64,000 bases of DNA, from assembly GCA_902524345.1 (NCBI GenBank), contig CABZCX010000006.1:1-64000 (forward strand), in the 5' to 3' direction. Origin of the DNA: an uncultured Pelagibacteraceae bacterium. Its GTDB lineage: Bacteria > Pseudomonadota > Alphaproteobacteria > Pelagibacterales > Pelagibacteraceae. The notes under the pieces are model-generated. The model was given only the letters and a program-made list of their open reading frames with translations, had not been told where the DNA came from and made no database searches. The first letter of the stretch is position 1. Each line of letters starts with the position of its first letter. Shown piece after piece: positions 1 to 64,000 of this stretch. Both the position numbers and the translations under genes were made by a program.

Positions 1-674
1 AAATATCGCACCTTTTTAAAAATTGTCCATGTAAAATTATAAATGATTTTACTCAAATTGAAAATCTCGACTACTACCAACATCTATTAACTTTACAGTA
101 TATTCATTTCAAAATTGAAAATAATTTTAAAAAATGTATTCCATTTATTACAAGTAATAATGAAATCGATTTAAATTGGAAAAATAAACTTAAATTTTTT
201 AAAAGACCGTTGATTGCAATACAATGGAAAGGGAATGAAAATTTTCTCGATGATCAGCAAAGATCTGTCCCATTAAAATTTTTTCAAGATTTAATAAAAG
301 ATAACAATTATACTTTTATAAGTTTACAAAAAGATAATTTGTCGAAAGAAATTAAATCAAATAATTTTGATAATTATATTAAAGATTTTTCGGAAGAAAT
401 TGATCTTAAGGGGGAAAGTTTTATTGATACTATCTCGATATTAAAAAATATAGATTTGTTAATTTCTGTTGACACTTCAATGACACATCTCGCAGCTACA
501 TTACAAGTTAAAACTTTACTTTTACTAAACTCAAACCCAGATTGGAGATGGCATATAGAGTTTAAGGAAAAATGTTTTTATGAAAATTTGGAAATAATTA
601 AATTAAATAAGGCTAATGATTGGAACTCAATTACCTCATTAATTTCTTTAAAATTAAGAGAAATTTTTAAATAA
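1..674 (+). CDS. C-terminal part of a TPR/glycosyltransferase-9-like protein (5' truncated)
   Basis: The reading frame is open from base 3 to the stop at 672-674, so the gene begins left of the window; the first usable start codon inside (TTG at 210) is not a credible start. The visible part resembles the heptosyltransferase-like (GT9) domain that often closes long tetratricopeptide-repeat proteins in marine alphaproteobacteria. It has an IAIQWKGN-like strand near 210, a DTSMTHLAATL motif encoded near 470-500, and a PDWRW motif near 538-550, the usual family signature. No TPR repeats are visible, but they would lie upstream. The likely role is transfer of a sugar to a surface glycan or protein; this is inferred from family membership only. 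tRNA-Ser follows convergently 17 bases downstream. Confidence 0.7.
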   Translation, partial: ISHLFKNCPCKIINDFTQIENLDYYQHLLTLQYIHFKIENNFKKCIPFITSNNEIDLNWKNKLKFFKRPLIAIQWKGNENFLDDQQRSVPLKFFQDLIKDNNYTFISLQKDNLSKEIKSNNFDNYIKDFSEEIDLKGESFIDTISILKNIDLLISVDTSMTHLAATLQVKTLLLLNSNPDWRWHIEFKEKCFYENLEIIKLNKANDWNSITSLISLKLREIFK

Positions 675-691
675 TCGTTATTTTGAAATAA

Positions 692-783
692 TGGCGGAAA
701 GGGAGGGATTCGAACCCTCGGTACAAGTTTCCTCGCACGGTCATTTAGCAAACGACTGGTTTAAGCCTCTCACCCACCTTTCC
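692..783 (-). tRNA. tRNA-Ser (anticodon GCT)
   Basis: The minus strand folds into a class II cloverleaf. The acceptor stem is GGAAAGG paired with CCTTTCC, the anticodon stem is GTCGT/ATGAC, and the seven-base loop TTGCTAA carries anticodon GCT. A long variable arm and a GTTCGAATC T-loop are present. CCA is encoded at 694-692. It reads AGC and AGU serine codons. It lies between the convergent surface-glycan gene fragment on the left and the divergent sox operon on the right. Confidence 0.95.
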
Positions 784-800
784 TCTTATAAGTGTGTAAC

Positions 801-828
801 TTGAAATCATTGAATATTCAATATTAAT
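801..828 (+). promoter_or_regulatory. Candidate sox operon promoter with a 14-bp palindrome
   Basis: TTGAAA (801-806) and ATTAAT (823-828) are separated by 16 bases and lie 18-45 bases before the soxB ATG. The spacer holds a perfect 14-bp inverted repeat, ATTGAATATTCAAT, at 809-822. A repressor bound there would cover the space between the two hexamers. Both elements are AT-rich, so chance is a real alternative. Confidence 0.35.
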
Positions 829-845
829 CAAGTATTTATTGCAAA

Positions 846-2099
846 ATGAAAAATAAATATTCAATAATTTCACTAATTAAAAATTCTTTTTCATATCACG
901 AGAATTGGCAAAAAGCCTGGGGCGATCCAGAACCAAAAAAAGAGTATGAAATCATCATAATCGGTGGTGGAGGACATGGGTTAGCTACAGCTTATTATCT
1001 TGCAAAAAAACATAAGATTAAAAATATTGCTGTTATAGAAAAAGGTTGGATTGGTGGAGGGAATACAGGGAGGAACACCACGATAATTAGATCAAATTAT
1101 TTATGGGATGCAAGTGCAGGTTTGTATGATCATGCTCTAAAAATTTGGGAAAAACTTTCTCAGGAATTAAATTACAATGTAATGTTTAGTCAACGCGGTG
1201 TGATGAATCTAGCTCATAATTTGCAAGATGTTAGAGATCTTAAAAGAAGGACTCATGCTAACAGATTGAATGGTATTGATGCAGTTTATCTTAATACACA
1301 ACAAGTGAAAAAATTTTGTCCAATTATAAACACATCTCCAGATATTAGATATCCAGTTTTAGGTGGAACTCTTCAGCGGAGAGCTGGTACTGCACGTCAT
1401 GATGCCGTAGCTTGGGGTTATGCAAGAGGTGCTGATGAAATGGGTGTTGATATAATTCAAAATTGTGAAGTTAAAGGAATTAAAAGAAATGGTGATAGTG
1501 TTGATGGAATTGAAACAACAAAAGGTTTTATCAAAACAAAAAAAATTGGTGTTGTTGCTGCTGGCCATTCAAGTGTAATAGCAAACATGGCAGGTTTAAA
1601 GTTACCATTAGAAAGTAAACCACTTCAAGCTCTAGTTTCTGAGCCAGTAAAACCCATAATTGATACTGTAGTGATGTCTAATGCTGTTCATGCATATGTT
1701 AGTCAGTCTGATAAAGGAGAGCTGGTAATTGGAGCAGGCACAGATGATTACGTTTCTTATTCTCAAAAAGGCAGTCATGAAATTGTAGAGGGAACTTTAA
1801 ATGCTATTTTAGAATTATATCCTATATTCAGTCGTATGAGAATGTTAAGACAATGGGGTGGTATCGTTGATATATGTCCTGATGCAAGTCCTATTATCAG
1901 TAAGACTCCAATAAAAGGTTTATACTTTAATTGTGGTTGGGGAACTGGGGGTTTTAAAGCAACACCAGGTTCAGGAGATCTATTTGCACATACAATAGCA
2001 AATGATGAGCCTCATAAATTAAATGCTGCATTTAATCTTAATAGATTTGTGAGTGGAGATCTTGTTGATGAACATGGTGCAGCTGCTGTAGCACACTGA
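846..2099 (+). CDS. soxB: Sarcosine oxidase, beta subunit
   Basis: The 417-residue protein is the catalytic flavoprotein subunit of heterotetrameric sarcosine oxidase, which oxidatively demethylates sarcosine to glycine. A Rossmann FAD motif ([18 protein letters not shown]) lies near residues 36-53. The motif [14 protein letters not shown] near 181-194 contains His185, the residue I take as the site of covalent FMN attachment known in this family. The C-terminal [14 protein letters not shown] closes the flavin domain. The start is the ATG at 846, the first in frame after tRNA-Ser. Its stop codon shares one base with the soxD start, so the four subunits form a tightly coupled operon in the usual order B-D-A-G. 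In SAR11 this enzyme is tied to glycine betaine and dimethylglycine breakdown. Confidence 0.95.
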
Positions 2100-2380
2100 T
2101 GTTTTTGATTCATTGTCCTTATTGTGGTGAAAGAGAACAAAGTGAGTTTAAAGCTGGAGGAGAAGCTCATATAGTTAGACCAAAACAGCCAACTGAATTA
2201 AGTGATGATCAGTGGGCCGAATATCTTTTCATGAGAAAAAATATCAAAGGTGTCCAGTTCGAAAGATGGGTTCATACCCATGGATGTAGAAAATGGTTTA
2301 ATATGGTTAGAGATACATCTAATGATGAAATTAAAGCAATTTATAAAATGGGTGAAAAACCTCCAACAAAATATAAATGA
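2099..2380 (+). CDS. soxD: Sarcosine oxidase, delta subunit
   Basis: This small (93-residue) zinc-binding subunit of heterotetrameric sarcosine oxidase carries all expected metal ligands: Cys6 and Cys9 in HCPYCG, and His59 and Cys63 in WVHTHGCRKWFN. Length and motif spacing are normal for the family. The gene starts one base inside the soxB stop and its own TGA overlaps the soxA ATG as ATGA, so translation is probably coupled at both ends. It has no catalytic role of its own and is thought to stabilise the alpha-beta assembly. Confidence 0.95.
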   Translation: MFLIHCPYCGEREQSEFKAGGEAHIVRPKQPTELSDDQWAEYLFMRKNIKGVQFERWVHTHGCRKWFNMVRDTSNDEIKAIYKMGEKPPTKYK

Positions 2381-5300
2381 CAAACAATTTAAGAGTTAAA
2401 TCAAGTAAGTTTATAGATGAGACATATAAAATTTCATTTAAGTTTAATAATAAAACTTATTATGGTTATAAGGGAGATACATTAGCATCTGCCCTTTTAG
2501 CTAATAATATCCATTTGGTCGGAAGAAGTTTTAAGTACCATAGACCAAGAGGAATAATGACTGCTGGTTCAGAAGAGCCTAATGCTATTGTTCAACTGCA
2601 TAAAAACACATCTCGAACCGAACCAAATGTTAGAGCAACAGAAATAGAAATTTATGAGGGACTTGAGGCTTCAAGTCAAAATTGTTGGCCAAGTGTAAAC
2701 TTTGATATTGGAGGTATAAATAATTTTTTAAGTCCTGTGCTTCCAGCAGGTTTTTATTATAAAACTTTCATGTGGCCAGCAAGTTTTTGGGAAAAATATG
2801 AGTATTTTATAAGAAAGTCTGCGGGTTTAGGTATATCACCTATGGAGCCTGATCCTGATATATATGAGCATAAATATATCCATTGTGATGTGCTAGTTAT
2901 TGGTGCTGGTATCTCAGGTATAATTGCAGCAAAAACTTCTGCAAAAAATGGTTTTAAAACACTATTGTTAGATGAAAAACCTTATCTTGGTGGTTCTACA
3001 ATCTATCAAAATTTAGAACACTTCAAGATTAACAATCAAATCTCGAGCTCATGGTTAGAGAAAGAAATAAATGAAATAAAAAAAATTGATAATTTAGAAA
3101 TAAAGACAAGAACAAGTGTTGCTGCTTTTCATGGTTACAATTTTTTATTAGCACGAGAAAATTTAACGGATCATTTACCTTTGCATCAAAGAGATGGAAA
3201 AGTTCGTCATAGACTACTGAAAATTAGAGCAAAAAAGGTTATAAGTGCAACGGGATCTTTAGAAAGACCTTTGGTATTTGATAATAATGACCGACCGGGA
3301 ATTTTGCTATCATCCGCCATAGAAAAATACTCGAATTTGTTTGGTGTTGCATGTGGCCAAAAAAATGTTCTTTTTACTAATAACGATAGTGCATATGAAA
3401 CAGCAATAAGTTTATTTCAAAAAGGAATTAATATTGAAGCTATTATCGATAATAGAGAAAATGTTGATTCAAAATTAGTCAATGAAATAGAAAAAAATAA
3501 TATAAAAATATATAAAGGTTATACAGTTGTTAATACATTTGGATACAAGAGGATTAATAAAATTTCAATAATGCAACTCTCTAAAGATGGTCAAAAAGTT
3601 GTGGGCTCTAAAATTTCTATTGATTGTGATTGCCTTGGCATGTCTGGAGGATGGACACCAGCAGTGCATCTTTTCACGCAATCTGGCGGAAAATTGAAAT
3701 TCAGAGATGACGATCAAGTATTTATTCCAGATACATATCCTTCAGATCAAATAAGTATAGGTTCTTGTAATGGAGAATTTACATTAGATGAAATATTATC
3801 AAGTATTTCAAAAAAACTTAAAGATTTCTTGAATATTAAGAAAACTGAATATGAAAATCTTGAAATCCAATCTCATTTCAATAAAACCAAAAGAAATATA
3901 TGGTTACTTCCATCTGATAAGATAATTGGTAAAACAAAACCATTTGTTGATTATCAAAATGATGCAACAGCAAAAGATATTAAATTAGCTTTAAGAGAAG
4001 GATTCCGATCAATTGAACATGTAAAAAGATATACAACAACTGGCATGGGAACTGATCAAGGTAAACTTGGCAATATGCATGCGTTAGGAATTATCTCTGA
4101 AACTGCTGGCTCTAGAATGGGTGAGCTTGGTACAACAACATTTAGACCTCCCTACACACCTCTTACTTTTGGTACGATTGTTGGAAGAAATGTAGGAGAG
4201 TATTTTGATGTTTCTAGAAAAACTCCAATTCATGATTGGCACGTTAAAAATAAAGCGAAATTTGAAAATGTGGGACAATGGAAAAGAGCTTGGTTTTATC
4301 CAAAAGAAAATGAGAGTATGCATGAAGCTGTGCAAAGAGAAAGTAAGGCCGCAAGAGACAGTGCTGGTATATTAGATGCTTCAACATTAGGTAAGATTGA
4401 TATTCAAGGTACAGATGCCTCTGAGTTTTTAAATAGAGTTTATACCAATGCATGGTCAAAGCTTGCTATTGGAAAATGTCGATATGGACTAATGCTTAAT
4501 GAGGATGGTATGGTTTATGACGATGGTGTAACAACACGCTTAGATGAAAATCACTACATTATGACTACAACAACAGGTGGAGCCGCAACCGTTTTAGGTA
4601 AACTAGAAGATTACCTTCAAACAGAGTGGCCAGAGTTAGATGTATACCTTACTTCGGTGACAGATCATTATGCAACAATTAGTGTTTGTGGTCCAAACAG
4701 TAAAAAGATTATTTCAAAAGTAATTCCTAATCTAGATTTGTCCGATAAGAAATTTCCACATATGTCTTTTAAAAATACCAAAATTGACAAAGTCAAATGT
4801 AGGGTAATGAGAATAAGTTTTACTGGTGAACAAAGTTATGAAATTAATGTTCAGGCTAATTATGGAAAATCTGTATGGGACAAATGTATGCAGGCAGGAA
4901 AAGAATTTAATATCACACCTTATGGGACTGAAACAATGCATTTACTTAGAGCAGAAAAAGGATTCATAATTGTAGGACAAGATACAGATGCAACCATGAC
5001 ACCAATCGATCTTCAAATGGATTGGATAGTTAGTAAAAAGAAATATGATTTTATTGGTAAAAGATCTTTATATAGATCAGATACAATAAGAGAAGATAGA
5101 AAACAATTAATTGGTTTAATTACGGAAAACCCAAAAGAAGTTTTGGAAGAAGGCGCTCAAATTGTTCTGGACGCAAGCAAGTCTCCAGTTGAAATGTTGG
5201 GTCACGTAACCTCAAGTTACTATAGTCCAAATTTAGAAAAATCTATCGCTTTAGGTGTTGTTAAAGGTGGAAAAAATATGATTGGTCAAAAACTAATTAT

Positions 5301-5382
5301 CCCTATGGAAAATAAACAAATCAACGTGACAGTTACGGATCCAGTGTTTTTAGACAAGGAGAATAAAAGATTGAATGCTTAA
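2377..5382 (+). CDS. soxA: Sarcosine oxidase, alpha subunit
   Basis: The 1001-residue alpha subunit has the family domain order. An N-terminal ferredoxin-like fold at about 10-95 contains SFKYHRPRGIM. An NAD(P)-binding flavin-reductase-like part begins with DVLVIGAGISG at 171-181. From about residue 600 to the end there is a folate-binding domain related to glycine-cleavage T protein and dimethylglycine dehydrogenase. In the family this last domain passes the methyl group of sarcosine to tetrahydrofolate, giving 5,10-methylene-THF. The ATG at 2377 overlaps the soxD stop (ATGA), and its own stop overlaps the soxG start by eight bases. Length is typical and nothing is broken. Confidence 0.95.
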   Translation: MTNNLRVKSSKFIDETYKISFKFNNKTYYGYKGDTLASALLANNIHLVGRSFKYHRPRGIMTAGSEEPNAIVQLHKNTSRTEPNVRATEIEIYEGLEASSQNCWPSVNFDIGGINNFLSPVLPAGFYYKTFMWPASFWEKYEYFIRKSAGLGISPMEPDPDIYEHKYIHCDVLVIGAGISGIIAAKTSAKNGFKTLLLDEKPYLGGSTIYQNLEHFKINNQISSSWLEKEINEIKKIDNLEIKTRTSVAAFHGYNFLLARENLTDHLPLHQRDGKVRHRLLKIRAKKVISATGSLERPLVFDNNDRPGILLSSAIEKYSNLFGVACGQKNVLFTNNDSAYETAISLFQKGINIEAIIDNRENVDSKLVNEIEKNNIKIYKGYTVVNTFGYKRINKISIMQLSKDGQKVVGSKISIDCDCLGMSGGWTPAVHLFTQSGGKLKFRDDDQVFIPDTYPSDQISIGSCNGEFTLDEILSSISKKLKDFLNIKKTEYENLEIQSHFNKTKRNIWLLPSDKIIGKTKPFVDYQNDATAKDIKLALREGFRSIEHVKRYTTTGMGTDQGKLGNMHALGIISETAGSRMGELGTTTFRPPYTPLTFGTIVGRNVGEYFDVSRKTPIHDWHVKNKAKFENVGQWKRAWFYPKENESMHEAVQRESKAARDSAGILDASTLGKIDIQGTDASEFLNRVYTNAWSKLAIGKCRYGLMLNEDGMVYDDGVTTRLDENHYIMTTTTGGAATVLGKLEDYLQTEWPELDVYLTSVTDHYATISVCGPNSKKIISKVIPNLDLSDKKFPHMSFKNTKIDKVKCRVMRISFTGEQSYEINVQANYGKSVWDKCMQAGKEFNITPYGTETMHLLRAEKGFIIVGQDTDATMTPIDLQMDWIVSKKKYDFIGKRSLYRSDTIREDRKQLIGLITENPKEVLEEGAQIVLDASKSPVEMLGHVTSSYYSPNLEKSIALGVVKGGKNMIGQKLIIPMENKQINVTVTDPVFLDKENKRLNA

Positions 5383-5938
5383 TTATTCAAACGCAATTTC
5401 AGAAGAAAAATCACATTCAGGATTACAAATGAAAGAAGTTAAACCTATAATGAAACTGATTCTAAGAGGAAAAAAAAGAGAATTTTTATCTGCAGTTGGA
5501 AAGTCATTAAATTTGATATTGCCAGCCGAAGCAAATACTTTTACTAAAAGCGATAAATTAACTGCACTTTGGCTAAGTCCTGATGAATGGATGATTTTTT
5601 CAAATGAAGTTTCTCATATTGATTGTAACGATTATCAAACAGAAAATTTACTTAATAAAAGTATTTGTAAAACAAATTTAGGAGCTGTCACAGATGTTAC
5701 TGACCAATTTGTTTTGATTAACCTTAAAGGAGACAAAATTTATGAGTTATTTGAGACTGGATCACCATTTAATTTCAACGATTTTAGAAAAAAAAAGGGT
5801 TCTGTCACACAAACAATATTAGCGAAAATTGATGTGATTATACAAAATGAGAGTCAAAATGACGTGAATCTTTTTGTAAGACGCTCTTTTTCACAACATT
5901 TGTTTTCTTGGATGAATGATAGTGCGTCAAGATTATAG
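5375..5938 (+). CDS. soxG: Sarcosine oxidase, gamma subunit
   Basis: The 187-residue product closes the soxBDAG operon and overlaps the end of soxA by eight bases. The gamma subunit is a distant relative of the folate-binding GCV-T fold. Recognisable parts are ALWLSPDEWMIF near residues 64-76, TDVTDQFVLINLKG in the middle, and SFSQHLFSWMNDS near the end, the usual location of the family's conserved C-terminal helix. It completes the heterotetramer; its own chemistry is not established here. Downstream lies a run of nine T residues without a convincing hairpin, so the binding-protein gene that follows may belong to the same transcript. Confidence 0.9.
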   Translation: MLNYSNAISEEKSHSGLQMKEVKPIMKLILRGKKREFLSAVGKSLNLILPAEANTFTKSDKLTALWLSPDEWMIFSNEVSHIDCNDYQTENLLNKSICKTNLGAVTDVTDQFVLINLKGDKIYELFETGSPFNFNDFRKKKGSVTQTILAKIDVIIQNESQNDVNLFVRRSFSQHLFSWMNDSASRL

Positions 5939-5971
5939 TCTCATTTTTTTTTAGATTTGTTAAAAACAAGT

Positions 5972-6739
5972 ATGAATAAATTAATCTATTTAGCAATATT
6001 TGCTCTTTTACCCTTCAATTTAAATGCAGAATCAAACTTAGACAAGATTTTATCATCAGGTGTCTTAAAAGTTGGAACAACTGGAGATTGGGATCCTATG
6101 ACTATTAAAGATCCGGCGACTAATAAATATAAAGGATTCGATATCGATGTAATGAATGAACTAGCTAAGGACATGGGTGTTAAAATTGAATTTGTACCAG
6201 CTGAGTGGAAAACTATAGTTTCTGGAATAACTTCTGAAAGGTATGATATATCAACAAGTGTCACAAAAACTCCTAAAAGAGCTGAGGTAGCTGGATTTAC
6301 AGATACCTACTATAAATATGGAACTGTACCACTTGTTCTAAAAAAGAATTTAAGCAAATTTTCAACCTGGGACTCTCTTAACAACTCAAGTGTAACTATT
6401 GCAACTACTCTTGGTACATCACAGGAAGAAAAAGCAAAAGAATTTTTTCCTAAATCAAAACTGAATTCTGTAGAAGCTCCTGCTAGAGATTTTCAAGAAG
6501 TATTAGCTGGAAGAGCAGATGGAAATATAACGAGTTCAACTGAAGCGAATAAGTTAGTTATCAAATATCCACAATTAGCTATCGTTCCTGATGGTGAAAA
6601 AAATCCCGCTTTTTTAGCTATGATGGTTCCTAAAGGTGATAATAAATGGAACAACTATGTTAATGACTGGATTAAAAAGAAGAAATCATCGGGCTTCTTT
6701 ACTAAGCTGTTAGCTAAATATAATCTAAAAAGTTTATAA
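5972..6739 (+). CDS. Periplasmic solute-binding protein (family 3, amino-acid type)
   Basis: The product is an exported SBP_bac_3 protein of about 255 residues. I chose the ATG at 5972 over an upstream TTG (5957) because it begins a clean signal peptide, Lys then a hydrophobic run, ending near FNLNA-ES. The mature part has the family signatures [34 protein letters not shown] and [16 protein letters not shown]. The VGTTGDW start and the TSSTEAN region also resemble periplasmic cyclohexadienyl dehydratase (PheC), a catalytic offshoot of the same fold, so an enzyme role cannot be excluded. It is followed after 40 bases by a matching permease, which favours a transport role. The ligand is not evident. 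Confidence 0.85.
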
Positions 6740-6745
6740 TAAATT

Positions 6746-6765
6746 AGTATTTACTGCTTAATACT
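6746..6765 (+). other. Hairpin between binding-protein and permease genes
   Basis: AGTATT at 6746-6751 pairs with AATACT at 6760-6765 around an eight-base loop. No T-run follows directly. Hairpins here commonly stabilise the 3' end of the highly expressed binding-protein message relative to the permease. The stem is short and AT-rich, so this is tentative. Confidence 0.3.
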
Positions 6766-6779
6766 TTATAAATTGAGGG

Positions 6780-7511
6780 GTGAGAAATTTATTTTTTTTA
6801 CTTCTAATTATCACTTTAACTTCATGTAATAAAGGCGAACTTAATTGGCTAATCTTATCACCAAACAATATTGAAGGTTTAACAAATCTAAAGTTTCTAT
6901 TAAGTGGTTTAACCACCACAATTTTTATTTCTTTAGTTTCAATAATTATCTCAATCTTCGTTGGATTAATTGTAGCTATACCATCATTAGCTAAAAATAA
7001 ATTTTTAACTTATATCAATATTGGCTATGTTGAGATTGTCAGGGCGATACCATTATTAGTATTAATATTATGGATCTATTATGGACTACCAATAATGACG
7101 GGTATTAGCTTTAGTCCATTTGTATCTGGCATTATTGCATTATCTATAAGTGAAAGTGCGTTTCAAGCAGAAATTTTTAGAGCGGGCATAAACTCTATCA
7201 AGAAGTCCCAGTGGGAAGCTGGAAGTTCGTTGGGATTAAATTTTGTCAAAAAATTAAAGCTTGTTATTCTTCCTCAGGCTATCAAAAATATTTTACCTGC
7301 AATAGGAAATCAATTTGTCTATGTCTTAAAGATGTCTTCTTTAGTTTCAATTATAGGCATTGGTGATTTGACAAGAAAAGCTAATGAACTTGTTGTTACA
7401 ACTTATCGCCCTCTTGAAATATATACATTTTTAATTCTCGAGTATTTAGTTTTAATATTAATTGTTTCCTATCTAGTGAGAAAATTTGAAAAAAAATTGC
7501 AAAAGGATTAA
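6780..7511 (+). CDS. Polar amino acid ABC transporter permease (HisM/GlnP type)
   Basis: The inner-membrane permease has 243 residues. It shows the EAA loop typical of importers, QWEAGSSLGLNFVKKLKLVILPQAIKNILPAI, in the second half (the coupling helix for the ATPase), plus SISESAFQAEIFRAGINS. The start is GTG at 6780; no ATG is available in frame before the membrane domain, and GAGGGG lies unusually close before it. The first 16 residues end in LTSC, a lipobox-like sequence in front of the first permease helix, an oddity discussed in the findings. No ATPase gene is adjacent, so the ATP-binding subunit must be encoded elsewhere. Its stop codon overlaps the convergent nuclease stop at TTAA (7508-7511). 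Confidence 0.85.
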   Translation: MRNLFFLLLIITLTSCNKGELNWLILSPNNIEGLTNLKFLLSGLTTTIFISLVSIIISIFVGLIVAIPSLAKNKFLTYINIGYVEIVRAIPLLVLILWIYYGLPIMTGISFSPFVSGIIALSISESAFQAEIFRAGINSIKKSQWEAGSSLGLNFVKKLKLVILPQAIKNILPAIGNQFVYVLKMSSLVSIIGIGDLTRKANELVVTTYRPLEIYTFLILEYLVLILIVSYLVRKFEKKLQKD

Positions 7512-8035
7512 TTTTTTTTTCTATAATCCCAAGGCATTTCAAAAGTACCAGCCCATAAACCTAATTTGTCTTTTTTTGCTATATCTTCATGTGAAACATA
7601 TTTTTTTGAGTATTTTCTATATGCAACAGCATAACCATATCGAACCATCCAAGCATTGATGTTAGTCTTGCCCTTAAAACATTCTGCGATAAATCTTTTA
7701 TATCTATCTTTATTTTTCCATTTACAGCTCATAAATTGATTGTTAATTTTTTTTTTGAGCCTATTAGTAGAAATCTCACCGCAAAAATAATCTTTATTAA
7801 ATGAAAAGAAAGAAATTGTTAGCCAAATTTTTTGACATTTTTGATCCCGTTCTGGGGCATCAATTCCAAAAAGACGAATTTTTTTTTTATTTATTAAAAT
7901 TGTGTCACCATCAATAACTTTTGCAATACCAGTAATAATTTTTAGCTCTTTAGCTTTAAGATTTTCTGGGCTAGTTAAAAGAATGACTATATGTAAATTA
8001 ATTAATAAAAAGACTCTTATTTTGTTTAAAAACAT
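7508..8035 (-). CDS. Secreted thermonuclease-family (SNase-like) nuclease
   Basis: The 175-residue protein starts with a hydrophobic signal-like segment (about residues 6-28, ending near NLKAKE). A staphylococcal-nuclease fold follows. Catalytic elements visible are VIDGDTI, RLFGIDAPE (Arg and Glu of the active site) and DRYKRFIAEC (second catalytic Arg), then NAWMVRYGYAVAYRKYSKKY. It probably acts in the periplasm or outside the cell on nucleic acids. The ATG at 8035 lies 38 bases inside the end of the MATE gene, a long overlap for this compact genome, but it gives the better signal peptide. The 3' end meets the permease gene tail to tail. Confidence 0.85.
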   Translation of the reverse strand: MFLNKIRVFLLINLHIVILLTSPENLKAKELKIITGIAKVIDGDTILINKKKIRLFGIDAPERDQKCQKIWLTISFFSFNKDYFCGEISTNRLKKKINNQFMSCKWKNKDRYKRFIAECFKGKTNINAWMVRYGYAVAYRKYSKKYVSHEDIAKKDKLGLWAGTFEMPWDYRKKN

Positions 8036-9368
8036 TATTTAAGAAATATCCAATAAACATCAAAACTGCAATTCCCATTAACCAATTTGTTACAAATATA
8101 GTGTAAAAAATGTCCTCATAATCACCTCCTCTAATATTAATTACATACCATAAACTAAAAAAAGGAAGGGCTGTTAATCTTAAAACACTCATATAAAGAC
8201 TATAAAGAGGTTTTTTGACTGCTTGAAATACTGCAGTAGTAATAAAGAACACTGGATAGATAGGACCAATCAATGCTGCAACTTTTAGATAAATTGCACC
8301 ATGTTTTACTGCCTCTGAATTGTCTGTAAATAATGAAACTAAAAATTCTGCTCCAATAAAAATTATTATTCCTGCACAAATCATGAAAGATGAGCCAAAT
8401 AGTAAAGCTTTTTTATATAATTCTCTAAGACGATCATAATTTTTTGCCCCAAAGTTTTGTCCACCAATAGATAAAACAGCTGTATTCAAGCCTATAACAG
8501 GTAGTAAAAAAACTTGTTCAATTCTTAGGGCAGCGCCATAACCGGCGGTTGCGAGATCTCCAAATTGTCCAATGAAATAAAGAATATTAAATAAACCCAC
8601 ACCAATTAATAACATACTAAACATAACAGGTATGGTTTGATAAACTAACTCACCCAAAAGATTAAATTTAGGAATGAAGCATTCTAGTTTTAGGTATTGT
8701 TTTAACTCACAACAATATACCTTATGCGCCAAATAAAGCAGACCAGTAAATTGAGCAACAACTGTGGCTATTGCTAAACCTGCTATGCCAAAAGCAGGAA
8801 CAAATCCATATCCAAAAATAAATAAAGGATTTAAAAAAATATTTAAAAAGAAAGTAAATATCAATACATTTCTATAACTTTTAGTATCTCCTTGAGCATT
8901 TAAAGTCCCATTTAAGGAAATTTGTATTAAAACAATAATTGTTCCATAAAAAATAATATCTAAATATTCTCTTGATAAAATAATTCCATCTGGGTCAGAC
9001 CCCATTAATGACAATAAGGAATCTGAAACGTTTAAACCAAAGAAGGTAACAAGAATAGATAAAAAAATTGCAAAAATTATCGATTGAGCAATGAATAATG
9101 AAGCTTTTTTTTTATTATTAGCTCCTAAATTATTACCTATTAATGTATTTGTACCGGCTGTTAAACCAACACCTATGGCAATTATAGTAAAGTAAATTGG
9201 AAAAGATTTTGCAATTGCTGCTATTGCTTCAGCTGATATTCTTCCTGCGAACCATGTGTCAACTAAATTATAAAAAGTTTGAAATAACGAACCCACACTT
9301 GCTGGGATTGTGACTTTTCTTAATAAAAACCATATTGGGTCCTTGGTAAGTTTAAGAGATTGTGGCAA
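7998..9368 (-). CDS. MATE-family multidrug/organic-cation exporter
   Basis: The integral membrane protein of 456 residues is composed of repeated hydrophobic helices, consistent with the usual twelve. It has the family's N-terminal motif FQTFYNLVDTWFAGRIS (about residues 25-41) and its half-repeat counterpart GAALRIEQVFLLPVIGLNTAVL, in the NorM/DinF superfamily pattern. It exports drugs or metabolites using a Na+ or H+ gradient; the substrate cannot be read from the sequence. The start is TTG at 9368, supported by AGGA seven bases upstream and the lack of any in-frame ATG before the first helix. It overlaps the downstream nuclease gene by 38 bases. Confidence 0.88.
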   Translation of the reverse strand: MPQSLKLTKDPIWFLLRKVTIPASVGSLFQTFYNLVDTWFAGRISAEAIAAIAKSFPIYFTIIAIGVGLTAGTNTLIGNNLGANNKKKASLFIAQSIIFAIFLSILVTFFGLNVSDSLLSLMGSDPDGIILSREYLDIIFYGTIIVLIQISLNGTLNAQGDTKSYRNVLIFTFFLNIFLNPLFIFGYGFVPAFGIAGLAIATVVAQFTGLLYLAHKVYCCELKQYLKLECFIPKFNLLGELVYQTIPVMFSMLLIGVGLFNILYFIGQFGDLATAGYGAALRIEQVFLLPVIGLNTAVLSIGGQNFGAKNYDRLRELYKKALLFGSSFMICAGIIIFIGAEFLVSLFTDNSEAVKHGAIYLKVAALIGPIYPVFFITTAVFQAVKKPLYSLYMSVLRLTALPFFSLWYVINIRGGDYEDIFYTIFVTNWLMGIAVLMFIGYFLNNVFKQNKSLFIN

Positions 9369-9379
9369 ATTAATTCCTA

Positions 9380-10285
9380 CTAATATTCTTTTTGAAAATT
9401 ATATTTTTTTCCTGATAACTTTGCTTTATATATCTGACTTTGTCTCATTCTAAAACGAGATTTTTGTTTTTTAGTGAGTTTACCATAACAACTTGGACAA
9501 GATACACCCTCCTCGTACATTTTGGATTTTTTATCTTTTAATGAAATTGGTTTTCTGCATCCACTGCAAACCGAATAAGAGCCTTGTAATAAACCATGTT
9601 TTAAACTTACTCGGTTATCAAAAACAAAGCACTCCCCTTTCCACAAACTATCCTTTTTTTTGATTTTCTTTAAGTAATTTAGTATGCCTCCTTTTAATTG
9701 ATAAACATTTTCAAAACCTTTTTTTTTTAAAAATACAGAAGCTTTTTCACACCTAATACCACCAGTGCAAAACATAGCGATAGGCTGTTGCTTTTTTAAT
9801 CGTTTTAAATATTTTGGAAAATCCCTAAAATTATCTACATTAGGATTAAAAGCATTTTTAAAAGATCCTACTTTGTTTTCAAAAGGTTTTCTCGCATCTA
9901 GTAAAAAAGTTTCTTTACTTTTAATTAGTCTATTCCATTTGTTTGGCTCTATACGATTATCAATTTTTTGAATTTCATTTTTTATATTTAAACTCATTGG
10001 TACTAACTCTTTTTTGATTTTTATTTTTGGTTTATGATAAGGTTGAAATTTGCTATTTGACTTGTTAAAACTATTAAACTCTTTTAATTTAAAAATAGTC
10101 TTAATTTTGCTAATTGTTTCATTTAAATCTTTATTTTTTCCAGATAGAGATCCATTAACTCCTTCTCTAGAAATTATAATTGTTCCTCTAATATTTTTTT
10201 TAAGAAGAAGATTATTTAATAATTTTTTATTTCTATTTAAATTATTAATTTTTTTGAATTTATAAAAACCAAATACTGTAAACAT
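9380..10285 (-). CDS. trhO: tRNA uridine-34 hydroxylase TrhO (rhodanese-like, YceA family)
   Basis: The 301-residue protein is laid out as known TrhO enzymes. An N-terminal acylphosphatase-like domain contains IRGTIIISREGVNGSLSG (about 32-49). A rhodanese domain has LLDARKPFE and the catalytic loop FCTGGIRCEKA, with Cys173 at the active position and Cys179 next to it. A C-terminal Cys-rich part carries CSGCRKPIS and CPSC. TrhO makes 5-hydroxyuridine at the tRNA wobble position, the first step toward cmo5U/mcmo5U. Its stop shares the last base position of the next gene's border, so it probably lies in one transcript with the O-methyltransferase and gatCAB upstream. The family assignment is firm. 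Confidence 0.93.
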   Translation of the reverse strand: MFTVFGFYKFKKINNLNRNKKLLNNLLLKKNIRGTIIISREGVNGSLSGKNKDLNETISKIKTIFKLKEFNSFNKSNSKFQPYHKPKIKIKKELVPMSLNIKNEIQKIDNRIEPNKWNRLIKSKETFLLDARKPFENKVGSFKNAFNPNVDNFRDFPKYLKRLKKQQPIAMFCTGGIRCEKASVFLKKKGFENVYQLKGGILNYLKKIKKKDSLWKGECFVFDNRVSLKHGLLQGSYSVCSGCRKPISLKDKKSKMYEEGVSCPSCYGKLTKKQKSRFRMRQSQIYKAKLSGKKYNFQKEY

Positions 10286-10935
10286 TAGACTTTCCTACAA
10301 ACACTCATTCCATCACCAAAAGGCACAATTACTTTCTCTATTCGTTTGTCTTTTGATATAAAATAATTCAGTTCCCTTATATTTTTTGTAAATTTATCAT
10401 TTATTCTTTTATCAACTACTTCTCCATGCCATAATACATTATCAATTATTACTAAACCTCCTTTATTTAATAAGTCTAAAGAAATTTCATAATATTTTTT
10501 ATAATTCATTTTATCTGCATCTATAAAAACTAAATCAAATTTTTTATTTCTAATCTTAATTAGAGACTCTAAGGCCGGTTTTATAATTGTCTTTATCTTA
10601 TGATTTTGTTCAGCTTTTTTAAAAAAATTAACAGCAATTTTATTAGTCTCTCTATTTTTATCTAAAGCAATAATTTCTCCATTATCTGGTAAAGCTAATG
10701 CCATGGATAATGTACTTAGACCAGTGAAGGTTCCGATTTCTAATACTTTCTTAATTTTAGAGACTTTAATAATTAAATGAAGAAATTGACATTGTGATAT
10801 TGATATTTGCATTCTTTTAATATCACCTAATTTTAGATTATAATTAATTATTTCCTTTTGTACTGGATGAAGTTTTAAACCATGTTTTAATATATAATCT
10901 TGTAGATGCTTTGTAATATTAAGGTCAGAACCCAT
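10285..10935 (-). CDS. SAM-dependent O-methyltransferase (caffeoyl-CoA/catechol type)
   Basis: The 216-residue class I methyltransferase belongs to the Methyltransf_3 family. The SAM-binding motif VLEIGTFTGLSTLSMALALP is in the first half. IIALDKNRE, the FDLVFIDADKMNYKKYYE acidic metal-binding region and GGLVIIDNVLWHGEVVD follow in normal order. Enzymes of this group methylate hydroxyl groups of small aromatic compounds in a divalent-metal-dependent way, and some act on tRNA 5-hydroxyuridine (TrmR). TrhO, which makes tRNA 5-hydroxyuridine, is encoded directly downstream with touching ends. A TrmR-like wobble-uridine methylation role is therefore an attractive inference, but it is not shown by sequence alone. 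Confidence 0.85.
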   Translation of the reverse strand: MGSDLNITKHLQDYILKHGLKLHPVQKEIINYNLKLGDIKRMQISISQCQFLHLIIKVSKIKKVLEIGTFTGLSTLSMALALPDNGEIIALDKNRETNKIAVNFFKKAEQNHKIKTIIKPALESLIKIRNKKFDLVFIDADKMNYKKYYEISLDLLNKGGLVIIDNVLWHGEVVDKRINDKFTKNIRELNYFISKDKRIEKVIVPFGDGMSVCRKV

Positions 10936-10940
10936 AACCC

Positions 10941-12416
10941 TTATAATTTTTTTTTTAAAATCTCATTAATTAATTGAGGATTGGCTTTTCCACCAGAAGC
11001 TTTCATAGCTTGACCTACAAAAAAACCAAAAAGTTTTTCTTTGCCTTGCTTGTATTCAATAGCTTTTTCTCTATTATTGTTAATTATCTTTTCTATCAAC
11101 TCCTCTAATGCTTTTGGATCACTTTGTTGTTTTAAGCCTTTTTCCTCCACAATTTTTTGAGGATCATCATCATTCTTTAACATTAGTTCAAAAACTGTTT
11201 TAGCAATTTTTCCTGAGATTGTTCCATTCTTAATTAAATTTACTAATATTGCCAAATTTTTTGCACTTACAGGGCTTTGTGTAATTTCTAGATTTTTACT
11301 ATTTAAAACAGCAAAAAGCTCTCCAGTAATCCAATTGACTGCAAGTTTCATATCTTTATTCTTGCCCATTTTTGCTACAACTTCTTCAAAATATTTTGCT
11401 ATTTCTATATCAGAAACTAAGATTGTTGCTTCATAAGCTGATAACTTAAATTCATTAATAAATCTTTTTTTTTTATCATCAGGTAATTCTGGAATTTCAC
11501 TTTTAAGTTTGTTTACAAATTCGTCTGAGACTTCTAATGGTAATAAATCTGGATCAGGGAAATATCTATAATCATGAGCATCTTCTTTAGATCTCATTGA
11601 TCTTGTCTCATTTTTCTTAGTGTCAAATAATCTAGTCTCCTGATCAATTGTTTTACCTTCTTCAATTAGATCTACTTGTCTATTAGCTTCATATTCTATA
11701 GCCATTTGCATAAATTTAATCGAGTTTACATTTTTAATTTCACATCTTGTTCCAAACTCTTTTGTCCCTTTTACCCTTACAGATACATTAACATCTGCTC
11801 TTAATGATCCTTCTTGCATATTTCCATCACAAGTTCCTAAATATCGCATGATTGATCTCAATTTTTTTATATATATACTTACTTCATCTGGGGATCGGAG
11901 GTCTGGTTTACTTACAATTTCCATTAAAGCTACTCCTGATCTATTCAAATCAACAAAAGTATTTTGAGGATCTAAATCATGTATACTCTTTCCTGCATCT
12001 TGTTCTAAATGTAATCTTTCTATGCCTACTTCTTTATGACCGTCAGGCAGATCTATAATAACTTTACCCTCACCCACTATTGGATTTTTAAATTGTGAAA
12101 TTTGATATCCTTGCGGTAAATCTGCATAAAAATAATTTTTTCTATCAAAAACTGAGCGTTTATTTATTTTTGCATTAAGACCTATACCGGTTTTTATTGC
12201 TTGTTTAACACAAAATTCATTTATTACTGGTAGCATACCCGGAAAAGCTGCATCAACTAAACTTACTTGAGTATTAGGTTCAGCACCAAATTTTGTAGCA
12301 GAAGTAGAAAATAATTTTGACTCGGATAATACTTGAGCATGAACTTCTAAACCTATTACAACTTCATATTGATTATCTCTACGATTAATCAAATATTCTC
12401 GACCCTTTTTACTCAC
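10941..12416 (-). CDS. gatB: Asp/Glu-tRNA amidotransferase subunit B
   Basis: GatB (491 residues) is the tRNA-binding and kinase subunit of GatCAB. It converts Glu-tRNA(Gln) and Asp-tRNA(Asn) to the amidated forms using ammonia from GatA. Diagnostic parts are [20 protein letters not shown] at the N-terminus, [36 protein letters not shown] and [13 protein letters not shown]. The C-terminal YqeY-like tail ends near [23 protein letters not shown]. Translation begins at GTG (12416), which overlaps the gatA stop as GTGA. Length is normal. Confidence 0.97.
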
Positions 12417-13870
12417 TTAATCCACCAATCAGTAATTTTATTTTTAAAATTTATTTTTTCCTCCATTGCAAATGCAATATTCAATATATTTTGTTCATCA
12501 AAGGCTTTACCAATTATTTGTAAACCAAGGGGATAACCTTTTGCATCATGTCCTGCAGGAATTGAAATACCTGGTAAACCAGCTAAATTAACAGGCACTG
12601 TAAATATATCATTAAGATACATAGAGACAGGATCATTTGTTTTTTCACCAATTTTGAAAGCTGAGCTAGGTGTAGATGGTGTTAAAATTGCGTCTACTTT
12701 TTTATATGCTTCATCAAAATCATTTTTAATTAATCTTCTAACCTTTTGAGCTTTTAAATAATATGCATCATAATACCCTGAGGATAAAACATAAGTTCCA
12801 ATCATAATCCTTCTTTGAACTTCCGCACCAAAACCTTCGGACCTAGTTTTTTCATACATATCAATTAAATTTTCACCATTTGCTCTATATCCATACTTAA
12901 CACCGTCATATCTTGCTAAATTTGAAGATGCTTCGGCTGGAGCAACTATATAATAAGTTGGCAGAGCATAACTAGTATGCGGAAGTGAAATGTTTATAAT
13001 TTCTGCACCACAATCTCTTACATATTCAATTCCTTTTTGCCAGAGGTCCTCAATTTCTTTAGGCATACCATCAACTCTATATTCTTTTGGTATTCCAATT
13101 TTTTTTCCTTTAATATTATTAGTAAGATCTTTACTATAATGACTTCTTTTAAAATCTATTGAAGTTGAATCTTTCGCATCAAAACTACTGATTACTTCCT
13201 GAAGTAAAGCACAATCTTTAACATTTTGTGCCATTGGTCCTGCTTGATCTAAGGAAGAAGCAAAAGCAACAATTCCATATCTTGAACAACTACCATAGGT
13301 AGGTTTTAAACCAACTGTTCCAGTGAAAGAAGCTGGCTGTCTTATTGATCCACCAGTATCTGTACCAATTGTAATCGGTGTTAACTGTCCAGCAACAGCT
13401 GATGCAGATCCTCCAGAGGAACCACCTGGTACTAAATTTTTATCAATAGGATTTTGGACATTGCCGAAAAAACTGGTCTCATTCGAGGAGCCCATTGCGA
13501 ACTCATCACAATTTAACTTACCCAAAAGAATTGCACCTTCGCTCCAAATATTTTCTGTTACAGTTGACTCGTATGTTGGCACAAAATTATTTAAAATCTT
13601 GCTACCAGCAGTCGTTTTAACATTCTTTGTGCAAAATAAATCTTTAACGGCCATTGGAATACCAGGTAATTTTAAATCTAAATTAGGTTTTTGATCAAAT
13701 TTTTTTGCTTTATCTAGAGCCGATGTGAAGTCTTCAGTAATAAAAGCATTAAGCACTTTTGATTTTTCAGATCTTTCAATAAAGGCATTCGTAACTTCTG
13801 ATGAAGAAAGTTTTTTATTTTTAATACTTTCAACTAATTCTGTTAAAGATTGTTTAGTTATTTCTGACAT
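12413..13870 (-). CDS. gatA: Asp/Glu-tRNA amidotransferase subunit A
   Basis: The 485-residue amidase-signature subunit of GatCAB hydrolyses glutamine to supply ammonia. The catalytic Ser-cisSer-Lys triad is recognisable: Lys in [20 protein letters not shown], the glycine/serine stretch [14 protein letters not shown], and the nucleophile region [17 protein letters not shown]. The start codon overlaps the gatC stop (TAATG) and its stop overlaps gatB (GTGA), so gatC-gatA-gatB are translationally linked in the common C-A-B order. No defects are seen. Confidence 0.97.
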
Positions 13871-14157
13871 TACTCAATAACCTTAGGTACAACAAAATAA
13901 TCTTCATTATCTTGAGGAGAATTTTTAATTATTTGTTCTCTGATATTTTTACTTTGAACCTCATCAGACCTTAATTTTAATGTTGTTTCTGCAATAGAAG
14001 TTAACGGTTTAACATTTTCTATTTTTAATTCATTAAGCTTTTCAATAAAATCAAAAATTGAATTTAAATCCCCAACTAATTTTTTAGCTCTTTGCTCATC
14101 AACTGAAATTCTTGATAATTTAGAAATATGTTTTATTGTTTTAAGATTTATGCTCAT
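13870..14157 (-). CDS. gatC: Asp/Glu-tRNA amidotransferase subunit C
   Basis: The 95-residue GatC belts the A and B subunits together. The N-terminal [15 protein letters not shown] and the central [18 protein letters not shown] are characteristic, and the C-terminal [16 protein letters not shown] is the conserved tail that contacts GatA. It is the first gene of a minus-strand operon gatC-gatA-gatB. The operon probably reads on into the O-methyltransferase, trhO, MATE and nuclease genes, since no gap exceeds 12 bases. The 50-base space to the divergent ruvX must carry both promoters. Confidence 0.95.
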
Positions 14158-14207
14158 ATGCTATTTAAATATGACGAAAACTATCACTTAAGTTTAAATT
14201 ATACAAT

Positions 14208-14663
14208 ATGGTGACATTAGATGAATTCAAAAAAAAACACTCAGATAAGTGTAGATTAATAGGATTAGACCTTGGTTCTAAAAGAATCGGCGTTGCAATA
14301 TGTGATGAGAAGCAATTAATTGCAACACCATTTAGAACTATTATCAAAACTTCATCTGAAAAACTAATAATAGAATTAAAGGAAATTATTAAGGAAAATA
14401 ATATAGGAGGTATCATAATTGGAAATCCTCTTAATATGGATGGTTCATCAGGCAAATCAACTCAATCAATTAAAGACGTGTCTAAAAACATAGAAAAGAA
14501 TATTAATATACCTGTTTGTTTATGGGATGAAAGGTTATCAACAGTTGGGGCTTTCAATTTGTCAAGCCAATTGGACGTAAATGTTACAAAAAGGGAAAAA
14601 AAAATTGATGAGAATGCAGCTGCGTTTATATTACAAGGTGCAATTGATTTTTTAAATAATTAA
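14208..14663 (+). CDS. ruvX: Holliday-junction-resolvase-like nuclease (YqgF), rRNA processing
   Basis: The 151-residue RNase H-like protein of the YqgF/RuvX family matures the 5' end of 16S rRNA in bacteria studied. The catalytic carboxylates lie in IGLDLGSKRIGVAICDE, PVCLWDERLST and KIDENAAAFILQGAIDFL, the family's conserved places. GGIIIGNPLNMDGSSG is the other signature. The first ATG (14208) is used, 50 bases from the divergent gatC. pyrB follows after a 42-base gap. Confidence 0.93.
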   Translation: MVTLDEFKKKHSDKCRLIGLDLGSKRIGVAICDEKQLIATPFRTIIKTSSEKLIIELKEIIKENNIGGIIIGNPLNMDGSSGKSTQSIKDVSKNIEKNINIPVCLWDERLSTVGAFNLSSQLDVNVTKREKKIDENAAAFILQGAIDFLNN

Positions 14664-14705
14664 TACTTGCTATTGTAAAGAATTACAGTTATAGAGTTGG
14701 TTTTA

Positions 14706-15647
14706 ATGGCAATACCAACTAATAAAGCTATTAAAATTTCCCAAAAACATTTGTTAGGAATTCAAGATTTATCAATAAATGATGTAAATTTAATACTTGA
14801 TGAAGCTAAAGACTTTATAAAAGTTAATCAAAGCAAAAACAAAAAAATAGATGTGCTAAAAGGTAAAACTCAAATAAATTTATTTTTTGAGCCATCCACA
14901 AGAACACAAAGTTCTTTTGAACTTGCAGGAAAAAGACTTGGTGCTGATGTAATGTCTATGAACATTAGCAATTCAGCCATAAAAAAAGGTGAAACGTTAA
15001 TTGATACTGCAATGACATTAAACGCAATGCATCCAGATATTATTGTCATTAGACATCAAGATTCTGGTGCATGTAATTTACTTTCACAAAAAGTTAATTG
15101 TGCAGTTTTAAATGCAGGTGATGGTAGGCGTGAGCATCCAACACAGGCTTTACTTGATGCTTTAACAATCATTAACCGTAAAAAAAAAATAGAGGGTTTA
15201 AAAATAGCAATTTGTGGAGATATATTACATTCTAGAGTGGCTAGATCAAATATCTATTTACTAAATATGCTTGGAGCCGAGGTAAATATTATTGCACCAA
15301 CCAATTTAATGCCCAAAGAAATAGATAGATTCGGTGTGAACCCTTTTACTGATATGAAAAAAGGATTAAAAGATTGCGACATCGTTATGATGTTAAGATT
15401 ACAAAATGAAAGAATGAGTAGTTCATATCTTTCATCAAACAGAGAATATTATGAATATTTTGGACTAACACCTGATAAATTAGAATATGCAAAATCAGAT
15501 GCTTTAATAATGCATCCAGGTCCAATGAATAGAGGTATCGAAATAGATACAATTCTTGCAGATGATATTAATAAAAGCGTAATTAAAGAACAAGTTGAAC
15601 TTGGCGTTGCAGTAAGAATGGCTTGTTTGAAAATATTTTGTACATAA
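14706..15647 (+). CDS. pyrB: Aspartate carbamoyltransferase, catalytic chain
   Basis: The enzyme condenses carbamoyl phosphate with aspartate, the committed step of pyrimidine synthesis. About 313 residues from the preferred ATG at 14706; a TTG at 14697 is possible but gives only three extra residues. Key motifs are [19 protein letters not shown] (carbamoyl-phosphate site), [16 protein letters not shown] and [12 protein letters not shown]. No regulatory pyrI is present. The stop overlaps the start of the dihydroorotase-like gene by one base, as in bacteria where PyrB and an inactive dihydroorotase homolog form one complex. Confidence 0.96.
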
Positions 15648-16933
15648 TGAAAAAACAATATTTTATAAATGCAAATATAGTTGACCCTCATAATTCTATT
15701 AATGAAGTTGGTGGTTTAATTATTGGAGAAGATGGTAAAATTGAAGCTGTAGGAAAAAAAGTAAATACAAATAATCTTCCAACTCGTGAAAAACCAGTGG
15801 ATTTAAAGGGAAAGCACCTTTTTCCAGGATTAGTAGATATGAGGGTTTTTGTTGGTGAACCTGGTTTTGAGTATAAAGAAAACTTTAGAACACTTAGTGA
15901 TGCAGCCCTTTCAGGTGGAGTAACCTCAGTAGTCACCATGCCTAATACTAATCCAATTATTGATAACGTATCGATAGTTGATTTTTTAAAAAGGAGAGGA
16001 AGAGATAAATCTAAAATTAATATTTTTCCATGTGCGTCACTAACTAAAAATATTGAGGGTTCTAACATGACTGAATTCGGCCTTTTACAAAAAAAAGGGA
16101 TTATTGCATTTACGGATGGAATTAGGACAATCCAAAATCCAAGATTGATGTCAAGAATTATGAATTCTGCAAAAGACATTGGCTGTTTAATTATGCAACA
16201 TGCTGAGGATTATGAACTTGCCAAGAACGGAATGATAAATTCAGGCATAATTGCAACAAAATTAGGTTTGTCAGGTATACCAGAAATAGCTGAGAGAGTT
16301 TTAATAGAGAGAGATTTAACTTTGTTGGAAAAAGTTAAATGTAGATATCATATTTCACAACTTTCATCACAAAAATCAGTTGAAGTGCTTAAACATAGAA
16401 AAGAAATTGTTAAATTTTCTTCCGGTGTATCAATCAATAATCTTTCATTGAATGAGAATGATATTGGTGACTTTAGAACTTTTTTAAAACTCTCACCACC
16501 TTTAAGAAGAGAGGAAGACAGATTAGCTCTAATTCAAGGATTAAAAAGTGAATTGATAGATGTAATCGTATCTGATCACAAACCTGAGGATGAAGAGTCA
16601 AAAAGACTTACTTTTGCACAAGCAGCAACTGGTGCATCAGGAATTGAGACTCTGTTATCTTTAAGTTTAGAACTATATCATAATGGGTCACTTAAATTAG
16701 AAACTATAATCAAAGCTTTGACCTCAAATCCTGCAAAAATTCTAAAGATTAATAAAGGAAATCTATCAATTGGTAATGATGCCGACTTTTGTATTGTCGA
16801 CTTAGATAAACCCTGGATTGTAAAAAAAGAAAAACTAATATCAAAATCAAAAAATACATCAATAGAGGATAAAAAACTTCAAGGTAAAGTTACAAATACG
16901 TTTGTAAAAGGAAAAGAATTATTTAAGTTATAA
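15647..16933 (+). CDS. pyrC: Dihydroorotase-like PyrC homolog lacking the HxH metal site
   Basis: The 428-residue amidohydrolase-fold protein is clearly a type I dihydroorotase relative (GGVTSVVTMPNTNP, MQHAEDYEL, VIVSDHKPEDE). The strand that normally reads D-L-H-x-H carries instead DMRVFVGEPG, with Arg66 and Phe68 replacing both metal-binding His. His185, His235 and Asp310 are still in place. The same change occurs in alphaproteobacterial pyrB-linked homologs and in the non-catalytic PyrC' of Pseudomonas, which is needed to assemble aspartate carbamoyltransferase. I therefore infer a structural role. The ATG at 15647 shares a base with the pyrB stop and is preferred over a TTG 24 bases upstream. 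Confidence 0.88.
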   Translation: MKKQYFINANIVDPHNSINEVGGLIIGEDGKIEAVGKKVNTNNLPTREKPVDLKGKHLFPGLVDMRVFVGEPGFEYKENFRTLSDAALSGGVTSVVTMPNTNPIIDNVSIVDFLKRRGRDKSKINIFPCASLTKNIEGSNMTEFGLLQKKGIIAFTDGIRTIQNPRLMSRIMNSAKDIGCLIMQHAEDYELAKNGMINSGIIATKLGLSGIPEIAERVLIERDLTLLEKVKCRYHISQLSSQKSVEVLKHRKEIVKFSSGVSINNLSLNENDIGDFRTFLKLSPPLRREEDRLALIQGLKSELIDVIVSDHKPEDEESKRLTFAQAATGASGIETLLSLSLELYHNGSLKLETIIKALTSNPAKILKINKGNLSIGNDADFCIVDLDKPWIVKKEKLISKSKNTSIEDKKLQGKVTNTFVKGKELFKL

Positions 16934-16934
16934 T

Positions 16935-17513
16935 ATGGAAATTTTAATTGTTGGTGTTACTTCGTATTTAATGGGATCAATTCCATTTGGTTTAATATTA
17001 ACAAAAATTTTTTTGAAAAAAGATATTAGAGAAATAGGTTCTGGAAATATAGGTGCCACAAATGCTCTAAGAACAGGAAATAAAATCATTGGTTATACAA
17101 CTTTAATTTTTGATATTCTTAAAGCTATCATTCCAGTTATTTATGTTAAAATTTATTTTTCAGAATTAGTTTATGTATCTTCACTTTGTGCTTTCTTGGG
17201 TCATGTTTTTCCTATCTGGTTAAAATTCAAAGGTGGTAAGGGTGTTGCGACTTATTTAGGAATTTTATTGGCATTAAATATTTATTTCAGTTTAATCTTT
17301 ATAATTTCTTGGTTTGTTACTTTTGGTCTTTATAAATATTCATCTTTAGCTTCATTAGTTGCATCAATTTCTATTCCAATATATTTGTTATTTTCATCAC
17401 AATTTAATCAAGTGATTTTTTTTACTATTATGTTTATTTTGATATTTTTTACTCACAGAGAAAATATTAAAAGATTGAAAAATAAAGAAGAAACAAAGAC
17501 AAAAATTTATTAG
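16935..17513 (+). CDS. plsY: Acyl-phosphate:glycerol-3-phosphate acyltransferase
   Basis: The 192-residue membrane enzyme starts phospholipid synthesis by moving an acyl group from acyl phosphate to glycerol-3-phosphate. The three conserved cytoplasmic motifs are seen: GSIPFGLILTK plus DIREIGSGNIGATNALRTG, GHVFPIWLKFKGGKGVAT, and the THRENIKRL segment at the C-terminus. Hydrophobic segments between them match the usual five helices. It starts one base after the pyrC-like stop, so it is probably co-transcribed with pyrB-pyrC. Confidence 0.95.
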   Translation: MEILIVGVTSYLMGSIPFGLILTKIFLKKDIREIGSGNIGATNALRTGNKIIGYTTLIFDILKAIIPVIYVKIYFSELVYVSSLCAFLGHVFPIWLKFKGGKGVATYLGILLALNIYFSLIFIISWFVTFGLYKYSSLASLVASISIPIYLLFSSQFNQVIFFTIMFILIFFTHRENIKRLKNKEETKTKIY

Positions 17514-17549
17514 TTTGACTATCTAACTCTTTTGAGTAGTTTGTAGTTA

Positions 17550-20126
17550 ATGAACTTGGTGATTGTAGAAAGTCCTGCTAAAGCAAAAACAATAAACAAA
17601 TATTTAGGTGATGATTATAAAGTTTTAGCAAGTTATGGACATATAAGAGATTTACCCTCAAAAAATGGTTCTGTTGATCCTGATCATGACTTTAAAATGG
17701 AGTGGGAAGTAGACAGTTTTTCAAAAAAATATCTTAAAGAAATTACTGATGCAGCAAAAGACTCCTCTAAAATTATCCTTGCTACTGACCCTGATCGTGA
17801 AGGTGAAGCAATAGCATGGCATGTAAAAGAGTATTTAAATGAAAAAAAACTTTTAAAAGATAAGGAAATCGAAAGAGTCGTTTTTAACGAAATTACAAAA
17901 AAGGCTGTGTTACATGGTATTGATAATCCAAGACAAATTGAACCTTTGTTAGTAGATGCTTATATGGCTAGAAGAGCTTTAGACTACTTAGTAGGTTTTA
18001 ACATTTCACCCATTCTTTGGACTAAATTACCAGGCTCAAAGTCTGCTGGGAGAGTCCAGTCTGTAGCATTAAAGTTAATAACTGAGAGAGAGCATGAAAT
18101 TGAGTCATTCAATCCAGAGGAGTTCTGGACTCTAAGTGTTAAATTTAAAGATAAAAACAACCAAATTATAACTGCTAGTATAAGTCAACTTGAAAACAAC
18201 AAAATAGAAAAATTTTCTTTTAGAAATAAAGAAGAAATAAATAAAGCTATGTCAATTATTAATAAAAAAAAATTTAGTATTACTGATATTTCAAGTAAAA
18301 TTATAAATCGAAATCCCTCTGGGCCTTTCACTACATCTACACTGCAACAAACAGCCTCGAGTAGGCTAGGCTTTGGCGCATCAAGAACAATGCAAATTGC
18401 GCAAAAACTTTACCAAGGGATAGAAATAGATGGAGAAACTATAGGTTTGATTACATATATGAGAACCGATGGAACAAATTTATCAAATGATGCAGTCTCA
18501 GCTTTTAGAGACTATATTAAAAAAGAAATTGGTAATGAATATTTGCCTGAGAGCTCTCTAAACTATTCAGGCAAAAAAGCTAAGAATGCACAAGAAGCTC
18601 ATGAAGCAATTAGGCCTACGGATATAATTAGGACTCCACAAAGTGTTAAAAAATATTTAAGCACCGATCAAAATAAATTATATGACTTAATTTGGAGTCG
18701 AGCTTTGTCCTCCCAAATGTCATCTGCAAAATTTGACAGAAATACAATTACTGTAACTTCTGATAATAATGACACTGTTTGTAAAGCTAGTGGCTCTGTT
18801 CTTAAATTTGATGGTTTTTTAAAAATCTATAATAACCAAAATAAAGATGATAATGAAAGTATATTACCGGCTATGACAAAGGGTTTAGTAAATATTGAGT
18901 CTTTAATAGATGAACAACATTTTACACAACCCCCACCGAGATACTCTGAAGCAAGTTTAGTAAAAAAACTTGAAGAGCTTGGAATCGGTAGACCATCAAC
19001 TTATGCAAGCATTATATCTACCATAGCTAACAGAGGATACGCAGAAATACTAAATAAAAGGTTTTTTCCTACAGATAGAGGGAAATTAATTTCTGCTTTC
19101 TTAGAAAAATTGTTCTCAAGATATGTAGATTATAATTTTACTGCAGGATTAGAAGATCAATTAGATGAGATTACCTCTGGTAAAGAAAGTTGGATTAAAG
19201 TTTTAGAATTATTTTGGAAAGACTTTAATAACAATGTTTCTGAGGTAAAGGAGAAAAGAACCAGAGAGGTTTTAGATTTACTTAATGAAAGCTTAGGTGA
19301 ACTAATTTTTGATAAGGATAATGAGGGAAATATAGTCAGAAAATGCCAATTATGTAGCAGTGGCACACTCAGTTTAAAAAATAGTTTTAGAGGAGGAGCT
19401 TTTATAGGATGCTCAAATTATCCAGATTGTAAATTTACACGGCCGTTATCCAAAGCAAAAGCTGCAGCTCAAGCTCAGCTAGCAGAACCAAAATTTATTG
19501 GAAAGCATGAAAATGGTAATGATATATACTTAAAAAATGGAAGATTTGGACCCTATCTTCAATATGAAAAAATTTTAAGTGAACAAGAACTAGAAGAAAA
19601 CATAAAAAAAAAGAAAAAGAAAAAGAAATCTAAAACTGAAGTTAACGAACTCTTAAAAAATGTATCAATCCCTAAGGGTTTAGATTTAAAAGATGTTGAT
19701 TTAGAAAAAGCTCAATTCTTATGCTCTCTACCAAAGTCTTTAGGCCTTAATCCAGAAAATCAAAAAGAGATAACATTAAACACAGGAAGATTCGGTCCCT
19801 ATCTAAAATGTGAAAATAAATCAGCGAGAATTGAAAATATTGAAGAAATTTTTTCTATTGGTTTAAACAGAGCAATAACTTTAATTGCTGAAGCTAAACC
19901 AGGCCGAGTGTCTTCATCTATTATAAAAGACTTGGGCACGCACCCTGAAGATAGTAAGCCTGTTAGAATTATGAAAGGACAATATGGTCCATACATCAAA
20001 TACAAATCTCTTAATGCCACAATACCAGAGGAAAAGGATCCGAACGAGTTAACTATGGAAGAGGCATTAATTTTAATTGAGAAAAGAAAAGAATACGATA
20101 AACATAAAAAAAAGAAAAAAAAATAG
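17550..20126 (+). CDS. topA: DNA topoisomerase I
   Basis: The 858-residue type IA topoisomerase relaxes negative supercoils. The TOPRIM domain begins NLVIVESPAKAKTINKYLG and contains ILATDPDREGEAIAWH. The catalytic tyrosine is Tyr303 in GLITYMRTDGTNLS. One C4 zinc finger (CQLC...CSNYPDC) follows at about residue 600. Three C-terminal RFGPYL/QYGPYI repeats near residues 667, 750 and 813 are typical of alphaproteobacterial enzymes with positively charged tails. The last 15 residues are nearly all Lys. It opens after 36 bases of spacer from plsY. Confidence 0.97.
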   Translation: MNLVIVESPAKAKTINKYLGDDYKVLASYGHIRDLPSKNGSVDPDHDFKMEWEVDSFSKKYLKEITDAAKDSSKIILATDPDREGEAIAWHVKEYLNEKKLLKDKEIERVVFNEITKKAVLHGIDNPRQIEPLLVDAYMARRALDYLVGFNISPILWTKLPGSKSAGRVQSVALKLITEREHEIESFNPEEFWTLSVKFKDKNNQIITASISQLENNKIEKFSFRNKEEINKAMSIINKKKFSITDISSKIINRNPSGPFTTSTLQQTASSRLGFGASRTMQIAQKLYQGIEIDGETIGLITYMRTDGTNLSNDAVSAFRDYIKKEIGNEYLPESSLNYSGKKAKNAQEAHEAIRPTDIIRTPQSVKKYLSTDQNKLYDLIWSRALSSQMSSAKFDRNTITVTSDNNDTVCKASGSVLKFDGFLKIYNNQNKDDNESILPAMTKGLVNIESLIDEQHFTQPPPRYSEASLVKKLEELGIGRPSTYASIISTIANRGYAEILNKRFFPTDRGKLISAFLEKLFSRYVDYNFTAGLEDQLDEITSGKESWIKVLELFWKDFNNNVSEVKEKRTREVLDLLNESLGELIFDKDNEGNIVRKCQLCSSGTLSLKNSFRGGAFIGCSNYPDCKFTRPLSKAKAAAQAQLAEPKFIGKHENGNDIYLKNGRFGPYLQYEKILSEQELEENIKKKKKKKKSKTEVNELLKNVSIPKGLDLKDVDLEKAQFLCSLPKSLGLNPENQKEITLNTGRFGPYLKCENKSARIENIEEIFSIGLNRAITLIAEAKPGRVSSSIIKDLGTHPEDSKPVRIMKGQYGPYIKYKSLNATIPEEKDPNELTMEEALILIEKRKEYDKHKKKKKK

Positions 20127-20133
20127 GAAAAAA

Positions 20134-20400
20134 ATGAAAAAAAAATTATTATTTAAATTCTTTTTTATTTTATTGATATCAACTTCTTTATTTGCAAATG
20201 AGACTGATTGTAATCAATTTGATAAACTAAGTGCAAAATATATTGAGTGTACCACAAAAAAACTTAAAACAAGTACAGGTGAAAAATTAAGTGCAGGTAA
20301 AAAAAAGCTTGATAGATCTTCATTAAAAGATACTTGGACGAAATTTAAAAACAGTAAAAACGGTAAAGAATTTATCGAAAAATTAAAAAATGACAATTAA
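20134..20400 (+). CDS. Small secreted protein of unknown function
   Basis: I do not recognise the family. From the ATG at 20134 the product has 88 residues: a Lys-rich start, a hydrophobic signal peptide, a probable cleavage after SLFA, and a mature part of about 67 residues rich in Lys with two cysteines (DCNQF and IECTT) that could form a disulfide in the periplasm. An in-frame upstream start at 20077 would lie inside topA and add only a Lys-rich stretch, so I reject it. It follows topA by seven bases and overlaps the RidA-family gene by 11 bases, so it belongs to the same transcript. Confidence 0.7.
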   Translation: MKKKLLFKFFFILLISTSLFANETDCNQFDKLSAKYIECTTKKLKTSTGEKLSAGKKKLDRSSLKDTWTKFKNSKNGKEFIEKLKNDN

Positions 20401-20851
20401 TGATCGAATTAAAAAATTAGATATTATATTACCGCAGGCAAAACCACCGGTTGGATCCTATGTTGCTACTAAAATTACAGGTAACTTATTGTTCATATCA
20501 GGTCAAATATCGATCGATGAAAATGGTAAATTAATCAAGGGTAAAGTAGGAAAAGATCTCTCAGTGGATGATGGTTATAACGCTGCAAAAAGATGTGGTT
20601 TAAGCATTGTTTCACAAGCAAAAGAGGCTTGTGATGGAGATTTATCCAAAATCAAATCATGTATCAAACTCACTGGTTTTGTTAATTCAACAGATGATTT
20701 TACTGATCAACCTAAAGTTATTAATGGAGCTTCAGATTTAATAGCATCAATCTTTGATAAATCTGGAATGCATACAAGAGCAGCTATTAGTACAAATAGT
20801 TTACCTCTAGGTGTTTCAGTTGAGGTAGATGCTATATTTGAATTAAATTAA
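20390..20851 (+). CDS. RidA/YjgF-family protein (YjgH-like branch)
   Basis: The 153-residue protein has the trimeric RidA fold signatures TGNLLFISGQIS near the N-terminus, GFVNSTDDFTDQPKVINGASDL in the middle, and RAAISTNSLPLGVSVEVDAIFEL at the end. RidA proper deaminates reactive enamines and imines. This sequence belongs to the longer branch whose substrate is not well defined, so I give no gene symbol. The conserved RidA Arg may correspond to the Arg in HTRAAIS. It is the last gene of the topA group and ends one base from the convergent udg stop. Confidence 0.88.
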   Translation: MTINDRIKKLDIILPQAKPPVGSYVATKITGNLLFISGQISIDENGKLIKGKVGKDLSVDDGYNAAKRCGLSIVSQAKEACDGDLSKIKSCIKLTGFVNSTDDFTDQPKVINGASDLIASIFDKSGMHTRAAISTNSLPLGVSVEVDAIFELN

Positions 20852-20852
20852 A

Positions 20853-22151
20853 TTACCTTCCGATACTGGTATAATCTATTTTTAAATCTCTCATTTTATC
20901 ATGAGAATAAATATTTCTCATATCAAAAATTTTAAAGTTCTTTTTTTTTACAAGTTTTTTAAAGTCTAGTAACTTAAAAGCATTCCACTCTGTATGAATA
21001 ATTATAAGATCACTTTTAACACAAGCTGAAGAAATACTGCTGTAGAATTTAACATTCTTTAATTTATCAAGTTCCTTTTTTCTTCCAGAAGGGTCGTAAT
21101 ATCTAATTTTACTTCCTTTCTTATTTAAATAATTTATCATTGGAATACTAGATGCTTCCCTCATATCATCTGTATTAGGTTTAAAAGTTACACCTAAAAA
21201 CGTAATATTCTTATTTTTAAGCCTATTTTTTAAAATTTTACCAATTCTTTTTGTAAGAATTATTTTTCTTTGATTATTCGATTTAACAACACTTTTTATA
21301 ATAGAAAGATCAGTTTTATATTTGTCTGCAACATCAATTAAAGCTCTTGTATCTTTAGGAAAGCATGAACCTCCATAAGCTGGCCCTGCTCTTAAAAATC
21401 TATCACCAATTCTTTGGTCCAAACCCATCCCAATAGAAATATCTTGTATGTTTACACCAGTTCTTTCACACAAATTGGCCAATTCATTTATATAAGAAAT
21501 TTTTGTAGCTAAAAAAGCATTGGAAGCATATTTTACCATTTCAGCACCTCTCCTTGAAGTTTTAAAATATCTGCTAGATTTTTTTATTATAGGTAAGTAC
21601 AAAGATTTTAAAATTCTGTTAGCTTTTGTACTGTCAGTGCCAATAACAACTCTATCAGGATAAATAAAATCTCTTATAGCTTCTCCCTCTCTTAAAAATT
21701 CAGGATTTGAAACAACATCTATTAATTTTTTTTTCTTTAAATTTCTTAAAATTTTTTCAATTTTATCTCCAGTAGTTACAGGGACCGTGGATTTTGTTAT
21801 GATGATCTTGTATTTTGAAATACTTTTTTTTAATTGTTTTGCTACGTTAAATACATGTTTTAAATCAGCTGAATTACCTTTTTTTTTAGTAGGGGTTCCT
21901 ACACAGATAAATATAATATCAGATTTCTTAACTGCCTCATTTAAATCTGAAGTAAAAAATAACCTTTTAGCTCTATGATTTCTTTTCAGTATTTCTTCTA
22001 ATCCTGGCTCATAAATAGGTACTTTTCCTTTATTAAGTGAGTCAATTTTATTTTGATCTTTATCAACACAATAAACAACATTTCCTACATCAGAAAAACA
22101 AACGCCACTAACAAGTCCAACATAACCAGTTCCTATCATGCATAATTTCAT
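20853..22151 (-). CDS. udg: UDP-glucose 6-dehydrogenase
   Basis: The 432-residue enzyme oxidises UDP-glucose to UDP-glucuronate with two NAD+. The NAD site MIGTGYVGLVSGVCFSDVG is N-terminal. The catalytic Cys is Cys263 in GGSCFPKDTRAL, preceded by the substrate-binding EFLREGEAI and KYASNAFLA segments. It overlaps galU by four bases (ATGA), and galU makes its substrate, so the pair forms a two-gene pathway to UDP-glucuronate. Likely products feed surface polysaccharide or glycolipid synthesis; glucuronate glycolipids are known when phosphate is scarce, but nothing here shows phosphate control. Confidence 0.95.
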   Translation of the reverse strand: MKLCMIGTGYVGLVSGVCFSDVGNVVYCVDKDQNKIDSLNKGKVPIYEPGLEEILKRNHRAKRLFFTSDLNEAVKKSDIIFICVGTPTKKKGNSADLKHVFNVAKQLKKSISKYKIIITKSTVPVTTGDKIEKILRNLKKKKLIDVVSNPEFLREGEAIRDFIYPDRVVIGTDSTKANRILKSLYLPIIKKSSRYFKTSRRGAEMVKYASNAFLATKISYINELANLCERTGVNIQDISIGMGLDQRIGDRFLRAGPAYGGSCFPKDTRALIDVADKYKTDLSIIKSVVKSNNQRKIILTKRIGKILKNRLKNKNITFLGVTFKPNTDDMREASSIPMINYLNKKGSKIRYYDPSGRKKELDKLKNVKFYSSISSACVKSDLIIIHTEWNAFKLLDFKKLVKKKNFKIFDMRNIYSHDKMRDLKIDYTSIGR

Positions 22152-22963
22152 AATTTTGAAATCTCTATGCCAGATTTAATGTATCCATTCATACTTCCAC
22201 AATCCAAGTATTTACCAGAAAAGTTATGTGCTATAAATTTTTGATTTTCTTTAATTAAAGTTTGGATAGAATCTGTAATATGTATTTCGCCACCTTTACC
22301 TGGTTTTTGTGATAATAATTTTGCAAATATTTTCCTTGGTAAAATATATCTTCCAATTACAGCTTTATTGGACGGCGCCTCTTTTATTGAAGGCTTTTCA
22401 ATTACATCCTCGATTAAAAAATTATTTTTATCCATTTTTTTTTTTAATTTATAGATACCCCACCTAGACACTGTTTTTTTATCAACATTCATACTTGCCA
22501 TAACTGATGCTTTATATTTTTTGTGTATTTGGATCATAGATTTAGAACAGTTTTTTTTTACTATAAGATCATCTGGTAGTAACATTAAAAAGAATTTATC
22601 TTTAATAATATTTTTAGTTTTTAAAACTGCATCACCTGTGCCCAAAGGCTTGTTTTGATAAACAAATTTTATAATTTTTTTATATTTTAAAATTTTTTTA
22701 TATTCTTTTAAAGTTCTTGAATCTTTCTTTTTTTTTATTATTTTTTTATAAAAATTATCGTTATAAAAATATTTCTTAATCATCATTTTTTTTTTTGAAA
22801 TAATAAAAACAACTTCTTTTATTCCAGCCTCAATACACTCATCTAAAATATATTCAATCCCAGGTTTACCATTTATAGGTAAAAGCTCTTTTGCAAAAAC
22901 ACTGGTTAATGGTAGTAATCTAGTTCCTAAACCAGCTAAAGGAATAATTGCTTGTTTAATCAT
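22148..22963 (-). CDS. galU: UTP-glucose-1-phosphate uridylyltransferase
   Basis: The 271-residue nucleotidyltransferase forms UDP-glucose. The signature IPLAGLGTRLLPLTSVFAKELLPI is at the N-terminus, followed by PGIEYILDECIEAGI and the LPDDLI acidic motif. EKPSIKEAPSNKAVIGRYILP and GGEIHITDSI mark the sugar-binding part. It is slightly shorter than E. coli GalU and very Lys-rich between residues 60 and 100. It is the first gene of galU-udg and diverges from panC across only 35 bases, so the promoters must overlap. Confidence 0.95.
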   Translation of the reverse strand: MIKQAIIPLAGLGTRLLPLTSVFAKELLPINGKPGIEYILDECIEAGIKEVVFIISKKKMMIKKYFYNDNFYKKIIKKKKDSRTLKEYKKILKYKKIIKFVYQNKPLGTGDAVLKTKNIIKDKFFLMLLPDDLIVKKNCSKSMIQIHKKYKASVMASMNVDKKTVSRWGIYKLKKKMDKNNFLIEDVIEKPSIKEAPSNKAVIGRYILPRKIFAKLLSQKPGKGGEIHITDSIQTLIKENQKFIAHNFSGKYLDCGSMNGYIKSGIEISKL

Positions 22964-22998
22964 TTGAATGTTTTACTTATAAAAATTATTTTATACAA

Positions 22999-23811
22999 AT
23001 GAAAATTTTAATTAAGAATAAAGATATAAATGAGGCGCTCAAAAAAGTTTCAAATTTGGGTTTTGTTCCAACAATGGGGTGTCTTCATAAGGGGCATGAA
23101 TATTTGATAAAACAGTCAAAAAGGAAATGTAATCAAACACTTGTAAGTATTTTCATAAATCCAACTCAATTTAATAACAAAAAAGATTATTTGTCATACC
23201 CAAAGAATTTAAATAAGGATCTTAATATCTTGAAAAAATTAAAAGTTAATTTTGTTTATGTCCCAAATAAAAAAGAGATCTATTCACTTAAAAGAAAAAA
23301 GGCAATAATTCTAAAAAAAGAAAACAAAGTACTTTGTGCAAAATTTAGAAAAGGTCATTTTGAGGGTGTGATTGACGTAATGGATAGATTGACAAATATT
23401 ATTAGACCAAACAAAATATTCATGGGTGAAAAAGACTATCAACAACTTCTTTTAGTTAAAAAGTTTATTGAAAAAAAATACCAGACAAAAATTGTCTCAT
23501 GCAAAACAGTAAGAAATAAAAATAAACTTGCTTTATCTTCAAGAAATCAATTACTCGATAAAAGAGATCTAATTAAAGCAGGTAAAATAGCTAAAGATCT
23601 ATTCCATTTTAAAATATTTCTTAAAAATAAGAAAAAAATAAAAAATCTTTTACAAAAGAAAAAGGAATTATTTAAAAAAAATTTTGATATCAAAATTGAT
23701 TACTTAGAGATTAGAAAAAGAAATAATCTTAAATCATCTTCAACTATAAAAAATTCAAAAATATTTATTGCTTATTTTATCAACAAAGTGAGATTGATAG
23801 ACAATTTTTAA
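22999..23811 (+). CDS. panC: Pantothenate synthetase (pantoate-beta-alanine ligase)
   Basis: The 270-residue enzyme condenses pantoate and beta-alanine. Visible motifs are FVPTMGCLHKGHEYLI (ATP-binding HxGH), FINPTQF, GHFEGVIDVM, GEKDYQQL and LALSSRNQLL, in the right order. The sequence is quite diverged and Lys-rich in the C-terminal third but keeps the core residues. No panB, panD or panE is in the window, so it stands alone. Its stop codon and that of the convergent mgtE overlap in the four bases TTAA. Confidence 0.88.
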   Translation: MKILIKNKDINEALKKVSNLGFVPTMGCLHKGHEYLIKQSKRKCNQTLVSIFINPTQFNNKKDYLSYPKNLNKDLNILKKLKVNFVYVPNKKEIYSLKRKKAIILKKENKVLCAKFRKGHFEGVIDVMDRLTNIIRPNKIFMGEKDYQQLLLVKKFIEKKYQTKIVSCKTVRNKNKLALSSRNQLLDKRDLIKAGKIAKDLFHFKIFLKNKKKIKNLLQKKKELFKKNFDIKIDYLEIRKRNNLKSSSTIKNSKIFIAYFINKVRLIDNF

Positions 23812-25181
23812 AAGTAATATGCACCAACACCTAAAAAAGATACAAAGCCAATTACATCAGTAATTGTTGTTACAAAAACACTTGATGCTATGGCTGGATC
23901 AATATTCATTTTTTTTAATGAAACAGGAACTAAAATTCCAAAAAGACCAGCTATTATCATTGTCAAAATCATTGAAATAGAAATTATTAAAGAAAGTTGA
24001 CTATCTTGAAACCATAATTGAACAATTAATGAACTAATAACAGCAAAAATTATTCCATTCAAAACTCCAATATTAAATTCTTTTAGTATATTTTGACTAA
24101 AATTATTTTTTGTTAAATCATTAGTAGCTAAAGATCTTACTGTCACAGCTAATGTTTGCATTCCAGCATTACCACCCATCGAGGCTACAATAGGCATTAG
24201 GAAAGCAAGTACTACCATTTGTTCAATAGTTGCTCCAAATAAACTTATGCACCAAGTCGCCAGGAAAGCAGTAAACAAATTTAATAATAACCAATTAAAT
24301 CTTCTCTTTGTTTTAGTAAATACACCATCTGTAATTTCTTCATCACCAACACCAGCAAGTCTCAACGTATCTTCTTCAGCTTCTTCTTTTAAAACTGTCA
24401 AAATATCATCCGAGGTTATCATTCCAACAAGTTTATTGTTCTTATCAACCACACATGCTGAATTTAATCCATAATTTTCAAATGAATTACCAACTTCTTC
24501 TTTGTCCATATCTACAGGTACTAAAAAAATTGTCTCCTCCATAATATTTGACATTTTTGTTTCTCTCGGGGTTCTCAAAACTTTAGATGAAGGTACAGTG
24601 CCAATTGGTTTAAAATTTTCATCAACAATAAAGATTTCCAAAAATTGTTCTGGCAAATCTTTATTTTCTCTTAAATAATCAATTGTCTGACCAACTGACC
24701 AATTGCTTGGTATTGCTGTAAACTCTCTTTGCATTATTCTAGCAGCACTGTCCTCTGGATAACTAAGTCCCTCTAGTAAAGCAAAACGATCCTTTGGGGG
24801 TAAAGCACTTAGGATGGAATTTTTATTCTTTTCTTCAATATTTTCTAAAATCGATATTGCATCATCAGATTCAAGGTTTTTCAATATTCTAACAATTGAC
24901 TCTGAAGATAAAAATTTAATTATCTCTGTTTGAACAGACTCATTTAGCTCCACAAATACTTCTGGATCAATTTTAAAACTATTTAATTTAATTAAACTTT
25001 CTCTGTCATTTTCACTTAAATGTTCAATAATATCAGCTGCATCTGCAGGATGCATTTCTTTGAATGCATTGATAATAAATAATACATCATTATCAGCTAT
25101 TTTATCTGTGACAACTTTTATAAATTCTTTATTAAATTCGAAATTTACTTTTTTATCTTTAATTTTTTTAACTAAAGTCAT
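23808..25181 (-). CDS. mgtE: Magnesium transporter MgtE
   Basis: The 457-residue inner-membrane Mg2+ channel has an N-terminal superhelical domain (about 20-130: HPADAADIIEHLS, LPPKDRFALLEGLSYPEDSAARIMQREF). A pair of CBS domains follows (about 135-265). Five hydrophobic helices (285-457) contain MPIVASMGGNAGMQTLAVTVR, the pore signature with its metal-binding Asn/Gly region, and a helix with DPAIASSVFVTTITDVIGF. Cytoplasmic domains gate the pore by sensing Mg2+. It is a single gene, divergent from lipB across 60 bases and convergent with panC. Confidence 0.95.
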   Translation of the reverse strand: MTLVKKIKDKKVNFEFNKEFIKVVTDKIADNDVLFIINAFKEMHPADAADIIEHLSENDRESLIKLNSFKIDPEVFVELNESVQTEIIKFLSSESIVRILKNLESDDAISILENIEEKNKNSILSALPPKDRFALLEGLSYPEDSAARIMQREFTAIPSNWSVGQTIDYLRENKDLPEQFLEIFIVDENFKPIGTVPSSKVLRTPRETKMSNIMEETIFLVPVDMDKEEVGNSFENYGLNSACVVDKNNKLVGMITSDDILTVLKEEAEEDTLRLAGVGDEEITDGVFTKTKRRFNWLLLNLFTAFLATWCISLFGATIEQMVVLAFLMPIVASMGGNAGMQTLAVTVRSLATNDLTKNNFSQNILKEFNIGVLNGIIFAVISSLIVQLWFQDSQLSLIISISMILTMIIAGLFGILVPVSLKKMNIDPAIASSVFVTTITDVIGFVSFLGVGAYYF

Positions 25182-25241
25182 AAATTAACCTATTATTATG
25201 TCGGCTCTTTTAATACAAAATGAAAAGATTACAATTTTTAA

Positions 25242-25862
25242 ATGAATATTGACGTTAAAAAATCAAAAAAACCCATAAAATACGAAGAAGCTATCAATTT
25301 TATGGAGTCAAAGATTCATAAGATAAATGAGAATTCTGCTAACGAGCTAATTTGGACTCTGGAACATAACGAAATTTTTACAGCTGGTACAAGTTCTAAA
25401 GAAAATGAAATTTTAGATAAATCAATAAAAATTATTAGAACGAATAGAGGTGGTAAAATTACCTATCATGGGCCAGGGCAACTTATTTGTTATTTTATTA
25501 TTGATCTTAAAAAAAGGGGTAAAGATATAAGAAAGTTTATATCCATAATTGAAAAAACAATTATAGATACAATAAAATTTTTTAAAATTGAGACTTTTGC
25601 GGACAAAAAAAATATTGGGATTTGGTACGATGATAATAATGAAATTAAAAAAGTTGCTGCTATCGGTGTAAGAGTCAGCAAGTGGATTGCCTACCATGGT
25701 TTTTCAATAAATATTAATAATAAACTTGATAAATATGATGCTATAATACCTTGTGGTATAAGTAATAGAGGAGTTACTAACTTAAAGACGATCGTTGATC
25801 AAAATTATGATGAATTAGAGAATAAACTAATAGAAAATTTTTTAATTAATTTAAAAAGCTAA
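25242..25862 (+). CDS. lipB: Lipoyl(octanoyl) transferase
   Basis: The 206-residue enzyme moves octanoyl groups from acyl carrier protein to lipoyl domains. The motif [21 protein letters not shown] and the catalytic Cys171 in IIPCGIS with Lys137 in [11 protein letters not shown] match the known acyl-thioester mechanism. The gene is single and overlaps the convergent pseudouridine synthase by 17 bases at the 3' end. The sox system and glycine cleavage both feed lipoate-dependent metabolism, but no link is visible here. Confidence 0.95.
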
Positions 25863-26754
25863 GTCTTTTTGATTTAAGCAAATTTTTAAAGTAATCAGGT
25901 AACAAAGCCTTATAGGTATGTTTTTGATCATTGATTAAAAATTTAATTTGATATGAATGGAGCATTAGCCTCTTGTTTATACCTTTAAGAGTGATATGTT
26001 TATATTTTTCATCACCATAAATCGAGTGACCAATATTATACAATTGCTTTCTTAATTGATGTTTTCTACCAGTAATCGGTTTAAGCTCAAGTAAACTAGC
26101 TTCTGAGTTTTTATCTATTACCTTAAAAATTGTTTTAGCTTTTTCAACTATTTTCTTTCCATTATCATATCTGATCAAATTATCGTTTAATTCTCCAGAA
26201 TTTTTTTCTAATTCACCATGACAAATTGCTAAATACGTTTTATGTATTTTTCTTAACCTGAATAGTGAAGTTAAAAGTTGTGCCATTTTTCTTTTTTTAG
26301 CAACTATAAAAACACCTGAAGTGTCCTTGTCCAGTCTGTGAACAGAATAAGGTTTCGTATTTTCGAATATTTTACTTCTTTTAAAAATATCTATTAAATT
26401 TTTTTTTGATTTAGTTCCGCCTTGTACTGAAATTCCAGAGTCCTTGTTAATCACTATAAAATCTTCATTATTTTCAATTATAGACTTTTCATTAGATTTG
26501 ATAATTGTATTAGAAGGTCTGAAATTTATTTTTTTGTTATTAGATTTTTCTTTAAAATCTAAATTAAATAATTCTACTGTGTCGTTTAAATTAACTTTGG
26601 TAGAACTTTTTACTTTTTTTTTATTTAATTTAATTTTTCCAGTTCTTAATTTTTTTTCAATTAACCCTTGAGGTATTTTTCCTATTTTATTTCTTAAAAA
26701 TCTATCTAGACGCATATTATCAAATGTTGCGTCTACAACAAAACTTTTTATCAT
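25846..26754 (-). CDS. RluA-family 23S rRNA pseudouridine synthase (RluC/RluD type)
   Basis: The protein has 302 residues. It has an N-terminal S4 RNA-binding domain ([31 protein letters not shown] region). The catalytic domain carries the Asp in [33 protein letters not shown] and HSYQIKF are the remaining signatures. Whether it targets the RluC sites (955/2504/2580) or the RluD sites (1911/1915/1917) cannot be told from sequence reading. It follows rplQ by nine bases on the same strand and is probably the last gene of the alpha operon transcript. Confidence 0.88.
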
Positions 26755-26763
26755 TTTTAAAAT

Positions 26764-27210
26764 TTATTTACTTACAGCTTCTTTTTTACTGTCTTTAATC
26801 TCTGTATTTTTAGATTGATCATTTTTCTTTTTGTCAACTCTTTTAGCTTCAATATTTCTATCTACAAACTCAATTATGGCCATTGGAGCATTATCACCGT
26901 ATCTAAAACCTGCTTTGATTATTCTAGTATAACCACCACTTCTTTTTTCATACCTTTTTGATAGTGTTTTGGTAACTTTATTTGCAGATGTTATATTTTG
27001 TAATTGCGATATTAAATCTTTAGTTGATGTTAAATTGTTTTTTTTTCCTAAGGTAATGATCTTATCTGCTTGAGGTTTTAAAAATTTGGCTTTTGGCAAA
27101 GTAGTTTTAATTTGCTCATATTTGATTAAAGAATTAAGCATATTTTTAAGTAGCGCTTTTCTGTGTTCTGAAGTTCTATTTAATTTTTTATTAGCAAAAC
27201 CATGTCTCAT
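26764..27210 (-). CDS. rplQ: 50S ribosomal protein L17
   Basis: The 148-residue L17 starts [20 protein letters not shown], the conserved family N-terminus, and contains RSGGYTRIIKAGFRYGDNAPMAIIEFVDR. It is longer than E. coli L17 (127 residues) by a Lys/Asp-rich C-terminal tail of about 25 residues, common in alphaproteobacteria. It shares one base with the rpoA stop, as expected for the last r-protein gene of the alpha operon. Confidence 0.97.
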   Translation of the reverse strand: MRHGFANKKLNRTSEHRKALLKNMLNSLIKYEQIKTTLPKAKFLKPQADKIITLGKKNNLTSTKDLISQLQNITSANKVTKTLSKRYEKRSGGYTRIIKAGFRYGDNAPMAIIEFVDRNIEAKRVDKKKNDQSKNTEIKDSKKEAVSK

Positions 27211-28238
27211 TAAATAGCTTCCTCCAATTTTTTAGACATTTCAGCTATATTGTCTGGTGGCCAATTTGGAATTTCCATGCCCAAATATAATGACATTCCA
27301 GTTAAAACTTCTTTAATTTCATTCAAAGATTTCCTACCAAAATTAGGTGTTCTTAACATCTCTCCTTCTGATTTTTGAACAAGGTCACCAATATAAATTA
27401 TATTATCATTTTTTAAACAATTCATTGATCTCACTGATAATTCAAGTTCATCTACTTTTCTTAACAAGTTTTTATTAAATTCTGGTTCTGTAGAAACCTC
27501 TTTGACAGGAGCTTCAACAGGTTCATCAAAATTAACAAACATTTTAAGTTGGTCTTGGAAAATTCTTGCTGAATAAGCAACTGCATCTTCAGCAGAAATC
27601 GAACCATTCGTTTCAACTTCCATTGTCAACTTATCATAGTCCAAAGCCTTTCCCTCTCTCGCTGTGCTAACAGAGTATGAGACTTTTTTAACAGGGCTAT
27701 ATAATGAGTCAATCGCGATGAGCCCTAATGGTGGCTCCTCTGGTTTATTGAGTTCAGCAGGAACATATCCTTTTCCAGTATTAACATTCATTTCCATATG
27801 AAAATTTGTATTCTCATCGAGATTACATATTACTAAGTCAGGATTTAAAATTTCTACATCTGCAACAGGTGATATATCAGAAGCTTTAATTTCCCCTGGT
27901 CCTTTTGCATCTAGTATTAATTTCTTTGTGCCTTCAGCATTACATTTTAGAGCTAATGATTTTACATTCAAAACTATATCAGTAACATCCTCTCTAACAC
28001 CTTTTATAGATGTAAATTCATGTAAAACACCATCTATTTGTATAGATGTAACCGCAGCACCTCTAATTGAAGATAATAATATTCTTCTTAATGAATTTCC
28101 TAAAGTTAAACCGTAACCTTTTTCTAGCGGCTCAGCAATTATCTTAGCATGTGTAAGGTCTTCACTCAATTTTACGTCAAGTTTTGATGGTTTAATTAAT
28201 GATTTCCAATTTTTTATGTTTACGTTCTCTGTCTCCAT
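27210..28238 (-). CDS. rpoA: RNA polymerase alpha subunit
   Basis: Alpha (342 residues) dimerises to nucleate RNA polymerase. The N-terminal domain has [22 protein letters not shown] and the assembly motif [11 protein letters not shown]. The C-terminal domain (about 255-325) has the helix-hairpin-helix stretch [18 protein letters not shown], which contacts UP elements and activators. It starts inside the rpsK stop (TAATG). Length is normal and no substitutions are obvious. Confidence 0.98.
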
Positions 28239-28687
28239 TAAACTCTCCTTTTTTTTGGTGGCCTAGTTCCGTTATGAGGCATGGGTGTTGTGTCTTTGAT
28301 TGATAAAATTTTAAAACCTTTAGCTTGTAAAGCCCTTAATGCAGTCTCTCGGCCTGAACCTGGACCCTTTATTTCGACATTCAATGTTTTCATTCCATAC
28401 TCAAGCGCTTTAGACGCTGCAGCATCAGCTGCTACTTGAGCTGCATATGGTGTTGATTTTCTTGAACCCTTAAAGCCTTTTTGTCCAGCCGAAGCCCATG
28501 ATATAACATTCCCGTTTGTATCTGCGATAGAAATTATTGTGTTATTAAAGGTTGATTGCACGTAAGCGATACCATTAAGAATATTTTTTTTTGTTTTTTT
28601 CTTTTTTGAATAAGAACTTTTTAAAACTTTTTTTTCTAATTTAACATTATCTTTTTTATTATTGTCAGTTTTATCTGTGTTAGCCAT
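28238..28687 (-). CDS. rpsK: 30S ribosomal protein S11
   Basis: S11 here has 149 residues against about 129 in most bacteria. The core ([22 protein letters not shown] to [10 protein letters not shown]) is intact. The excess is a Lys/Asp/Asn-rich N-terminal extension of roughly 20 residues ahead of the usual basic segment. No later Met is available, so the extension is probably real. Gap to rpsM is two bases. Confidence 0.97.
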
Positions 28688-28689
28688 AA

Positions 28690-29073
28690 TTATTTCTTAA
28701 GTGGAGTTAATTTTTTTCCAGCAATTGCAATAGCTTTACCTTTTCTAGTTCTAGCATTACATCTTGTTCTTTGACCTCTAACAGGTAATTTTTTTCTGTG
28801 TCTTGATCCTCTATAGCAAGCCAAATCGATTAATCTCTTTATATTTAATGAATAATCTCTCCTAAGATCACCTTCAACTTTAAAATTTTGATCAATATAT
28901 TCTCTTATTTTTAATATTTCATCGTCGGTAAGTTGATTAACTCTTTTTTCCCTTGGTAAGTTTAATGCATTACAAATTTGTTTAGAAAATTTATCACCAA
29001 TGCCATAAATATAAGTAAGTCCAATATGAACTAACTTATTTTGAGGAATGTTGATACCTGCTATACGAGCCAT
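28690..29073 (-). CDS. rpsM: 30S ribosomal protein S13
   Basis: The 127-residue S13 has the N-terminal [12 protein letters not shown], helix-two-turn-helix [14 protein letters not shown], and the C-terminal [25 protein letters not shown] that lies at the subunit interface and tRNA P site. It is the first gene of rpsM-rpsK-rpoA-rplQ. A good minus-strand promoter lies 23-50 bases upstream in the spacer to adk. No rpmJ (L36) gene is present before it. Confidence 0.97.
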
Positions 29074-29095
29074 AATTTAGTGATAATTTGTAGCC

Positions 29096-29123
29096 TTTAT
29101 ATAAGAAGTTTTTTCAAAGTCAA
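29096..29123 (-). promoter_or_regulatory. Promoter for the alpha operon (rpsM-rpsK-rpoA-rplQ)
   Basis: On the minus strand TTGACT (29123-29118) and TATAAA (29101-29096) are spaced by exactly 16 bases; each matches the sigma-70 consensus at five of six positions. The predicted start of transcription near 29089 leaves about 16 bases before the rpsM ATG. It lies in the 54-base gap after adk, the only sizeable spacer inside the spc-alpha region, so it can supply RNA polymerase alpha independently of upstream transcription. Confidence 0.6.
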
Positions 29124-29127
29124 CGAC

Positions 29128-29691
29128 TTAAACATTGATAAAATCATCGATTTTGTTGGTAATTTGATCAATTTTTAAAGAACCATCAATCTCATGAAAA
29201 TTAATATTTTTTGAGTAAAAATCTAAAACTGGTTTAGTTGTCTTCATGTATGTATCGTACCTTTTAACAATAGTATCTAAATCATCATCAGATCTTTTTT
29301 CCTCAATTTTTCTTTTTTCAATTCTTTCAATGATAATATTTTTATTAACATTTAAAAAAAATATTAAGTCAATTTTTTGATCTGACTTTTCTAATAACAA
29401 ATTTAAGTTTGTAGCTTGACTTAATGATCTTGGATATCCATCAAAAATAAGCCGATTTTTCTTTAAAGGATCAAAAATGATATTGCTAATAAGGTTATTA
29501 ACGATTTCATCACTCACAAATTTTCCATCATTCATATCATTTATTATCTTTTTGCCGATATCAGTATCCTTTTTAATTTCATCTCTCAAAATATCACCCG
29601 TGGATATTTGAAAACCATTAATTTTTTTTACTAAGTATTTTGCTTGGGTGCCTTTTCCAGCTCCTGGTGGACCAAATAAAATAATATTCAC
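29128..29691 (-). CDS. adk: Adenylate kinase
   Basis: The 187-residue nucleoside-monophosphate kinase interconverts ATP+AMP and 2 ADP. P-loop NIILFGPPGAGKGTQ and STGDILRDEI are N-terminal, and LIFDGYPRSLSQA follows. The LID is the short form (IEKRKIEEKRSDDDL) without zinc cysteines, as in other alphaproteobacteria. Translation starts at GTG immediately after the secY TAA, with no gap. The secY-adk-rpsM order is usual. Confidence 0.96.
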   Translation of the reverse strand: MNIILFGPPGAGKGTQAKYLVKKINGFQISTGDILRDEIKKDTDIGKKIINDMNDGKFVSDEIVNNLISNIIFDPLKKNRLIFDGYPRSLSQATNLNLLLEKSDQKIDLIFFLNVNKNIIIERIEKRKIEEKRSDDDLDTIVKRYDTYMKTTKPVLDFYSKNINFHEIDGSLKIDQITNKIDDFINV

Positions 29692-30972
29692 TTATCTACC
29701 AAATTTAGTCTTTTTGATTAATTGTTCATACTGTGAACTCATTAATCTTGTTTGAATTTGAGTTACCGTATCTATTGCTACTACAACTACAATTAAGATA
29801 GAAGTACCGCCTAAATAAAATGGAATAGGATATTTTGCAATTAAAAATTCTGGCATTAAACAAACTAAAGTCAAATATAAAGCACCAATAGTTGTCAGCT
29901 TCGTAAGAATATTATCAATATAAATCGCAGTGCTTTCACCTGGTCTAATCCCTGGAATAAAACCTCCATATTTTCTCAAATTATCTGCTGTTTCATTAGG
30001 ATTAAATGTAATTGAGGTATAGAAAAACGTGAAAAATATTATTCCTGAAGCGTATAACAACATATAAAGAGGTTGTCCTTGAGTGAAATATGAACTTAAG
30101 TTTAAAAACGTATCATTCTCAGAAAAATTAAAATTTGAAAAAGTTACAGGTAGTAACAGTAAAGCTGAAGCAAAAATTGCTGGGATAACACCAGCTTGAT
30201 TTATCTTTAAAGGCAGATGAGAAGACTCTCCACCGTACATTTTATTACCCATTTGTCTTTTTGGATAATTAATAAGTATTTTTCTTAAAGCTCTCTCCAT
30301 AAAAACAATAAAAAGAATTGTTAAAATAAGAAGTATAAAAATTGCTAAAATCATGACTGTTGAAATAGCACCTGTTCTGCCAAGTTCAAATGTTGTTACT
30401 AATGCCCTTGGAATTTCTGCAACAATACCAGCAAAAATTATTAACGAGATTCCATTTCCAATACCTCTCTGTGTAATTTGTTCTCCTAACCACATTAAGA
30501 AGATTGTACCTGCAACTATTGTAGTAACAGTTGATATCTTAAAAAAAACACCTGGATTTATAACTAAATCTGCCGACGACTCCAAACCAACAGATAGACC
30601 ATAACCTTGAATTGTTGCAAGTAATACTGTTCCATATCGAGTGATTTGTGTAATTTTTGATCTTCCAGTTTCTCCTTGGGCCTTCAGATTTTTAAAATAT
30701 TCTGAAACACCTGTTAATAATTGAACAATGATTGATGATGATATGTACGGCATGATTCCCAACGCAAATATTGCCATTCTACTTACTGCTCCGCCAGCAA
30801 AAACGTTGAACATTCCCAATAAACCTTTTTGATTACCTTCCATTAAAATTTTTAATTGTTCGGGATCTATACCTGGCAAGGGAACAAATGTTCCGAATCT
30901 ATAAACCGAAAGTAATGCTAATGTGAAAAATATCCTATTTCTTAAATCAGTACTTGAAGATGCTGCACTCAT
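29692..30972 (-). CDS. secY: Protein translocase subunit SecY
   Basis: The 426-residue channel protein of the Sec translocon has ten hydrophobic helices. Typical segments are FTLALLSVYRFGTFVPLPGID at the N-terminus, the plug-region GGAVSRMAIFALGIMPYISSSIIVQLL, and the FIPGIRPGESTAIYI cytoplasmic loop that contacts SecA and ribosomes. It is the last but one gene of the spc operon and follows rplO by eight bases. SecE, its partner, is encoded at 53.7 kb in the window. Confidence 0.98.
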   Translation of the reverse strand: MSAASSSTDLRNRIFFTLALLSVYRFGTFVPLPGIDPEQLKILMEGNQKGLLGMFNVFAGGAVSRMAIFALGIMPYISSSIIVQLLTGVSEYFKNLKAQGETGRSKITQITRYGTVLLATIQGYGLSVGLESSADLVINPGVFFKISTVTTIVAGTIFLMWLGEQITQRGIGNGISLIIFAGIVAEIPRALVTTFELGRTGAISTVMILAIFILLILTILFIVFMERALRKILINYPKRQMGNKMYGGESSHLPLKINQAGVIPAIFASALLLLPVTFSNFNFSENDTFLNLSSYFTQGQPLYMLLYASGIIFFTFFYTSITFNPNETADNLRKYGGFIPGIRPGESTAIYIDNILTKLTTIGALYLTLVCLMPEFLIAKYPIPFYLGGTSILIVVVVAIDTVTQIQTRLMSSQYEQLIKKTKFGR

Positions 30973-30980
30973 TGATACTA

Positions 30981-31436
30981 TTATTTTTTAATTTGAATAG
31001 ATCCACCGATCTTCTCAAGCTTATTAACCGCTGATTTAGATGCTAAATCTGCCTCAATGTTTATTTTATCTTTTATTTCCCCTGATCCTAAAATTTTTAA
31101 TTTAGATGATCTTTTGTTAATTAATTTTAATTTTTTTAATAGGTTTGCATTTAAAATTTCAGAAGTTTTAACACTTTTTTTATCAATAAAAGATTGAATC
31201 TTATTCAAATTCAAAACAGCAATATTCTTTTTTTCAATAGGGTTGAATCCTCTTTTTGGTAATCTTCTGTACAATGGCATCTGACCACCCTCAAAACTTT
31301 TTATTGATACACCTGATCTTGATTTTTGACCTTTTACACCTCTACCTGAAGTTTTTCCCTTACCAGAACCAATCCCTCTACCTACTCTGATTTTTTTTTT
31401 ATTGATTTTTGATCTGTTGTTTAAACTAATCATCAT
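30981..31436 (-). CDS. rplO: 50S ribosomal protein L15
   Basis: L15 (151 residues) has the Gly-rich N-terminus RVGRGIGSGKGKTSGRGVKGQKSRSG and GGQMPLYRRLPKRGFNP. The start overlaps the rpsE stop as ATGATG, and either ATG could be used. It lies directly next to rpsE; in most bacteria rpmD (L30) sits between these two genes, and here it does not. Confidence 0.96.
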   Translation of the reverse strand: MMISLNNRSKINKKKIRVGRGIGSGKGKTSGRGVKGQKSRSGVSIKSFEGGQMPLYRRLPKRGFNPIEKKNIAVLNLNKIQSFIDKKSVKTSEILNANLLKKLKLINKRSSKLKILGSGEIKDKINIEADLASKSAVNKLEKIGGSIQIKK

Positions 31437-31948
31437 CCTCTTTTCTCAATAATTTCTGAAATTTTTTTATTTCTAATATTTGAAATTTGCTTTGGAGAAT
31501 TTTGTTTTAACAAGGCTTTCATTGTTGCTCTTATTACATTGTGCGCATTGGAAGTTCCCATTGATTTTGCTACTATGTCTTTGACTCCTAAAACTTCACA
31601 AACAGCTCTCACTGGTCCACCTGCAATTATACCTGTACCTTTGGAAGCTGCTCTTAGAACTATTCTACCAGACCCATCCTTAGCTCTAACATCGTGATGA
31701 ATAGTTCTTCCCTCTCTTAAAGGTATATGGACTAATTTTCGTCTTGCCATTTCGTTCGCTTTTTTAATTGCATCTGGAACTTGCTTAGCTTTTGCGTGAG
31801 CTATACCAATCTTACCTGATTGATTTCCAACAACCACCAAAGCTGAAAAACCAAATCTTCGTCCACCTTTAACTACCTTAGTTATTCTATTAATGTGAAC
31901 AAGTTTTTCTAAAATATTATCCGATTTTTTTTCTTTTATATTATCCAT
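31433..31948 (-). CDS. rpsE: 30S ribosomal protein S5
   Basis: S5 (171 residues) contains LVHINRITKVVKGGRRFGFSALVVVGN, the dsRBD-like domain near residue 20, and GIIAGGPVRAVCEVLGVKDIVAKSMGTSN in the C-terminal domain. Length is usual. It overlaps rplO downstream by four bases and follows rplR after two bases. Confidence 0.97.
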   Translation of the reverse strand: MDNIKEKKSDNILEKLVHINRITKVVKGGRRFGFSALVVVGNQSGKIGIAHAKAKQVPDAIKKANEMARRKLVHIPLREGRTIHHDVRAKDGSGRIVLRAASKGTGIIAGGPVRAVCEVLGVKDIVAKSMGTSNAHNVIRATMKALLKQNSPKQISNIRNKKISEIIEKRG

Positions 31949-31950
31949 TG

Positions 31951-32307
31951 TTAGAACTCCATTCCATTTTTACGTAAAGTTTCTGCAAAAATCTTCACCC
32001 TACCGTGATATTTATACAGACCTCTATCAAAATAAATCTTTGAAATTTTCTTCTCTAAAGCTTTTTTGGCTAATTTTTCTGCTACTATTTTAGATAACTC
32101 TGTTTTTGTAATTTTTGTTTCTGATTTAAAATCTTTTTCAATAGATGAAGCAGATAAAAGAGTTATATTTTTATTATCATCAATTATTTGCGCTGAAATA
32201 TTTTTTGAGGATCTTGATATACTTAATCTAAATCTTTCTTTATTTGCGACTGATTTTACTTTTTTCCCTACTCTAAATTTTCTTCTCTTATTTGCTGTAA
32301 GTTTCAT
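31951..32307 (-). CDS. rplR: 50S ribosomal protein L18
   Basis: The 118-residue 5S rRNA-binding L18 has [20 protein letters not shown] and, at the end, [28 protein letters not shown], the invariant C-terminal part. The first 20 residues are strongly basic. It shares one base with the stop of rplF upstream. Confidence 0.96.
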
Positions 32308-32846
32308 TATTTCTTTTTACCCTCTTTTTTAAGAACATATTGACCTTTTTCCCTAACACCTTTTCCCTTGTATGGCTCAGTTTTTCTTAATGTTCTAAGT
32401 TTTGATGCTACCGAACCTACTTGTTGTTTGTTCGCACCTGTTATTTTTAAAGTTGTTTGTTTTTCAACAGATATCTTTATACCCTCAGGTATATCGAAAT
32501 TAATATCATGGCTATATCCAAGTTGTAAATTTAATTGATTGCCTTTTAATGCTGCTCTATAACCAACCCCTACTAATTCTAAAACTTTTTCATATCCTTT
32601 GCTTGATCCAATTACTGCATTATTAATTAAACTTCTATTCATACCCCATAGCCTTTTTGTATTTTGATCTACCTTTTTTGGTTTGATTGATATTTCTTTG
32701 CCGTCTTTAATATTTAAAGAAAAAATATCTAAATCAATATTAAGAGCAGATTTGCCTAATGGCCCCTCGATATTCAATATACTCCCGGCCAAAGCCACTT
32801 TAACTTTATCAGGAATTAAAATATTTATTTTACCAATCTTAGACAT
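32307..32846 (-). CDS. rplF: 50S ribosomal protein L6
   Basis: The 179-residue L6 has two similar domains; the second contains [25 protein letters not shown] and the C-terminal [22 protein letters not shown] that binds 23S rRNA near the sarcin-ricin loop. The N-terminal start [16 protein letters not shown] is canonical. It overlaps rpsH by one base. Confidence 0.97.
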
Positions 32847-33241
32847 TAAAATACCTTACAAATTATTTCGCCACCAACACGTTGTTTTCTTGCATCAATA
32901 TCTGTCATCACACCCTTTGGTGTTGAAACTATAGCGATCCCTAGGCCATTATTAATTTTTGGCAAACTCTCAGCACTTGAAAAAATTCTTCTACCTGGCT
33001 TTGATACTCTCTCAAAAGCACTTATGACAGGATTACCTGAATGATATTTTAATTCCAAAGTAAGTGTAGATTTATTATTCTCAGAGTTCACTTTGAACTC
33101 CTTTATAAATCCCTCATTTTTCAAAATTCCAGCAATTTTAGTTTTAAAATTTGATGATGGCAACTCAACTTTTTTATGATTTCTAGATTGAGCATTTTTA
33201 ATTCTTGCTATCATATCTCCTATTGGGTCACTTAAGCTCAT
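32846..33241 (-). CDS. rpsH: 30S ribosomal protein S8
   Basis: S8 (131 residues) starts MSLSDPIGDMIARIKNAQSR and ends with the 16S-binding segment GLGIAIVSTPKGVMTDIDARKQRVGGEIICKVF. S8 is the translational repressor of the spc operon in E. coli, acting near rplE; no equivalent structure is obvious here. The gap to rpsN is ten bases. Confidence 0.97.
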   Translation of the reverse strand: MSLSDPIGDMIARIKNAQSRNHKKVELPSSNFKTKIAGILKNEGFIKEFKVNSENNKSTLTLELKYHSGNPVISAFERVSKPGRRIFSSAESLPKINNGLGIAIVSTPKGVMTDIDARKQRVGGEIICKVF

Positions 33242-33251
33242 ATATTCCTTT

Positions 33252-33557
33252 CTACCAGCTTGACTTTACCAGTCCTGGTATTTTTCCTTGTAATCCTAAT
33301 TGTCTTAATGCAATTCTAGATATCTTTAATTTTCTATAGACACCATGTGGTCTTCCTGTAATTTGACATCTATTCATTACTCGTATTTTTGACGAATTTC
33401 TTGGTAATTTTGATAATTTTTGTTGTGCTTTAAACCTTTCTTCTAATGAAAGTTTCTTATTCATAATAATTTTTTTTAATTTTTGTCTTTTCTTAAAATA
33501 TTTGTCCGATAATCTTATTCTTCGATTGTTTTTATTTACTGAACTAAGTTTAGCCAT
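33252..33557 (-). CDS. rpsN: 30S ribosomal protein S14 (zinc-free form)
   Basis: The 101-residue S14 is the long, zinc-independent type; only one Cys (RCQITGRPHGVYRKLKISR) is left where zinc forms have CxxC pairs. The C-terminal ALRQLGLQGKIPGLVKSSW is canonical. It follows rplE by one base. Confidence 0.97.
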   Translation of the reverse strand: MAKLSSVNKNNRRIRLSDKYFKKRQKLKKIIMNKKLSLEERFKAQQKLSKLPRNSSKIRVMNRCQITGRPHGVYRKLKISRIALRQLGLQGKIPGLVKSSW

Positions 33558-33558
33558 T

Positions 33559-34113
33559 TTAATTATCTCCTTTCTTAATAAATGGGAAATTTAATTTTTC
33601 TAGTAATACAAAACTATGTTCATTACTTTTTGATGAGATGACAATTATTATATCTAATCCTCTAACTTTATCTGCTCTATCAAAACTAACTTCTGGGAAT
33701 ATTATATGTTCTTTTATTCCAAAAGTATAATTTCCAAATTTATCAAAACCTTTAGATGATAGGCCTCTAAAATCTTTAATTCTTGGTAAAGCAATATTGA
33801 CTAACCTATCTAAAAACTCGTACATTTTATTTTTTCTAAGAGTTACCTTTAAACCAGCATTTGAACCTTTTCTTGTTTTAAAATTTGCAACTGATTTTTT
33901 AAATTTAGTAATTACCGGTTTTTGGCCAGTAATTTTTGCTAAATCTTCCTCACAAGATTTTAAGATTTTACTATCATTGCCATCTAAACCAAGACCCATA
34001 TTTATAACTATTTTTTCAATTTTAGGTCCCATGTATAAATTTTTAAAACCAAATTGAGATTTAAGTGATGGTTGTATTTCTTTATAATATAATTCTTTTA
34101 ACCTTGGTGTCAT
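33559..34113 (-). CDS. rplE: 50S ribosomal protein L5
   Basis: L5 (184 residues) binds 5S rRNA and contacts the P-site tRNA. It starts with PRLKELYYKEIQPSLKSQFG and contains KIVINMGLG, GQKPVITKFKKSVANFKTRKG and EHIIFPEVSFDRADKVRGLDI. The start shares one base with the rplX stop. Length is normal. Confidence 0.97.
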   Translation of the reverse strand: MTPRLKELYYKEIQPSLKSQFGFKNLYMGPKIEKIVINMGLGLDGNDSKILKSCEEDLAKITGQKPVITKFKKSVANFKTRKGSNAGLKVTLRKNKMYEFLDRLVNIALPRIKDFRGLSSKGFDKFGNYTFGIKEHIIFPEVSFDRADKVRGLDIIIVISSKSNEHSFVLLEKLNFPFIKKGDN

Positions 34114-34361
34114 TATTTTTTAGTTTCTTTCTTTTTATTTTTAATTTTTTCATCAATCATTTTTAGATTTGAAATATGGATAAAACTTTCCTTTGAAAAA
34201 ATTCCACCTTTCTTTTCTTTTGTTGTTTTGACATGTTTTTTAACCATATTAATATCTTTAATTTTTGCTCTATTGTTTGATCTATCTATTTCAATTACTT
34301 CACCCTCTTTATTTCTGTCTTTACCTGACAAAACTTTAACTTTAAGACCTTTTTTAATCAT
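34113..34361 (-). CDS. rplX: 50S ribosomal protein L24, short form
   Basis: L24 here has 82 residues against roughly 100-105 in most bacteria. The KOW motif ([19 protein letters not shown]) and the loop [15 protein letters not shown] are kept. The protein then ends in a Lys-rich tail where the usual C-terminal strand (R.GFR..DGKKVR..K) should be. The stop shares one base with the rplE ATG, so this is not a sequencing frameshift near the border unless both genes moved. L24 is one of the two assembly initiators of the 50S subunit. Confidence 0.93.
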
Positions 34362-34729
34362 TATAAAACCTCCGGAGCTAATGAGATTATTTTCATTTGC
34401 CCTCTATTTCTTAACTCTCTAGTTACTGGTCCGAAAATTCTTGTCCCAACTGGCTCACCCTTATCATCAACTAATACCGCAGCATTGTTATCAAATTTAA
34501 CTTTTGAACCATCATCTCTGTGTATTCCCTTTTTAACCCTTACCACAACAGCTTTGTGAACTGAGCCTTTTTTTACTTTACCTTTTGGTATCGCCTCTTT
34601 TACTGCAATTACAATTGTGTCACCGATACTTGCATACCTTCTTTTTGACCCACCTAGAACTTTTATACACTCAATTTTTTTTGCACCAGTATTATCTGCT
34701 ACAAGTAATTCAGTTTGAACTTGAATCAT
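34361..34729 (-). CDS. rplN: 50S ribosomal protein L14
   Basis: The 122-residue L14 starts [27 protein letters not shown] and ends in [23 protein letters not shown], both strongly conserved. It sits at the subunit interface and binds silencing factor RsfS in other bacteria. One-base overlaps join it to rpsQ upstream and rplX downstream. Confidence 0.97.
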
Positions 34730-34965
34730 TATTTTAAATTCTCCATTACTTGAAATTTTTTGTTTTTAGAGAATGGTTTACTCTCTATTATTGATACTTT
34801 ATCTCCATTTTTATATTTGTTATTTTCGTCATGAGCATTGTATTTTTTTTGCACTTTAATAACTTTTTTAAGCACTGGATGTGAATATTTTCTTTCTACC
34901 AAAACAGTTATAGTCTTATTTGGTTTGTCACTTACAACTATTCCTTTTAAAATTTTTTTAGGCAT
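34729..34965 (-). CDS. rpsQ: 30S ribosomal protein S17
   Basis: S17 (78 residues) has the OB-fold signature [30 protein letters not shown] and the loop [18 protein letters not shown]. Its ATG lies eight bases inside the end of rpmC, so the two are translationally coupled. Confidence 0.96.
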
Positions 34966-35149
34966 TTATTTTTCCCTTTAAAATTGTTTTTAATCTTGCA
35001 ATCGTTTTTTTTGTTTCACTAATTTTAGCAGGATTGGTTACTTGTGAATTTATTTTTTGAAATCTTAAATTAAATAAATCTTTTTTTAGTTTATCAATAT
35101 TTTTAAAAATTTGATCTTTTGTAAGTTTTTTTATTTCTTGTTTTTTCAT
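34958..35149 (-). CDS. rpmC: 50S ribosomal protein L29
   Basis: From the ATG at 35149 L29 has 63 residues ([15 protein letters not shown]...). An in-frame TTG nine bases upstream overlaps rplP and is less likely. The family core [31 protein letters not shown] is clear. L29 lies at the nascent-chain exit. It overlaps rpsQ by eight bases. Confidence 0.94.
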
Positions 35150-35150
35150 T

Positions 35151-35561
35151 TTAAGCAAATCTTTTAATTGTTTTTGTTTTTATAGGCAGTTTAGCAGAGG
35201 CTTTATATAATGCTTCTTTAGCTATTTGCTCGGAAACACCATCAACTTCAAATAAAATTCTCCCTGGTTTAACTCTACATGCATAGAACTCTGGAGACCC
35301 TTTTCCTTTTCCCATCCTTACTTCAATTGGTTTTTTTGAAACTGGAATATTTGGGAAAATTCTTGTCCATACTCTACCTTGTCTTTTCATGTGACGTGTT
35401 AATGCTACTCTAGCTGCCTCTATTTGTTTTCCAGTAACTCTATCGGGGGATAATGCTTTTAATGCATACGCACCATAATTAATAAAATTAGCTCTAGATG
35501 CAGTGCCATGTATTCTGCCTTTATGAGCTTTTCTCCATTTTGTTCTTACTGGTTGCAACAT
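35151..35561 (-). CDS. rplP: 50S ribosomal protein L16
   Basis: L16 (136 residues) starts [19 protein letters not shown] and contains [35 protein letters not shown] plus [19 protein letters not shown]. It is needed for the A-site region of the 50S subunit. The Arg81 position used by the hydroxylase YcfD lies in the [17 protein letters not shown] stretch. It sits four bases after rpsC. Confidence 0.97.
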
Positions 35562-35565
35562 TCTA

Positions 35566-36243
35566 TTATTTACCCTCCATATCTTTCACTTTATTTGTTT
35601 CCTGGCTAAACTCTTTAGCAAAAACTTCTCCTTTATATATCCAAACTTTAATACCAATAATTCCATATGTTGTAAGTGCCTCTGCCTCTGCATAGTCAAT
35701 ATCAGCTCTTAGAGTATGTGATGGAATGCTTCCATCTCTTAACCATTCTGTTCTTGCAATTTCATTTCCCCCTAATCTGCCACTCACAGAAACTTTAATA
35801 CCTTTTGCACCCAATCTTAAACAAGACTGCATGGCTCTCTTCATTGCTCTTCTATAAGAAATTCTTTTTACTAATTGCTGAGCTATATTCTCAGCTACAA
35901 GATACGCATTTGTCTCGGGTTTCTTAACTTCTTTAATATTTAAATTCACCTCATTAGTGGTAAGTTTTGATAAATTATTTTTAATCTTATCTATATCACT
36001 ACCTTTTTTACCAATAACAAATCCTGGTCTAGATGTATAAATAGTAACATAACATTTATTGGCAGTTCTTTCTATCATCACTTTAGAAACTCCTGAGTTA
36101 ATTACATTTTTTTTTATGTATTCTCTAATTTTGTAATCTTCAATTAAATAATTTCCAAAATCTTTTTTCTTAGCGTACCAAACAGAGTCCCATCCTCTGT
36201 TAACACCTAATCTAAAACCAACAGGATTAACTTTTTGACCCAT
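35566..36243 (-). CDS. rpsC: 30S ribosomal protein S3
   Basis: S3 (225 residues) has [25 protein letters not shown], the KH domain with [21 protein letters not shown], and the C-terminal [36 protein letters not shown]3 forms the mRNA entry tunnel and part of the ribosome helicase. Its ATG lies 17 bases inside the end of rplV. Confidence 0.97.
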
Positions 36244-36625
36244 GACTCTCCATTTTTTTAGTTTCTGATAAAATTATAGTTACACTCGAATAAGGTTTTA
36301 AGATTGGTGCAGCTCTACCCTTTGCTCTGGGTCTAAATCTTTTCATCGTAATTTTTTTTCCACAGTAAGCTTCTTTGACTACTAATTTGTCTATATCGTA
36401 TTGGAAGTTATTTTCTGCATTTGCGACAGCTGAACTAATTGTTTTTCTTATATCTTTAGTTATTCTTTTTTCAGAAAATTGCAGATCTCGAATTGCCACA
36501 TCAACTTTTTTTCCTACTATACTCCTTAAAATCGGGTTAAGTTTTCTCACGCTAGATCTAATGTTATTATTGATAGATTTAACAGTTTTAATCTTATCTT
36601 TATTCATTTTCTTTTTTTTACTCAT
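36227..36625 (-). CDS. rplV: 50S ribosomal protein L22
   Basis: L22 (132 residues) has [29 protein letters not shown] and the beta-hairpin end [26 protein letters not shown] that lines the peptide exit tunnel. An extra basic segment precedes the usual N-terminus (about 20 residues). The stop is 17 bases inside rpsC. Confidence 0.96.
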
Positions 36626-36631
36626 AAATTT

Positions 36632-36931
36632 CTATTTTTTTGCCTCCGCTTCTGCCGGCTTTGCTTTTTTATCAGCTGGTGTGTGGCCAAAGAAAGTTCT
36701 TGTTGGTGCAAATTCACCTAATTTATGACCAACCATATCTTCAGAAACTGTGATAGGAATAAATTTCTTGCCATTATAAATTAAAAAGCTAACACCAACA
36801 AAATCAGGAATTATTGTAGATTTTCTTGACCAAGTTTTAATAGGAATTTTTTTAGGGTCGATTTTATATTTATCAACTTTTTTCATCAAGCTTTCTTCAA
36901 CAAAAGGTCCTTTCCATACTGCTCTAGCCAT
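36632..36931 (-). CDS. rpsS: 30S ribosomal protein S19
   Basis: S19 (99 residues) begins [23 protein letters not shown] and contains [29 protein letters not shown] and [22 protein letters not shown]. The last ten residues (Ala/Glu/Lys-rich) exceed the usual length slightly. It forms the S13-S19 pair in the 30S head. It overlaps rplB by one base. Confidence 0.97.
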
Positions 36932-37770
36932 TATTTAGTATCCTTCCTTTTATTTCTTCTCTTCACAATAAATTTATCTGTTCTTTTATTATCTCTAGTT
37001 TTTAAACCCTTAGCTGATTGACCAGTAGGTGAAACTGGATGTCTTCCTCCAGCTGATTTACCCTCTCCACCACCATGAGGGTGATCTACAGGATTTTTAA
37101 CAACTCCCCTGGTATGGGGTCTTCTACCTAACCATCTTGATCTTCCTGCTTTTCCAATCTTTATGTTTTTTTGATCAGGATTGCTCAAAACACCTATTGT
37201 AGCTAATGACCTAGAATCTATTTTTCTAACTTCACCAGAGGTCAATTTAATTAAACTGTAATTTCCATCCACACCACTAATTGTGACACAAGTGCCAGCT
37301 GATCTTGCTAATTTTCCTCCAGCACCAGGCTGAATTTCAACGTTATGAATATTTATACCAACAGGAATATCCTGAAGTGGCATACAATTTCCAATCTTTA
37401 TCTCTTTTTTTGAACCATTTTCTATTTGGTCTCCAACTTTAATTTTTTGGGGCGCCAGATAATATGAATAATTTCCATCTTCGAACTTAACTAGCATAAT
37501 GTAACAAGATCTATTGGGATCATATTCTATTCTCTCTACGGTTGCCGGCATATCAAATTTTTTTCTATAAAAGTCAATTTGTCGATACATTTTTTTATGA
37601 CCACCAGCTCTATTAGATGAAGTTATACGACCGTTATTATTTCTTCCCTTCATAGAATTTTTAGGAGAGACAAGAGATTTGAAAGGTTTACCTTTCCATA
37701 AACCTGATCTATCAACTAAAATTGTACCTCTAGTAGATTTTGTGTAAGGTTTAAAAGTTTTTAATGCCAT
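36931..37770 (-). CDS. rplB: 50S ribosomal protein L2
   Basis: L2 (279 residues) is needed for peptidyl-transferase assembly. It shows [75 protein letters not shown] (with the universally conserved His) and the C-terminal [23 protein letters not shown]. Normal length. Confidence 0.98.
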
Positions 37771-37772
37771 AA

Positions 37773-38066
37773 TTAAATTCCTGCGGTTAGATCAATATTT
37801 TGACCTTTTTTTAAAGTTACTATTGCTTTTTTGAATCCAGAAATTTTGACTTTACGGCCTCTTATCAATTTTTCTCTATTTTTTTTATTTATAATATTTA
37901 CTTTAATTACATTTACTTTGAAAATTTTCTCAATATTTTTTTTAAGATTATCCTTATCTGCATTAGATGGAACTTTAAAAACTATCTTATTATATTCAGA
38001 TATTTTTGTAGATTTTTCAGTTATAATTGGTGAGATTATTTTATCGTATAAGTGTATCTTATTCAT
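37773..38066 (-). CDS. rplW: 50S ribosomal protein L23
   Basis: The 97-residue L23 starts with the segment YDKIISPIITEKSTKISEYNKIVFKV and includes IEKIFKVNVIKVNIINKK and KKAIVTLKKGQNIDL. It forms the docking site for trigger factor and SRP at the exit tunnel. It overlaps rplD by one base. Confidence 0.96.
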   Translation of the reverse strand: MNKIHLYDKIISPIITEKSTKISEYNKIVFKVPSNADKDNLKKNIEKIFKVNVIKVNIINKKNREKLIRGRKVKISGFKKAIVTLKKGQNIDLTAGI

Positions 38067-38689
38067 TAGATATATCTCTTTTCTAGTTCCTTAACTGAAC
38101 TTTCTGTAAAAACAATCTTTTTAAATTTAACTAAATCAAAAGCACTAAAATGATTAACATCAGTTACTTTAATATCTTTTATATTTCTAATTGATTTTTC
38201 AATCTTATCCTTTGAAGTTTTATCTAAAATTATCAGAGAATTTGAAATCTCAAATTTCTTTAATATGTTAAACATCTCTTTAGTCTTTTTAATTTCAGAA
38301 TTAAAATCACTTAATACGATAAGATTATTATGTTTAATTTTTTCACTAATCAGAGATGCAATACCTAATTTTTTTTCACTTTTATTTAGTTTACGTTTTT
38401 TATATGCTAATTCACCTTTTGGACCATGTGCTACCCCACCACCAACAAATATTGGTGCTTTTCTACTAGCATGTCTCGCATTTCCTGTTCCTTTTTGAGC
38501 ATATATCTTGGAAGTTGGACCAGAAACCTCATTTTGTTGTTTTGTTTTAGCATGACGTCCTTTGTAATTTGCATTAGTTTTATACAAAATGTTATTTATA
38601 AGTCTCTTATTTATTTTAGCTGAAAATATTTTATCTAAAACCTCAATAGATTCTTTCTTTCCATTAATATTTAGTTTTTCAATTTTCAT
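38066..38689 (-). CDS. rplD: 50S ribosomal protein L4
   Basis: L4 (207 residues) has the conserved loop RHAKTKQQNEVSGPTSKIYAQKGTGNARHASRKAPIFVGGGVAHGPK (about 45-90) that reaches into the exit tunnel. In gammaproteobacteria L4 autoregulates the S10 operon; I see no comparable leader ahead of rpsJ here because fusA ends one base before it. One-base overlaps on both sides. Confidence 0.96.
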   Translation of the reverse strand: MKIEKLNINGKKESIEVLDKIFSAKINKRLINNILYKTNANYKGRHAKTKQQNEVSGPTSKIYAQKGTGNARHASRKAPIFVGGGVAHGPKGELAYKKRKLNKSEKKLGIASLISEKIKHNNLIVLSDFNSEIKKTKEMFNILKKFEISNSLIILDKTSKDKIEKSIRNIKDIKVTDVNHFSAFDLVKFKKIVFTESSVKELEKRYI

Positions 38690-39399
38690 TATTTTTTCTT
38701 CTTTTCAGGGGTTTTTTTGGCTTGCTCAGCTGCTTGAATTTTTTCATTGATAGTCATTTTGACAATATTTTTAACGGATTTTTTAACTAAAACTTCTGAA
38801 TTTTTCGAGCCTGGAATAGATCCTTTTAGGTACAATAATTCATTTTCAAGATCAGTTTTAATAATTTCAATATTTTGCATGGTTCTTAATTTATCTCCCA
38901 TATGTCCTGCCATTTTTTTTCCCTTAAAGACTTTACCTGGATCCTGTCTTTGACCTGTTGAACCATGAGATCTGTGAGATATTGAAACACCGTGAGTAGC
39001 TCTTAATCCACCAAAATTATGTCTTTTCATTGCTCCAGCAAAACCTTTTCCAATAGTTTTGGATCTTGTATCCACAAATTTTACATCTTTAAAAATCTCT
39101 AAACCGAATTCATTCCCCTCTTTATATTTACTTACATCTTGCACTTTAAATTCTTTAAGTTTTTTTTTAGCTTCTGTATTTTTTTTTGCAAAATAACCCT
39201 TCATTGCTTTAGTTAATTTTGAATTTTTAATTTTACCATAGCCGAGTTGAACAGCACTATAGCCTCTCGCCTCTTTATTAATTATTTGAATAATACGAGC
39301 CTTTTCCATTTTTAAGACTGTTACGGGAACCAACTGACCTGATTTGTAAAACTCTCTCGTCATTCCTATTTTTTTTCCAATTAAAGCAATTTCACTCAT
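38689..39399 (-). CDS. rplC: 50S ribosomal protein L3
   Basis: L3 (236 residues) contains LIGKKIGMTREFYKSGQLVPVTVLK and GFAGAMKRHNFGGLRATHGVSISHRSHGSTGQRQDPGKVFKGKKMAGHMG, the peptidyl-transferase-proximal loop, with the Gln (GSTGQRQ) methylated by PrmB. It has a Lys/Glu-rich tail of about 20 residues beyond the usual end. Two bases separate it from rpsJ. Confidence 0.97.
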   Translation of the reverse strand: MSEIALIGKKIGMTREFYKSGQLVPVTVLKMEKARIIQIINKEARGYSAVQLGYGKIKNSKLTKAMKGYFAKKNTEAKKKLKEFKVQDVSKYKEGNEFGLEIFKDVKFVDTRSKTIGKGFAGAMKRHNFGGLRATHGVSISHRSHGSTGQRQDPGKVFKGKKMAGHMGDKLRTMQNIEIIKTDLENELLYLKGSIPGSKNSEVLVKKSVKNIVKMTINEKIQAAEQAKKTPEKKKK

Positions 39400-39401
39400 A
39401 A

Positions 39402-39710
39402 TTAAATCTTTATCTCCACATCTACTCCTGAAGCTAAATCAAGCTTCATTAATGCCTCAACAGTTTGGGGAGTTGGTTCAATTATATCAATTAATCTCTT
39501 GTGAGTTCTAGATTCAAATTGTTCCCTACTTTTTTTATCAATATGTGGTGATCTCAATACGGTATATCTCTCTATTCTTGTTGGCAAAGGTATTGGACCT
39601 TTTATAGTCGCACCTGTTCTTTTTACAGTATTTACAATTTCTTCTGTAGAGGCATCAAGGATCTTATTATCATAAGCTCTTAATTTTATTCTGATATTTT
39701 GCTTTTCCAT
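39402..39710 (-). CDS. rpsJ: 30S ribosomal protein S10
   Basis: S10/NusE (102 residues from the ATG at 39710) starts [21 protein letters not shown]. An in-frame TTG 12 bases upstream overlaps fusA and is rejected. The family motif [39 protein letters not shown] is intact. S10 also links transcription and translation through NusG, encoded at 53.1 kb in the window. It begins one base after fusA. Confidence 0.97.
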
Positions 39711-39711
39711 A

Positions 39712-41790
39712 TTAACCCGCAACCTTTTTTGTTACTTCATCTTGAACATTTTGTGGAACTTTCGAATAGTGATCAAAGAACATAGAATATTGAGCCCTGC
39801 CCTGAGACATTGATCTTAAACTATTAATATAACCAAACATATTTGCAAGAGGGACCATTGCTGTTATTACTGTTGCATTTCCTCTTTGATCTTGAGTATT
39901 AATTTGTCCTCTTCTACTATTAAGATCACCGATAACATCACCCATGTAATCTTCTGGAGTTACAACTTCAACTCTCATAATTGGCTCTAAAAGTTTTAAA
40001 CCTCCTTGAGTACATGCTTCTTTAAAACAAGCCCTGCTTGCTAATTCAAAAGCTAAAACACTTGAGTCTACATCGTGATGTAAGCCATCAACAATTGTAA
40101 CTTTATAATCAATCATAGGAAAACCTGCTAAAATTCCACTATCAGAAACTGTCTCAATACCTTTTTCAACACCAGGGATAAATTCTTTTGGTATTGCACC
40201 ACCTTTAATTGCGCTTTCAACCAATCTTCCTTTGCCTGGTTCTTGAGGTTCTATCAATAGTTTAACCTTTGCAAACTGACCAGCTCCACCACTTTGTTTT
40301 TTATGTATGTATTCAAACTCTGCAGATTTTTCTATTGTTTCCCTATATGCAACTTGTGGTGCACCAACATTTGCCTCAACCTTAAATTCTCTTTTCATTC
40401 TATCAACAATAATATCTAAATGAAGTTCACCCATTCCTTTGATAATAGTTTGACCAGACTCCTCATCTGATGAAACTCTAAATGATGGATCTTCTTTGGC
40501 TAAACGAGCAAGAGCCTCACCCATTTTTTCTTGGTCTCCCTTTGTTTTTGGCTCAACGGCTATTTCAATAACAGGATCAGGAAATTCCATTGGTTCAAGT
40601 AAAACTGGCTTATCTTTATTGCATAAAGTATGACCAGTCATTGTATTCTTTAATCCTGCTAGAGATACAATATCACCCGCATTAGCCTCTTTAATATCCT
40701 CTCTAGAATTGGCATGCATTAATAACATTCTTCCAACTCTTTCCTCTTTGTCTGTAGATGAATTGTAAATAGAGGTTCCAGATTTAATTGTTCCCGAATA
40801 AACTCTAATAAAAGTTAGAGAACCCACGAATGGGTCATTTGCTACTTTAAATGCTAAAGCAGAAAATGGTGAATTATCCTGGAATTTCATCTCAACCTCC
40901 TCATCAGATCCTACTTTTGTTCCTTTGATTGAACTTATATCTTCAGGACTTGGTAAATAATTTACAACAGCGTCCAATAATGGCTGAACACCTTTATTTT
41001 TAAATGCTGATCCAGTTAAAACAGGAACAAAATCGAAACTTAGTGTCCCTTTTCTTATACATTTTATTAAATCTTCCTCTTTTATTTCATCACCATTTAA
41101 ATAACTTTCCATTAATTTTTCATCTTGCTCTACAGCCAACTCTACTAATTCAGTTCTATATTTATTTGAAATTTCTTTTAAATCATCAGGAATTTCTTTA
41201 TACTCCCACTCTGCACCAAGTGCTTCATTTTTCCAAATCTGCGCTTTCATTTTAACTAAATCAATGACACCAGTTAATGAAGATTCGATTCCAACGGGCA
41301 CTTGAAGAACTAAAGGTTTAGCTCCTAATCTATCTTTTATCATTTCAACACATCTAAAAAAATCTGCTCCTGTCCTATCTAATTTATTAACAAAGCAAAT
41401 TCTTGGAACTTTATATTTATCAGCTTGTCTCCAGACAGTCTCCGACTGTGGTTCAACTCCAGCTACACCATCAAAAACAGCTACAGCACCATCTAAAACT
41501 TTTAACGACCTTTCAACTTCGATTGTAAAATCGACATGACCTGGGGTGTCAATTATATTTATTCTGTGGTCTTGCCAAAAACAAGTTGTCGCTGCAGATG
41601 TAATAGTAATACCTCTTTCTTGTTCTTGCTCCATCCAATCCATAGTTGCAGCACCATCATGCACTTCCCCTATTTTGTGACTTTTGCCTGTGTAATACAG
41701 AATTCTTTCAGTCGTAGTCGTTTTACCAGCATCAATATGTGCCATGATACCAATGTTTCTATATTTACTTAATATATGTGTTCTCGTCAT
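39712..41790 (-). CDS. fusA: Elongation factor G
   Basis: The 692-residue translocation GTPase has the G1 motif [23 protein letters not shown]3 [16 protein letters not shown] and G4 [10 protein letters not shown]. Domains II-V follow; [11 protein letters not shown] in domain IV and the C-terminal [23 protein letters not shown] are typical. I use the ATG at 41790; an in-frame GTG 12 bases upstream overlaps the rpsG stop. No tuf gene follows it, unlike the common rpsL-rpsG-fusA-tufA arrangement. Confidence 0.98.
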
Positions 41791-41795
41791 ATTAT

Positions 41796-42266
41796 TTACC
41801 ACCTAAAATGTGCAAAGGCTTTATTTGACTCAGCCATTTTATGTACATCCTCTCTTTTTTTTACTGCAGCACCTTTTTTTTCATAAGCATCATAAAGTTC
41901 ATTGAAAATTTTATCAGACATATGTTTGTCTTTTCTTTTTCTTGCAGAATCAACTAACCATCTTATTGCTAAAGCTTGTGCTCTTTTACTTTTTACTTCA
42001 ACTGGAACTTGATAAGTTGCTCCTCCTACTCTTCTCGAGCGTACTTCAACAGTGGGTTTTATGTTATTGATTGCTTCGTTAAATATATCTATTGGTGCAT
42101 TCTTTGATTTTTTTTTAATTTTTTCTATTGCATCGTAAACTATTTTAGCTGCAACACCTCTTTTTCCATCATACATAATATTATTAATTAACTTTGGAAT
42201 TATAGTGGAGTTAAATTTTGGATCTGGTGTAATATTTTTTTTTGGCTGGGTTTTTTTTCTAGACAT
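41796..42266 (-). CDS. rpsG: 30S ribosomal protein S7
   Basis: S7 (156 residues) has [49 protein letters not shown] and [55 protein letters not shown]. It nucleates 30S head assembly and represses the str operon in E. coli. Two bases after rpsL, five bases before fusA. Confidence 0.97.
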
Positions 42267-42268
42267 TT

Positions 42269-42640
42269 TTATTTACCTTTTTTTGTTCCATACAAGGATC
42301 GTCTTTGTTTTCTATTAGCCACCCCCTGTGTATCTAAATTACCTCTTAAAATATGATATCTAACTCCCGGTAAATCTTTTACCCTACCACCTCTAATTAA
42401 AACTACTGAGTGCTCTTGAAGATTGTGACCTTCACCAGGAATATATGCAGTAACTTCAAATCCATTGGAAAGTCTTACTCTTGCAACCTTTCTCAGGGCT
42501 GAGTTTGGTTTTTTTGGTGTTGTTGTATATACTTTTACACACACACCTCTTTTAAGAGGTTGTTTTTGTAAAGCAGGAACTTTGTTCCTAGCCAAGGGTT
42601 TAATTCTTTTTTTTCTCAATAACTGGTTTATCGTCGGCAT
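42269..42640 (-). CDS. rpsL: 30S ribosomal protein S12
   Basis: S12 (123 residues) monitors decoding. The streptomycin-relevant residues are wild type: Lys in [16 protein letters not shown] and Lys in [15 protein letters not shown]. The Asp in KDLPGV is the site that RimO methylthiolates in other bacteria. It opens the str operon after a 158-base spacer from rpoC, which holds hairpins and a possible promoter. Confidence 0.98.
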
Positions 42641-42798
42641 ATAAATATATAATTAAGTTTTTTGATGAAATAACTGACATGTTATTTGTGGCAGCGTTTA
42701 GCACAATTAAAGCGCTACATTCCAACCAAAAAATTATCGCCAAATTACTTATTAATAGGATTTTGTCAAACTAAAACTAAAGAAGATGAGTGTTATTT
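42641..42798 (-). promoter_or_regulatory. Spacer rpoC-rpsL: 5' leader with two hairpins and a possible promoter
   Basis: This is the largest gap in the 29.5-kb minus-strand block. It contains TTGACA on the minus strand at 42769-42764, with TAATTT 16 bases downstream as a weak -10. Two stem-loops follow: TAGCGC/GTGCTA around seven bases at 42717-42699, and AATAAC/GTTATT around ATGTCA at 42686-42669. The rpsL ATG is 28 bases further. Such an arrangement suits a ribosomal-protein leader (control by S12 or S7), but no known motif is recognised. No clear Rho-independent terminator for rpoC is seen. Confidence 0.35.
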
Positions 42799-45700
42799 TT
42801 ATTGATTTACTTGAGTTTCCGAAGTCTCAATTTTCTCTTGCTCAGACAAGAACTTATTATCATCTTCAAGAGCTTTTTTGTTCCACTTATTCTTAATGTT
42901 ACCAGTCCCAGCTGGAACCAATCTACCAACAATCACATTTTCTTTCAGCCCATTTAAAGGGTCAATTTTTCCTTTTATTGCTGCATCAGTTAGAACTCTA
43001 GTTGTTTCTTGGAAAGAGGCAGCTGATATAAATGACTCAGTTTGCAAAGAAGCTTTGGTTATACCCATCAAGACTCTTTCACCAGTCGCAGGTGTTTTAC
43101 CATCAGCTTTTAATTTTTCATTTATATTTTCAAATTTTATTCTATCAATAATTTCACCTGGTAAATAAGAAGAGTCCCCAGATGTTTTAACCTCTACTTT
43201 TTTTAGCATCTGTCTTAAAATTGTTTCTATGTGTTTATCGTTAATTATAACACCTTGTAATCTATAAACTTCCTGTACCTGATTTACAAAGTATTCTGTT
43301 AAATCTTTTATTCCCATTATTCTAAGAATATCATGTGGTAAAGGCTGGCCATCCAATAAATACTCACCTTTTTTTATTTTCTCACCTTGATTAAAATTAA
43401 TATGTTTTCCTTTTGGAATTAAATAATTTGATGGTTCAGATCCATCCTCTGGAACTATTGAAACTCTTTGTTTGCCTCTTACCTCTTTACCAAAAATTAC
43501 CTGTCCATCATTTTCTGCTATAATTGCACTATCTTTAGCTTTTCTTGCTTCAAATAATTCTGCAACTCGAGGAAGTCCTCCAGTGATATCTTTTGTTTTA
43601 GTTGTCTCTTTAGGTAATCTAGCAATTACATCTCCTGCAGATACCTTTTGTCCATCTTTTACAGATAAAATTGAGTCAGGAACAAGGTAATATCTTGCTT
43701 CATTATCATCAGCTTTTTTAATAACATTCCCTTTTTCATCTCTTAAAGTAATTCTGGGCTTTAAGTCAGAACTTTTAGATTGAGATCTCCAATCAACAAC
43801 CGATTTTGATGAAATCCCAGTTGCATCATCAGTTGTTTCTTGAATCGATACACCGTCAATTAAATCTACATAACTTGCTATTCCAGATTTTTCAGCAATT
43901 ACAGGAGTAGTATATGGGTCCCACTCACAAATTTTTGTATTCGATTTAATCTTATCTCCATTTTTAAAAAATAATTTTGATCCATAAGCAACTTTGTAAA
44001 TCGCAGTTTGAACTCCGTTTTCATCCTCAATAGATAGTTGAGTATTTCTTCCCATAACAATTAAATTCTTTTTTGAGTCTTCCAAAATATTTGAATTAAT
44101 TATTTTTAAAATACCATCTGTTTTAGTTATTATTTGGGAGTCTTGCTTTACAGAAGCAGTTCCACCAACATGGAATGTTCTCATTGTTAACTGTGTACCT
44201 GGCTCACCAATTGATTGAGCTGAAATCATTCCAATTGCTTCTCCAACATGAACCATTTTACCTCTTGATAAGTCTCTTCCATAAGAGATTGCACAAACAC
44301 CTTCTTTTGAACCACACGTCATAACTGAATACACTTTTATGGATTTAATACCCGCAGAGTCAATCAGATCACACGCAGCTTCATCTATCATTGATGATTT
44401 TTTAATTATAATTTCACCAGTTAAAGGATGTTTAACGTCATCAAATGCTATTCGACCTAGCGCTCTCTCGGATATACTTACAACAACATTACCACCCTCT
44501 AAGATTTCAGAAAGTTCTATAAAACCAGGTTTTTTACAATCACACTCTTTTTTAGTTATTGTTAAATCTTGTGCCACATCACACAATCTTCTTGTTAGAT
44601 AACCGGAACTTGCTGTTTTAAGAGCAGTATCTGCCAATCCTTTTCTAGCTCCATGAGTAGAATTAAAGTATTCAAGAGCAGTTAATCCCTCTTTAAAGTT
44701 TGAGGTAATCGGACTTTCAATAATTTCTCCTGATGGTTTGGCAATTAAACCCCTCATACCAGCTAACTGCTTCATCTGCGCCGCAGAGCCTCTCGCTCCA
44801 CTATCTGCCATCATAAATACAGAGTTTATTTTTAATCCCTCTGGCGTTTTTTCTGTAGCAGAAATACCCTTCATCATTTCTCCAGCTACTTTATCAGTAC
44901 ATTTTGACCAAGCGTCTACTACTTTATTATATTTTTCTCCTCTAGTTATGAGACCTTCAGCATATTGAGTCTCATAATCTGATATAAGTTTCTTTGTATC
45001 TTCTATTAATTGAGTTTTATTTACAGGTATAACAAGATCATCTTTACCAAAAGAAATTCCAGCTTTGAAAGCGTGTTTAAATCCTAAATCTTTCAATTTG
45101 TCACAAAATATAACAGTTGTTTTTTGACCACAAAATCTAAAAACAATGTCAATTACCTCTGAAACAACTTTTTTAGGTAACAATCTATCTACCAAAGAGA
45201 ATTTAATATCTTTATTTTTTGGCAATAAATTAGCTAATAAAAATCTTCCTGCTGTTGATGTATATTTTTCAAATTTTTTATGTCCTTTTTCGTCCACCGT
45301 CTCAAATCTAGAGATTATAGTGCTATGAACTTTTATTTGACCAGACGATAAAGCAAATTCAATCTGATCTGCATTTAAAAAATAACCCGATGGTTTATCA
45401 GTTAGTGGTTCTTGGGATAAATAATAAATTCCTAAAATCATATCTTGGCTAGGAACTATAATTGGCTTTCCATTGGATGGTGAAAGAATATTATTAGTTG
45501 ATAACATTAAAATTCGCGCCTCTAGTTGAGCCTCTAAACTTAAAGGAACATGCACTGCCATCTGGTCACCATCAAAATCAGCATTGAAAGCAGCACAAGT
45601 TAATGGATGTAATTCTATAGCATCACCCTCAATGAGTTTAGGCTCAAAAGCTTGCACTCCAAGTCTATGAAGTGTTGGTGCTCTATTTAACAATACCGGG

Positions 45701-46968
45701 TGCTCTCTTACTATAAGTTCTAAAGCATCCCAAACTGCGTTTGTTTCTTTCTCAACTAATTTTTTAGCTTGTTTTATAGTTGAGGCTAATCCTAACTTGT
45801 TTAATCTAGCGTATAAAAATGGTTTAAAAAGTTCTAATGCCATTTTTTTTGGTAACCCACATTCATGAAGCTTTAAATCAGGACCAACAACAATTACTGA
45901 TCGACCAGAATAATCTACTCTTTTACCGAGTAAATTTTGTCTAAATCTTCCTTGTTTACCTTTAAGCATTTCAGCTAGAGATTTTAACGGTCTTTTTCCT
46001 GTACCTGTTATTACCCTTCCTCTTCTGCCGTTATCAAATAATGCATCTACTGACTCTTGAAGCATTCTTTTCTCATTTCTTACAATAATATCTGGAGCTT
46101 TAAGATCCATTAATCTCTTTAAACGATTATTTCTATTAATTACTCGTCTATACAAATCATTCAAATCTGAAGTTGCGAATCTTCCACCATCTAGAGGAAC
46201 TAACGGTCTTAATTCAGGTGGTATTACTGGAACAACTGTCATGATCATCCATTCAGGCTTCTGACCTGTTTCAATAAAAGATTCTATTAATTTTAACCTT
46301 TTAATTGCTCTCTCTTCATTAACCTTTGATTTAGTTTCTTTTATGTATGATGCTAAATTTTTTCTCTCATTTTCTAAGTCTAAATTCTTAAGCATTTCAA
46401 GCACTGCCTCAGCTCCTATACCCGCTGTAAATGCCTCCTCTCCATATTCGTCTTGATATTTCGCAAGTTCTTCCTCATTAAGTAATTGATTTTTTTGTAG
46501 ACCTGTCAAACCAGGCTCAATAACTATAAAATTCTCAAAATATAAAACTCTCTCAATTTCTTTAAGCTTCATATCAACAGCTAAAGCAATTCTGCTTGGA
46601 AGAGATTTTAGAAACCAAATATGAGCCACTGGAGTAGCAAGATTGATATGCCCCATTCTTTCTCTTCTTACATTTGATTTTGTTACTTCAACCCCACATT
46701 TTTCACAAATAATCCCTCTAAATTTCATTCGTTTATATTTCCCACATAAACATTCATAATCTTTAATTGGTCCAAAAATTCTTGCACAAAAAAGACCATC
46801 TTTTTCTGGTCTGAAAGTTCTGTAATTTATTGTTTCAGGTTTTTTTATTTCCCCATATGTCCATGACTTAATTTTTTCAGGGCTGGCAAGTGATATCTTT
46901 ATACTATTAAAATTTTGAGCTTCTGAAATCTCAGAATTTTTAAATAGATCAGTTAATTCTTTTTTCAT
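42799..46968 (-). CDS. rpoC: RNA polymerase beta' subunit
   Basis: Beta' (1389 residues) contains the catalytic centre, with the Mg-binding motif [16 protein letters not shown]. The N-terminal zinc ribbon is intact ([25 protein letters not shown]). The second zinc site is unusual: Cys811, Cys885 and Cys892 align with E. coli Cys814, Cys888 and Cys895, but residue 895, expected to be Cys, is Ser ([11 protein letters not shown]). An extra Cys809 lies in ECDCKK. Bridge-helix and trigger-loop regions ([19 protein letters not shown]) are normal. It starts six bases after rpoB. Confidence 0.98.
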
Positions 46969-46974
46969 AATTTA

Positions 46975-49900
46975 TTAATTTAATTCCACATTTAGAGCTA
47001 AAGATTTTATCTCCTTAACTAACACATTGAATGACTCTGGTATTCCTGACTCAAAGTTTTCTTCACCTTTAACAATTGTTTCATATACTTTTACTCGTCC
47101 AGCTACATCATCAGATTTCACCGTTAAAATTTCTTGAAGTGTATAAGAAGCACCATAAGCCTCTAAAGCCCATACTTCCATCTCACCAAATCTTTGACCA
47201 CCTAATTGAGCCTTACCACCCAATGGTTGTTGAGTAACTAAACTGTATGGTCCAGTTGATCTAGCATGGATTTTATCCTCAACTAAATGATGAAGTTTCA
47301 ACATATATATAATCCCAACCGTTACAGGTCTGTCAAACATTTCTCCAGTCCTTCCATCCCATAAATATGTTTGTCCTGAGCCAGGCAATTTTGCTAATTC
47401 AAGCATCTCGGTTACATTTTTTTCTTTAGCTCCATCGAAAACTGGTGTCGAAATTGCTATGCCATTTTGTAAATTTTCACATAAATCTTTAAATTCAGTT
47501 TTACTTAATTTATCAACTTTATTTTGGAATATTTCTTCACCATAAACTGATTTTAAGAAATTTGAAATTTTTTCAGTTTTCTCAATTCTTTTATAGTTTT
47601 CATTTACTAATCTTTTAACTTCTTCTCCAAATTCTTTACAAGCCCAACCTAGGTGAGTTTCTAAAATTTGACCGACATTCATTCTACTTGGTACTCCAAG
47701 AGGATTTAATACTATATCAACTGGTCTACCATCCTCCCTGTAAGGCATATCCTCGACTGGAACAATCTTGCTCACTACCCCTTTATTACCATGCCTTCCT
47801 GACATCTTGTCTCCAGGTCTCAGCCTTCGTTTTATTGCAACAAAAACTTTAACCATTTTCATAACACTTGGTAGTAAGTCGTCACCACTTCTAATCTTTA
47901 AAACTTTATCCTCAAACCTATCAGTTATATCCTGCTTTGCAGAGGTGTATTGGTCTTTTAATTGAATAAGTGCTTCTTCTCCTTTTGAATCACTCGATGA
48001 AATCTTAAATACGTCATTAATAGAAAGCTTATTAATAGTATCAAAATCTAATTTTGTTCCTGACTCAACATCTTTAATTTTTTTCGCTAAAGATGAGCCA
48101 GACAAAATTTGAGAGGCTCTTTGTTTAATACTTCTCTCTAAGATTTCTTCCTCGACAATCTTATCTTGTTGAACTTGATCGATCTCAGCACGTTCAATAG
48201 TTATAGATCTTTCATCTTTTTCAATACCGTGCCTGTTGAATACTCTCACATCTACAACTGTTCCACTACTTCCTCTTGACATCCTTAAAGAAGTGTCAGT
48301 TACATCTATTGCTTTTTCACCAAAGATTGATCTTAATAATTTCTCCTCAGGGCCAGAAGCAGAGTCACCTTTTGGGGTCACTTTGCCCACCAATATGTCT
48401 CCTGCATTTACTTCTGCACCAATATAAACAATTCCTGACTCATCAAGATTTTTTAAAGCTTCCTCATTCACATTTGGGATATCTCTTGTGATTTCTTCTT
48501 CACCAAGTTTAGTGTCTCTTGCCATTATTTCATATTCCACAATATGAACAGATGTGAAAACATCATCTGTTACACATCTTTCGGAGATTAATATAGAGTC
48601 CTCAAAATTATAACCTTGCCAAGGCATGAATGCTACAGTAACATTTTTTCCTAAAGCCAACTCACCTAATTTTGTTGAGGGTCCGTCAGCAATTATATCA
48701 CCAGATTTTACTTTATCACCAACTCTTACTAAAGGTCTTTGATTGATACATGTATTTTGGTTTGATCTTTTAAATTTTTGTAAGTTATAAATATCCACAC
48801 CAGATTTTGAGAAGTCAGTTTCCTCTGTAACTTTAATTACAATCCTTTTACCATCTATCTTATCAACAATTCCATTTCGTTTAGCTACAATAGTTACTCC
48901 AGAGTCAAGCGCTACATCACTCTCTATTCCTGTGCCAACCAAAGGAGCTTCTGGTTTTAAGAGTGGTACAGCCTGTCTCATCATATTTGATCCCATCAAT
49001 GCTCTATTCGCATCGTCATTTTCTAAAAAAGGTATTAAAGATGCAGCAACTGAAACTAATTGTTTAGGGGAAACGTCAATATAGTCAATTGTTTCTGGTT
49101 TTGCCAAAAGAAAATTAAGATTTTGTCTACAAGAGACTAGTTCTTCAATTATCTTTCCCTTTTTATCAATCTTTGTGTTTGCTTGTGCAATTGTAAATTT
49201 AGTTTCCTCCATTGCTGAAAGATATTCCACATTATCTTGAACTATTCCCTCTTTAACTCTTTTATATGGACTTTCAATAAAACCGTACTTATTTATTTTT
49301 GCATAAGTTGATAAACTGTTTATTAATCCAATATTCGGTCCTTCAGGTGTTTCTATTGGACATATTCTTCCATAATGAGTTGGGTGAACGTCTCTGACCT
49401 CGAAGCCTGCACGTTCTCTTGTTAATCCACCTGGTCCTAGAGCCGAGACACGTCTTTTATGAGTTATTTCAGAGAGTGGATTTGTTTGATCCATAAATTG
49501 TGAAAGTTGAGAGCTCGCAAAAAAATCTTTCAAAGAAACAGTCAGTGGTTTTGCGTTAATTAAATCTTGGGGCATCGCTGACTCAACATCTAATGTAGTC
49601 ATTTTTTCTTTTATGGCTCTTTCCATTCTATAAACACCAATTCTTGCTTGGTTTTCGACTAATTCTCCAACAGATCTAACTCTTCTGTTGCCCAGATGGT
49701 CAATATCATCAACTTCATCTTTACCATCTCTTAAATCTAACATTTTGTGTATTATTGCTATTATATCATCGTTTCTTAAAATTGTAATTTTGTCTGAACA
49801 CTCTAAATTTAACCTTGAATTCATTTTTACTCTTCCAACATCAGAAAGGTCATATCTATCAGAACTAAAAAAAAGATTATTAAAAATCTGTGCTGCAATT

Positions 49901-51063
49901 TCAATAGTTGGTGGCTCACCTGGTCTCAACATTTTATAAATTTCAGTTATGGCCTCTTCTTTAGTGTTATTTTTGTCATTGAGTATAGTGTTAAGTAAGT
50001 ATGGACCTTTATTAATTGAATTAGTTTTTGATATATCTATAGAATATATCTTTGACTCTAATATTTTATCAATGACTGTCTCATTTATTTCAGTTCCTAT
50101 TTTGAAAACATCATTTTCATCACTCCCATATTTTATATCTGAATGTAAAAATTTTCCGTACAAGGACTCTTTCGAAACAAGTATGTCTTTAAGTCCATCA
50201 TTGAATAATTTTTTTGCATTAATAAAATTAATTTTTTCACCTAATTTAATAACTACTTTACCTGTCTTTGCATCAACAACTTCCTCAGAAAAATTTTTTG
50301 ATTTATAATTCTCTGGATCAAATTTTGTTTTCCATTTATGATTCTTAGAATCATAAGAAAGTTTTTCTTTTTGATAGAACTCATTAGCAATTTCTGTTTT
50401 TGTAAAACCAAGTGCAAGCAGTAATGTTGAGGCAAAAATTTTCTTTTTTCTGTCTATTTTAAAATATAAAAAATCTTTAACATCATATTCAAAATCTAAC
50501 CACGACCCTCTATTTGGGATAACTCTGCAATTAAATAATAATTTTCCACTAGCATGAGTTTTACCTTTATCATGGTCAAAAAAGACACCAGGACTTCTAT
50601 GCATTTGATTTACAACAACTCTTTGAACTCCATTAGTTATAAACGTTCCACTATTAGTCATCATTGGAACTTCACCCATATAAACTTCTTGCTCTTTGGC
50701 AGATAATATATCTTTAGTATTATTTTCTTGATTTATATCGTAAACGACTAATCTTAAAGTGCATTTTAATGCAGAAGAATAAGTTAGACCTCTAGCAATA
50801 CATTCCTCAACATCAAATTTTGGTTTTTCTAACCTGTAAGAAACATATTCTAAGGTTGCCTTATCATTCAAATCCTCAATTGGAAAAATACTTCTAAAAA
50901 CTCTATCAAATCCTTTAGCTAAATCACCAGCTTCTGATTTAAAATGGGTTAATTCATGATAAGAATTTTTTTGAACCTCAATTAAGTTTGGTATTGATAA
51001 ACTCTCTTTTAATTTACCAAAACTTTTTCTAATATTTTTTTTTTCTGTAAAAGATATTTGCAT
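46975..51063 (-). CDS. rpoB: RNA polymerase beta subunit
   Basis: Beta (1362 residues) has normal length and order of blocks. The rifampicin region [31 protein letters not shown] is wild type. [55 protein letters not shown] and [40 protein letters not shown] are all present. It starts at the ATG at 51063, ten bases downstream of a strong hairpin in the spacer after rplL; no Shine-Dalgarno sequence is visible there. Confidence 0.98.
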
Positions 51064-51073
51064 CTATACTTTG

Positions 51074-51099
51074 ATACTGACTAAAAAGTTAATCAGTAT
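51074..51099 (-). promoter_or_regulatory. Eleven-base-pair hairpin between rplL and rpoB
   Basis: On the minus strand ATACTGATTAA pairs with TTTAGTCAGTAT-type sequence around a CTTT loop: seven perfect pairs (ATACTGA/TCAGTAT), one G-T pair and three A-T pairs inward. It is centred in the 55-base spacer and ends ten bases before the rpoB ATG. No T-run follows, so it is not a complete intrinsic terminator. Its place matches the attenuator and RNase III processing region that lowers rpoBC expression relative to rplJL in E. coli. Confidence 0.55.
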
Positions 51100-51118
51100 T
51101 TAAAAAAATCCTTTTAAA

Positions 51119-51484
51119 TTACTTAAGTTCTACTTTTGCGCCTGCAGCTTCTAACTTCGCTTTTATTTCTTCAGCTTCTTTCTTTGGAACACCAGTTTTA
51201 ACTTCTTTTGGTGCACCCTCAACTAAATCTTTTGCTTCTTTTAAGCCAAGCGATGTTGCTGCTCTTACTTCTTTAATGACATTTATCTTTTTGTCACCCG
51301 CAGATACTAGCATGATTGTGAAATCATCTTTGTCTTCTGCTGGCGCTGCACCTCCAGCTGCTGCTGGCGCTGCTGCGGCCATTGGGGTTACACCCCATTT
51401 TTCTTCAAGTTGTTTTGAAAGCTCGGCTGCCTCAGCAACTGTCAAGCTTGATAAATCTTCTATAATTTTATTTAGGTCAGGCAT
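51119..51484 (-). CDS. rplL: 50S ribosomal protein L7/L12
   Basis: The stalk protein (121 residues) has the N-terminal dimerisation helix [25 protein letters not shown], an Ala/Gly hinge ([17 protein letters not shown]) and the C-terminal factor-binding domain [41 protein letters not shown]. The hinge is richer in GC than its surroundings because of Ala codons. Five bases after rplJ. Confidence 0.98.
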
Positions 51485-51489
51485 ATGTA

Positions 51490-52011
51490 TTACTCTTTGG
51501 GTTTTGTTTCAGAATTTTCTGGTGGTAAACTACTCATTTTTTCTGATCGTGCAAGTAAAATACTAACCAATTTTGAAGCAGAAGCACTCAAAATACCCAC
51601 AATATTTGCTCTCGCTTCGTCTAATGTAGGTAGATTTGCGACATTCAATACTCCAGCTTGATCTAGGACCTCATTATCCATCATTCCACCAATTAATTTA
51701 AGATTCTCATTATCTTTTGCAAATTTTGATAGAATTCTTGCTGACATAATAGCATCTTCACCAAATGCTACCGCAGTTGGACCAGTAAATAAATTTGATA
51801 AATCTTTACACTTGGTTTTTTCCAACGCTAATTTTGTAATTCTATTTTTTGTAATTTTGAAAATAATACCATGCTCTCTCATTTTGGATCTTAGTTCATC
51901 TAATTGTGTCATTGTTAAACCTTGGTAATGAGTAACCATAATTGCTTTACTATTTTCAAATTGAGTGGCCATCTCAGAAATATAGTTTTTCTTTTCTTGT
52001 TTATTCATCAT
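51490..52011 (-). CDS. rplJ: 50S ribosomal protein L10
   Basis: L10 (173 residues) anchors the L7/L12 dimers. The N-terminal globular part includes [29 protein letters not shown] and [11 protein letters not shown]; the C-terminal helix carries [11 protein letters not shown]. Two Met codons open the frame and either may start. It is normally the autoregulator with L12 of rplJL; no leader is visible because rplA ends five bases upstream. Confidence 0.96.
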
Positions 52012-52016
52012 AATAA

Positions 52017-52706
52017 TTAAATACTCTTCCCTAATTTAATTCTATATGAAACACCCATAGTAGATGTAATAAAGGCAGAACGAATTAAATCACCTTTGAC
52101 AGTATTATTAGATTTTTCTTTTTCAAGTGTTTCTAAAATTGCATTAAAGTTTTTAATCAATTTATCATCAGAAAATGATTTTTTACCTATACTAACGCCT
52201 ATGTTCCCATCTTTATCATTTCTAATTTCTGCCTGACCTGATTTTGCATCAGTAATTGCTTTTTTAATATCATCAGTAACAGTTCCAAGTTTCGGATTAG
52301 GCATTAGACCCTTTGGACCTAAAACTTTACCAAGTTTTGAAAGTTTAATCATCATTGAAGGTGTGCAGATTAATTTTTCAAAATTCATTTCTCCACCTTT
52401 AATTTTTTCAATAAATTCGTCACTACCTACAATATCTGCACCTGCTGATTTTGCATCTGAGGATTTTGACTCCTCACAGACAACAGCAACTTTTACTTTT
52501 TTACCAGTACCTCCTGGTAAATTTACGACAGTTCTAATATTAACTTCACTTTTCTTTTGCTTATTGTTTATTTGAAAACTTAAATCAACAGACTCGTCAA
52601 ATTTTGTTGTACAATTTTTTTTTACGACTGATAATAACTTATCTATAGTTTCTGCTGGAAGCTCAGTAGTGTTATTTGGTAATTTTTTAAATCTTTTTGA
52701 AGACAT
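52017..52706 (-). CDS. rplA: 50S ribosomal protein L1
   Basis: L1 (229 residues) forms the mobile L1 stalk at the E site. The motif CTPSMMIKLSKLGKVLGPKGLMPNPKLGTVT is clear and the N-terminal SFQINNKQKKSEVNIRTVVNLPGGTGK is canonical. It follows rplK by one base and leads into rplJ, the usual K-A-J-L order. Confidence 0.97.
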   Translation of the reverse strand: MSSKRFKKLPNNTTELPAETIDKLLSVVKKNCTTKFDESVDLSFQINNKQKKSEVNIRTVVNLPGGTGKKVKVAVVCEESKSSDAKSAGADIVGSDEFIEKIKGGEMNFEKLICTPSMMIKLSKLGKVLGPKGLMPNPKLGTVTDDIKKAITDAKSGQAEIRNDKDGNIGVSIGKKSFSDDKLIKNFNAILETLEKEKSNNTVKGDLIRSAFITSTMGVSYRIKLGKSI

Positions 52707-52707
52707 T

Positions 52708-53136
52708 TTAATCTTTAACCTCTATTCCCATTGATCTAGCCGATCCAGCAATAATTTTTACAGCTTGCTCAAGATCCAATGCATTTAAGTCATTCATTTT
52801 TTGTTTTGCTATTTCTTCGGCTTGTTTTTTTGTTATTGATGCCACAATATTTCTTCCAGGTTCCTGTGATCCACTTTTTAATTTTGCTGCCTCTCTAATA
52901 AAGAAAGATGCTGGTGGGGATTTTATTTTAAAATCAAATTTTTTATCTTTGTAAACAGTGATTTCAACAGGAACTGGCTTGCCAGCTAATGATTTTGTTT
53001 TATCGTTAAATGCTTTACAAAATTCCATTATGTTCACTCCACGTTGACCTAATGCGGGTCCAACAGGGGGAGCTGGGTTAGCTTGCCCACCTTTTATTTG
53101 CAATTTAATAAATCCACTAATTTCTTTTTTTGCCAT
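52708..53136 (-). CDS. rplK: 50S ribosomal protein L11
   Basis: L11 (142 residues) has [38 protein letters not shown] at the N-terminus and the rRNA-binding C-terminal [41 protein letters not shown]. It forms the GTPase-associated centre. It shares one base with the nusG stop. Confidence 0.98.
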
Positions 53137-53666
53137 TAACTTACTTTCTCAACTTGATTGTATTCTAATTCTACAGGTGTTGGTCTACCAAAAATTGAAA
53201 CTGAGACTTTTAATCTAGACTTTTCTTCATCTATCTCTTCAACCATACCGTTGAATGAAGCAAAAGGACCATCAACCACCTGCACTTTTTCACCTACACT
53301 GTATTCTATACCAGATTTTGGTTGAGCTACACCATCTTTTATTTGACCAAGAATTTTTTCTATTTCTTTATCTGACACAGGAACTGGCATACCCTTAGTT
53401 CCTAAAAATCCACTCACTCTCTTAATGTTCTTAATCATATGATAAATATTATTGTCCATTTCACTTTTAATTAATACATATCCTGGAAAATACTTTTTTT
53501 TCCTTTGGATTCTTTTACCTCTCTTTACTTCTGTGACGTCATGAGTTGGAACTATAATTTCTTCAAATTTTTCAGAAATTTTTGCTTTATCAGCTTCTTC
53601 TTTTATTAAACCAGCTACTTTATTCTCAAAGCTTGAATGTGATTGTACAATATACCAGTTTTTCAT
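53136..53666 (-). CDS. nusG: Transcription termination/antitermination factor NusG
   Basis: NusG (176 residues) contains the NGN domain starting [40 protein letters not shown] and [13 protein letters not shown]. The C-terminal KOW domain has [42 protein letters not shown]. The KOW domain binds either Rho or ribosomal S10. It shares one base with the secE stop. Confidence 0.97.
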
Positions 53667-53857
53667 TAAATACTCACTTTAAGCAATAAGTCTAAAAAAA
53701 ACTTTAAAACTTGGTCTAACAGAAGAAAGAAAATTGACATTGCTAGTGCCATCAAAAAAACCATTATAGCACCTTGTAGAGTCTCTTTCCCTGTAGGCCA
53801 TGAAACCTTAAATGCTTCCTGCTTTACTTCTTGTATAAACTTAATTGGGTTCTTCAT
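53666..53857 (-). CDS. secE: Protein translocase subunit SecE
   Basis: The short single-helix form of SecE (63 residues) has an amphipathic helix NPIKFIQEVKQEAFKVSWPTGKET with the invariant VSWPT motif, followed by one membrane helix (about 30-58). It clamps the SecY halves. It starts only 14 bases after the 3' end of tRNA-Trp with no Shine-Dalgarno sequence, so its mRNA leader after tRNA processing would be very short. Confidence 0.95.
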   Translation of the reverse strand: MKNPIKFIQEVKQEAFKVSWPTGKETLQGAIMVFLMALAMSIFFLLLDQVLKFFLDLLLKVSI

Positions 53858-53871
53858 ATTTATTCATTTTT

Positions 53872-53947
53872 TGGCAGGAGCGGAGGGACTCGAACCCTCA
53901 GCCTCCGGTTTTGGAGACCGGCGCTCTACCAATTGAGCTACACTCCT
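53872..53947 (-). tRNA. tRNA-Trp (anticodon CCA)
   Basis: The 76-base cloverleaf has acceptor AGGAGTG/CGCTCCT, anticodon stem CCGGT/ACCGG and loop CTCCAAA carrying anticodon CCA, T-loop GTTCGAGTC, and an encoded CCA end at 53874-53872. It sits between tuf (nine bases upstream) and secE, as in many bacteria. Confidence 0.96.
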
Positions 53948-53956
53948 ATATAGAGC

Positions 53957-55147
53957 TTACTCTATAATTTTAGTTACCACTCCAGCTCCTACAGTTCTTC
54001 CTCCTTCTCGAATTGCAAAGTTAAGCTTCTCTGACATTGCGATTGGAGTAATTAATTTTACTGTAAACTTAGCATCATCGCCTGGCATCACCATTTCTGT
54101 ACCTGCAGGTAACTCTACTTCTCCAGTTACATCTGTTGTTCTAAAATAAAATTGCGGTCTGTATTTAGTAAAAAAAGGAGTATGTCTTCCACCTTCCTCT
54201 TTTTTAAGAACGTAAGCTTGAGCTTCAAATTTAGTATGTGGTGTAACAGAACCTGGTTTACAAAGTACTTGACCTCTTTCAATGTCAGTTCTTTCAACAC
54301 CTCTTAATAGAACACCAACATTATCACCTGCTTCACCAGAATCTAGAAGTTTCCTAAACATCTCAACACCAGTGCAAACTGATTTTTTAGTTTCTCTAAT
54401 TCCAACAATCTCAATTTCATCACCTGTTTTAAGTACACCTGACTCTACTCTACCAGTAGCAACCGTACCTCGTCCTGAAATTGAAAATACATCTTCAACA
54501 GGCATCAAAAAATCTTTATCTTTTGGTCTATCAGGTTGTGGAATAAACTCATCAACATTCTTCATTAGTTCCATGATTGACTTTTTTCCAATTTCTTCAT
54601 CTCTTCCCTCAACAGCAGCAAGAGCAGAGCCCTTAGCAATAGGAGTTTTGTCTCCTGGAAATTTATATGAAGTTAATAATTCTCTTATTTCCTCTTCAAC
54701 AAGATCAATCATTTCTTTGTCATCTACTTGATCAACTTTATTCAAGTAGACAACTATCGCTGGAACTCCAACTTGTCTTGCCAAAAGAATATGTTCTCTA
54801 GTTTGTGGCATAGGTCCATCTGCAGCGTTAACAACTAAAATTGCTCCATCCATTTGTGCTGCACCAGTAATCATGTTCTTCACATAATCAGCGTGTCCAG
54901 GACAGTCTACGTGCGCATAGTGTCTTTTTTCTGTTTCGTATTCTACGTGTGCAGTTGAGATTGTTATACCTCTTTCTTTTTCCTCTGGAGCTTTATCAAT
55001 TTGATCATAAGCTACTGCTTGAGCACCACCAGTTTCTGATAAAACTTTAGTAATAGCCGCAGTTAAAGTAGTTTTACCATGGTCGACATGACCAATTGTA
55101 CCAATATTACAATGCGGTTTATTTCTTACAAATTTTTCTTTTGACAT
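53957..55147 (-). CDS. tuf: Elongation factor Tu
   Basis: EF-Tu (396 residues) delivers aminoacyl-tRNA. G motifs are [41 protein letters not shown] and [21 protein letters not shown] and the C-terminal [20 protein letters not shown] are as usual. A GAGG Shine-Dalgarno sequence lies about 11 bases before the ATG, one of the few clear ones in the window. It is the only tuf in the window, flanked by tRNA-Gly and tRNA-Trp. Confidence 0.99.
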
Positions 55148-55191
55148 TACTTATATTCCTCACATTTCTTTTTTATTAATAATTTTTATCT

Positions 55192-55265
55192 TGGAGCGGG
55201 TAAAGGGAATCGAACCCTTACATCCAGCTTGGAAGGCTAGCGTTCTACCATTGAACTACACCCGC
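55192..55265 (-). tRNA. tRNA-Gly (anticodon TCC)
   Basis: The 74-base cloverleaf has acceptor GCGGGTG/TACCCGC, anticodon stem with loop CTTCCAA carrying TCC, T-loop GTTCGATTC and encoded CCA at 55194-55192. It reads GGA and GGG. It lies 46 bases after tRNA-Tyr and 44 before tuf and is probably in the same transcript. Confidence 0.95.
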
Positions 55266-55311
55266 ACAACCCCAAGAGTAACACTCCAGTATTATTTAAA
55301 ATTTTATTGAT

Positions 55312-55397
55312 TGGTGGAGGGGGAAAGATTCGAACTTTCGAAGACCGAAGTCAACGGGTTTACAGCCCGCCCCATTTGACCGCTCTGGAACCCCTCC
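55312..55397 (-). tRNA. tRNA-Tyr (anticodon GTA)
   Basis: The class II cloverleaf of 86 bases has acceptor GGAGGGG/CCCCTCC, loop CTGTAAA carrying anticodon GTA, a variable arm of about 13 bases, T-loop GTTCGAATC and encoded CCA at 55314-55312. A four-pair GGGG/CCCC hairpin lies just upstream of its 5' end and may guide processing of the precursor. It opens the tRNA-Tyr/tRNA-Gly/tuf/tRNA-Trp/secE block. Confidence 0.96.
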
Positions 55398-55444
55398 CTT
55401 GGGGAAGTGTCCCCTTGTTCAATAAAGCTTCAAACAACAAGCGT

Positions 55445-55472
55445 TTTATATATTTTATTTGTGCAAATGCAA
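55445..55472 (-). promoter_or_regulatory. Candidate promoter for the tRNA-Tyr/tRNA-Gly/tuf block
   Basis: On the minus strand TATAAA (55450-55445) follows TTGCAT (55472-55467) after 16 bases, placing a start near 55438, about 40 bases ahead of tRNA-Tyr. The -35 half is weak (three of six). It is the only promoter-like element seen between rlmB and tRNA-Tyr. Confidence 0.4.
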
Positions 55473-55525
55473 CACGTGATTTAATGAGAAAATATGAAAA
55501 AAAACGTGTAAAATATGAGATATTT

Positions 55526-56272
55526 ATGAATAAATCATCTTTTTTCATAGTTGGTCAACATGCAGTGATAGAAGCTCTAAAAAACCCAAAAAGAAAAGTT
55601 TTAAAAGTATTTTTAACAGAAGAAAGTAAAAAAAATATACACAGAAAAAGCCCAAACAAAAACCTATTAAGTGAAGTGAAGGTTTATTTTAAAACTAAAA
55701 AAGAATTAGACAAGTATAGCACAAAAGAGAATTTGTTACATCAAGGATATGTAGCTGAAATAGAACACTTAGAAAAACCAATTCTTAAAGAATTTATTAA
55801 AAATAAAAATAATATCACTTTAGTTTGTTTAGACGGAGTAACAGATCCTAGAAACATAGGGGCCTTAATAAGAAGTGCAGCATCCTTTAATATCGATGGA
55901 ATTATTATTAAAGAGAGACACTATCCAAATGAGAGTAAGCTTATGTATAAAGCTTCAAGTGGAGCGATTGAACATATAAATATTTTTGAGGTATCTAATA
56001 TAAATTCTGCTTTAAAAAACCTTAAGGATAAAAATTTTTGGGTTTATGGTTTTGATGGTAATGGTGACAAAGATTTTACAAAAATAGAGTGGAAAGGAAA
56101 TAATATTCTTTTATTCGGTTCTGAGGGATTCGGTATGCATCAACACACATCAAAATATGCTGATTTTTTAGTAAAGATAGACATTGATAACAAAGTAGAA
56201 AGTCTAAATATCTCTAATAGTGCTGCTATTGTGTTTCATCATTTAAGTTATTTAAAAAAAAGAGTTGATTAA
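55526..56272 (+). CDS. rlmB: 23S rRNA (guanosine-2'-O-)-methyltransferase RlmB (TrmH/SpoU family)
   Basis: The SPOUT-class methyltransferase of 248 residues from the ATG at 55526 (NKSSFFIVGQHAVIEAL, the usual N-terminus). An in-frame ATG at 55484 would add 14 basic residues, and any earlier start would run into tRNA-Tyr. The knotted SAM-binding motifs are LVCLDGVTDPRNIGALIRSAASF, ILLFGSEGFGMH and ESLNISNSAAIVFHHLSYL. It methylates the 2'-O of G2251 in 23S rRNA in E. coli. It diverges from the tuf block, an arrangement conserved in alphaproteobacteria. Confidence 0.93.
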   Translation: MNKSSFFIVGQHAVIEALKNPKRKVLKVFLTEESKKNIHRKSPNKNLLSEVKVYFKTKKELDKYSTKENLLHQGYVAEIEHLEKPILKEFIKNKNNITLVCLDGVTDPRNIGALIRSAASFNIDGIIIKERHYPNESKLMYKASSGAIEHINIFEVSNINSALKNLKDKNFWVYGFDGNGDKDFTKIEWKGNNILLFGSEGFGMHQHTSKYADFLVKIDIDNKVESLNISNSAAIVFHHLSYLKKRVD

Positions 56273-56302
56273 TTTAAGAATTATCAATAATTATTGCGCA
56301 TG

Positions 56303-56377
56303 CCCTTGTAGCTCAGCTGGTAGAGCAATTGATTTGTAATCAATAGGTCCGCGGTTCGAATCCGTGCGGGGGCACCA
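56303..56377 (+). tRNA. tRNA-Thr (anticodon TGT)
   Basis: Acceptor GCCCTTG/CGGGGGC (with two T-G pairs), D-stem GCTC/GAGC, anticodon stem ATTGA/TCAAT with loop TTTGTAA carrying TGT, T-loop GTTCGAATC, discriminator A and encoded CCA at 56375-56377. It lies 30 bases after rlmB on the same strand. Confidence 0.96.
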
Positions 56378-56402
56378 CTTCTATTGTATTGGATCTAAGA
56401 TG

Positions 56403-56431
56403 TTTATATTTGTCAAACGTGATAATATAAT
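56403..56431 (+). promoter_or_regulatory. Candidate promoter for the FkbM/GT17 pair
   Basis: TTTATA (56403-56408, four of six to TTGACA) and a perfect TATAAT (56426-56431) are spaced by 17 bases. A start near 56438 would leave about 23 bases before the ATG at 56461. It lies just downstream of tRNA-Thr. Confidence 0.45.
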
Positions 56432-56460
56432 TTTCACAGAATAGTTAATAAAGTAAATGT

Positions 56461-57150
56461 ATGATTTTTGTTCATTTAGGAGCTGGTGTAGGTGACCTTG
56501 ATAAAAAGACAAATTTTAGATGTGGTTTTACAGAATTTATAAAAAAAAATTATAAATCTGGTGATAAAATTTATGTTTTAGAGGCTAATCCGAAAAATAT
56601 AAATGATCTTAAAGCGTGTTATAAAAATTTTACTAATGTAAATATATACAATTTAGGTATTTCTATTGAAAATGAAAAAAAAATGAATTTATATTATACT
56701 GATGACGATGCTCCTCATTACCAAGTATGTACTACAAAAATTGAACACTTAAAAAAACATTATCCTAAATCAATAATTAAATCATTTCAGGTACCATCAC
56801 TATCTATAAATAAATTATTTGAGGAAAAAATGAATATTTCTATAATTGACTATTTGAGTATTGATCTTGAGGGAATAGATTATGAAGTACTTATGTCAAT
56901 TGATATGAAAAAATTCAATATAAAAAATATTTCAATAGAGTTTATACATCTCACATCCTTAGAAAAAAAAAGAATGGTAAATCATTTAAATCAAAATGGT
57001 TATTCATATATTGGATATGGATATGACCACAATAATTTTGATTTTTTATTTACAAAAAAAAAATTTGTATTCAATAAGTTGTTATCTAAATTTTTATGGA
57101 TAATTGGTAATAGGTATATAAAATTTTTAAATTACTTAATAAGCAAATAG
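56461..57150 (+). CDS. FkbM-family SAM methyltransferase
   Basis: The 229-residue protein has the FkbM layout: SAM motif HLGAGVGD (5-12), the acidic loop YVLEANPKN (38-46) and the family-specific YLSIDLEGIDYEVL (131-144), followed by FIHL. FkbM-like enzymes O-methylate sugars or small molecules. The neighbour encodes a glycosyltransferase, so methylation of a surface glycan is the likeliest role, by inference. The last 30 residues are hydrophobic/aromatic and may associate with the membrane. Base composition is as AT-rich as its neighbours or more so. Confidence 0.8.
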   Translation: MIFVHLGAGVGDLDKKTNFRCGFTEFIKKNYKSGDKIYVLEANPKNINDLKACYKNFTNVNIYNLGISIENEKKMNLYYTDDDAPHYQVCTTKIEHLKKHYPKSIIKSFQVPSLSINKLFEEKMNISIIDYLSIDLEGIDYEVLMSIDMKKFNIKNISIEFIHLTSLEKKRMVNHLNQNGYSYIGYGYDHNNFDFLFTKKKFVFNKLLSKFLWIIGNRYIKFLNYLISK

Positions 57151-57160
57151 GGTTTTGCTT
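57141..57160 (+). terminator. Hairpin at the end of the FkbM gene (weak terminator)
   Basis: AAGCAAA (57141-57147) pairs perfectly with TTTGCTT (57154-57160) around TAGGGT, which contains the stop codon TAG. No T-run follows, so termination would be inefficient if it occurs. It may separate the FkbM and GT17 transcripts. Confidence 0.3.
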
Positions 57161-57213
57161 CTGATAATGGAATTAGATTAGATACTATTTAATGTTTGTG
57201 ATATGTCTAAATA

Positions 57214-58017
57214 ATGAAAATATTTGATTGTTTTACCTTTAACGATGAAAACTCAATTTTAGAAATAAGATTAAACGAGATGAACAAAAATGTAGATTAT
57301 TTTGTTATTATTGAATTTGGAGAAAGTCATCAAGGCGGAAAAAAAGGAAAAAAAATTGATAAAAAAATCTTAAAACCTTTTGAAAATAAAATTAGATATT
57401 TTTACGTGGAAAAATTTGAAGAAAATATGAGTCCTTGGGAACGGGAGAACTACCAAAGAAATTATATTCAAAAAGGCTTATATGATGCTAATGAAAATGA
57501 CATTATATTCATTTCAGATTTGGATGAAATTCCCAATTTAAATAATGTTAATTTAAAAAATTTAAAAGACTCTGTTTACGTATTTAAACAAATCAATACA
57601 ATGTATAAATTTAATCGTGCGAGAGATTTTAATTGGTACGGAACTAAACTCTGTAAGTTTAAGAGACTTAAATCCCCTCAATGGTTAAGATCATTAAAGG
57701 TTCATAAAAGATATAGTTATTTAAGGATTGATAAATTTTTTTCAAAAAATTATGTTCATGACTTTCAAATATTAGAAAATGGTGGTTGGCATTTCGGCTG
57801 GATAAGAAATATTGATGAAATAATTAGCAAACTTAATTCTTTTGCCCATTTAGAATTTAATAACAAAAATTATAAAGATTATGAATATATCTCACAATGT
57901 ATAAAAAATAATATCAATTTTATGGACACAAAACAAAAATTAGAAAAAATTGATATTAAATTACTCCCTAATTATTTGATTTCTAACAAAAAAAAATTTG
58001 AAGCATACCTAGATTAA
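57214..58017 (+). CDS. Glycosyltransferase family 17-like protein
   Basis: The 267-residue protein matches GT17 (beta-1,4-N-acetylglucosaminyltransferase-like). It starts KIFDCFTFNDENSILEIRLNEM, with VDYFVIIEF at 28-35, the WERENYQRN motif at 75-83, the nucleotide-sugar/metal motif FISDLDEIP at 99-107, and GGWHFGW at 190-196, all in family order. It probably adds a sugar to a surface glycan in the cytoplasm, together with the FkbM methyltransferase 63 bases upstream. The acceptor and donor are unknown. Confidence 0.82.
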   Translation: MKIFDCFTFNDENSILEIRLNEMNKNVDYFVIIEFGESHQGGKKGKKIDKKILKPFENKIRYFYVEKFEENMSPWERENYQRNYIQKGLYDANENDIIFISDLDEIPNLNNVNLKNLKDSVYVFKQINTMYKFNRARDFNWYGTKLCKFKRLKSPQWLRSLKVHKRYSYLRIDKFFSKNYVHDFQILENGGWHFGWIRNIDEIISKLNSFAHLEFNNKNYKDYEYISQCIKNNINFMDTKQKLEKIDIKLLPNYLISNKKKFEAYLD

Positions 58018-58068
58018 TTTTAGATTTTCTTAAATTAATGAATTTTTAGTCTCTTATCGAATTTCTAT

Positions 58069-58836
58069 TTAAGTTTCTCTTCTCAACTGTTCTATTTTGA
58101 TCTTTTTCTGAAGACTATTATTCTGATCGTATAAAAGATTAAATTTAATTTTTTTATTTGTTTTAATGCTAATAATTTTAGCATTTCTAACTTCAATATT
58201 ATCAGCAACAGCACTTATTGGTCTTTTTTTAGAGTTTAAATTTTTAATAATTATTTTTGAATTATCATTAATAATCCTTCCTCTCCATCTTCTAGGTCTA
58301 AAAGGACTTATTGGAGATATAGATAATCTTTTTGAATTCAAACTTAATATAGGTCCGTGAACTGATAAATTATAAGCAGTACTTCCAGCGGGTGTAGAGA
58401 CTAATACTCCATCAGAGACAAGTTTTTTTATGACTTGTTTAGAACCATGATAGATAGATAAAGAGGCAGCCTGCCTACTTTGTCTTAAAATTGAAACTTC
58501 ATTGATGGCTATATGTTTTTTAGTTTGACTTTTATTATTTTTAACTGTCATCTCAAGTGGAGAGATGGTTATCATTCTTGCTTTATGTAAATTGCTTATG
58601 ATATTTTTTGATGAAAATTTATTCATCAAAAATCCATAACTCCCAGAATTTACTCCATAAAAAAACTTTTTTGATTTTTTATTCTTTTTAAGTGTTTGCA
58701 GCATAAAACCATCACCACCAATAACAATTATAATATTTGACCTTTTGATTTTATTTTGTCTAATTTTTTTTTGAATTAATGATTTTATTCTTAAAGATTT
58801 CTGATTTTTATCAGAGATAATTTGAACAATATTCAT
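58069..58836 (-). CDS. nadK: NAD kinase
   Basis: The 255-residue enzyme phosphorylates NAD+ to NADP+. The conserved GGDG is at residues 40-43 (IVIGGDGFMLQTL); NEVSILRQ and the glycine-rich LVSDGVLVSTPAGSTAYNLSVHGPI follow. It starts at the ATG at 58836, only four bases (TTAA) downstream of the CCA end of tRNA-Leu on the same strand, with no room for a Shine-Dalgarno sequence outside the tRNA. No later start preserves the N-terminal strand. Its 3' end faces the GT17 gene across 51 bases. Confidence 0.94.
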   Translation of the reverse strand: MNIVQIISDKNQKSLRIKSLIQKKIRQNKIKRSNIIIVIGGDGFMLQTLKKNKKSKKFFYGVNSGSYGFLMNKFSSKNIISNLHKARMITISPLEMTVKNNKSQTKKHIAINEVSILRQSRQAASLSIYHGSKQVIKKLVSDGVLVSTPAGSTAYNLSVHGPILSLNSKRLSISPISPFRPRRWRGRIINDNSKIIIKNLNSKKRPISAVADNIEVRNAKIISIKTNKKIKFNLLYDQNNSLQKKIKIEQLRRET

Positions 58837-58840
58837 TTAA

Positions 58841-58926
58841 TGGTGCCCTCGGCCAGACTCGAACTGGCACTCCGCAAGCGGCAAGGATTTTAAGTCCTTT
58901 GTGTCTACCAATTTCACCACGAGGGC
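58841..58926 (-). tRNA. tRNA-Leu (anticodon TAA)
   Basis: The class II cloverleaf of 86 bases has acceptor GCCCTCG/CGAGGGC, anticodon stem AGGAC/ATCCT-type with loop TTAAAA carrying anticodon TAA, a variable arm with TGCCGCTTGCGGAG, T-loop GTTCGAGTC and encoded CCA at 58843-58841. It reads TTA and TTG, the main Leu codons in this AT-rich genome. nadK begins immediately after it. Confidence 0.95.
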
Positions 58927-59065
58927 ATTAATGAATTTCATGAGTGTTTATGCCAATATTTATAATTGAACAAGATGAATAAGTAAATTTTTTTTATTTT
59001 ATCTCTCTGGCTACTAGACTACTACTAGTTATCCCATATTATCCTATAAAGTTTTTGTGAATTTG

Positions 59066-61165
59066 CTAAAATGTATTTACAATTTCTAGGGTTGCACCAT
59101 ATTCAGGTATTTGATTCATCAAACTATAATTCGAACTCATTCTGATATCAAAACCATTTAAATCTCTCTTATAACTTAAAGATGTTTTGTTATTATCTAA
59201 AGTCATAGCATATTCAATATCGTCTGTTGGTATGTAACCAAATCCTAAATATAAAGTATCGCTATGAGCATTATCACTTTGATTTCTCTCATAAATAGTC
59301 ATTATAGAAAAACCATTATCGGTTACTAAATCAAATCCAATATTTGCTCTTAAATTTTTAGAATCTTGATCAATTGATTTTGTATATTCTGTAGTTTCCG
59401 ATAGATAACGATATGTTGCATCTGAAGACGGACTAAAATCTACTCCAAGTTCTAATCCACCATTTGGTTCAAACGTGAAAGAATTATAATCTAAAATATC
59501 ACTTATGGTAAAACCAGCAGATATCATTCCAGTTTCAATTGTTTGAGCTTTGTAAACTAAAGCTGCAGGACCATTTTCTCTGTATTTGGACAATTCTGTA
59601 TAGCTTAAATCAATTCTGAAATTAGGAGTAATATTAAAATTTTCTTTTTTATATGTTGTTAAGTAGTTAAGTGAACCAAATATTTGTGCACCATCTCTCT
59701 CTCCTGTTCTAGTGCTACCTCCCCCTTTTCTAACATGATCAGTCTTTAAAGTGCTCACTCCAATGATACCTTCGGTAAATTTTTCATCATCATGAGGAAA
59801 AGTTCCATAAACAGACAAACTAAAAGACTCAGTATCTAAATTAGTCCCAGATGTGCCAACATCGACTTCGTCATTACCAAATCTAAGAGCATAACCATAT
59901 AATCTATTTTTGCTTATCTTTTTATCCATGCCAAGTGTAATACCTTTGGTATTAATTTTCTTTGATGATGAATTAGATGTGTCTCCAGTTCTACCAATAC
60001 TTAAACTACCCTCACTCCAAAATGACCAATCATCTGATAATTTATCTAGAACTTCATTTGTTTTATTTGATATGGGAATAATGTTAGAAAGCGATGCCAT
60101 CATTGAATTAGAAAAATTTAATCTAATATTTTGGTTACTTAATTGATCGTTATTTCTATGTCTTCTTAACCAATACATACGGTTAAGAACTGGGGTACTT
60201 GCTTGAATAGCAATTTGCTTTGCTGTTGCAGTTTGAGACTCGATTGAGCTTAAAATATCTTTACCCTCATCAGAAGTAGTTATTGGATCATCACATGCAC
60301 CATCGATTATGCTCCAATTACAACTTAGGTTGAATTCATGAATTTCATTATCGATATCATCAAGGATAAACATTCTACTTCCATTATTGCTAAACACAAC
60401 TTCTCTTGCAACATTAACAACAGAACTTACATTATAGGTGCCTTCAAGGGATAAAGTAGAAACATCATAAGGTGTAGTTAATTTAAATTGAGACATCAAA
60501 TCCTCTGAACCATTAATGGTATACATTTTAGTACCATCGTAATTAAAAGTAACTCCATCTATGTGATTGTGAAAAGAAATTAGGTCTTCAGTATTAAGTT
60601 GAGTAACTCCTGAGCTAAGATCAAATGCTGTATCTAGTGAAAATTCATGAACACGCACTTGTGAATTATTTCCTACACCAGCAATAAACATTCTGGTACC
60701 ATCATTATTAAATGCAATTGAATTAGCTCTTTGTTCTTTACCAATGAGACTATATTCGCCATCAAATGTAGCAGTTGAAACATCAAATGCAGTGGTTAGT
60801 GACCAGTAATCTACTGTCTTTCTACCAGCATGGTTAACAATAAACATTTTTGTTCCATCGTTATTGAACACTACTTGTGTTGGTACATGAGAGTCGTTAC
60901 CTCCACTTACATGTACTACTTTAGTATTGTTTACGGTTGCCGTTGAAATATCATATGCGGTAGTTAATATATGTTCGATAACTGCATCGACTTTTAATTC
61001 ACTTCTTAAAGTATACATTTTTGTTCCATCATTATTAAATGTAAGTCCATAATAAGTGGCTGTGTCGATTGATTTGCTTTGCACAAAGGTTGGCTCCGCT
61101 ATAGCTTTAGAAAAAAATAAAGCTAAAAAAAATATGATGTAATGAATTTTATAAATATTTTTCAC
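59066..61165 (-). CDS. Secreted beta-propeller/autotransporter-like surface protein
   Basis: The 699-residue protein begins with a signal peptide (hydrophobic residues 8-19, likely cut after AIA near residue 23) from a GTG start. The passenger has five repeats centred on FNNDGTKMY/F-type motifs at residues 43, 100, 152, 207 and 258, spaced 51-57 residues, each followed by an AYDIST/AFDVSTA-like segment. That pattern suits blades of a beta-propeller. A helical linker with many Gln/Ser lies around 300-370. The last ~320 residues alternate short amphipathic strands and end in an aromatic (ATLEIVNTF), as outer-membrane autotransporter barrels do. I infer surface display or release; the ligand is unknown. 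Confidence 0.75.
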   Translation of the reverse strand: MKNIYKIHYIIFFLALFFSKAIAEPTFVQSKSIDTATYYGLTFNNDGTKMYTLRSELKVDAVIEHILTTAYDISTATVNNTKVVHVSGGNDSHVPTQVVFNNDGTKMFIVNHAGRKTVDYWSLTTAFDVSTATFDGEYSLIGKEQRANSIAFNNDGTRMFIAGVGNNSQVRVHEFSLDTAFDLSSGVTQLNTEDLISFHNHIDGVTFNYDGTKMYTINGSEDLMSQFKLTTPYDVSTLSLEGTYNVSSVVNVAREVVFSNNGSRMFILDDIDNEIHEFNLSCNWSIIDGACDDPITTSDEGKDILSSIESQTATAKQIAIQASTPVLNRMYWLRRHRNNDQLSNQNIRLNFSNSMMASLSNIIPISNKTNEVLDKLSDDWSFWSEGSLSIGRTGDTSNSSSKKINTKGITLGMDKKISKNRLYGYALRFGNDEVDVGTSGTNLDTESFSLSVYGTFPHDDEKFTEGIIGVSTLKTDHVRKGGGSTRTGERDGAQIFGSLNYLTTYKKENFNITPNFRIDLSYTELSKYRENGPAALVYKAQTIETGMISAGFTISDILDYNSFTFEPNGGLELGVDFSPSSDATYRYLSETTEYTKSIDQDSKNLRANIGFDLVTDNGFSIMTIYERNQSDNAHSDTLYLGFGYIPTDDIEYAMTLDNNKTSLSYKRDLNGFDIRMSSNYSLMNQIPEYGATLEIVNTF

Positions 61166-61223
61166 AACAAATAATCATCAATACCTTAAAAAATTCAAGA
61201 AATGAGTGCTAAATTTTTAAAAC

Positions 61224-61252
61224 ATTATAATTCAAATGTCTAGGTAGGACAA
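61224..61252 (-). promoter_or_regulatory. Promoter of the autotransporter-like gene
   Basis: On the minus strand TTGTCC (61252-61247) and a perfect TATAAT (61229-61224) are 17 bases apart. The predicted start near 61217 leaves about 50 bases of leader before the GTG at 61165. The spacing and the perfect -10 make this one of the best promoter candidates in the window. Confidence 0.55.
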
Positions 61253-61294
61253 AATTCATGATGAATATATATCTTTAATAGTTATTATTATTTA

Positions 61295-61504
61295 ATGAAA
61301 AGCAATATTGTTAAATCTCACTTAAAAAAAAAGTCCCAGGCAAAGCTTGCTTTATCAATTAGCCTATTTTTCGTGCTTTTAACCGCAACTGGATACCTCT
61401 TTAATTCTAAAGAAGTAATTTTTCTATTTTATATTTTTTGTTTTGTATTTCTCTACAATTTAGTAATCCAATTTTTATTAGAAAGGTTTGATATTAAATC
61501 ATGA
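61295..61504 (+). CDS. Small membrane protein of unknown function
   Basis: I do not recognise the family. The 69-residue product has a basic N-terminus (about 17 residues with six Lys) and two closely spaced hydrophobic segments (about 18-38 and 43-62). It ends at a TGA that overlaps the ATG of a second tiny gene (ATGA at 61501-61504). The arrangement as a coupled pair supports that it is real. It diverges from the autotransporter-like gene across 129 bases. Confidence 0.5.
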   Translation: MKSNIVKSHLKKKSQAKLALSISLFFVLLTATGYLFNSKEVIFLFYIFCFVFLYNLVIQFLLERFDIKS

Positions 61505-61638
61505 TAAAAACACTTATTAAATTAAAGATATTAAAATTAATACTAATTGGTGGGGTATCAACGGCTTATGTTTTTAAAAAATACTGTGATCAAAAAAATG
61601 AGGTTAAAAGTAAAAAAGAAAAAAAACTTTTAAATTAA
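61501..61638 (+). CDS. Tiny Lys-rich protein with one hydrophobic segment, coupled to the gene above
   Basis: The 45-codon frame (MIKTLIKLKILKLILIGGVS then TAYVFKKYC and a Lys-rich tail) overlaps the preceding small gene by ATGA. Residues 4-25 form one possible membrane helix ahead of a charged tail. It overlaps the convergent DUF4149-like gene by nine bases at the 3' end. No family is recognised; length and Lys richness mean chance cannot be excluded, but the ATGA coupling argues for a real gene. Confidence 0.4.
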   Translation: MIKTLIKLKILKLILIGGVSTAYVFKKYCDQKNEVKSKKEKKLLN

Positions 61639-62019
61639 AAGAAATACCAAACAAATCATTTGAACAAAATTAATTACTACAGATATAAAGTGTGAATATT
61701 TAAATTTCTTATCCTGTTTTTCGTCTCTATATTTATTAATTAATGGCATTAATAAATAGTTTGATGTGGCGAATAAGATTGTGATCAATAAAATTAGATA
61801 AAAATCAACGCCTAATTTACTTAAAAATAAAAATGTTAGCAGGACAACAAAGCTAATCGCTAAATTAACATTATAATAAAAAGGAAATATTCTTCTAATA
61901 AACTTTCTAGCATTATCTTCATCTAGAGTAGTGAATACTACTGGAGCAATCACAAATGAGAAAAATAACATGATGCCTAAAATCATTGCTATTAAATAAA
62001 TACTAACTTGTTCAATCAT
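61630..62019 (-). CDS. DUF4149/TMEM205-like integral membrane protein
   Basis: The 129-residue protein has four hydrophobic segments. The first ends in GIMLFFSFVIAPVVFTTLDEDNARKFIRRIFPFYY, the typical start of DUF4149 proteins, with LLMPLINKYRDEK in the second half. The function of the family is unknown. Its ATG lies three bases after the stop of a possible 26-codon frame. Confidence 0.75.
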   Translation of the reverse strand: MIEQVSIYLIAMILGIMLFFSFVIAPVVFTTLDEDNARKFIRRIFPFYYNVNLAISFVVLLTFLFLSKLGVDFYLILLITILFATSNYLLMPLINKYRDEKQDKKFKYSHFISVVINFVQMICLVFLLI

Positions 62020-62022
62020 AAT

Positions 62023-62103
62023 TTAATTTTCAATTGAATTTTCTTCCTTCATTAATATTGATCTTCCATCATGAGCAGTATTAAATTTTTTAATCTCTAT
62101 CAT
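62023..62103 (-). CDS. Possible 26-residue micro-ORF before the DUF4149-like gene
   Basis: ATG at 62103 lies 14 bases inside the end of the DUF6492-like gene, and TAA (62025-62023) stops three bases before the DUF4149-like ATG. The peptide would start MIEIKKFNTAHDGRS and carry several acidic residues. It fills the only spacer between the two genes and could couple their translation, or simply be chance. Confidence 0.2.
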   Translation of the reverse strand: MIEIKKFNTAHDGRSILMKEENSIEN

Positions 62104-63070
62104 AAACTTTTTCTCTCCAAATAGATCTTTTTTCCTCAAGGTGGATATTTTCATCTTTTTTCTTTGTGTGTCTAATATTCGTTTCAAATGATAAAGAGGA
62201 AGGAGGAAACTGATAATTTTTATCTATAAAATTTATTATAGACGAATAGGACGGATAAAAGTCTTTTTGTTCCTCAAAATTACTAAATTTCTTGTATTTT
62301 CTTGAAAATAAACCATTGCCATCATCATAAAATCTTTCTGTGGTTAAACCATATTTTTCATAAGGATGATAATTTAGATCATCTTTATTTATATGATTTA
62401 CCCAACTGGCATAAGTCCAATATTCACCAAAAGAACCATATATATTTGCAGCTTTTATAATTAATTCAATCCAATTTTGATCAGATTTGAAATGATCTTT
62501 AAATTTTGATTTGAGACTTTTTAAATACTTTGTTTTAAAAATCATATGATGTGATGTAAATGTTCCTCTAATATCTTCGACAGGGTTTATCTCTAATACA
62601 TTGATTATTAAATTTTTCCACGAATTTAAAACATCTTGGTTTCCATATGATTTATCTTGTAACAAAGCAAACTTTTCCTTTTTTTCATCAAGAATTGGCC
62701 AAGATCTAACTGGCAGTAAATCAGAGTCCCATACTAAAAAAACATCTTCTAATTCATCTATAACATCATTAGCTCCTAATTTAATAATCTGTTGGTACAA
62801 CCATCCAGGGGAGTAATTGGGTTTATTTTGAGTAATTTGAGAAACGATATCAGTTTTTGTTAAACCATATTTATTTAAAAAAAAATTATCCTCATCCAGC
62901 AATGTTAAATTTTCAATATCCCAAGAATTAGATTTATCTTTAAAAATTTTTATCTCATGATCTGATGTTACGACATAAATTTGTTTGGGTTTATATTTTT
63001 GAGAAATTCCCTCTAGAACTGATCTTGTACTCCAATTCACATGGTGAATTGGAATTACAAATTGGTACAT
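62090..63070 (-). CDS. DUF6492-like putative glycosyltransferase
   Basis: The 326-residue protein resembles the GT-A-like DUF6492 family. It opens FVIPIHHVNWSTRSVLEGI, with IYVVTSDHE at 31-39, GWLYQQIIKLGA at 89-100 and WDSDLLPVRSWPIL at 114-127; the DSD is likely the nucleotide-sugar metal site. Later SHHMIFKTKYL and GEYWTYASWV complete the family pattern. Substrates are unknown. It follows the sugar-phosphate cyclase gene by four bases on the same strand, so the two probably act on one product. Confidence 0.65.
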   Translation of the reverse strand: MYQFVIPIHHVNWSTRSVLEGISQKYKPKQIYVVTSDHEIKIFKDKSNSWDIENLTLLDEDNFFLNKYGLTKTDIVSQITQNKPNYSPGWLYQQIIKLGANDVIDELEDVFLVWDSDLLPVRSWPILDEKKEKFALLQDKSYGNQDVLNSWKNLIINVLEINPVEDIRGTFTSHHMIFKTKYLKSLKSKFKDHFKSDQNWIELIIKAANIYGSFGEYWTYASWVNHINKDDLNYHPYEKYGLTTERFYDDGNGLFSRKYKKFSNFEEQKDFYPSYSSIINFIDKNYQFPPSSLSFETNIRHTKKKDENIHLEEKRSIWREKVYDRD

Positions 63071-63074
63071 TTTA

Positions 63075-64000
63075 TTAATTTAAATTAGCTTCTTTTGCAA
63101 TATTTTCATCTGTTTTAAAAACAGTAACCGGATCTTCAAGCCCTGCATCTAAACAAAGAGGTTCAACACCCAATCCTTTTCTGGGGTATTTTGAAACTAT
63201 TATTTTATATTCTCGTATAATTTCTTTTAATTCAGATTTTGTTAGATCATTAACATATTTACACCTACCGATAGCAATTGGAACCGGAATAGCCAAGTTG
63301 CCACCTCTTTTTTGAAGAATTTTATCAAAACCTTCATTCATACATTTCTCATCTAACAATATGTCATGCCATAAACTTAATTCGTATTCGCTAAATAATT
63401 TTAAAATTCTATGCAAATCTTTTTCACTTAACCAGCCTCTTTTGTAAGACATAAAAGAACTTAAGGTCATTTCAACACTTATAGCGTGACCATGTAATAA
63501 TCCTGCTTTAAGTTCAAAGTTTGCGCTTAATCCGTGGCCAAATGCATGATCTCTAATACTGTGAACTTCGTGTAAATTATCATATTCACTCTCAACATAA
63601 CTCTTTAAAGATAATCCGATAATTTTTTTTGATTTAGACACTATTTCATCTTGAGAATTACAATTAATTGTACCAAAATGTGTTTTCATTAAATCAAGTC
63701 CTGTATCTTCAAGTAAATGAAATAATTCTTTATCTCTAATTACAGCCATCTTATGAATTTCGGCAATCCCGTGTCTAACCCAAGAAGTTCTTAAACTTTT
63801 AAAGAATGACCTATCAGATATATTAAGAACTGGGGCGTGAAAAGAACCTAAGAGATTTTTAAATCCACCAGCATCACAACATGATCTTGGACTTGGTCCA
63901 CTATCTATTGCACTTACAACTGATGTCGACAGCATTATATATGGAGTGCTTCGATGATAAATAGATGCAGCAAAAGCTCCAATATCCCCTATAACTCCTC
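63075..64000 (-). CDS. Sugar-phosphate cyclase (dehydroquinate synthase superfamily), 5' truncated
   Basis: The frame is open to the right edge; upstream of the ATG at 63935 it still reads GVIGDIGAFAASIYHRSTPYI, the family's NAD-binding strand, so the true start lies outside. The dehydroquinate-synthase metal ligands are kept: Glu in HGIAEIHKMAVI, first His in RDHAFGHGL and second His in LLHGHAISVEM, but the Glu usual in HGE is His here. SFHAPVLNISD resembles C7-cyclitol synthases (2-epi-5-epi-valiolone synthase and relatives) more than true AroB. A C7-cyclitol or similar carbocyclic sugar is the probable product; the exact class is open. Confidence 0.75.
   Translation of the reverse strand, partial: GVIGDIGAFAASIYHRSTPYIMLSTSVVSAIDSGPSPRSCCDAGGFKNLLGSFHAPVLNISDRSFFKSLRTSWVRHGIAEIHKMAVIRDKELFHLLEDTGLDLMKTHFGTINCNSQDEIVSKSKKIIGLSLKSYVESEYDNLHEVHSIRDHAFGHGLSANFELKAGLLHGHAISVEMTLSSFMSYKRGWLSEKDLHRILKLFSEYELSLWHDILLDEKCMNEGFDKILQKRGGNLAIPVPIAIGRCKYVNDLTKSELKEIIREYKIIVSKYPRKGLGVEPLCLDAGLEDPVTVFKTDENIAKEANLN

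Follow-up and report, generated by a model that had tools for sequence, protein, structure and literature searches.

A selected RNA stem-loop in the rplL-rpoB spacer of SAR11 bacteria

The spacer between the genes rplL and rpoB of SAR11 bacteria contains a hairpin that is real and selected: its pairing is kept while its letters change. Our best reading, which we adopt tentatively, is that of a cis-acting RNA stem-loop under selection that acts post-transcriptionally at the rplL-rpoB junction, with rpoB being initiated independently. The features of the junction are listed in Table 1 for the window, i.e. the whole stretch of 64 kb of DNA from an uncultured Pelagibacteraceae bacterium that was analyzed.

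Table 1. Features of the rplL-rpoB junction, with their positions in the window
Feature	Position	Strand	Basis
rplL (ribosomal protein L7/L12)	51119..51484	(-)	ORF; name from sequence
AAAGGA, Shine-Dalgarno (SD)-like box upstream of the stem	51109..51114	(-)	complementary to part of the 16S tail CCTCCTTTCT
U-rich linker, SD-like box to stem	51100..51108	(-)	sequence
rplL-rpoB stem-loop	51074..51099	(-)	sequence, fold, covariation in genus g1
5' arm of the stem-loop	51089..51099	(-)	
Loop of the stem-loop	51085..51088	(-)	
3' arm of the stem-loop	51074..51084	(-)	
Stem-to-start linker, ten bases, without SD core	51064..51073	(-)	sequence; genus count
rpoB (RNA polymerase beta subunit)	46975..51063	(-)	ORF; name from sequence; relatives via protein match

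On the minus strand the hairpin reads from 51099 to 51074 as ATACTGATTAA-CTTT-TTAGTCAGTAT. Sequence and fold confirmed its description in a first-pass annotation of this DNA: 11 pairs (one of them U·G) and a 4-nt loop, placed in a spacer of 55 nt (51064-51118) with ten bases (51073-51064) between the 3' end of the hairpin and the rpoB ATG at 51063. The stem-loop has a minimum free energy (MFE) of -9.5 kcal/mol (z -5.3) and the whole spacer one of -11.1 (z -3.2); in both cases none of 200 shuffles was as low. The window has 11 spacers of 25-400 nt between same-strand genes, as defined by a simple ORF rule, and of these the rplL-rpoB spacer had the best fold z-score (-2.7). When we counted all stems of at least 11 pairs with at most one G·U and a loop of 3-8 in the 64 kb, we found 3 places on the plus strand and 6 on the minus strand, two places being common to both strands. 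Because there are nine such strand-sites, the length of the hairpin alone is not exceptional. The first-pass annotation had argued from stem length that the hairpin is likely to be selected. Selection is upheld by conservation and covariation, but length as the argument for it is not; the decisive evidence is conservation. An in-frame TAG or TAA was located immediately 5' of the rpoB ATG in 103 of 128 spacers of the window's genus (51061-51066 in the window).

Relatives were sorted into groups with arbitrary codes (g1, g5, f2 etc.), g1 being the genus of the window, Pelagibacter. One source of loci was a named collection of SAR11 single-cell genomes and MAGs, from which the best 80 matches were taken. 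Matches were present in 80 of 121 genus genomes (30 loci kept), 229 of 297 family genomes, 122 of 147 order genomes and 129 of 142 class genomes, and in 24 of 24 genomes that were re-searched individually. Loci were taken from a part of the matched genomes, e.g. from 24 of 40 in f2. The genus set is biased to close relatives, and 20 mostly more distant members were added. Altogether spacers came from 159 g1 loci (128 distinct, the window's own included), 19 g5 (L169-L178 and L304-L312), 24 f2 (L185-L208), 12 g6 (L179, L273-L283), 6 g149, 5 g3, 5 g150, 4 g2, 3 g4 and 2 g151 loci as well as from one locus each of g152, g153, g154 and g156. One g4 locus had no spacer, and one g2 spacer containing an N was left out of the counts. 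Spacer length was 43-59 nt in g1 and 38-71 nt across groups.

By a fixed rule (stem-loop energy of -5 or lower, at least 6 pairs) a hairpin was present in 126 of 128 distinct g1 spacers and in 189 of 210 distinct spacers across the order, so that most of the order, as in E. coli, has an RNA structure between rplL and rpoB. Spacers without a hairpin by this rule were 11 of 12 in g6, the single members of g152, g154 and g156, 2 of 128 in g1, 2 of 16 in the f2 genus g7, and one each in g5, g149 and g150. The g6 spacers are shorter (38-49 nt) and carry at most a small stem near the rplL stop, often GTAC/GTAC around a TTCG-like loop. Stem sequences are unrelated between several genera. When single spacers were folded and compared with 60 shuffles each, the median z was strong in g1 (-3.8), g2 (-4.4), g5 (-4.1) and g150 (-3.1), weak in f2 g7 (-1.6), g149 (-1.7), g3 and g4 (-2.4 each), and absent as a signal in g6 (-0.6).

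The search for compensatory base changes across SAR11 that the first-pass annotation had proposed gave a strongly positive result. In g1 spacers, aligned by MAFFT from sequence as in the other groups, 94.2% of pair cells are canonical and both sides change in 10 of 12 pairs. None of 500 shuffles reached any of the five covariation measures, and slid versions were surpassed as well, over which the tested structures had an advantage as they came from the window or from one member. The result was the same for g5 (89.4% canonical, both sides changed in 9 of 15 pairs, 0/500 shuffles on all five measures). The signal was weaker in f2 g7, where 94.4% of cells are canonical, 3 of 10 pairs changed on both sides and three of the five measures were passed; the other two did not go beyond the shuffles (pairs changed 28/500, pair types 499/500). 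Parsimony on one quick tree from flanking coding DNA counted 45 switches from one Watson-Crick pair to another in g1 and 48 pair-breaking changes, 25 of which fall on the two end pairs of the stem. Cells with G·U far outnumber those with A·C (121 vs 13 in g1, 32 vs 2 in g5), and for this reason the folding molecule is probably the rpoB-sense RNA and not DNA or the antisense strand. A chance stem in AT-rich DNA, or an operator palindrome in the DNA, would fit the nine strand-sites with long stems in the window, but the comparative data refute both: covariation in g1 and g5 exceeds every shuffle, G·U is much commoner than A·C, and loop length varies (3-11 in g1). We regard the probability of either as negligible.

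Outside the order, 68 loci were taken from the 129 matched genomes (two of the 129 lie inside the order), and 58 of the 68 gave a spacer, with a median of 195 nt. Longer spacers frequently have stems of their own. Four short spacers from other Alphaproteobacteria (6, 25, 29 and 52 nt) are without a comparable stem, and we therefore rejected the hairpin as a feature of all Alphaproteobacteria. We then searched 20 genomes with a covariance model built from the g1 spacer, scoring 150 first-look candidates per genome out of thousands. Eight of the 20 genomes had one match each with E < 0.01, always at the rpoB junction; every match away from the junction had E >= 0.8, i.e. there is no second strong copy in these 20 genomes. 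No match at all was obtained in 6 of the 20, all of them outside g1. A DNA operator or repeat was rejected on these non-junction matches as well as on the G·U bias and the variable loop length. No Rfam family matched positions 50900-51250 up to E = 1. The rpsL motif (RF01823) was located at 42655-42743 (-), between rpoC and rpsL. Since this motif and the rplL-rpoB hairpin flank rpoBC, the two genes are bracketed by two structured RNAs. The other coding gaps of the super-operon holding rpoBC are tiny.

The first-pass annotation had seen no SD sequence before rpoB. For the usual position this is correct, as an SD core at -20 to -4 occurs in only 3 of 128 g1 spacers, but the AAAGGA box upstream of the stem had been overlooked. 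We rejected the notion that a missing SD is special to rpoB: among 61 longer ORFs of the window 15 have a core SD at -20 to -4 (5 of 61 at a control position). A 16S tail of the form ...GGATTACCTCCTTTCT was matched in 5 of 11 genomes (three g1, one g2, one g3), and AGAAAGGAGGT is the complement of the 16S end because the tail reads this way. The tail is GGATTACCTCC in L313, L314 and contig C1 of G000; it differs from GGATCACCTCC, which we had assumed to be the 16S tail and for which an exact search gave no match in the 11 genomes. An SD-like box upstream of the stem was present in 114 of 128 g1 spacers (AGGA in 68, GAAAG in 46, both being parts of the 16S-tail complement) and lacking in 14. 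In 107 of 128 the duplex of the box with the 16S tail is better than 95% of shuffles. On the g1 tree parsimony placed 4 changes between the AGGA and GAAAG forms, 2 gains and 3 losses.

The linker from box to stem has a mean length of 8.6 nt in g1 spacers with the AGGA form and of 7.0 nt in those with GAAAG. In g1 a mean of 43-45 nt of continuous sequence separates the box from the AUG, or about 18 nt if the aligned stem is left out of the count (19 nt in the window, by hand). If the spacing is aligned to a full SD, it is about 13-16 by hand (window 16), with medians of 10 and 13 for stems as folded. The aligned spacing thus ranges from 10 to 16 nt depending on how the stem is drawn, and in g1 the stem-skipped spacing is not clearly less variable than the linear one. 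In f2 the SD-like sequence is found between the stem and the rpoB start (scored with the g1 16S tail, no f2 tail having been recovered). Many f2 members have GGGYGA or AGGTGA at this place, which are able to pair with the g1 tail, and in several the rpoB start is GTG. The groups g3, g149 and g150 have the stem and no SD match on either side of it, whereas upstream matches in g4, g5 and g151 are weak ones only. The upstream SD that a split site would use is thus found in g1 and is lacking in g3, g149, g150 and nearly all f2.

Where the box lies upstream, the order of elements is that known from the split sites of T4 genes 38 and 25, namely SD, stem-loop and AUG. According to the accessible part of PMC3014915, a stem between SD and AUG cuts the spacing from 22 to 5 nt and from 27 to 11 nt in these two genes; gene 25 resembles the SAR11 case further, as it also concerns an intercistronic junction and a narrow phylogenetic range. 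In contrast to T4, SAR11 g1 keeps about 18-19 nt after looping out, the gene is a bacterial housekeeping gene, and the stem occurs even in groups that lack an upstream SD. It is conceivable, though on balance unlikely, that Pelagibacter, a genus of the commonest ocean bacteria, starts the essential gene rpoB from a split site with the SD 43-45 nt upstream, across the stem-loop. The stem would then be the older, order-wide feature, and the SD would have moved from one side of it to the other: it lies downstream in f2 and upstream in g1 and g2, and elsewhere it is weak or lost. Since genera lacking an upstream SD have kept the stem, bridging from SD to start cannot be its order-wide or sole function, and a split site would be an older junction element put to use at the level of the genus.

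The comparison with E. coli raised by the first-pass annotation concerned the region between rplL and rpoB where Barry et al. in 1980 reportedly located an attenuator and an RNase III site. The likeness holds in so far as it is the same junction in the same operon, with RNA structure between ribosomal-protein and polymerase genes. It ends at attenuation by an intrinsic terminator: SAR11 has one short AU-rich stem in spacers of 38-71 nt, and in none of the 128 g1 spacers is this stem followed by a U run, defined as 4 consecutive U or 6 U within 9 nt. The same test was negative in g2, g3, g4, g149, g150 and f2, and no terminator-like match was found in 50900-51300, which led us to reject an intrinsic terminator in g1. 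In g5, whose stems are longer with a median of 14 pairs, at least 6 U in 9 nt follow the stem in 13 of 19 spacers, and this group might therefore have a partial terminator; the single g152 spacer has 4 consecutive U. An attenuator or pause site that reduces the flow of polymerase into rpoBC, as in E. coli, would share the junction and fit the U-rich stretches of g5 and g152, but given the missing U runs elsewhere we consider it very improbable. An RNase III processing site separating rplL from rpoB, likewise E. coli-like, appears improbable to us. Stems of about 10-14 pairs are short for the enzyme. The RNase III domain was present in 11 of 11 Pelagibacterales genomes searched, which says little because it was also found in 8 of 14 control genomes. 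In its favor, the accessible text of PMC2777011 lists E. coli rplL-rpoB as an RNase III substrate.

The main rival to an independent or split start of rpoB is protection or processing of the message. As mRNA punctuation the stem would halt 3'-5' exonucleases and thereby stabilize the highly used rplKAJL part relative to the long rpoBC part; in a variant it would shield the 5' end of a processed rpoBC message. Punctuation agrees with a structure that is kept while its sequence is free, and it is independent of the position of the SD. Of the 189 spacers with a hairpin, 188 have a stem that begins at least 10 nt past the rplL stop, which is also in line with punctuation, 10 nt being about the edge of a terminating ribosome. 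A similar intercistronic stem is known from the puf operon of Rhodobacter. On the other hand these AU-rich stems have modest folding energies (median spacer MFE -11.7 in g1, -6.8 in g4), and the SD-like box beyond the stem in g1 is left unexplained. Taken jointly we hold the two versions to be possible but somewhat doubtful. The stem might instead bind a regulatory protein, such as L10-L12 or RNA polymerase, for autogenous control of rpoB. The g1 core CTGATTA/TAATCAG is strongly kept, with the commonest pair at 25-49, 26-48 and 27-47 in 119, 123 and 119 of 128, and CTGAT/ATCAG recurs in g2, g150 and g151; the available part of PMC10931766 moreover describes E. coli rpoBC as under its own autogenous control. 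However, stem and loop sequences are unrelated in g3, g4, g5, g149 and f2 and the loop varies in length, so we give such a site little credence.

The first-pass annotation had also suggested that the hairpin, lying so close to the ATG, could hide the ribosome-binding region. We compared the predicted openness of the region from -6 to +12 around the rpoB start between native and shuffled spacers. The start was more open with the native spacer in 37 of 43 g1 cases (every third distinct spacer), 18 of 19 in g5, 20 of 24 in f2 and 20 of 22 in g2, g3, g4, g149 and g150 together, a result that is partly expected from any strong local hairpin. A hidden rpoB start is thus not supported. A conserved leader peptide ending at rpoB was rejected as well, the frame from the CTG of the stem to the ATG being mixed (54/36/25 over the three frames).

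We favor an independent, open rpoB start, followed by protection or punctuation of the message, then by protein binding and RNase III processing, and by attenuation last. For the independent start we propose that the stem-loop would act post-transcriptionally within the rplKAJL-rpoBC message, where rplL is followed by rpoB. As far as the text of PMC10666635 is accessible, a distance of about 20 nt leaves almost no termination-reinitiation in six gene pairs from E. coli and Haloferax. With reinitiation nearly gone at this distance, spacers of 38-71 nt should already uncouple rpoB from rplL, and in the window the 55 nt alone would rule out such coupling. The stem would occupy the spacer's own bases, so that the rpoB start may stay unpaired. 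In Pelagibacter (g1, g2) it might in addition form the middle part that is looped out of a split ribosome-binding site; the other genera would have kept it with an SD that is downstream, weak or missing. The remaining gaps between coding genes from rplK to rpoC are at most 6 nt in the window (simple ORF rule). As the genome could likewise just have shortened this spacer, the stem presumably does something that a short gap cannot. The junction element would probably allow a single message to yield the products of rplL and rpoB in unequal amounts.

Other structured RNAs are known around rpoBC. One is the rpsL motif of Pelagibacter, on the far side of rpoBC and within the same super-operon; unlike the rplL-rpoB hairpin it is larger, with several stems, in the part of its description available to us. 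To judge from its name, the Lacto-rpoB motif (RF01709) is a candidate structured RNA linked to rpoB; its accessible entry lists it for Lactobacillales, and at the SAR11 hairpin no Rfam family matched. For cyanobacteria, a conserved RNA upstream of rpoBC (cluster 245, PMC1242208) is likened by its authors, in the accessible text, to the E. coli attenuator. It belongs to another phylum, and its likeness to the SAR11 hairpin is one of description. A screen for Pelagibacter RNAs (PMC2704228) focused on intergenic regions over 100 bp and yielded the rpsB, rpsL, ffh and SAM-V motifs; in its available text the authors state that they tried a lower cut-off with few further candidates, and a word search of the main text found no mention of rpoB or rplL. 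Our literature search, which covered mainly openly available papers without their supplements, returned no earlier report of the rplL-rpoB hairpin.

A spacer of 43-59 nt would fall outside an intergenic screen of >100 bp, and other short elements may do so too. If the split start site is true, an arrangement familiar from phage T4 would have a counterpart in a bacterial housekeeping gene. Because SAR11 has few regulators and little spare DNA, the RNA element points to how these cells may set the amount of their translation machinery relative to that for transcription, with no terminator of the E. coli kind. It is kept across most of the SAR11 order at the junction between ribosome and polymerase genes, and it is this ratio that it may set.
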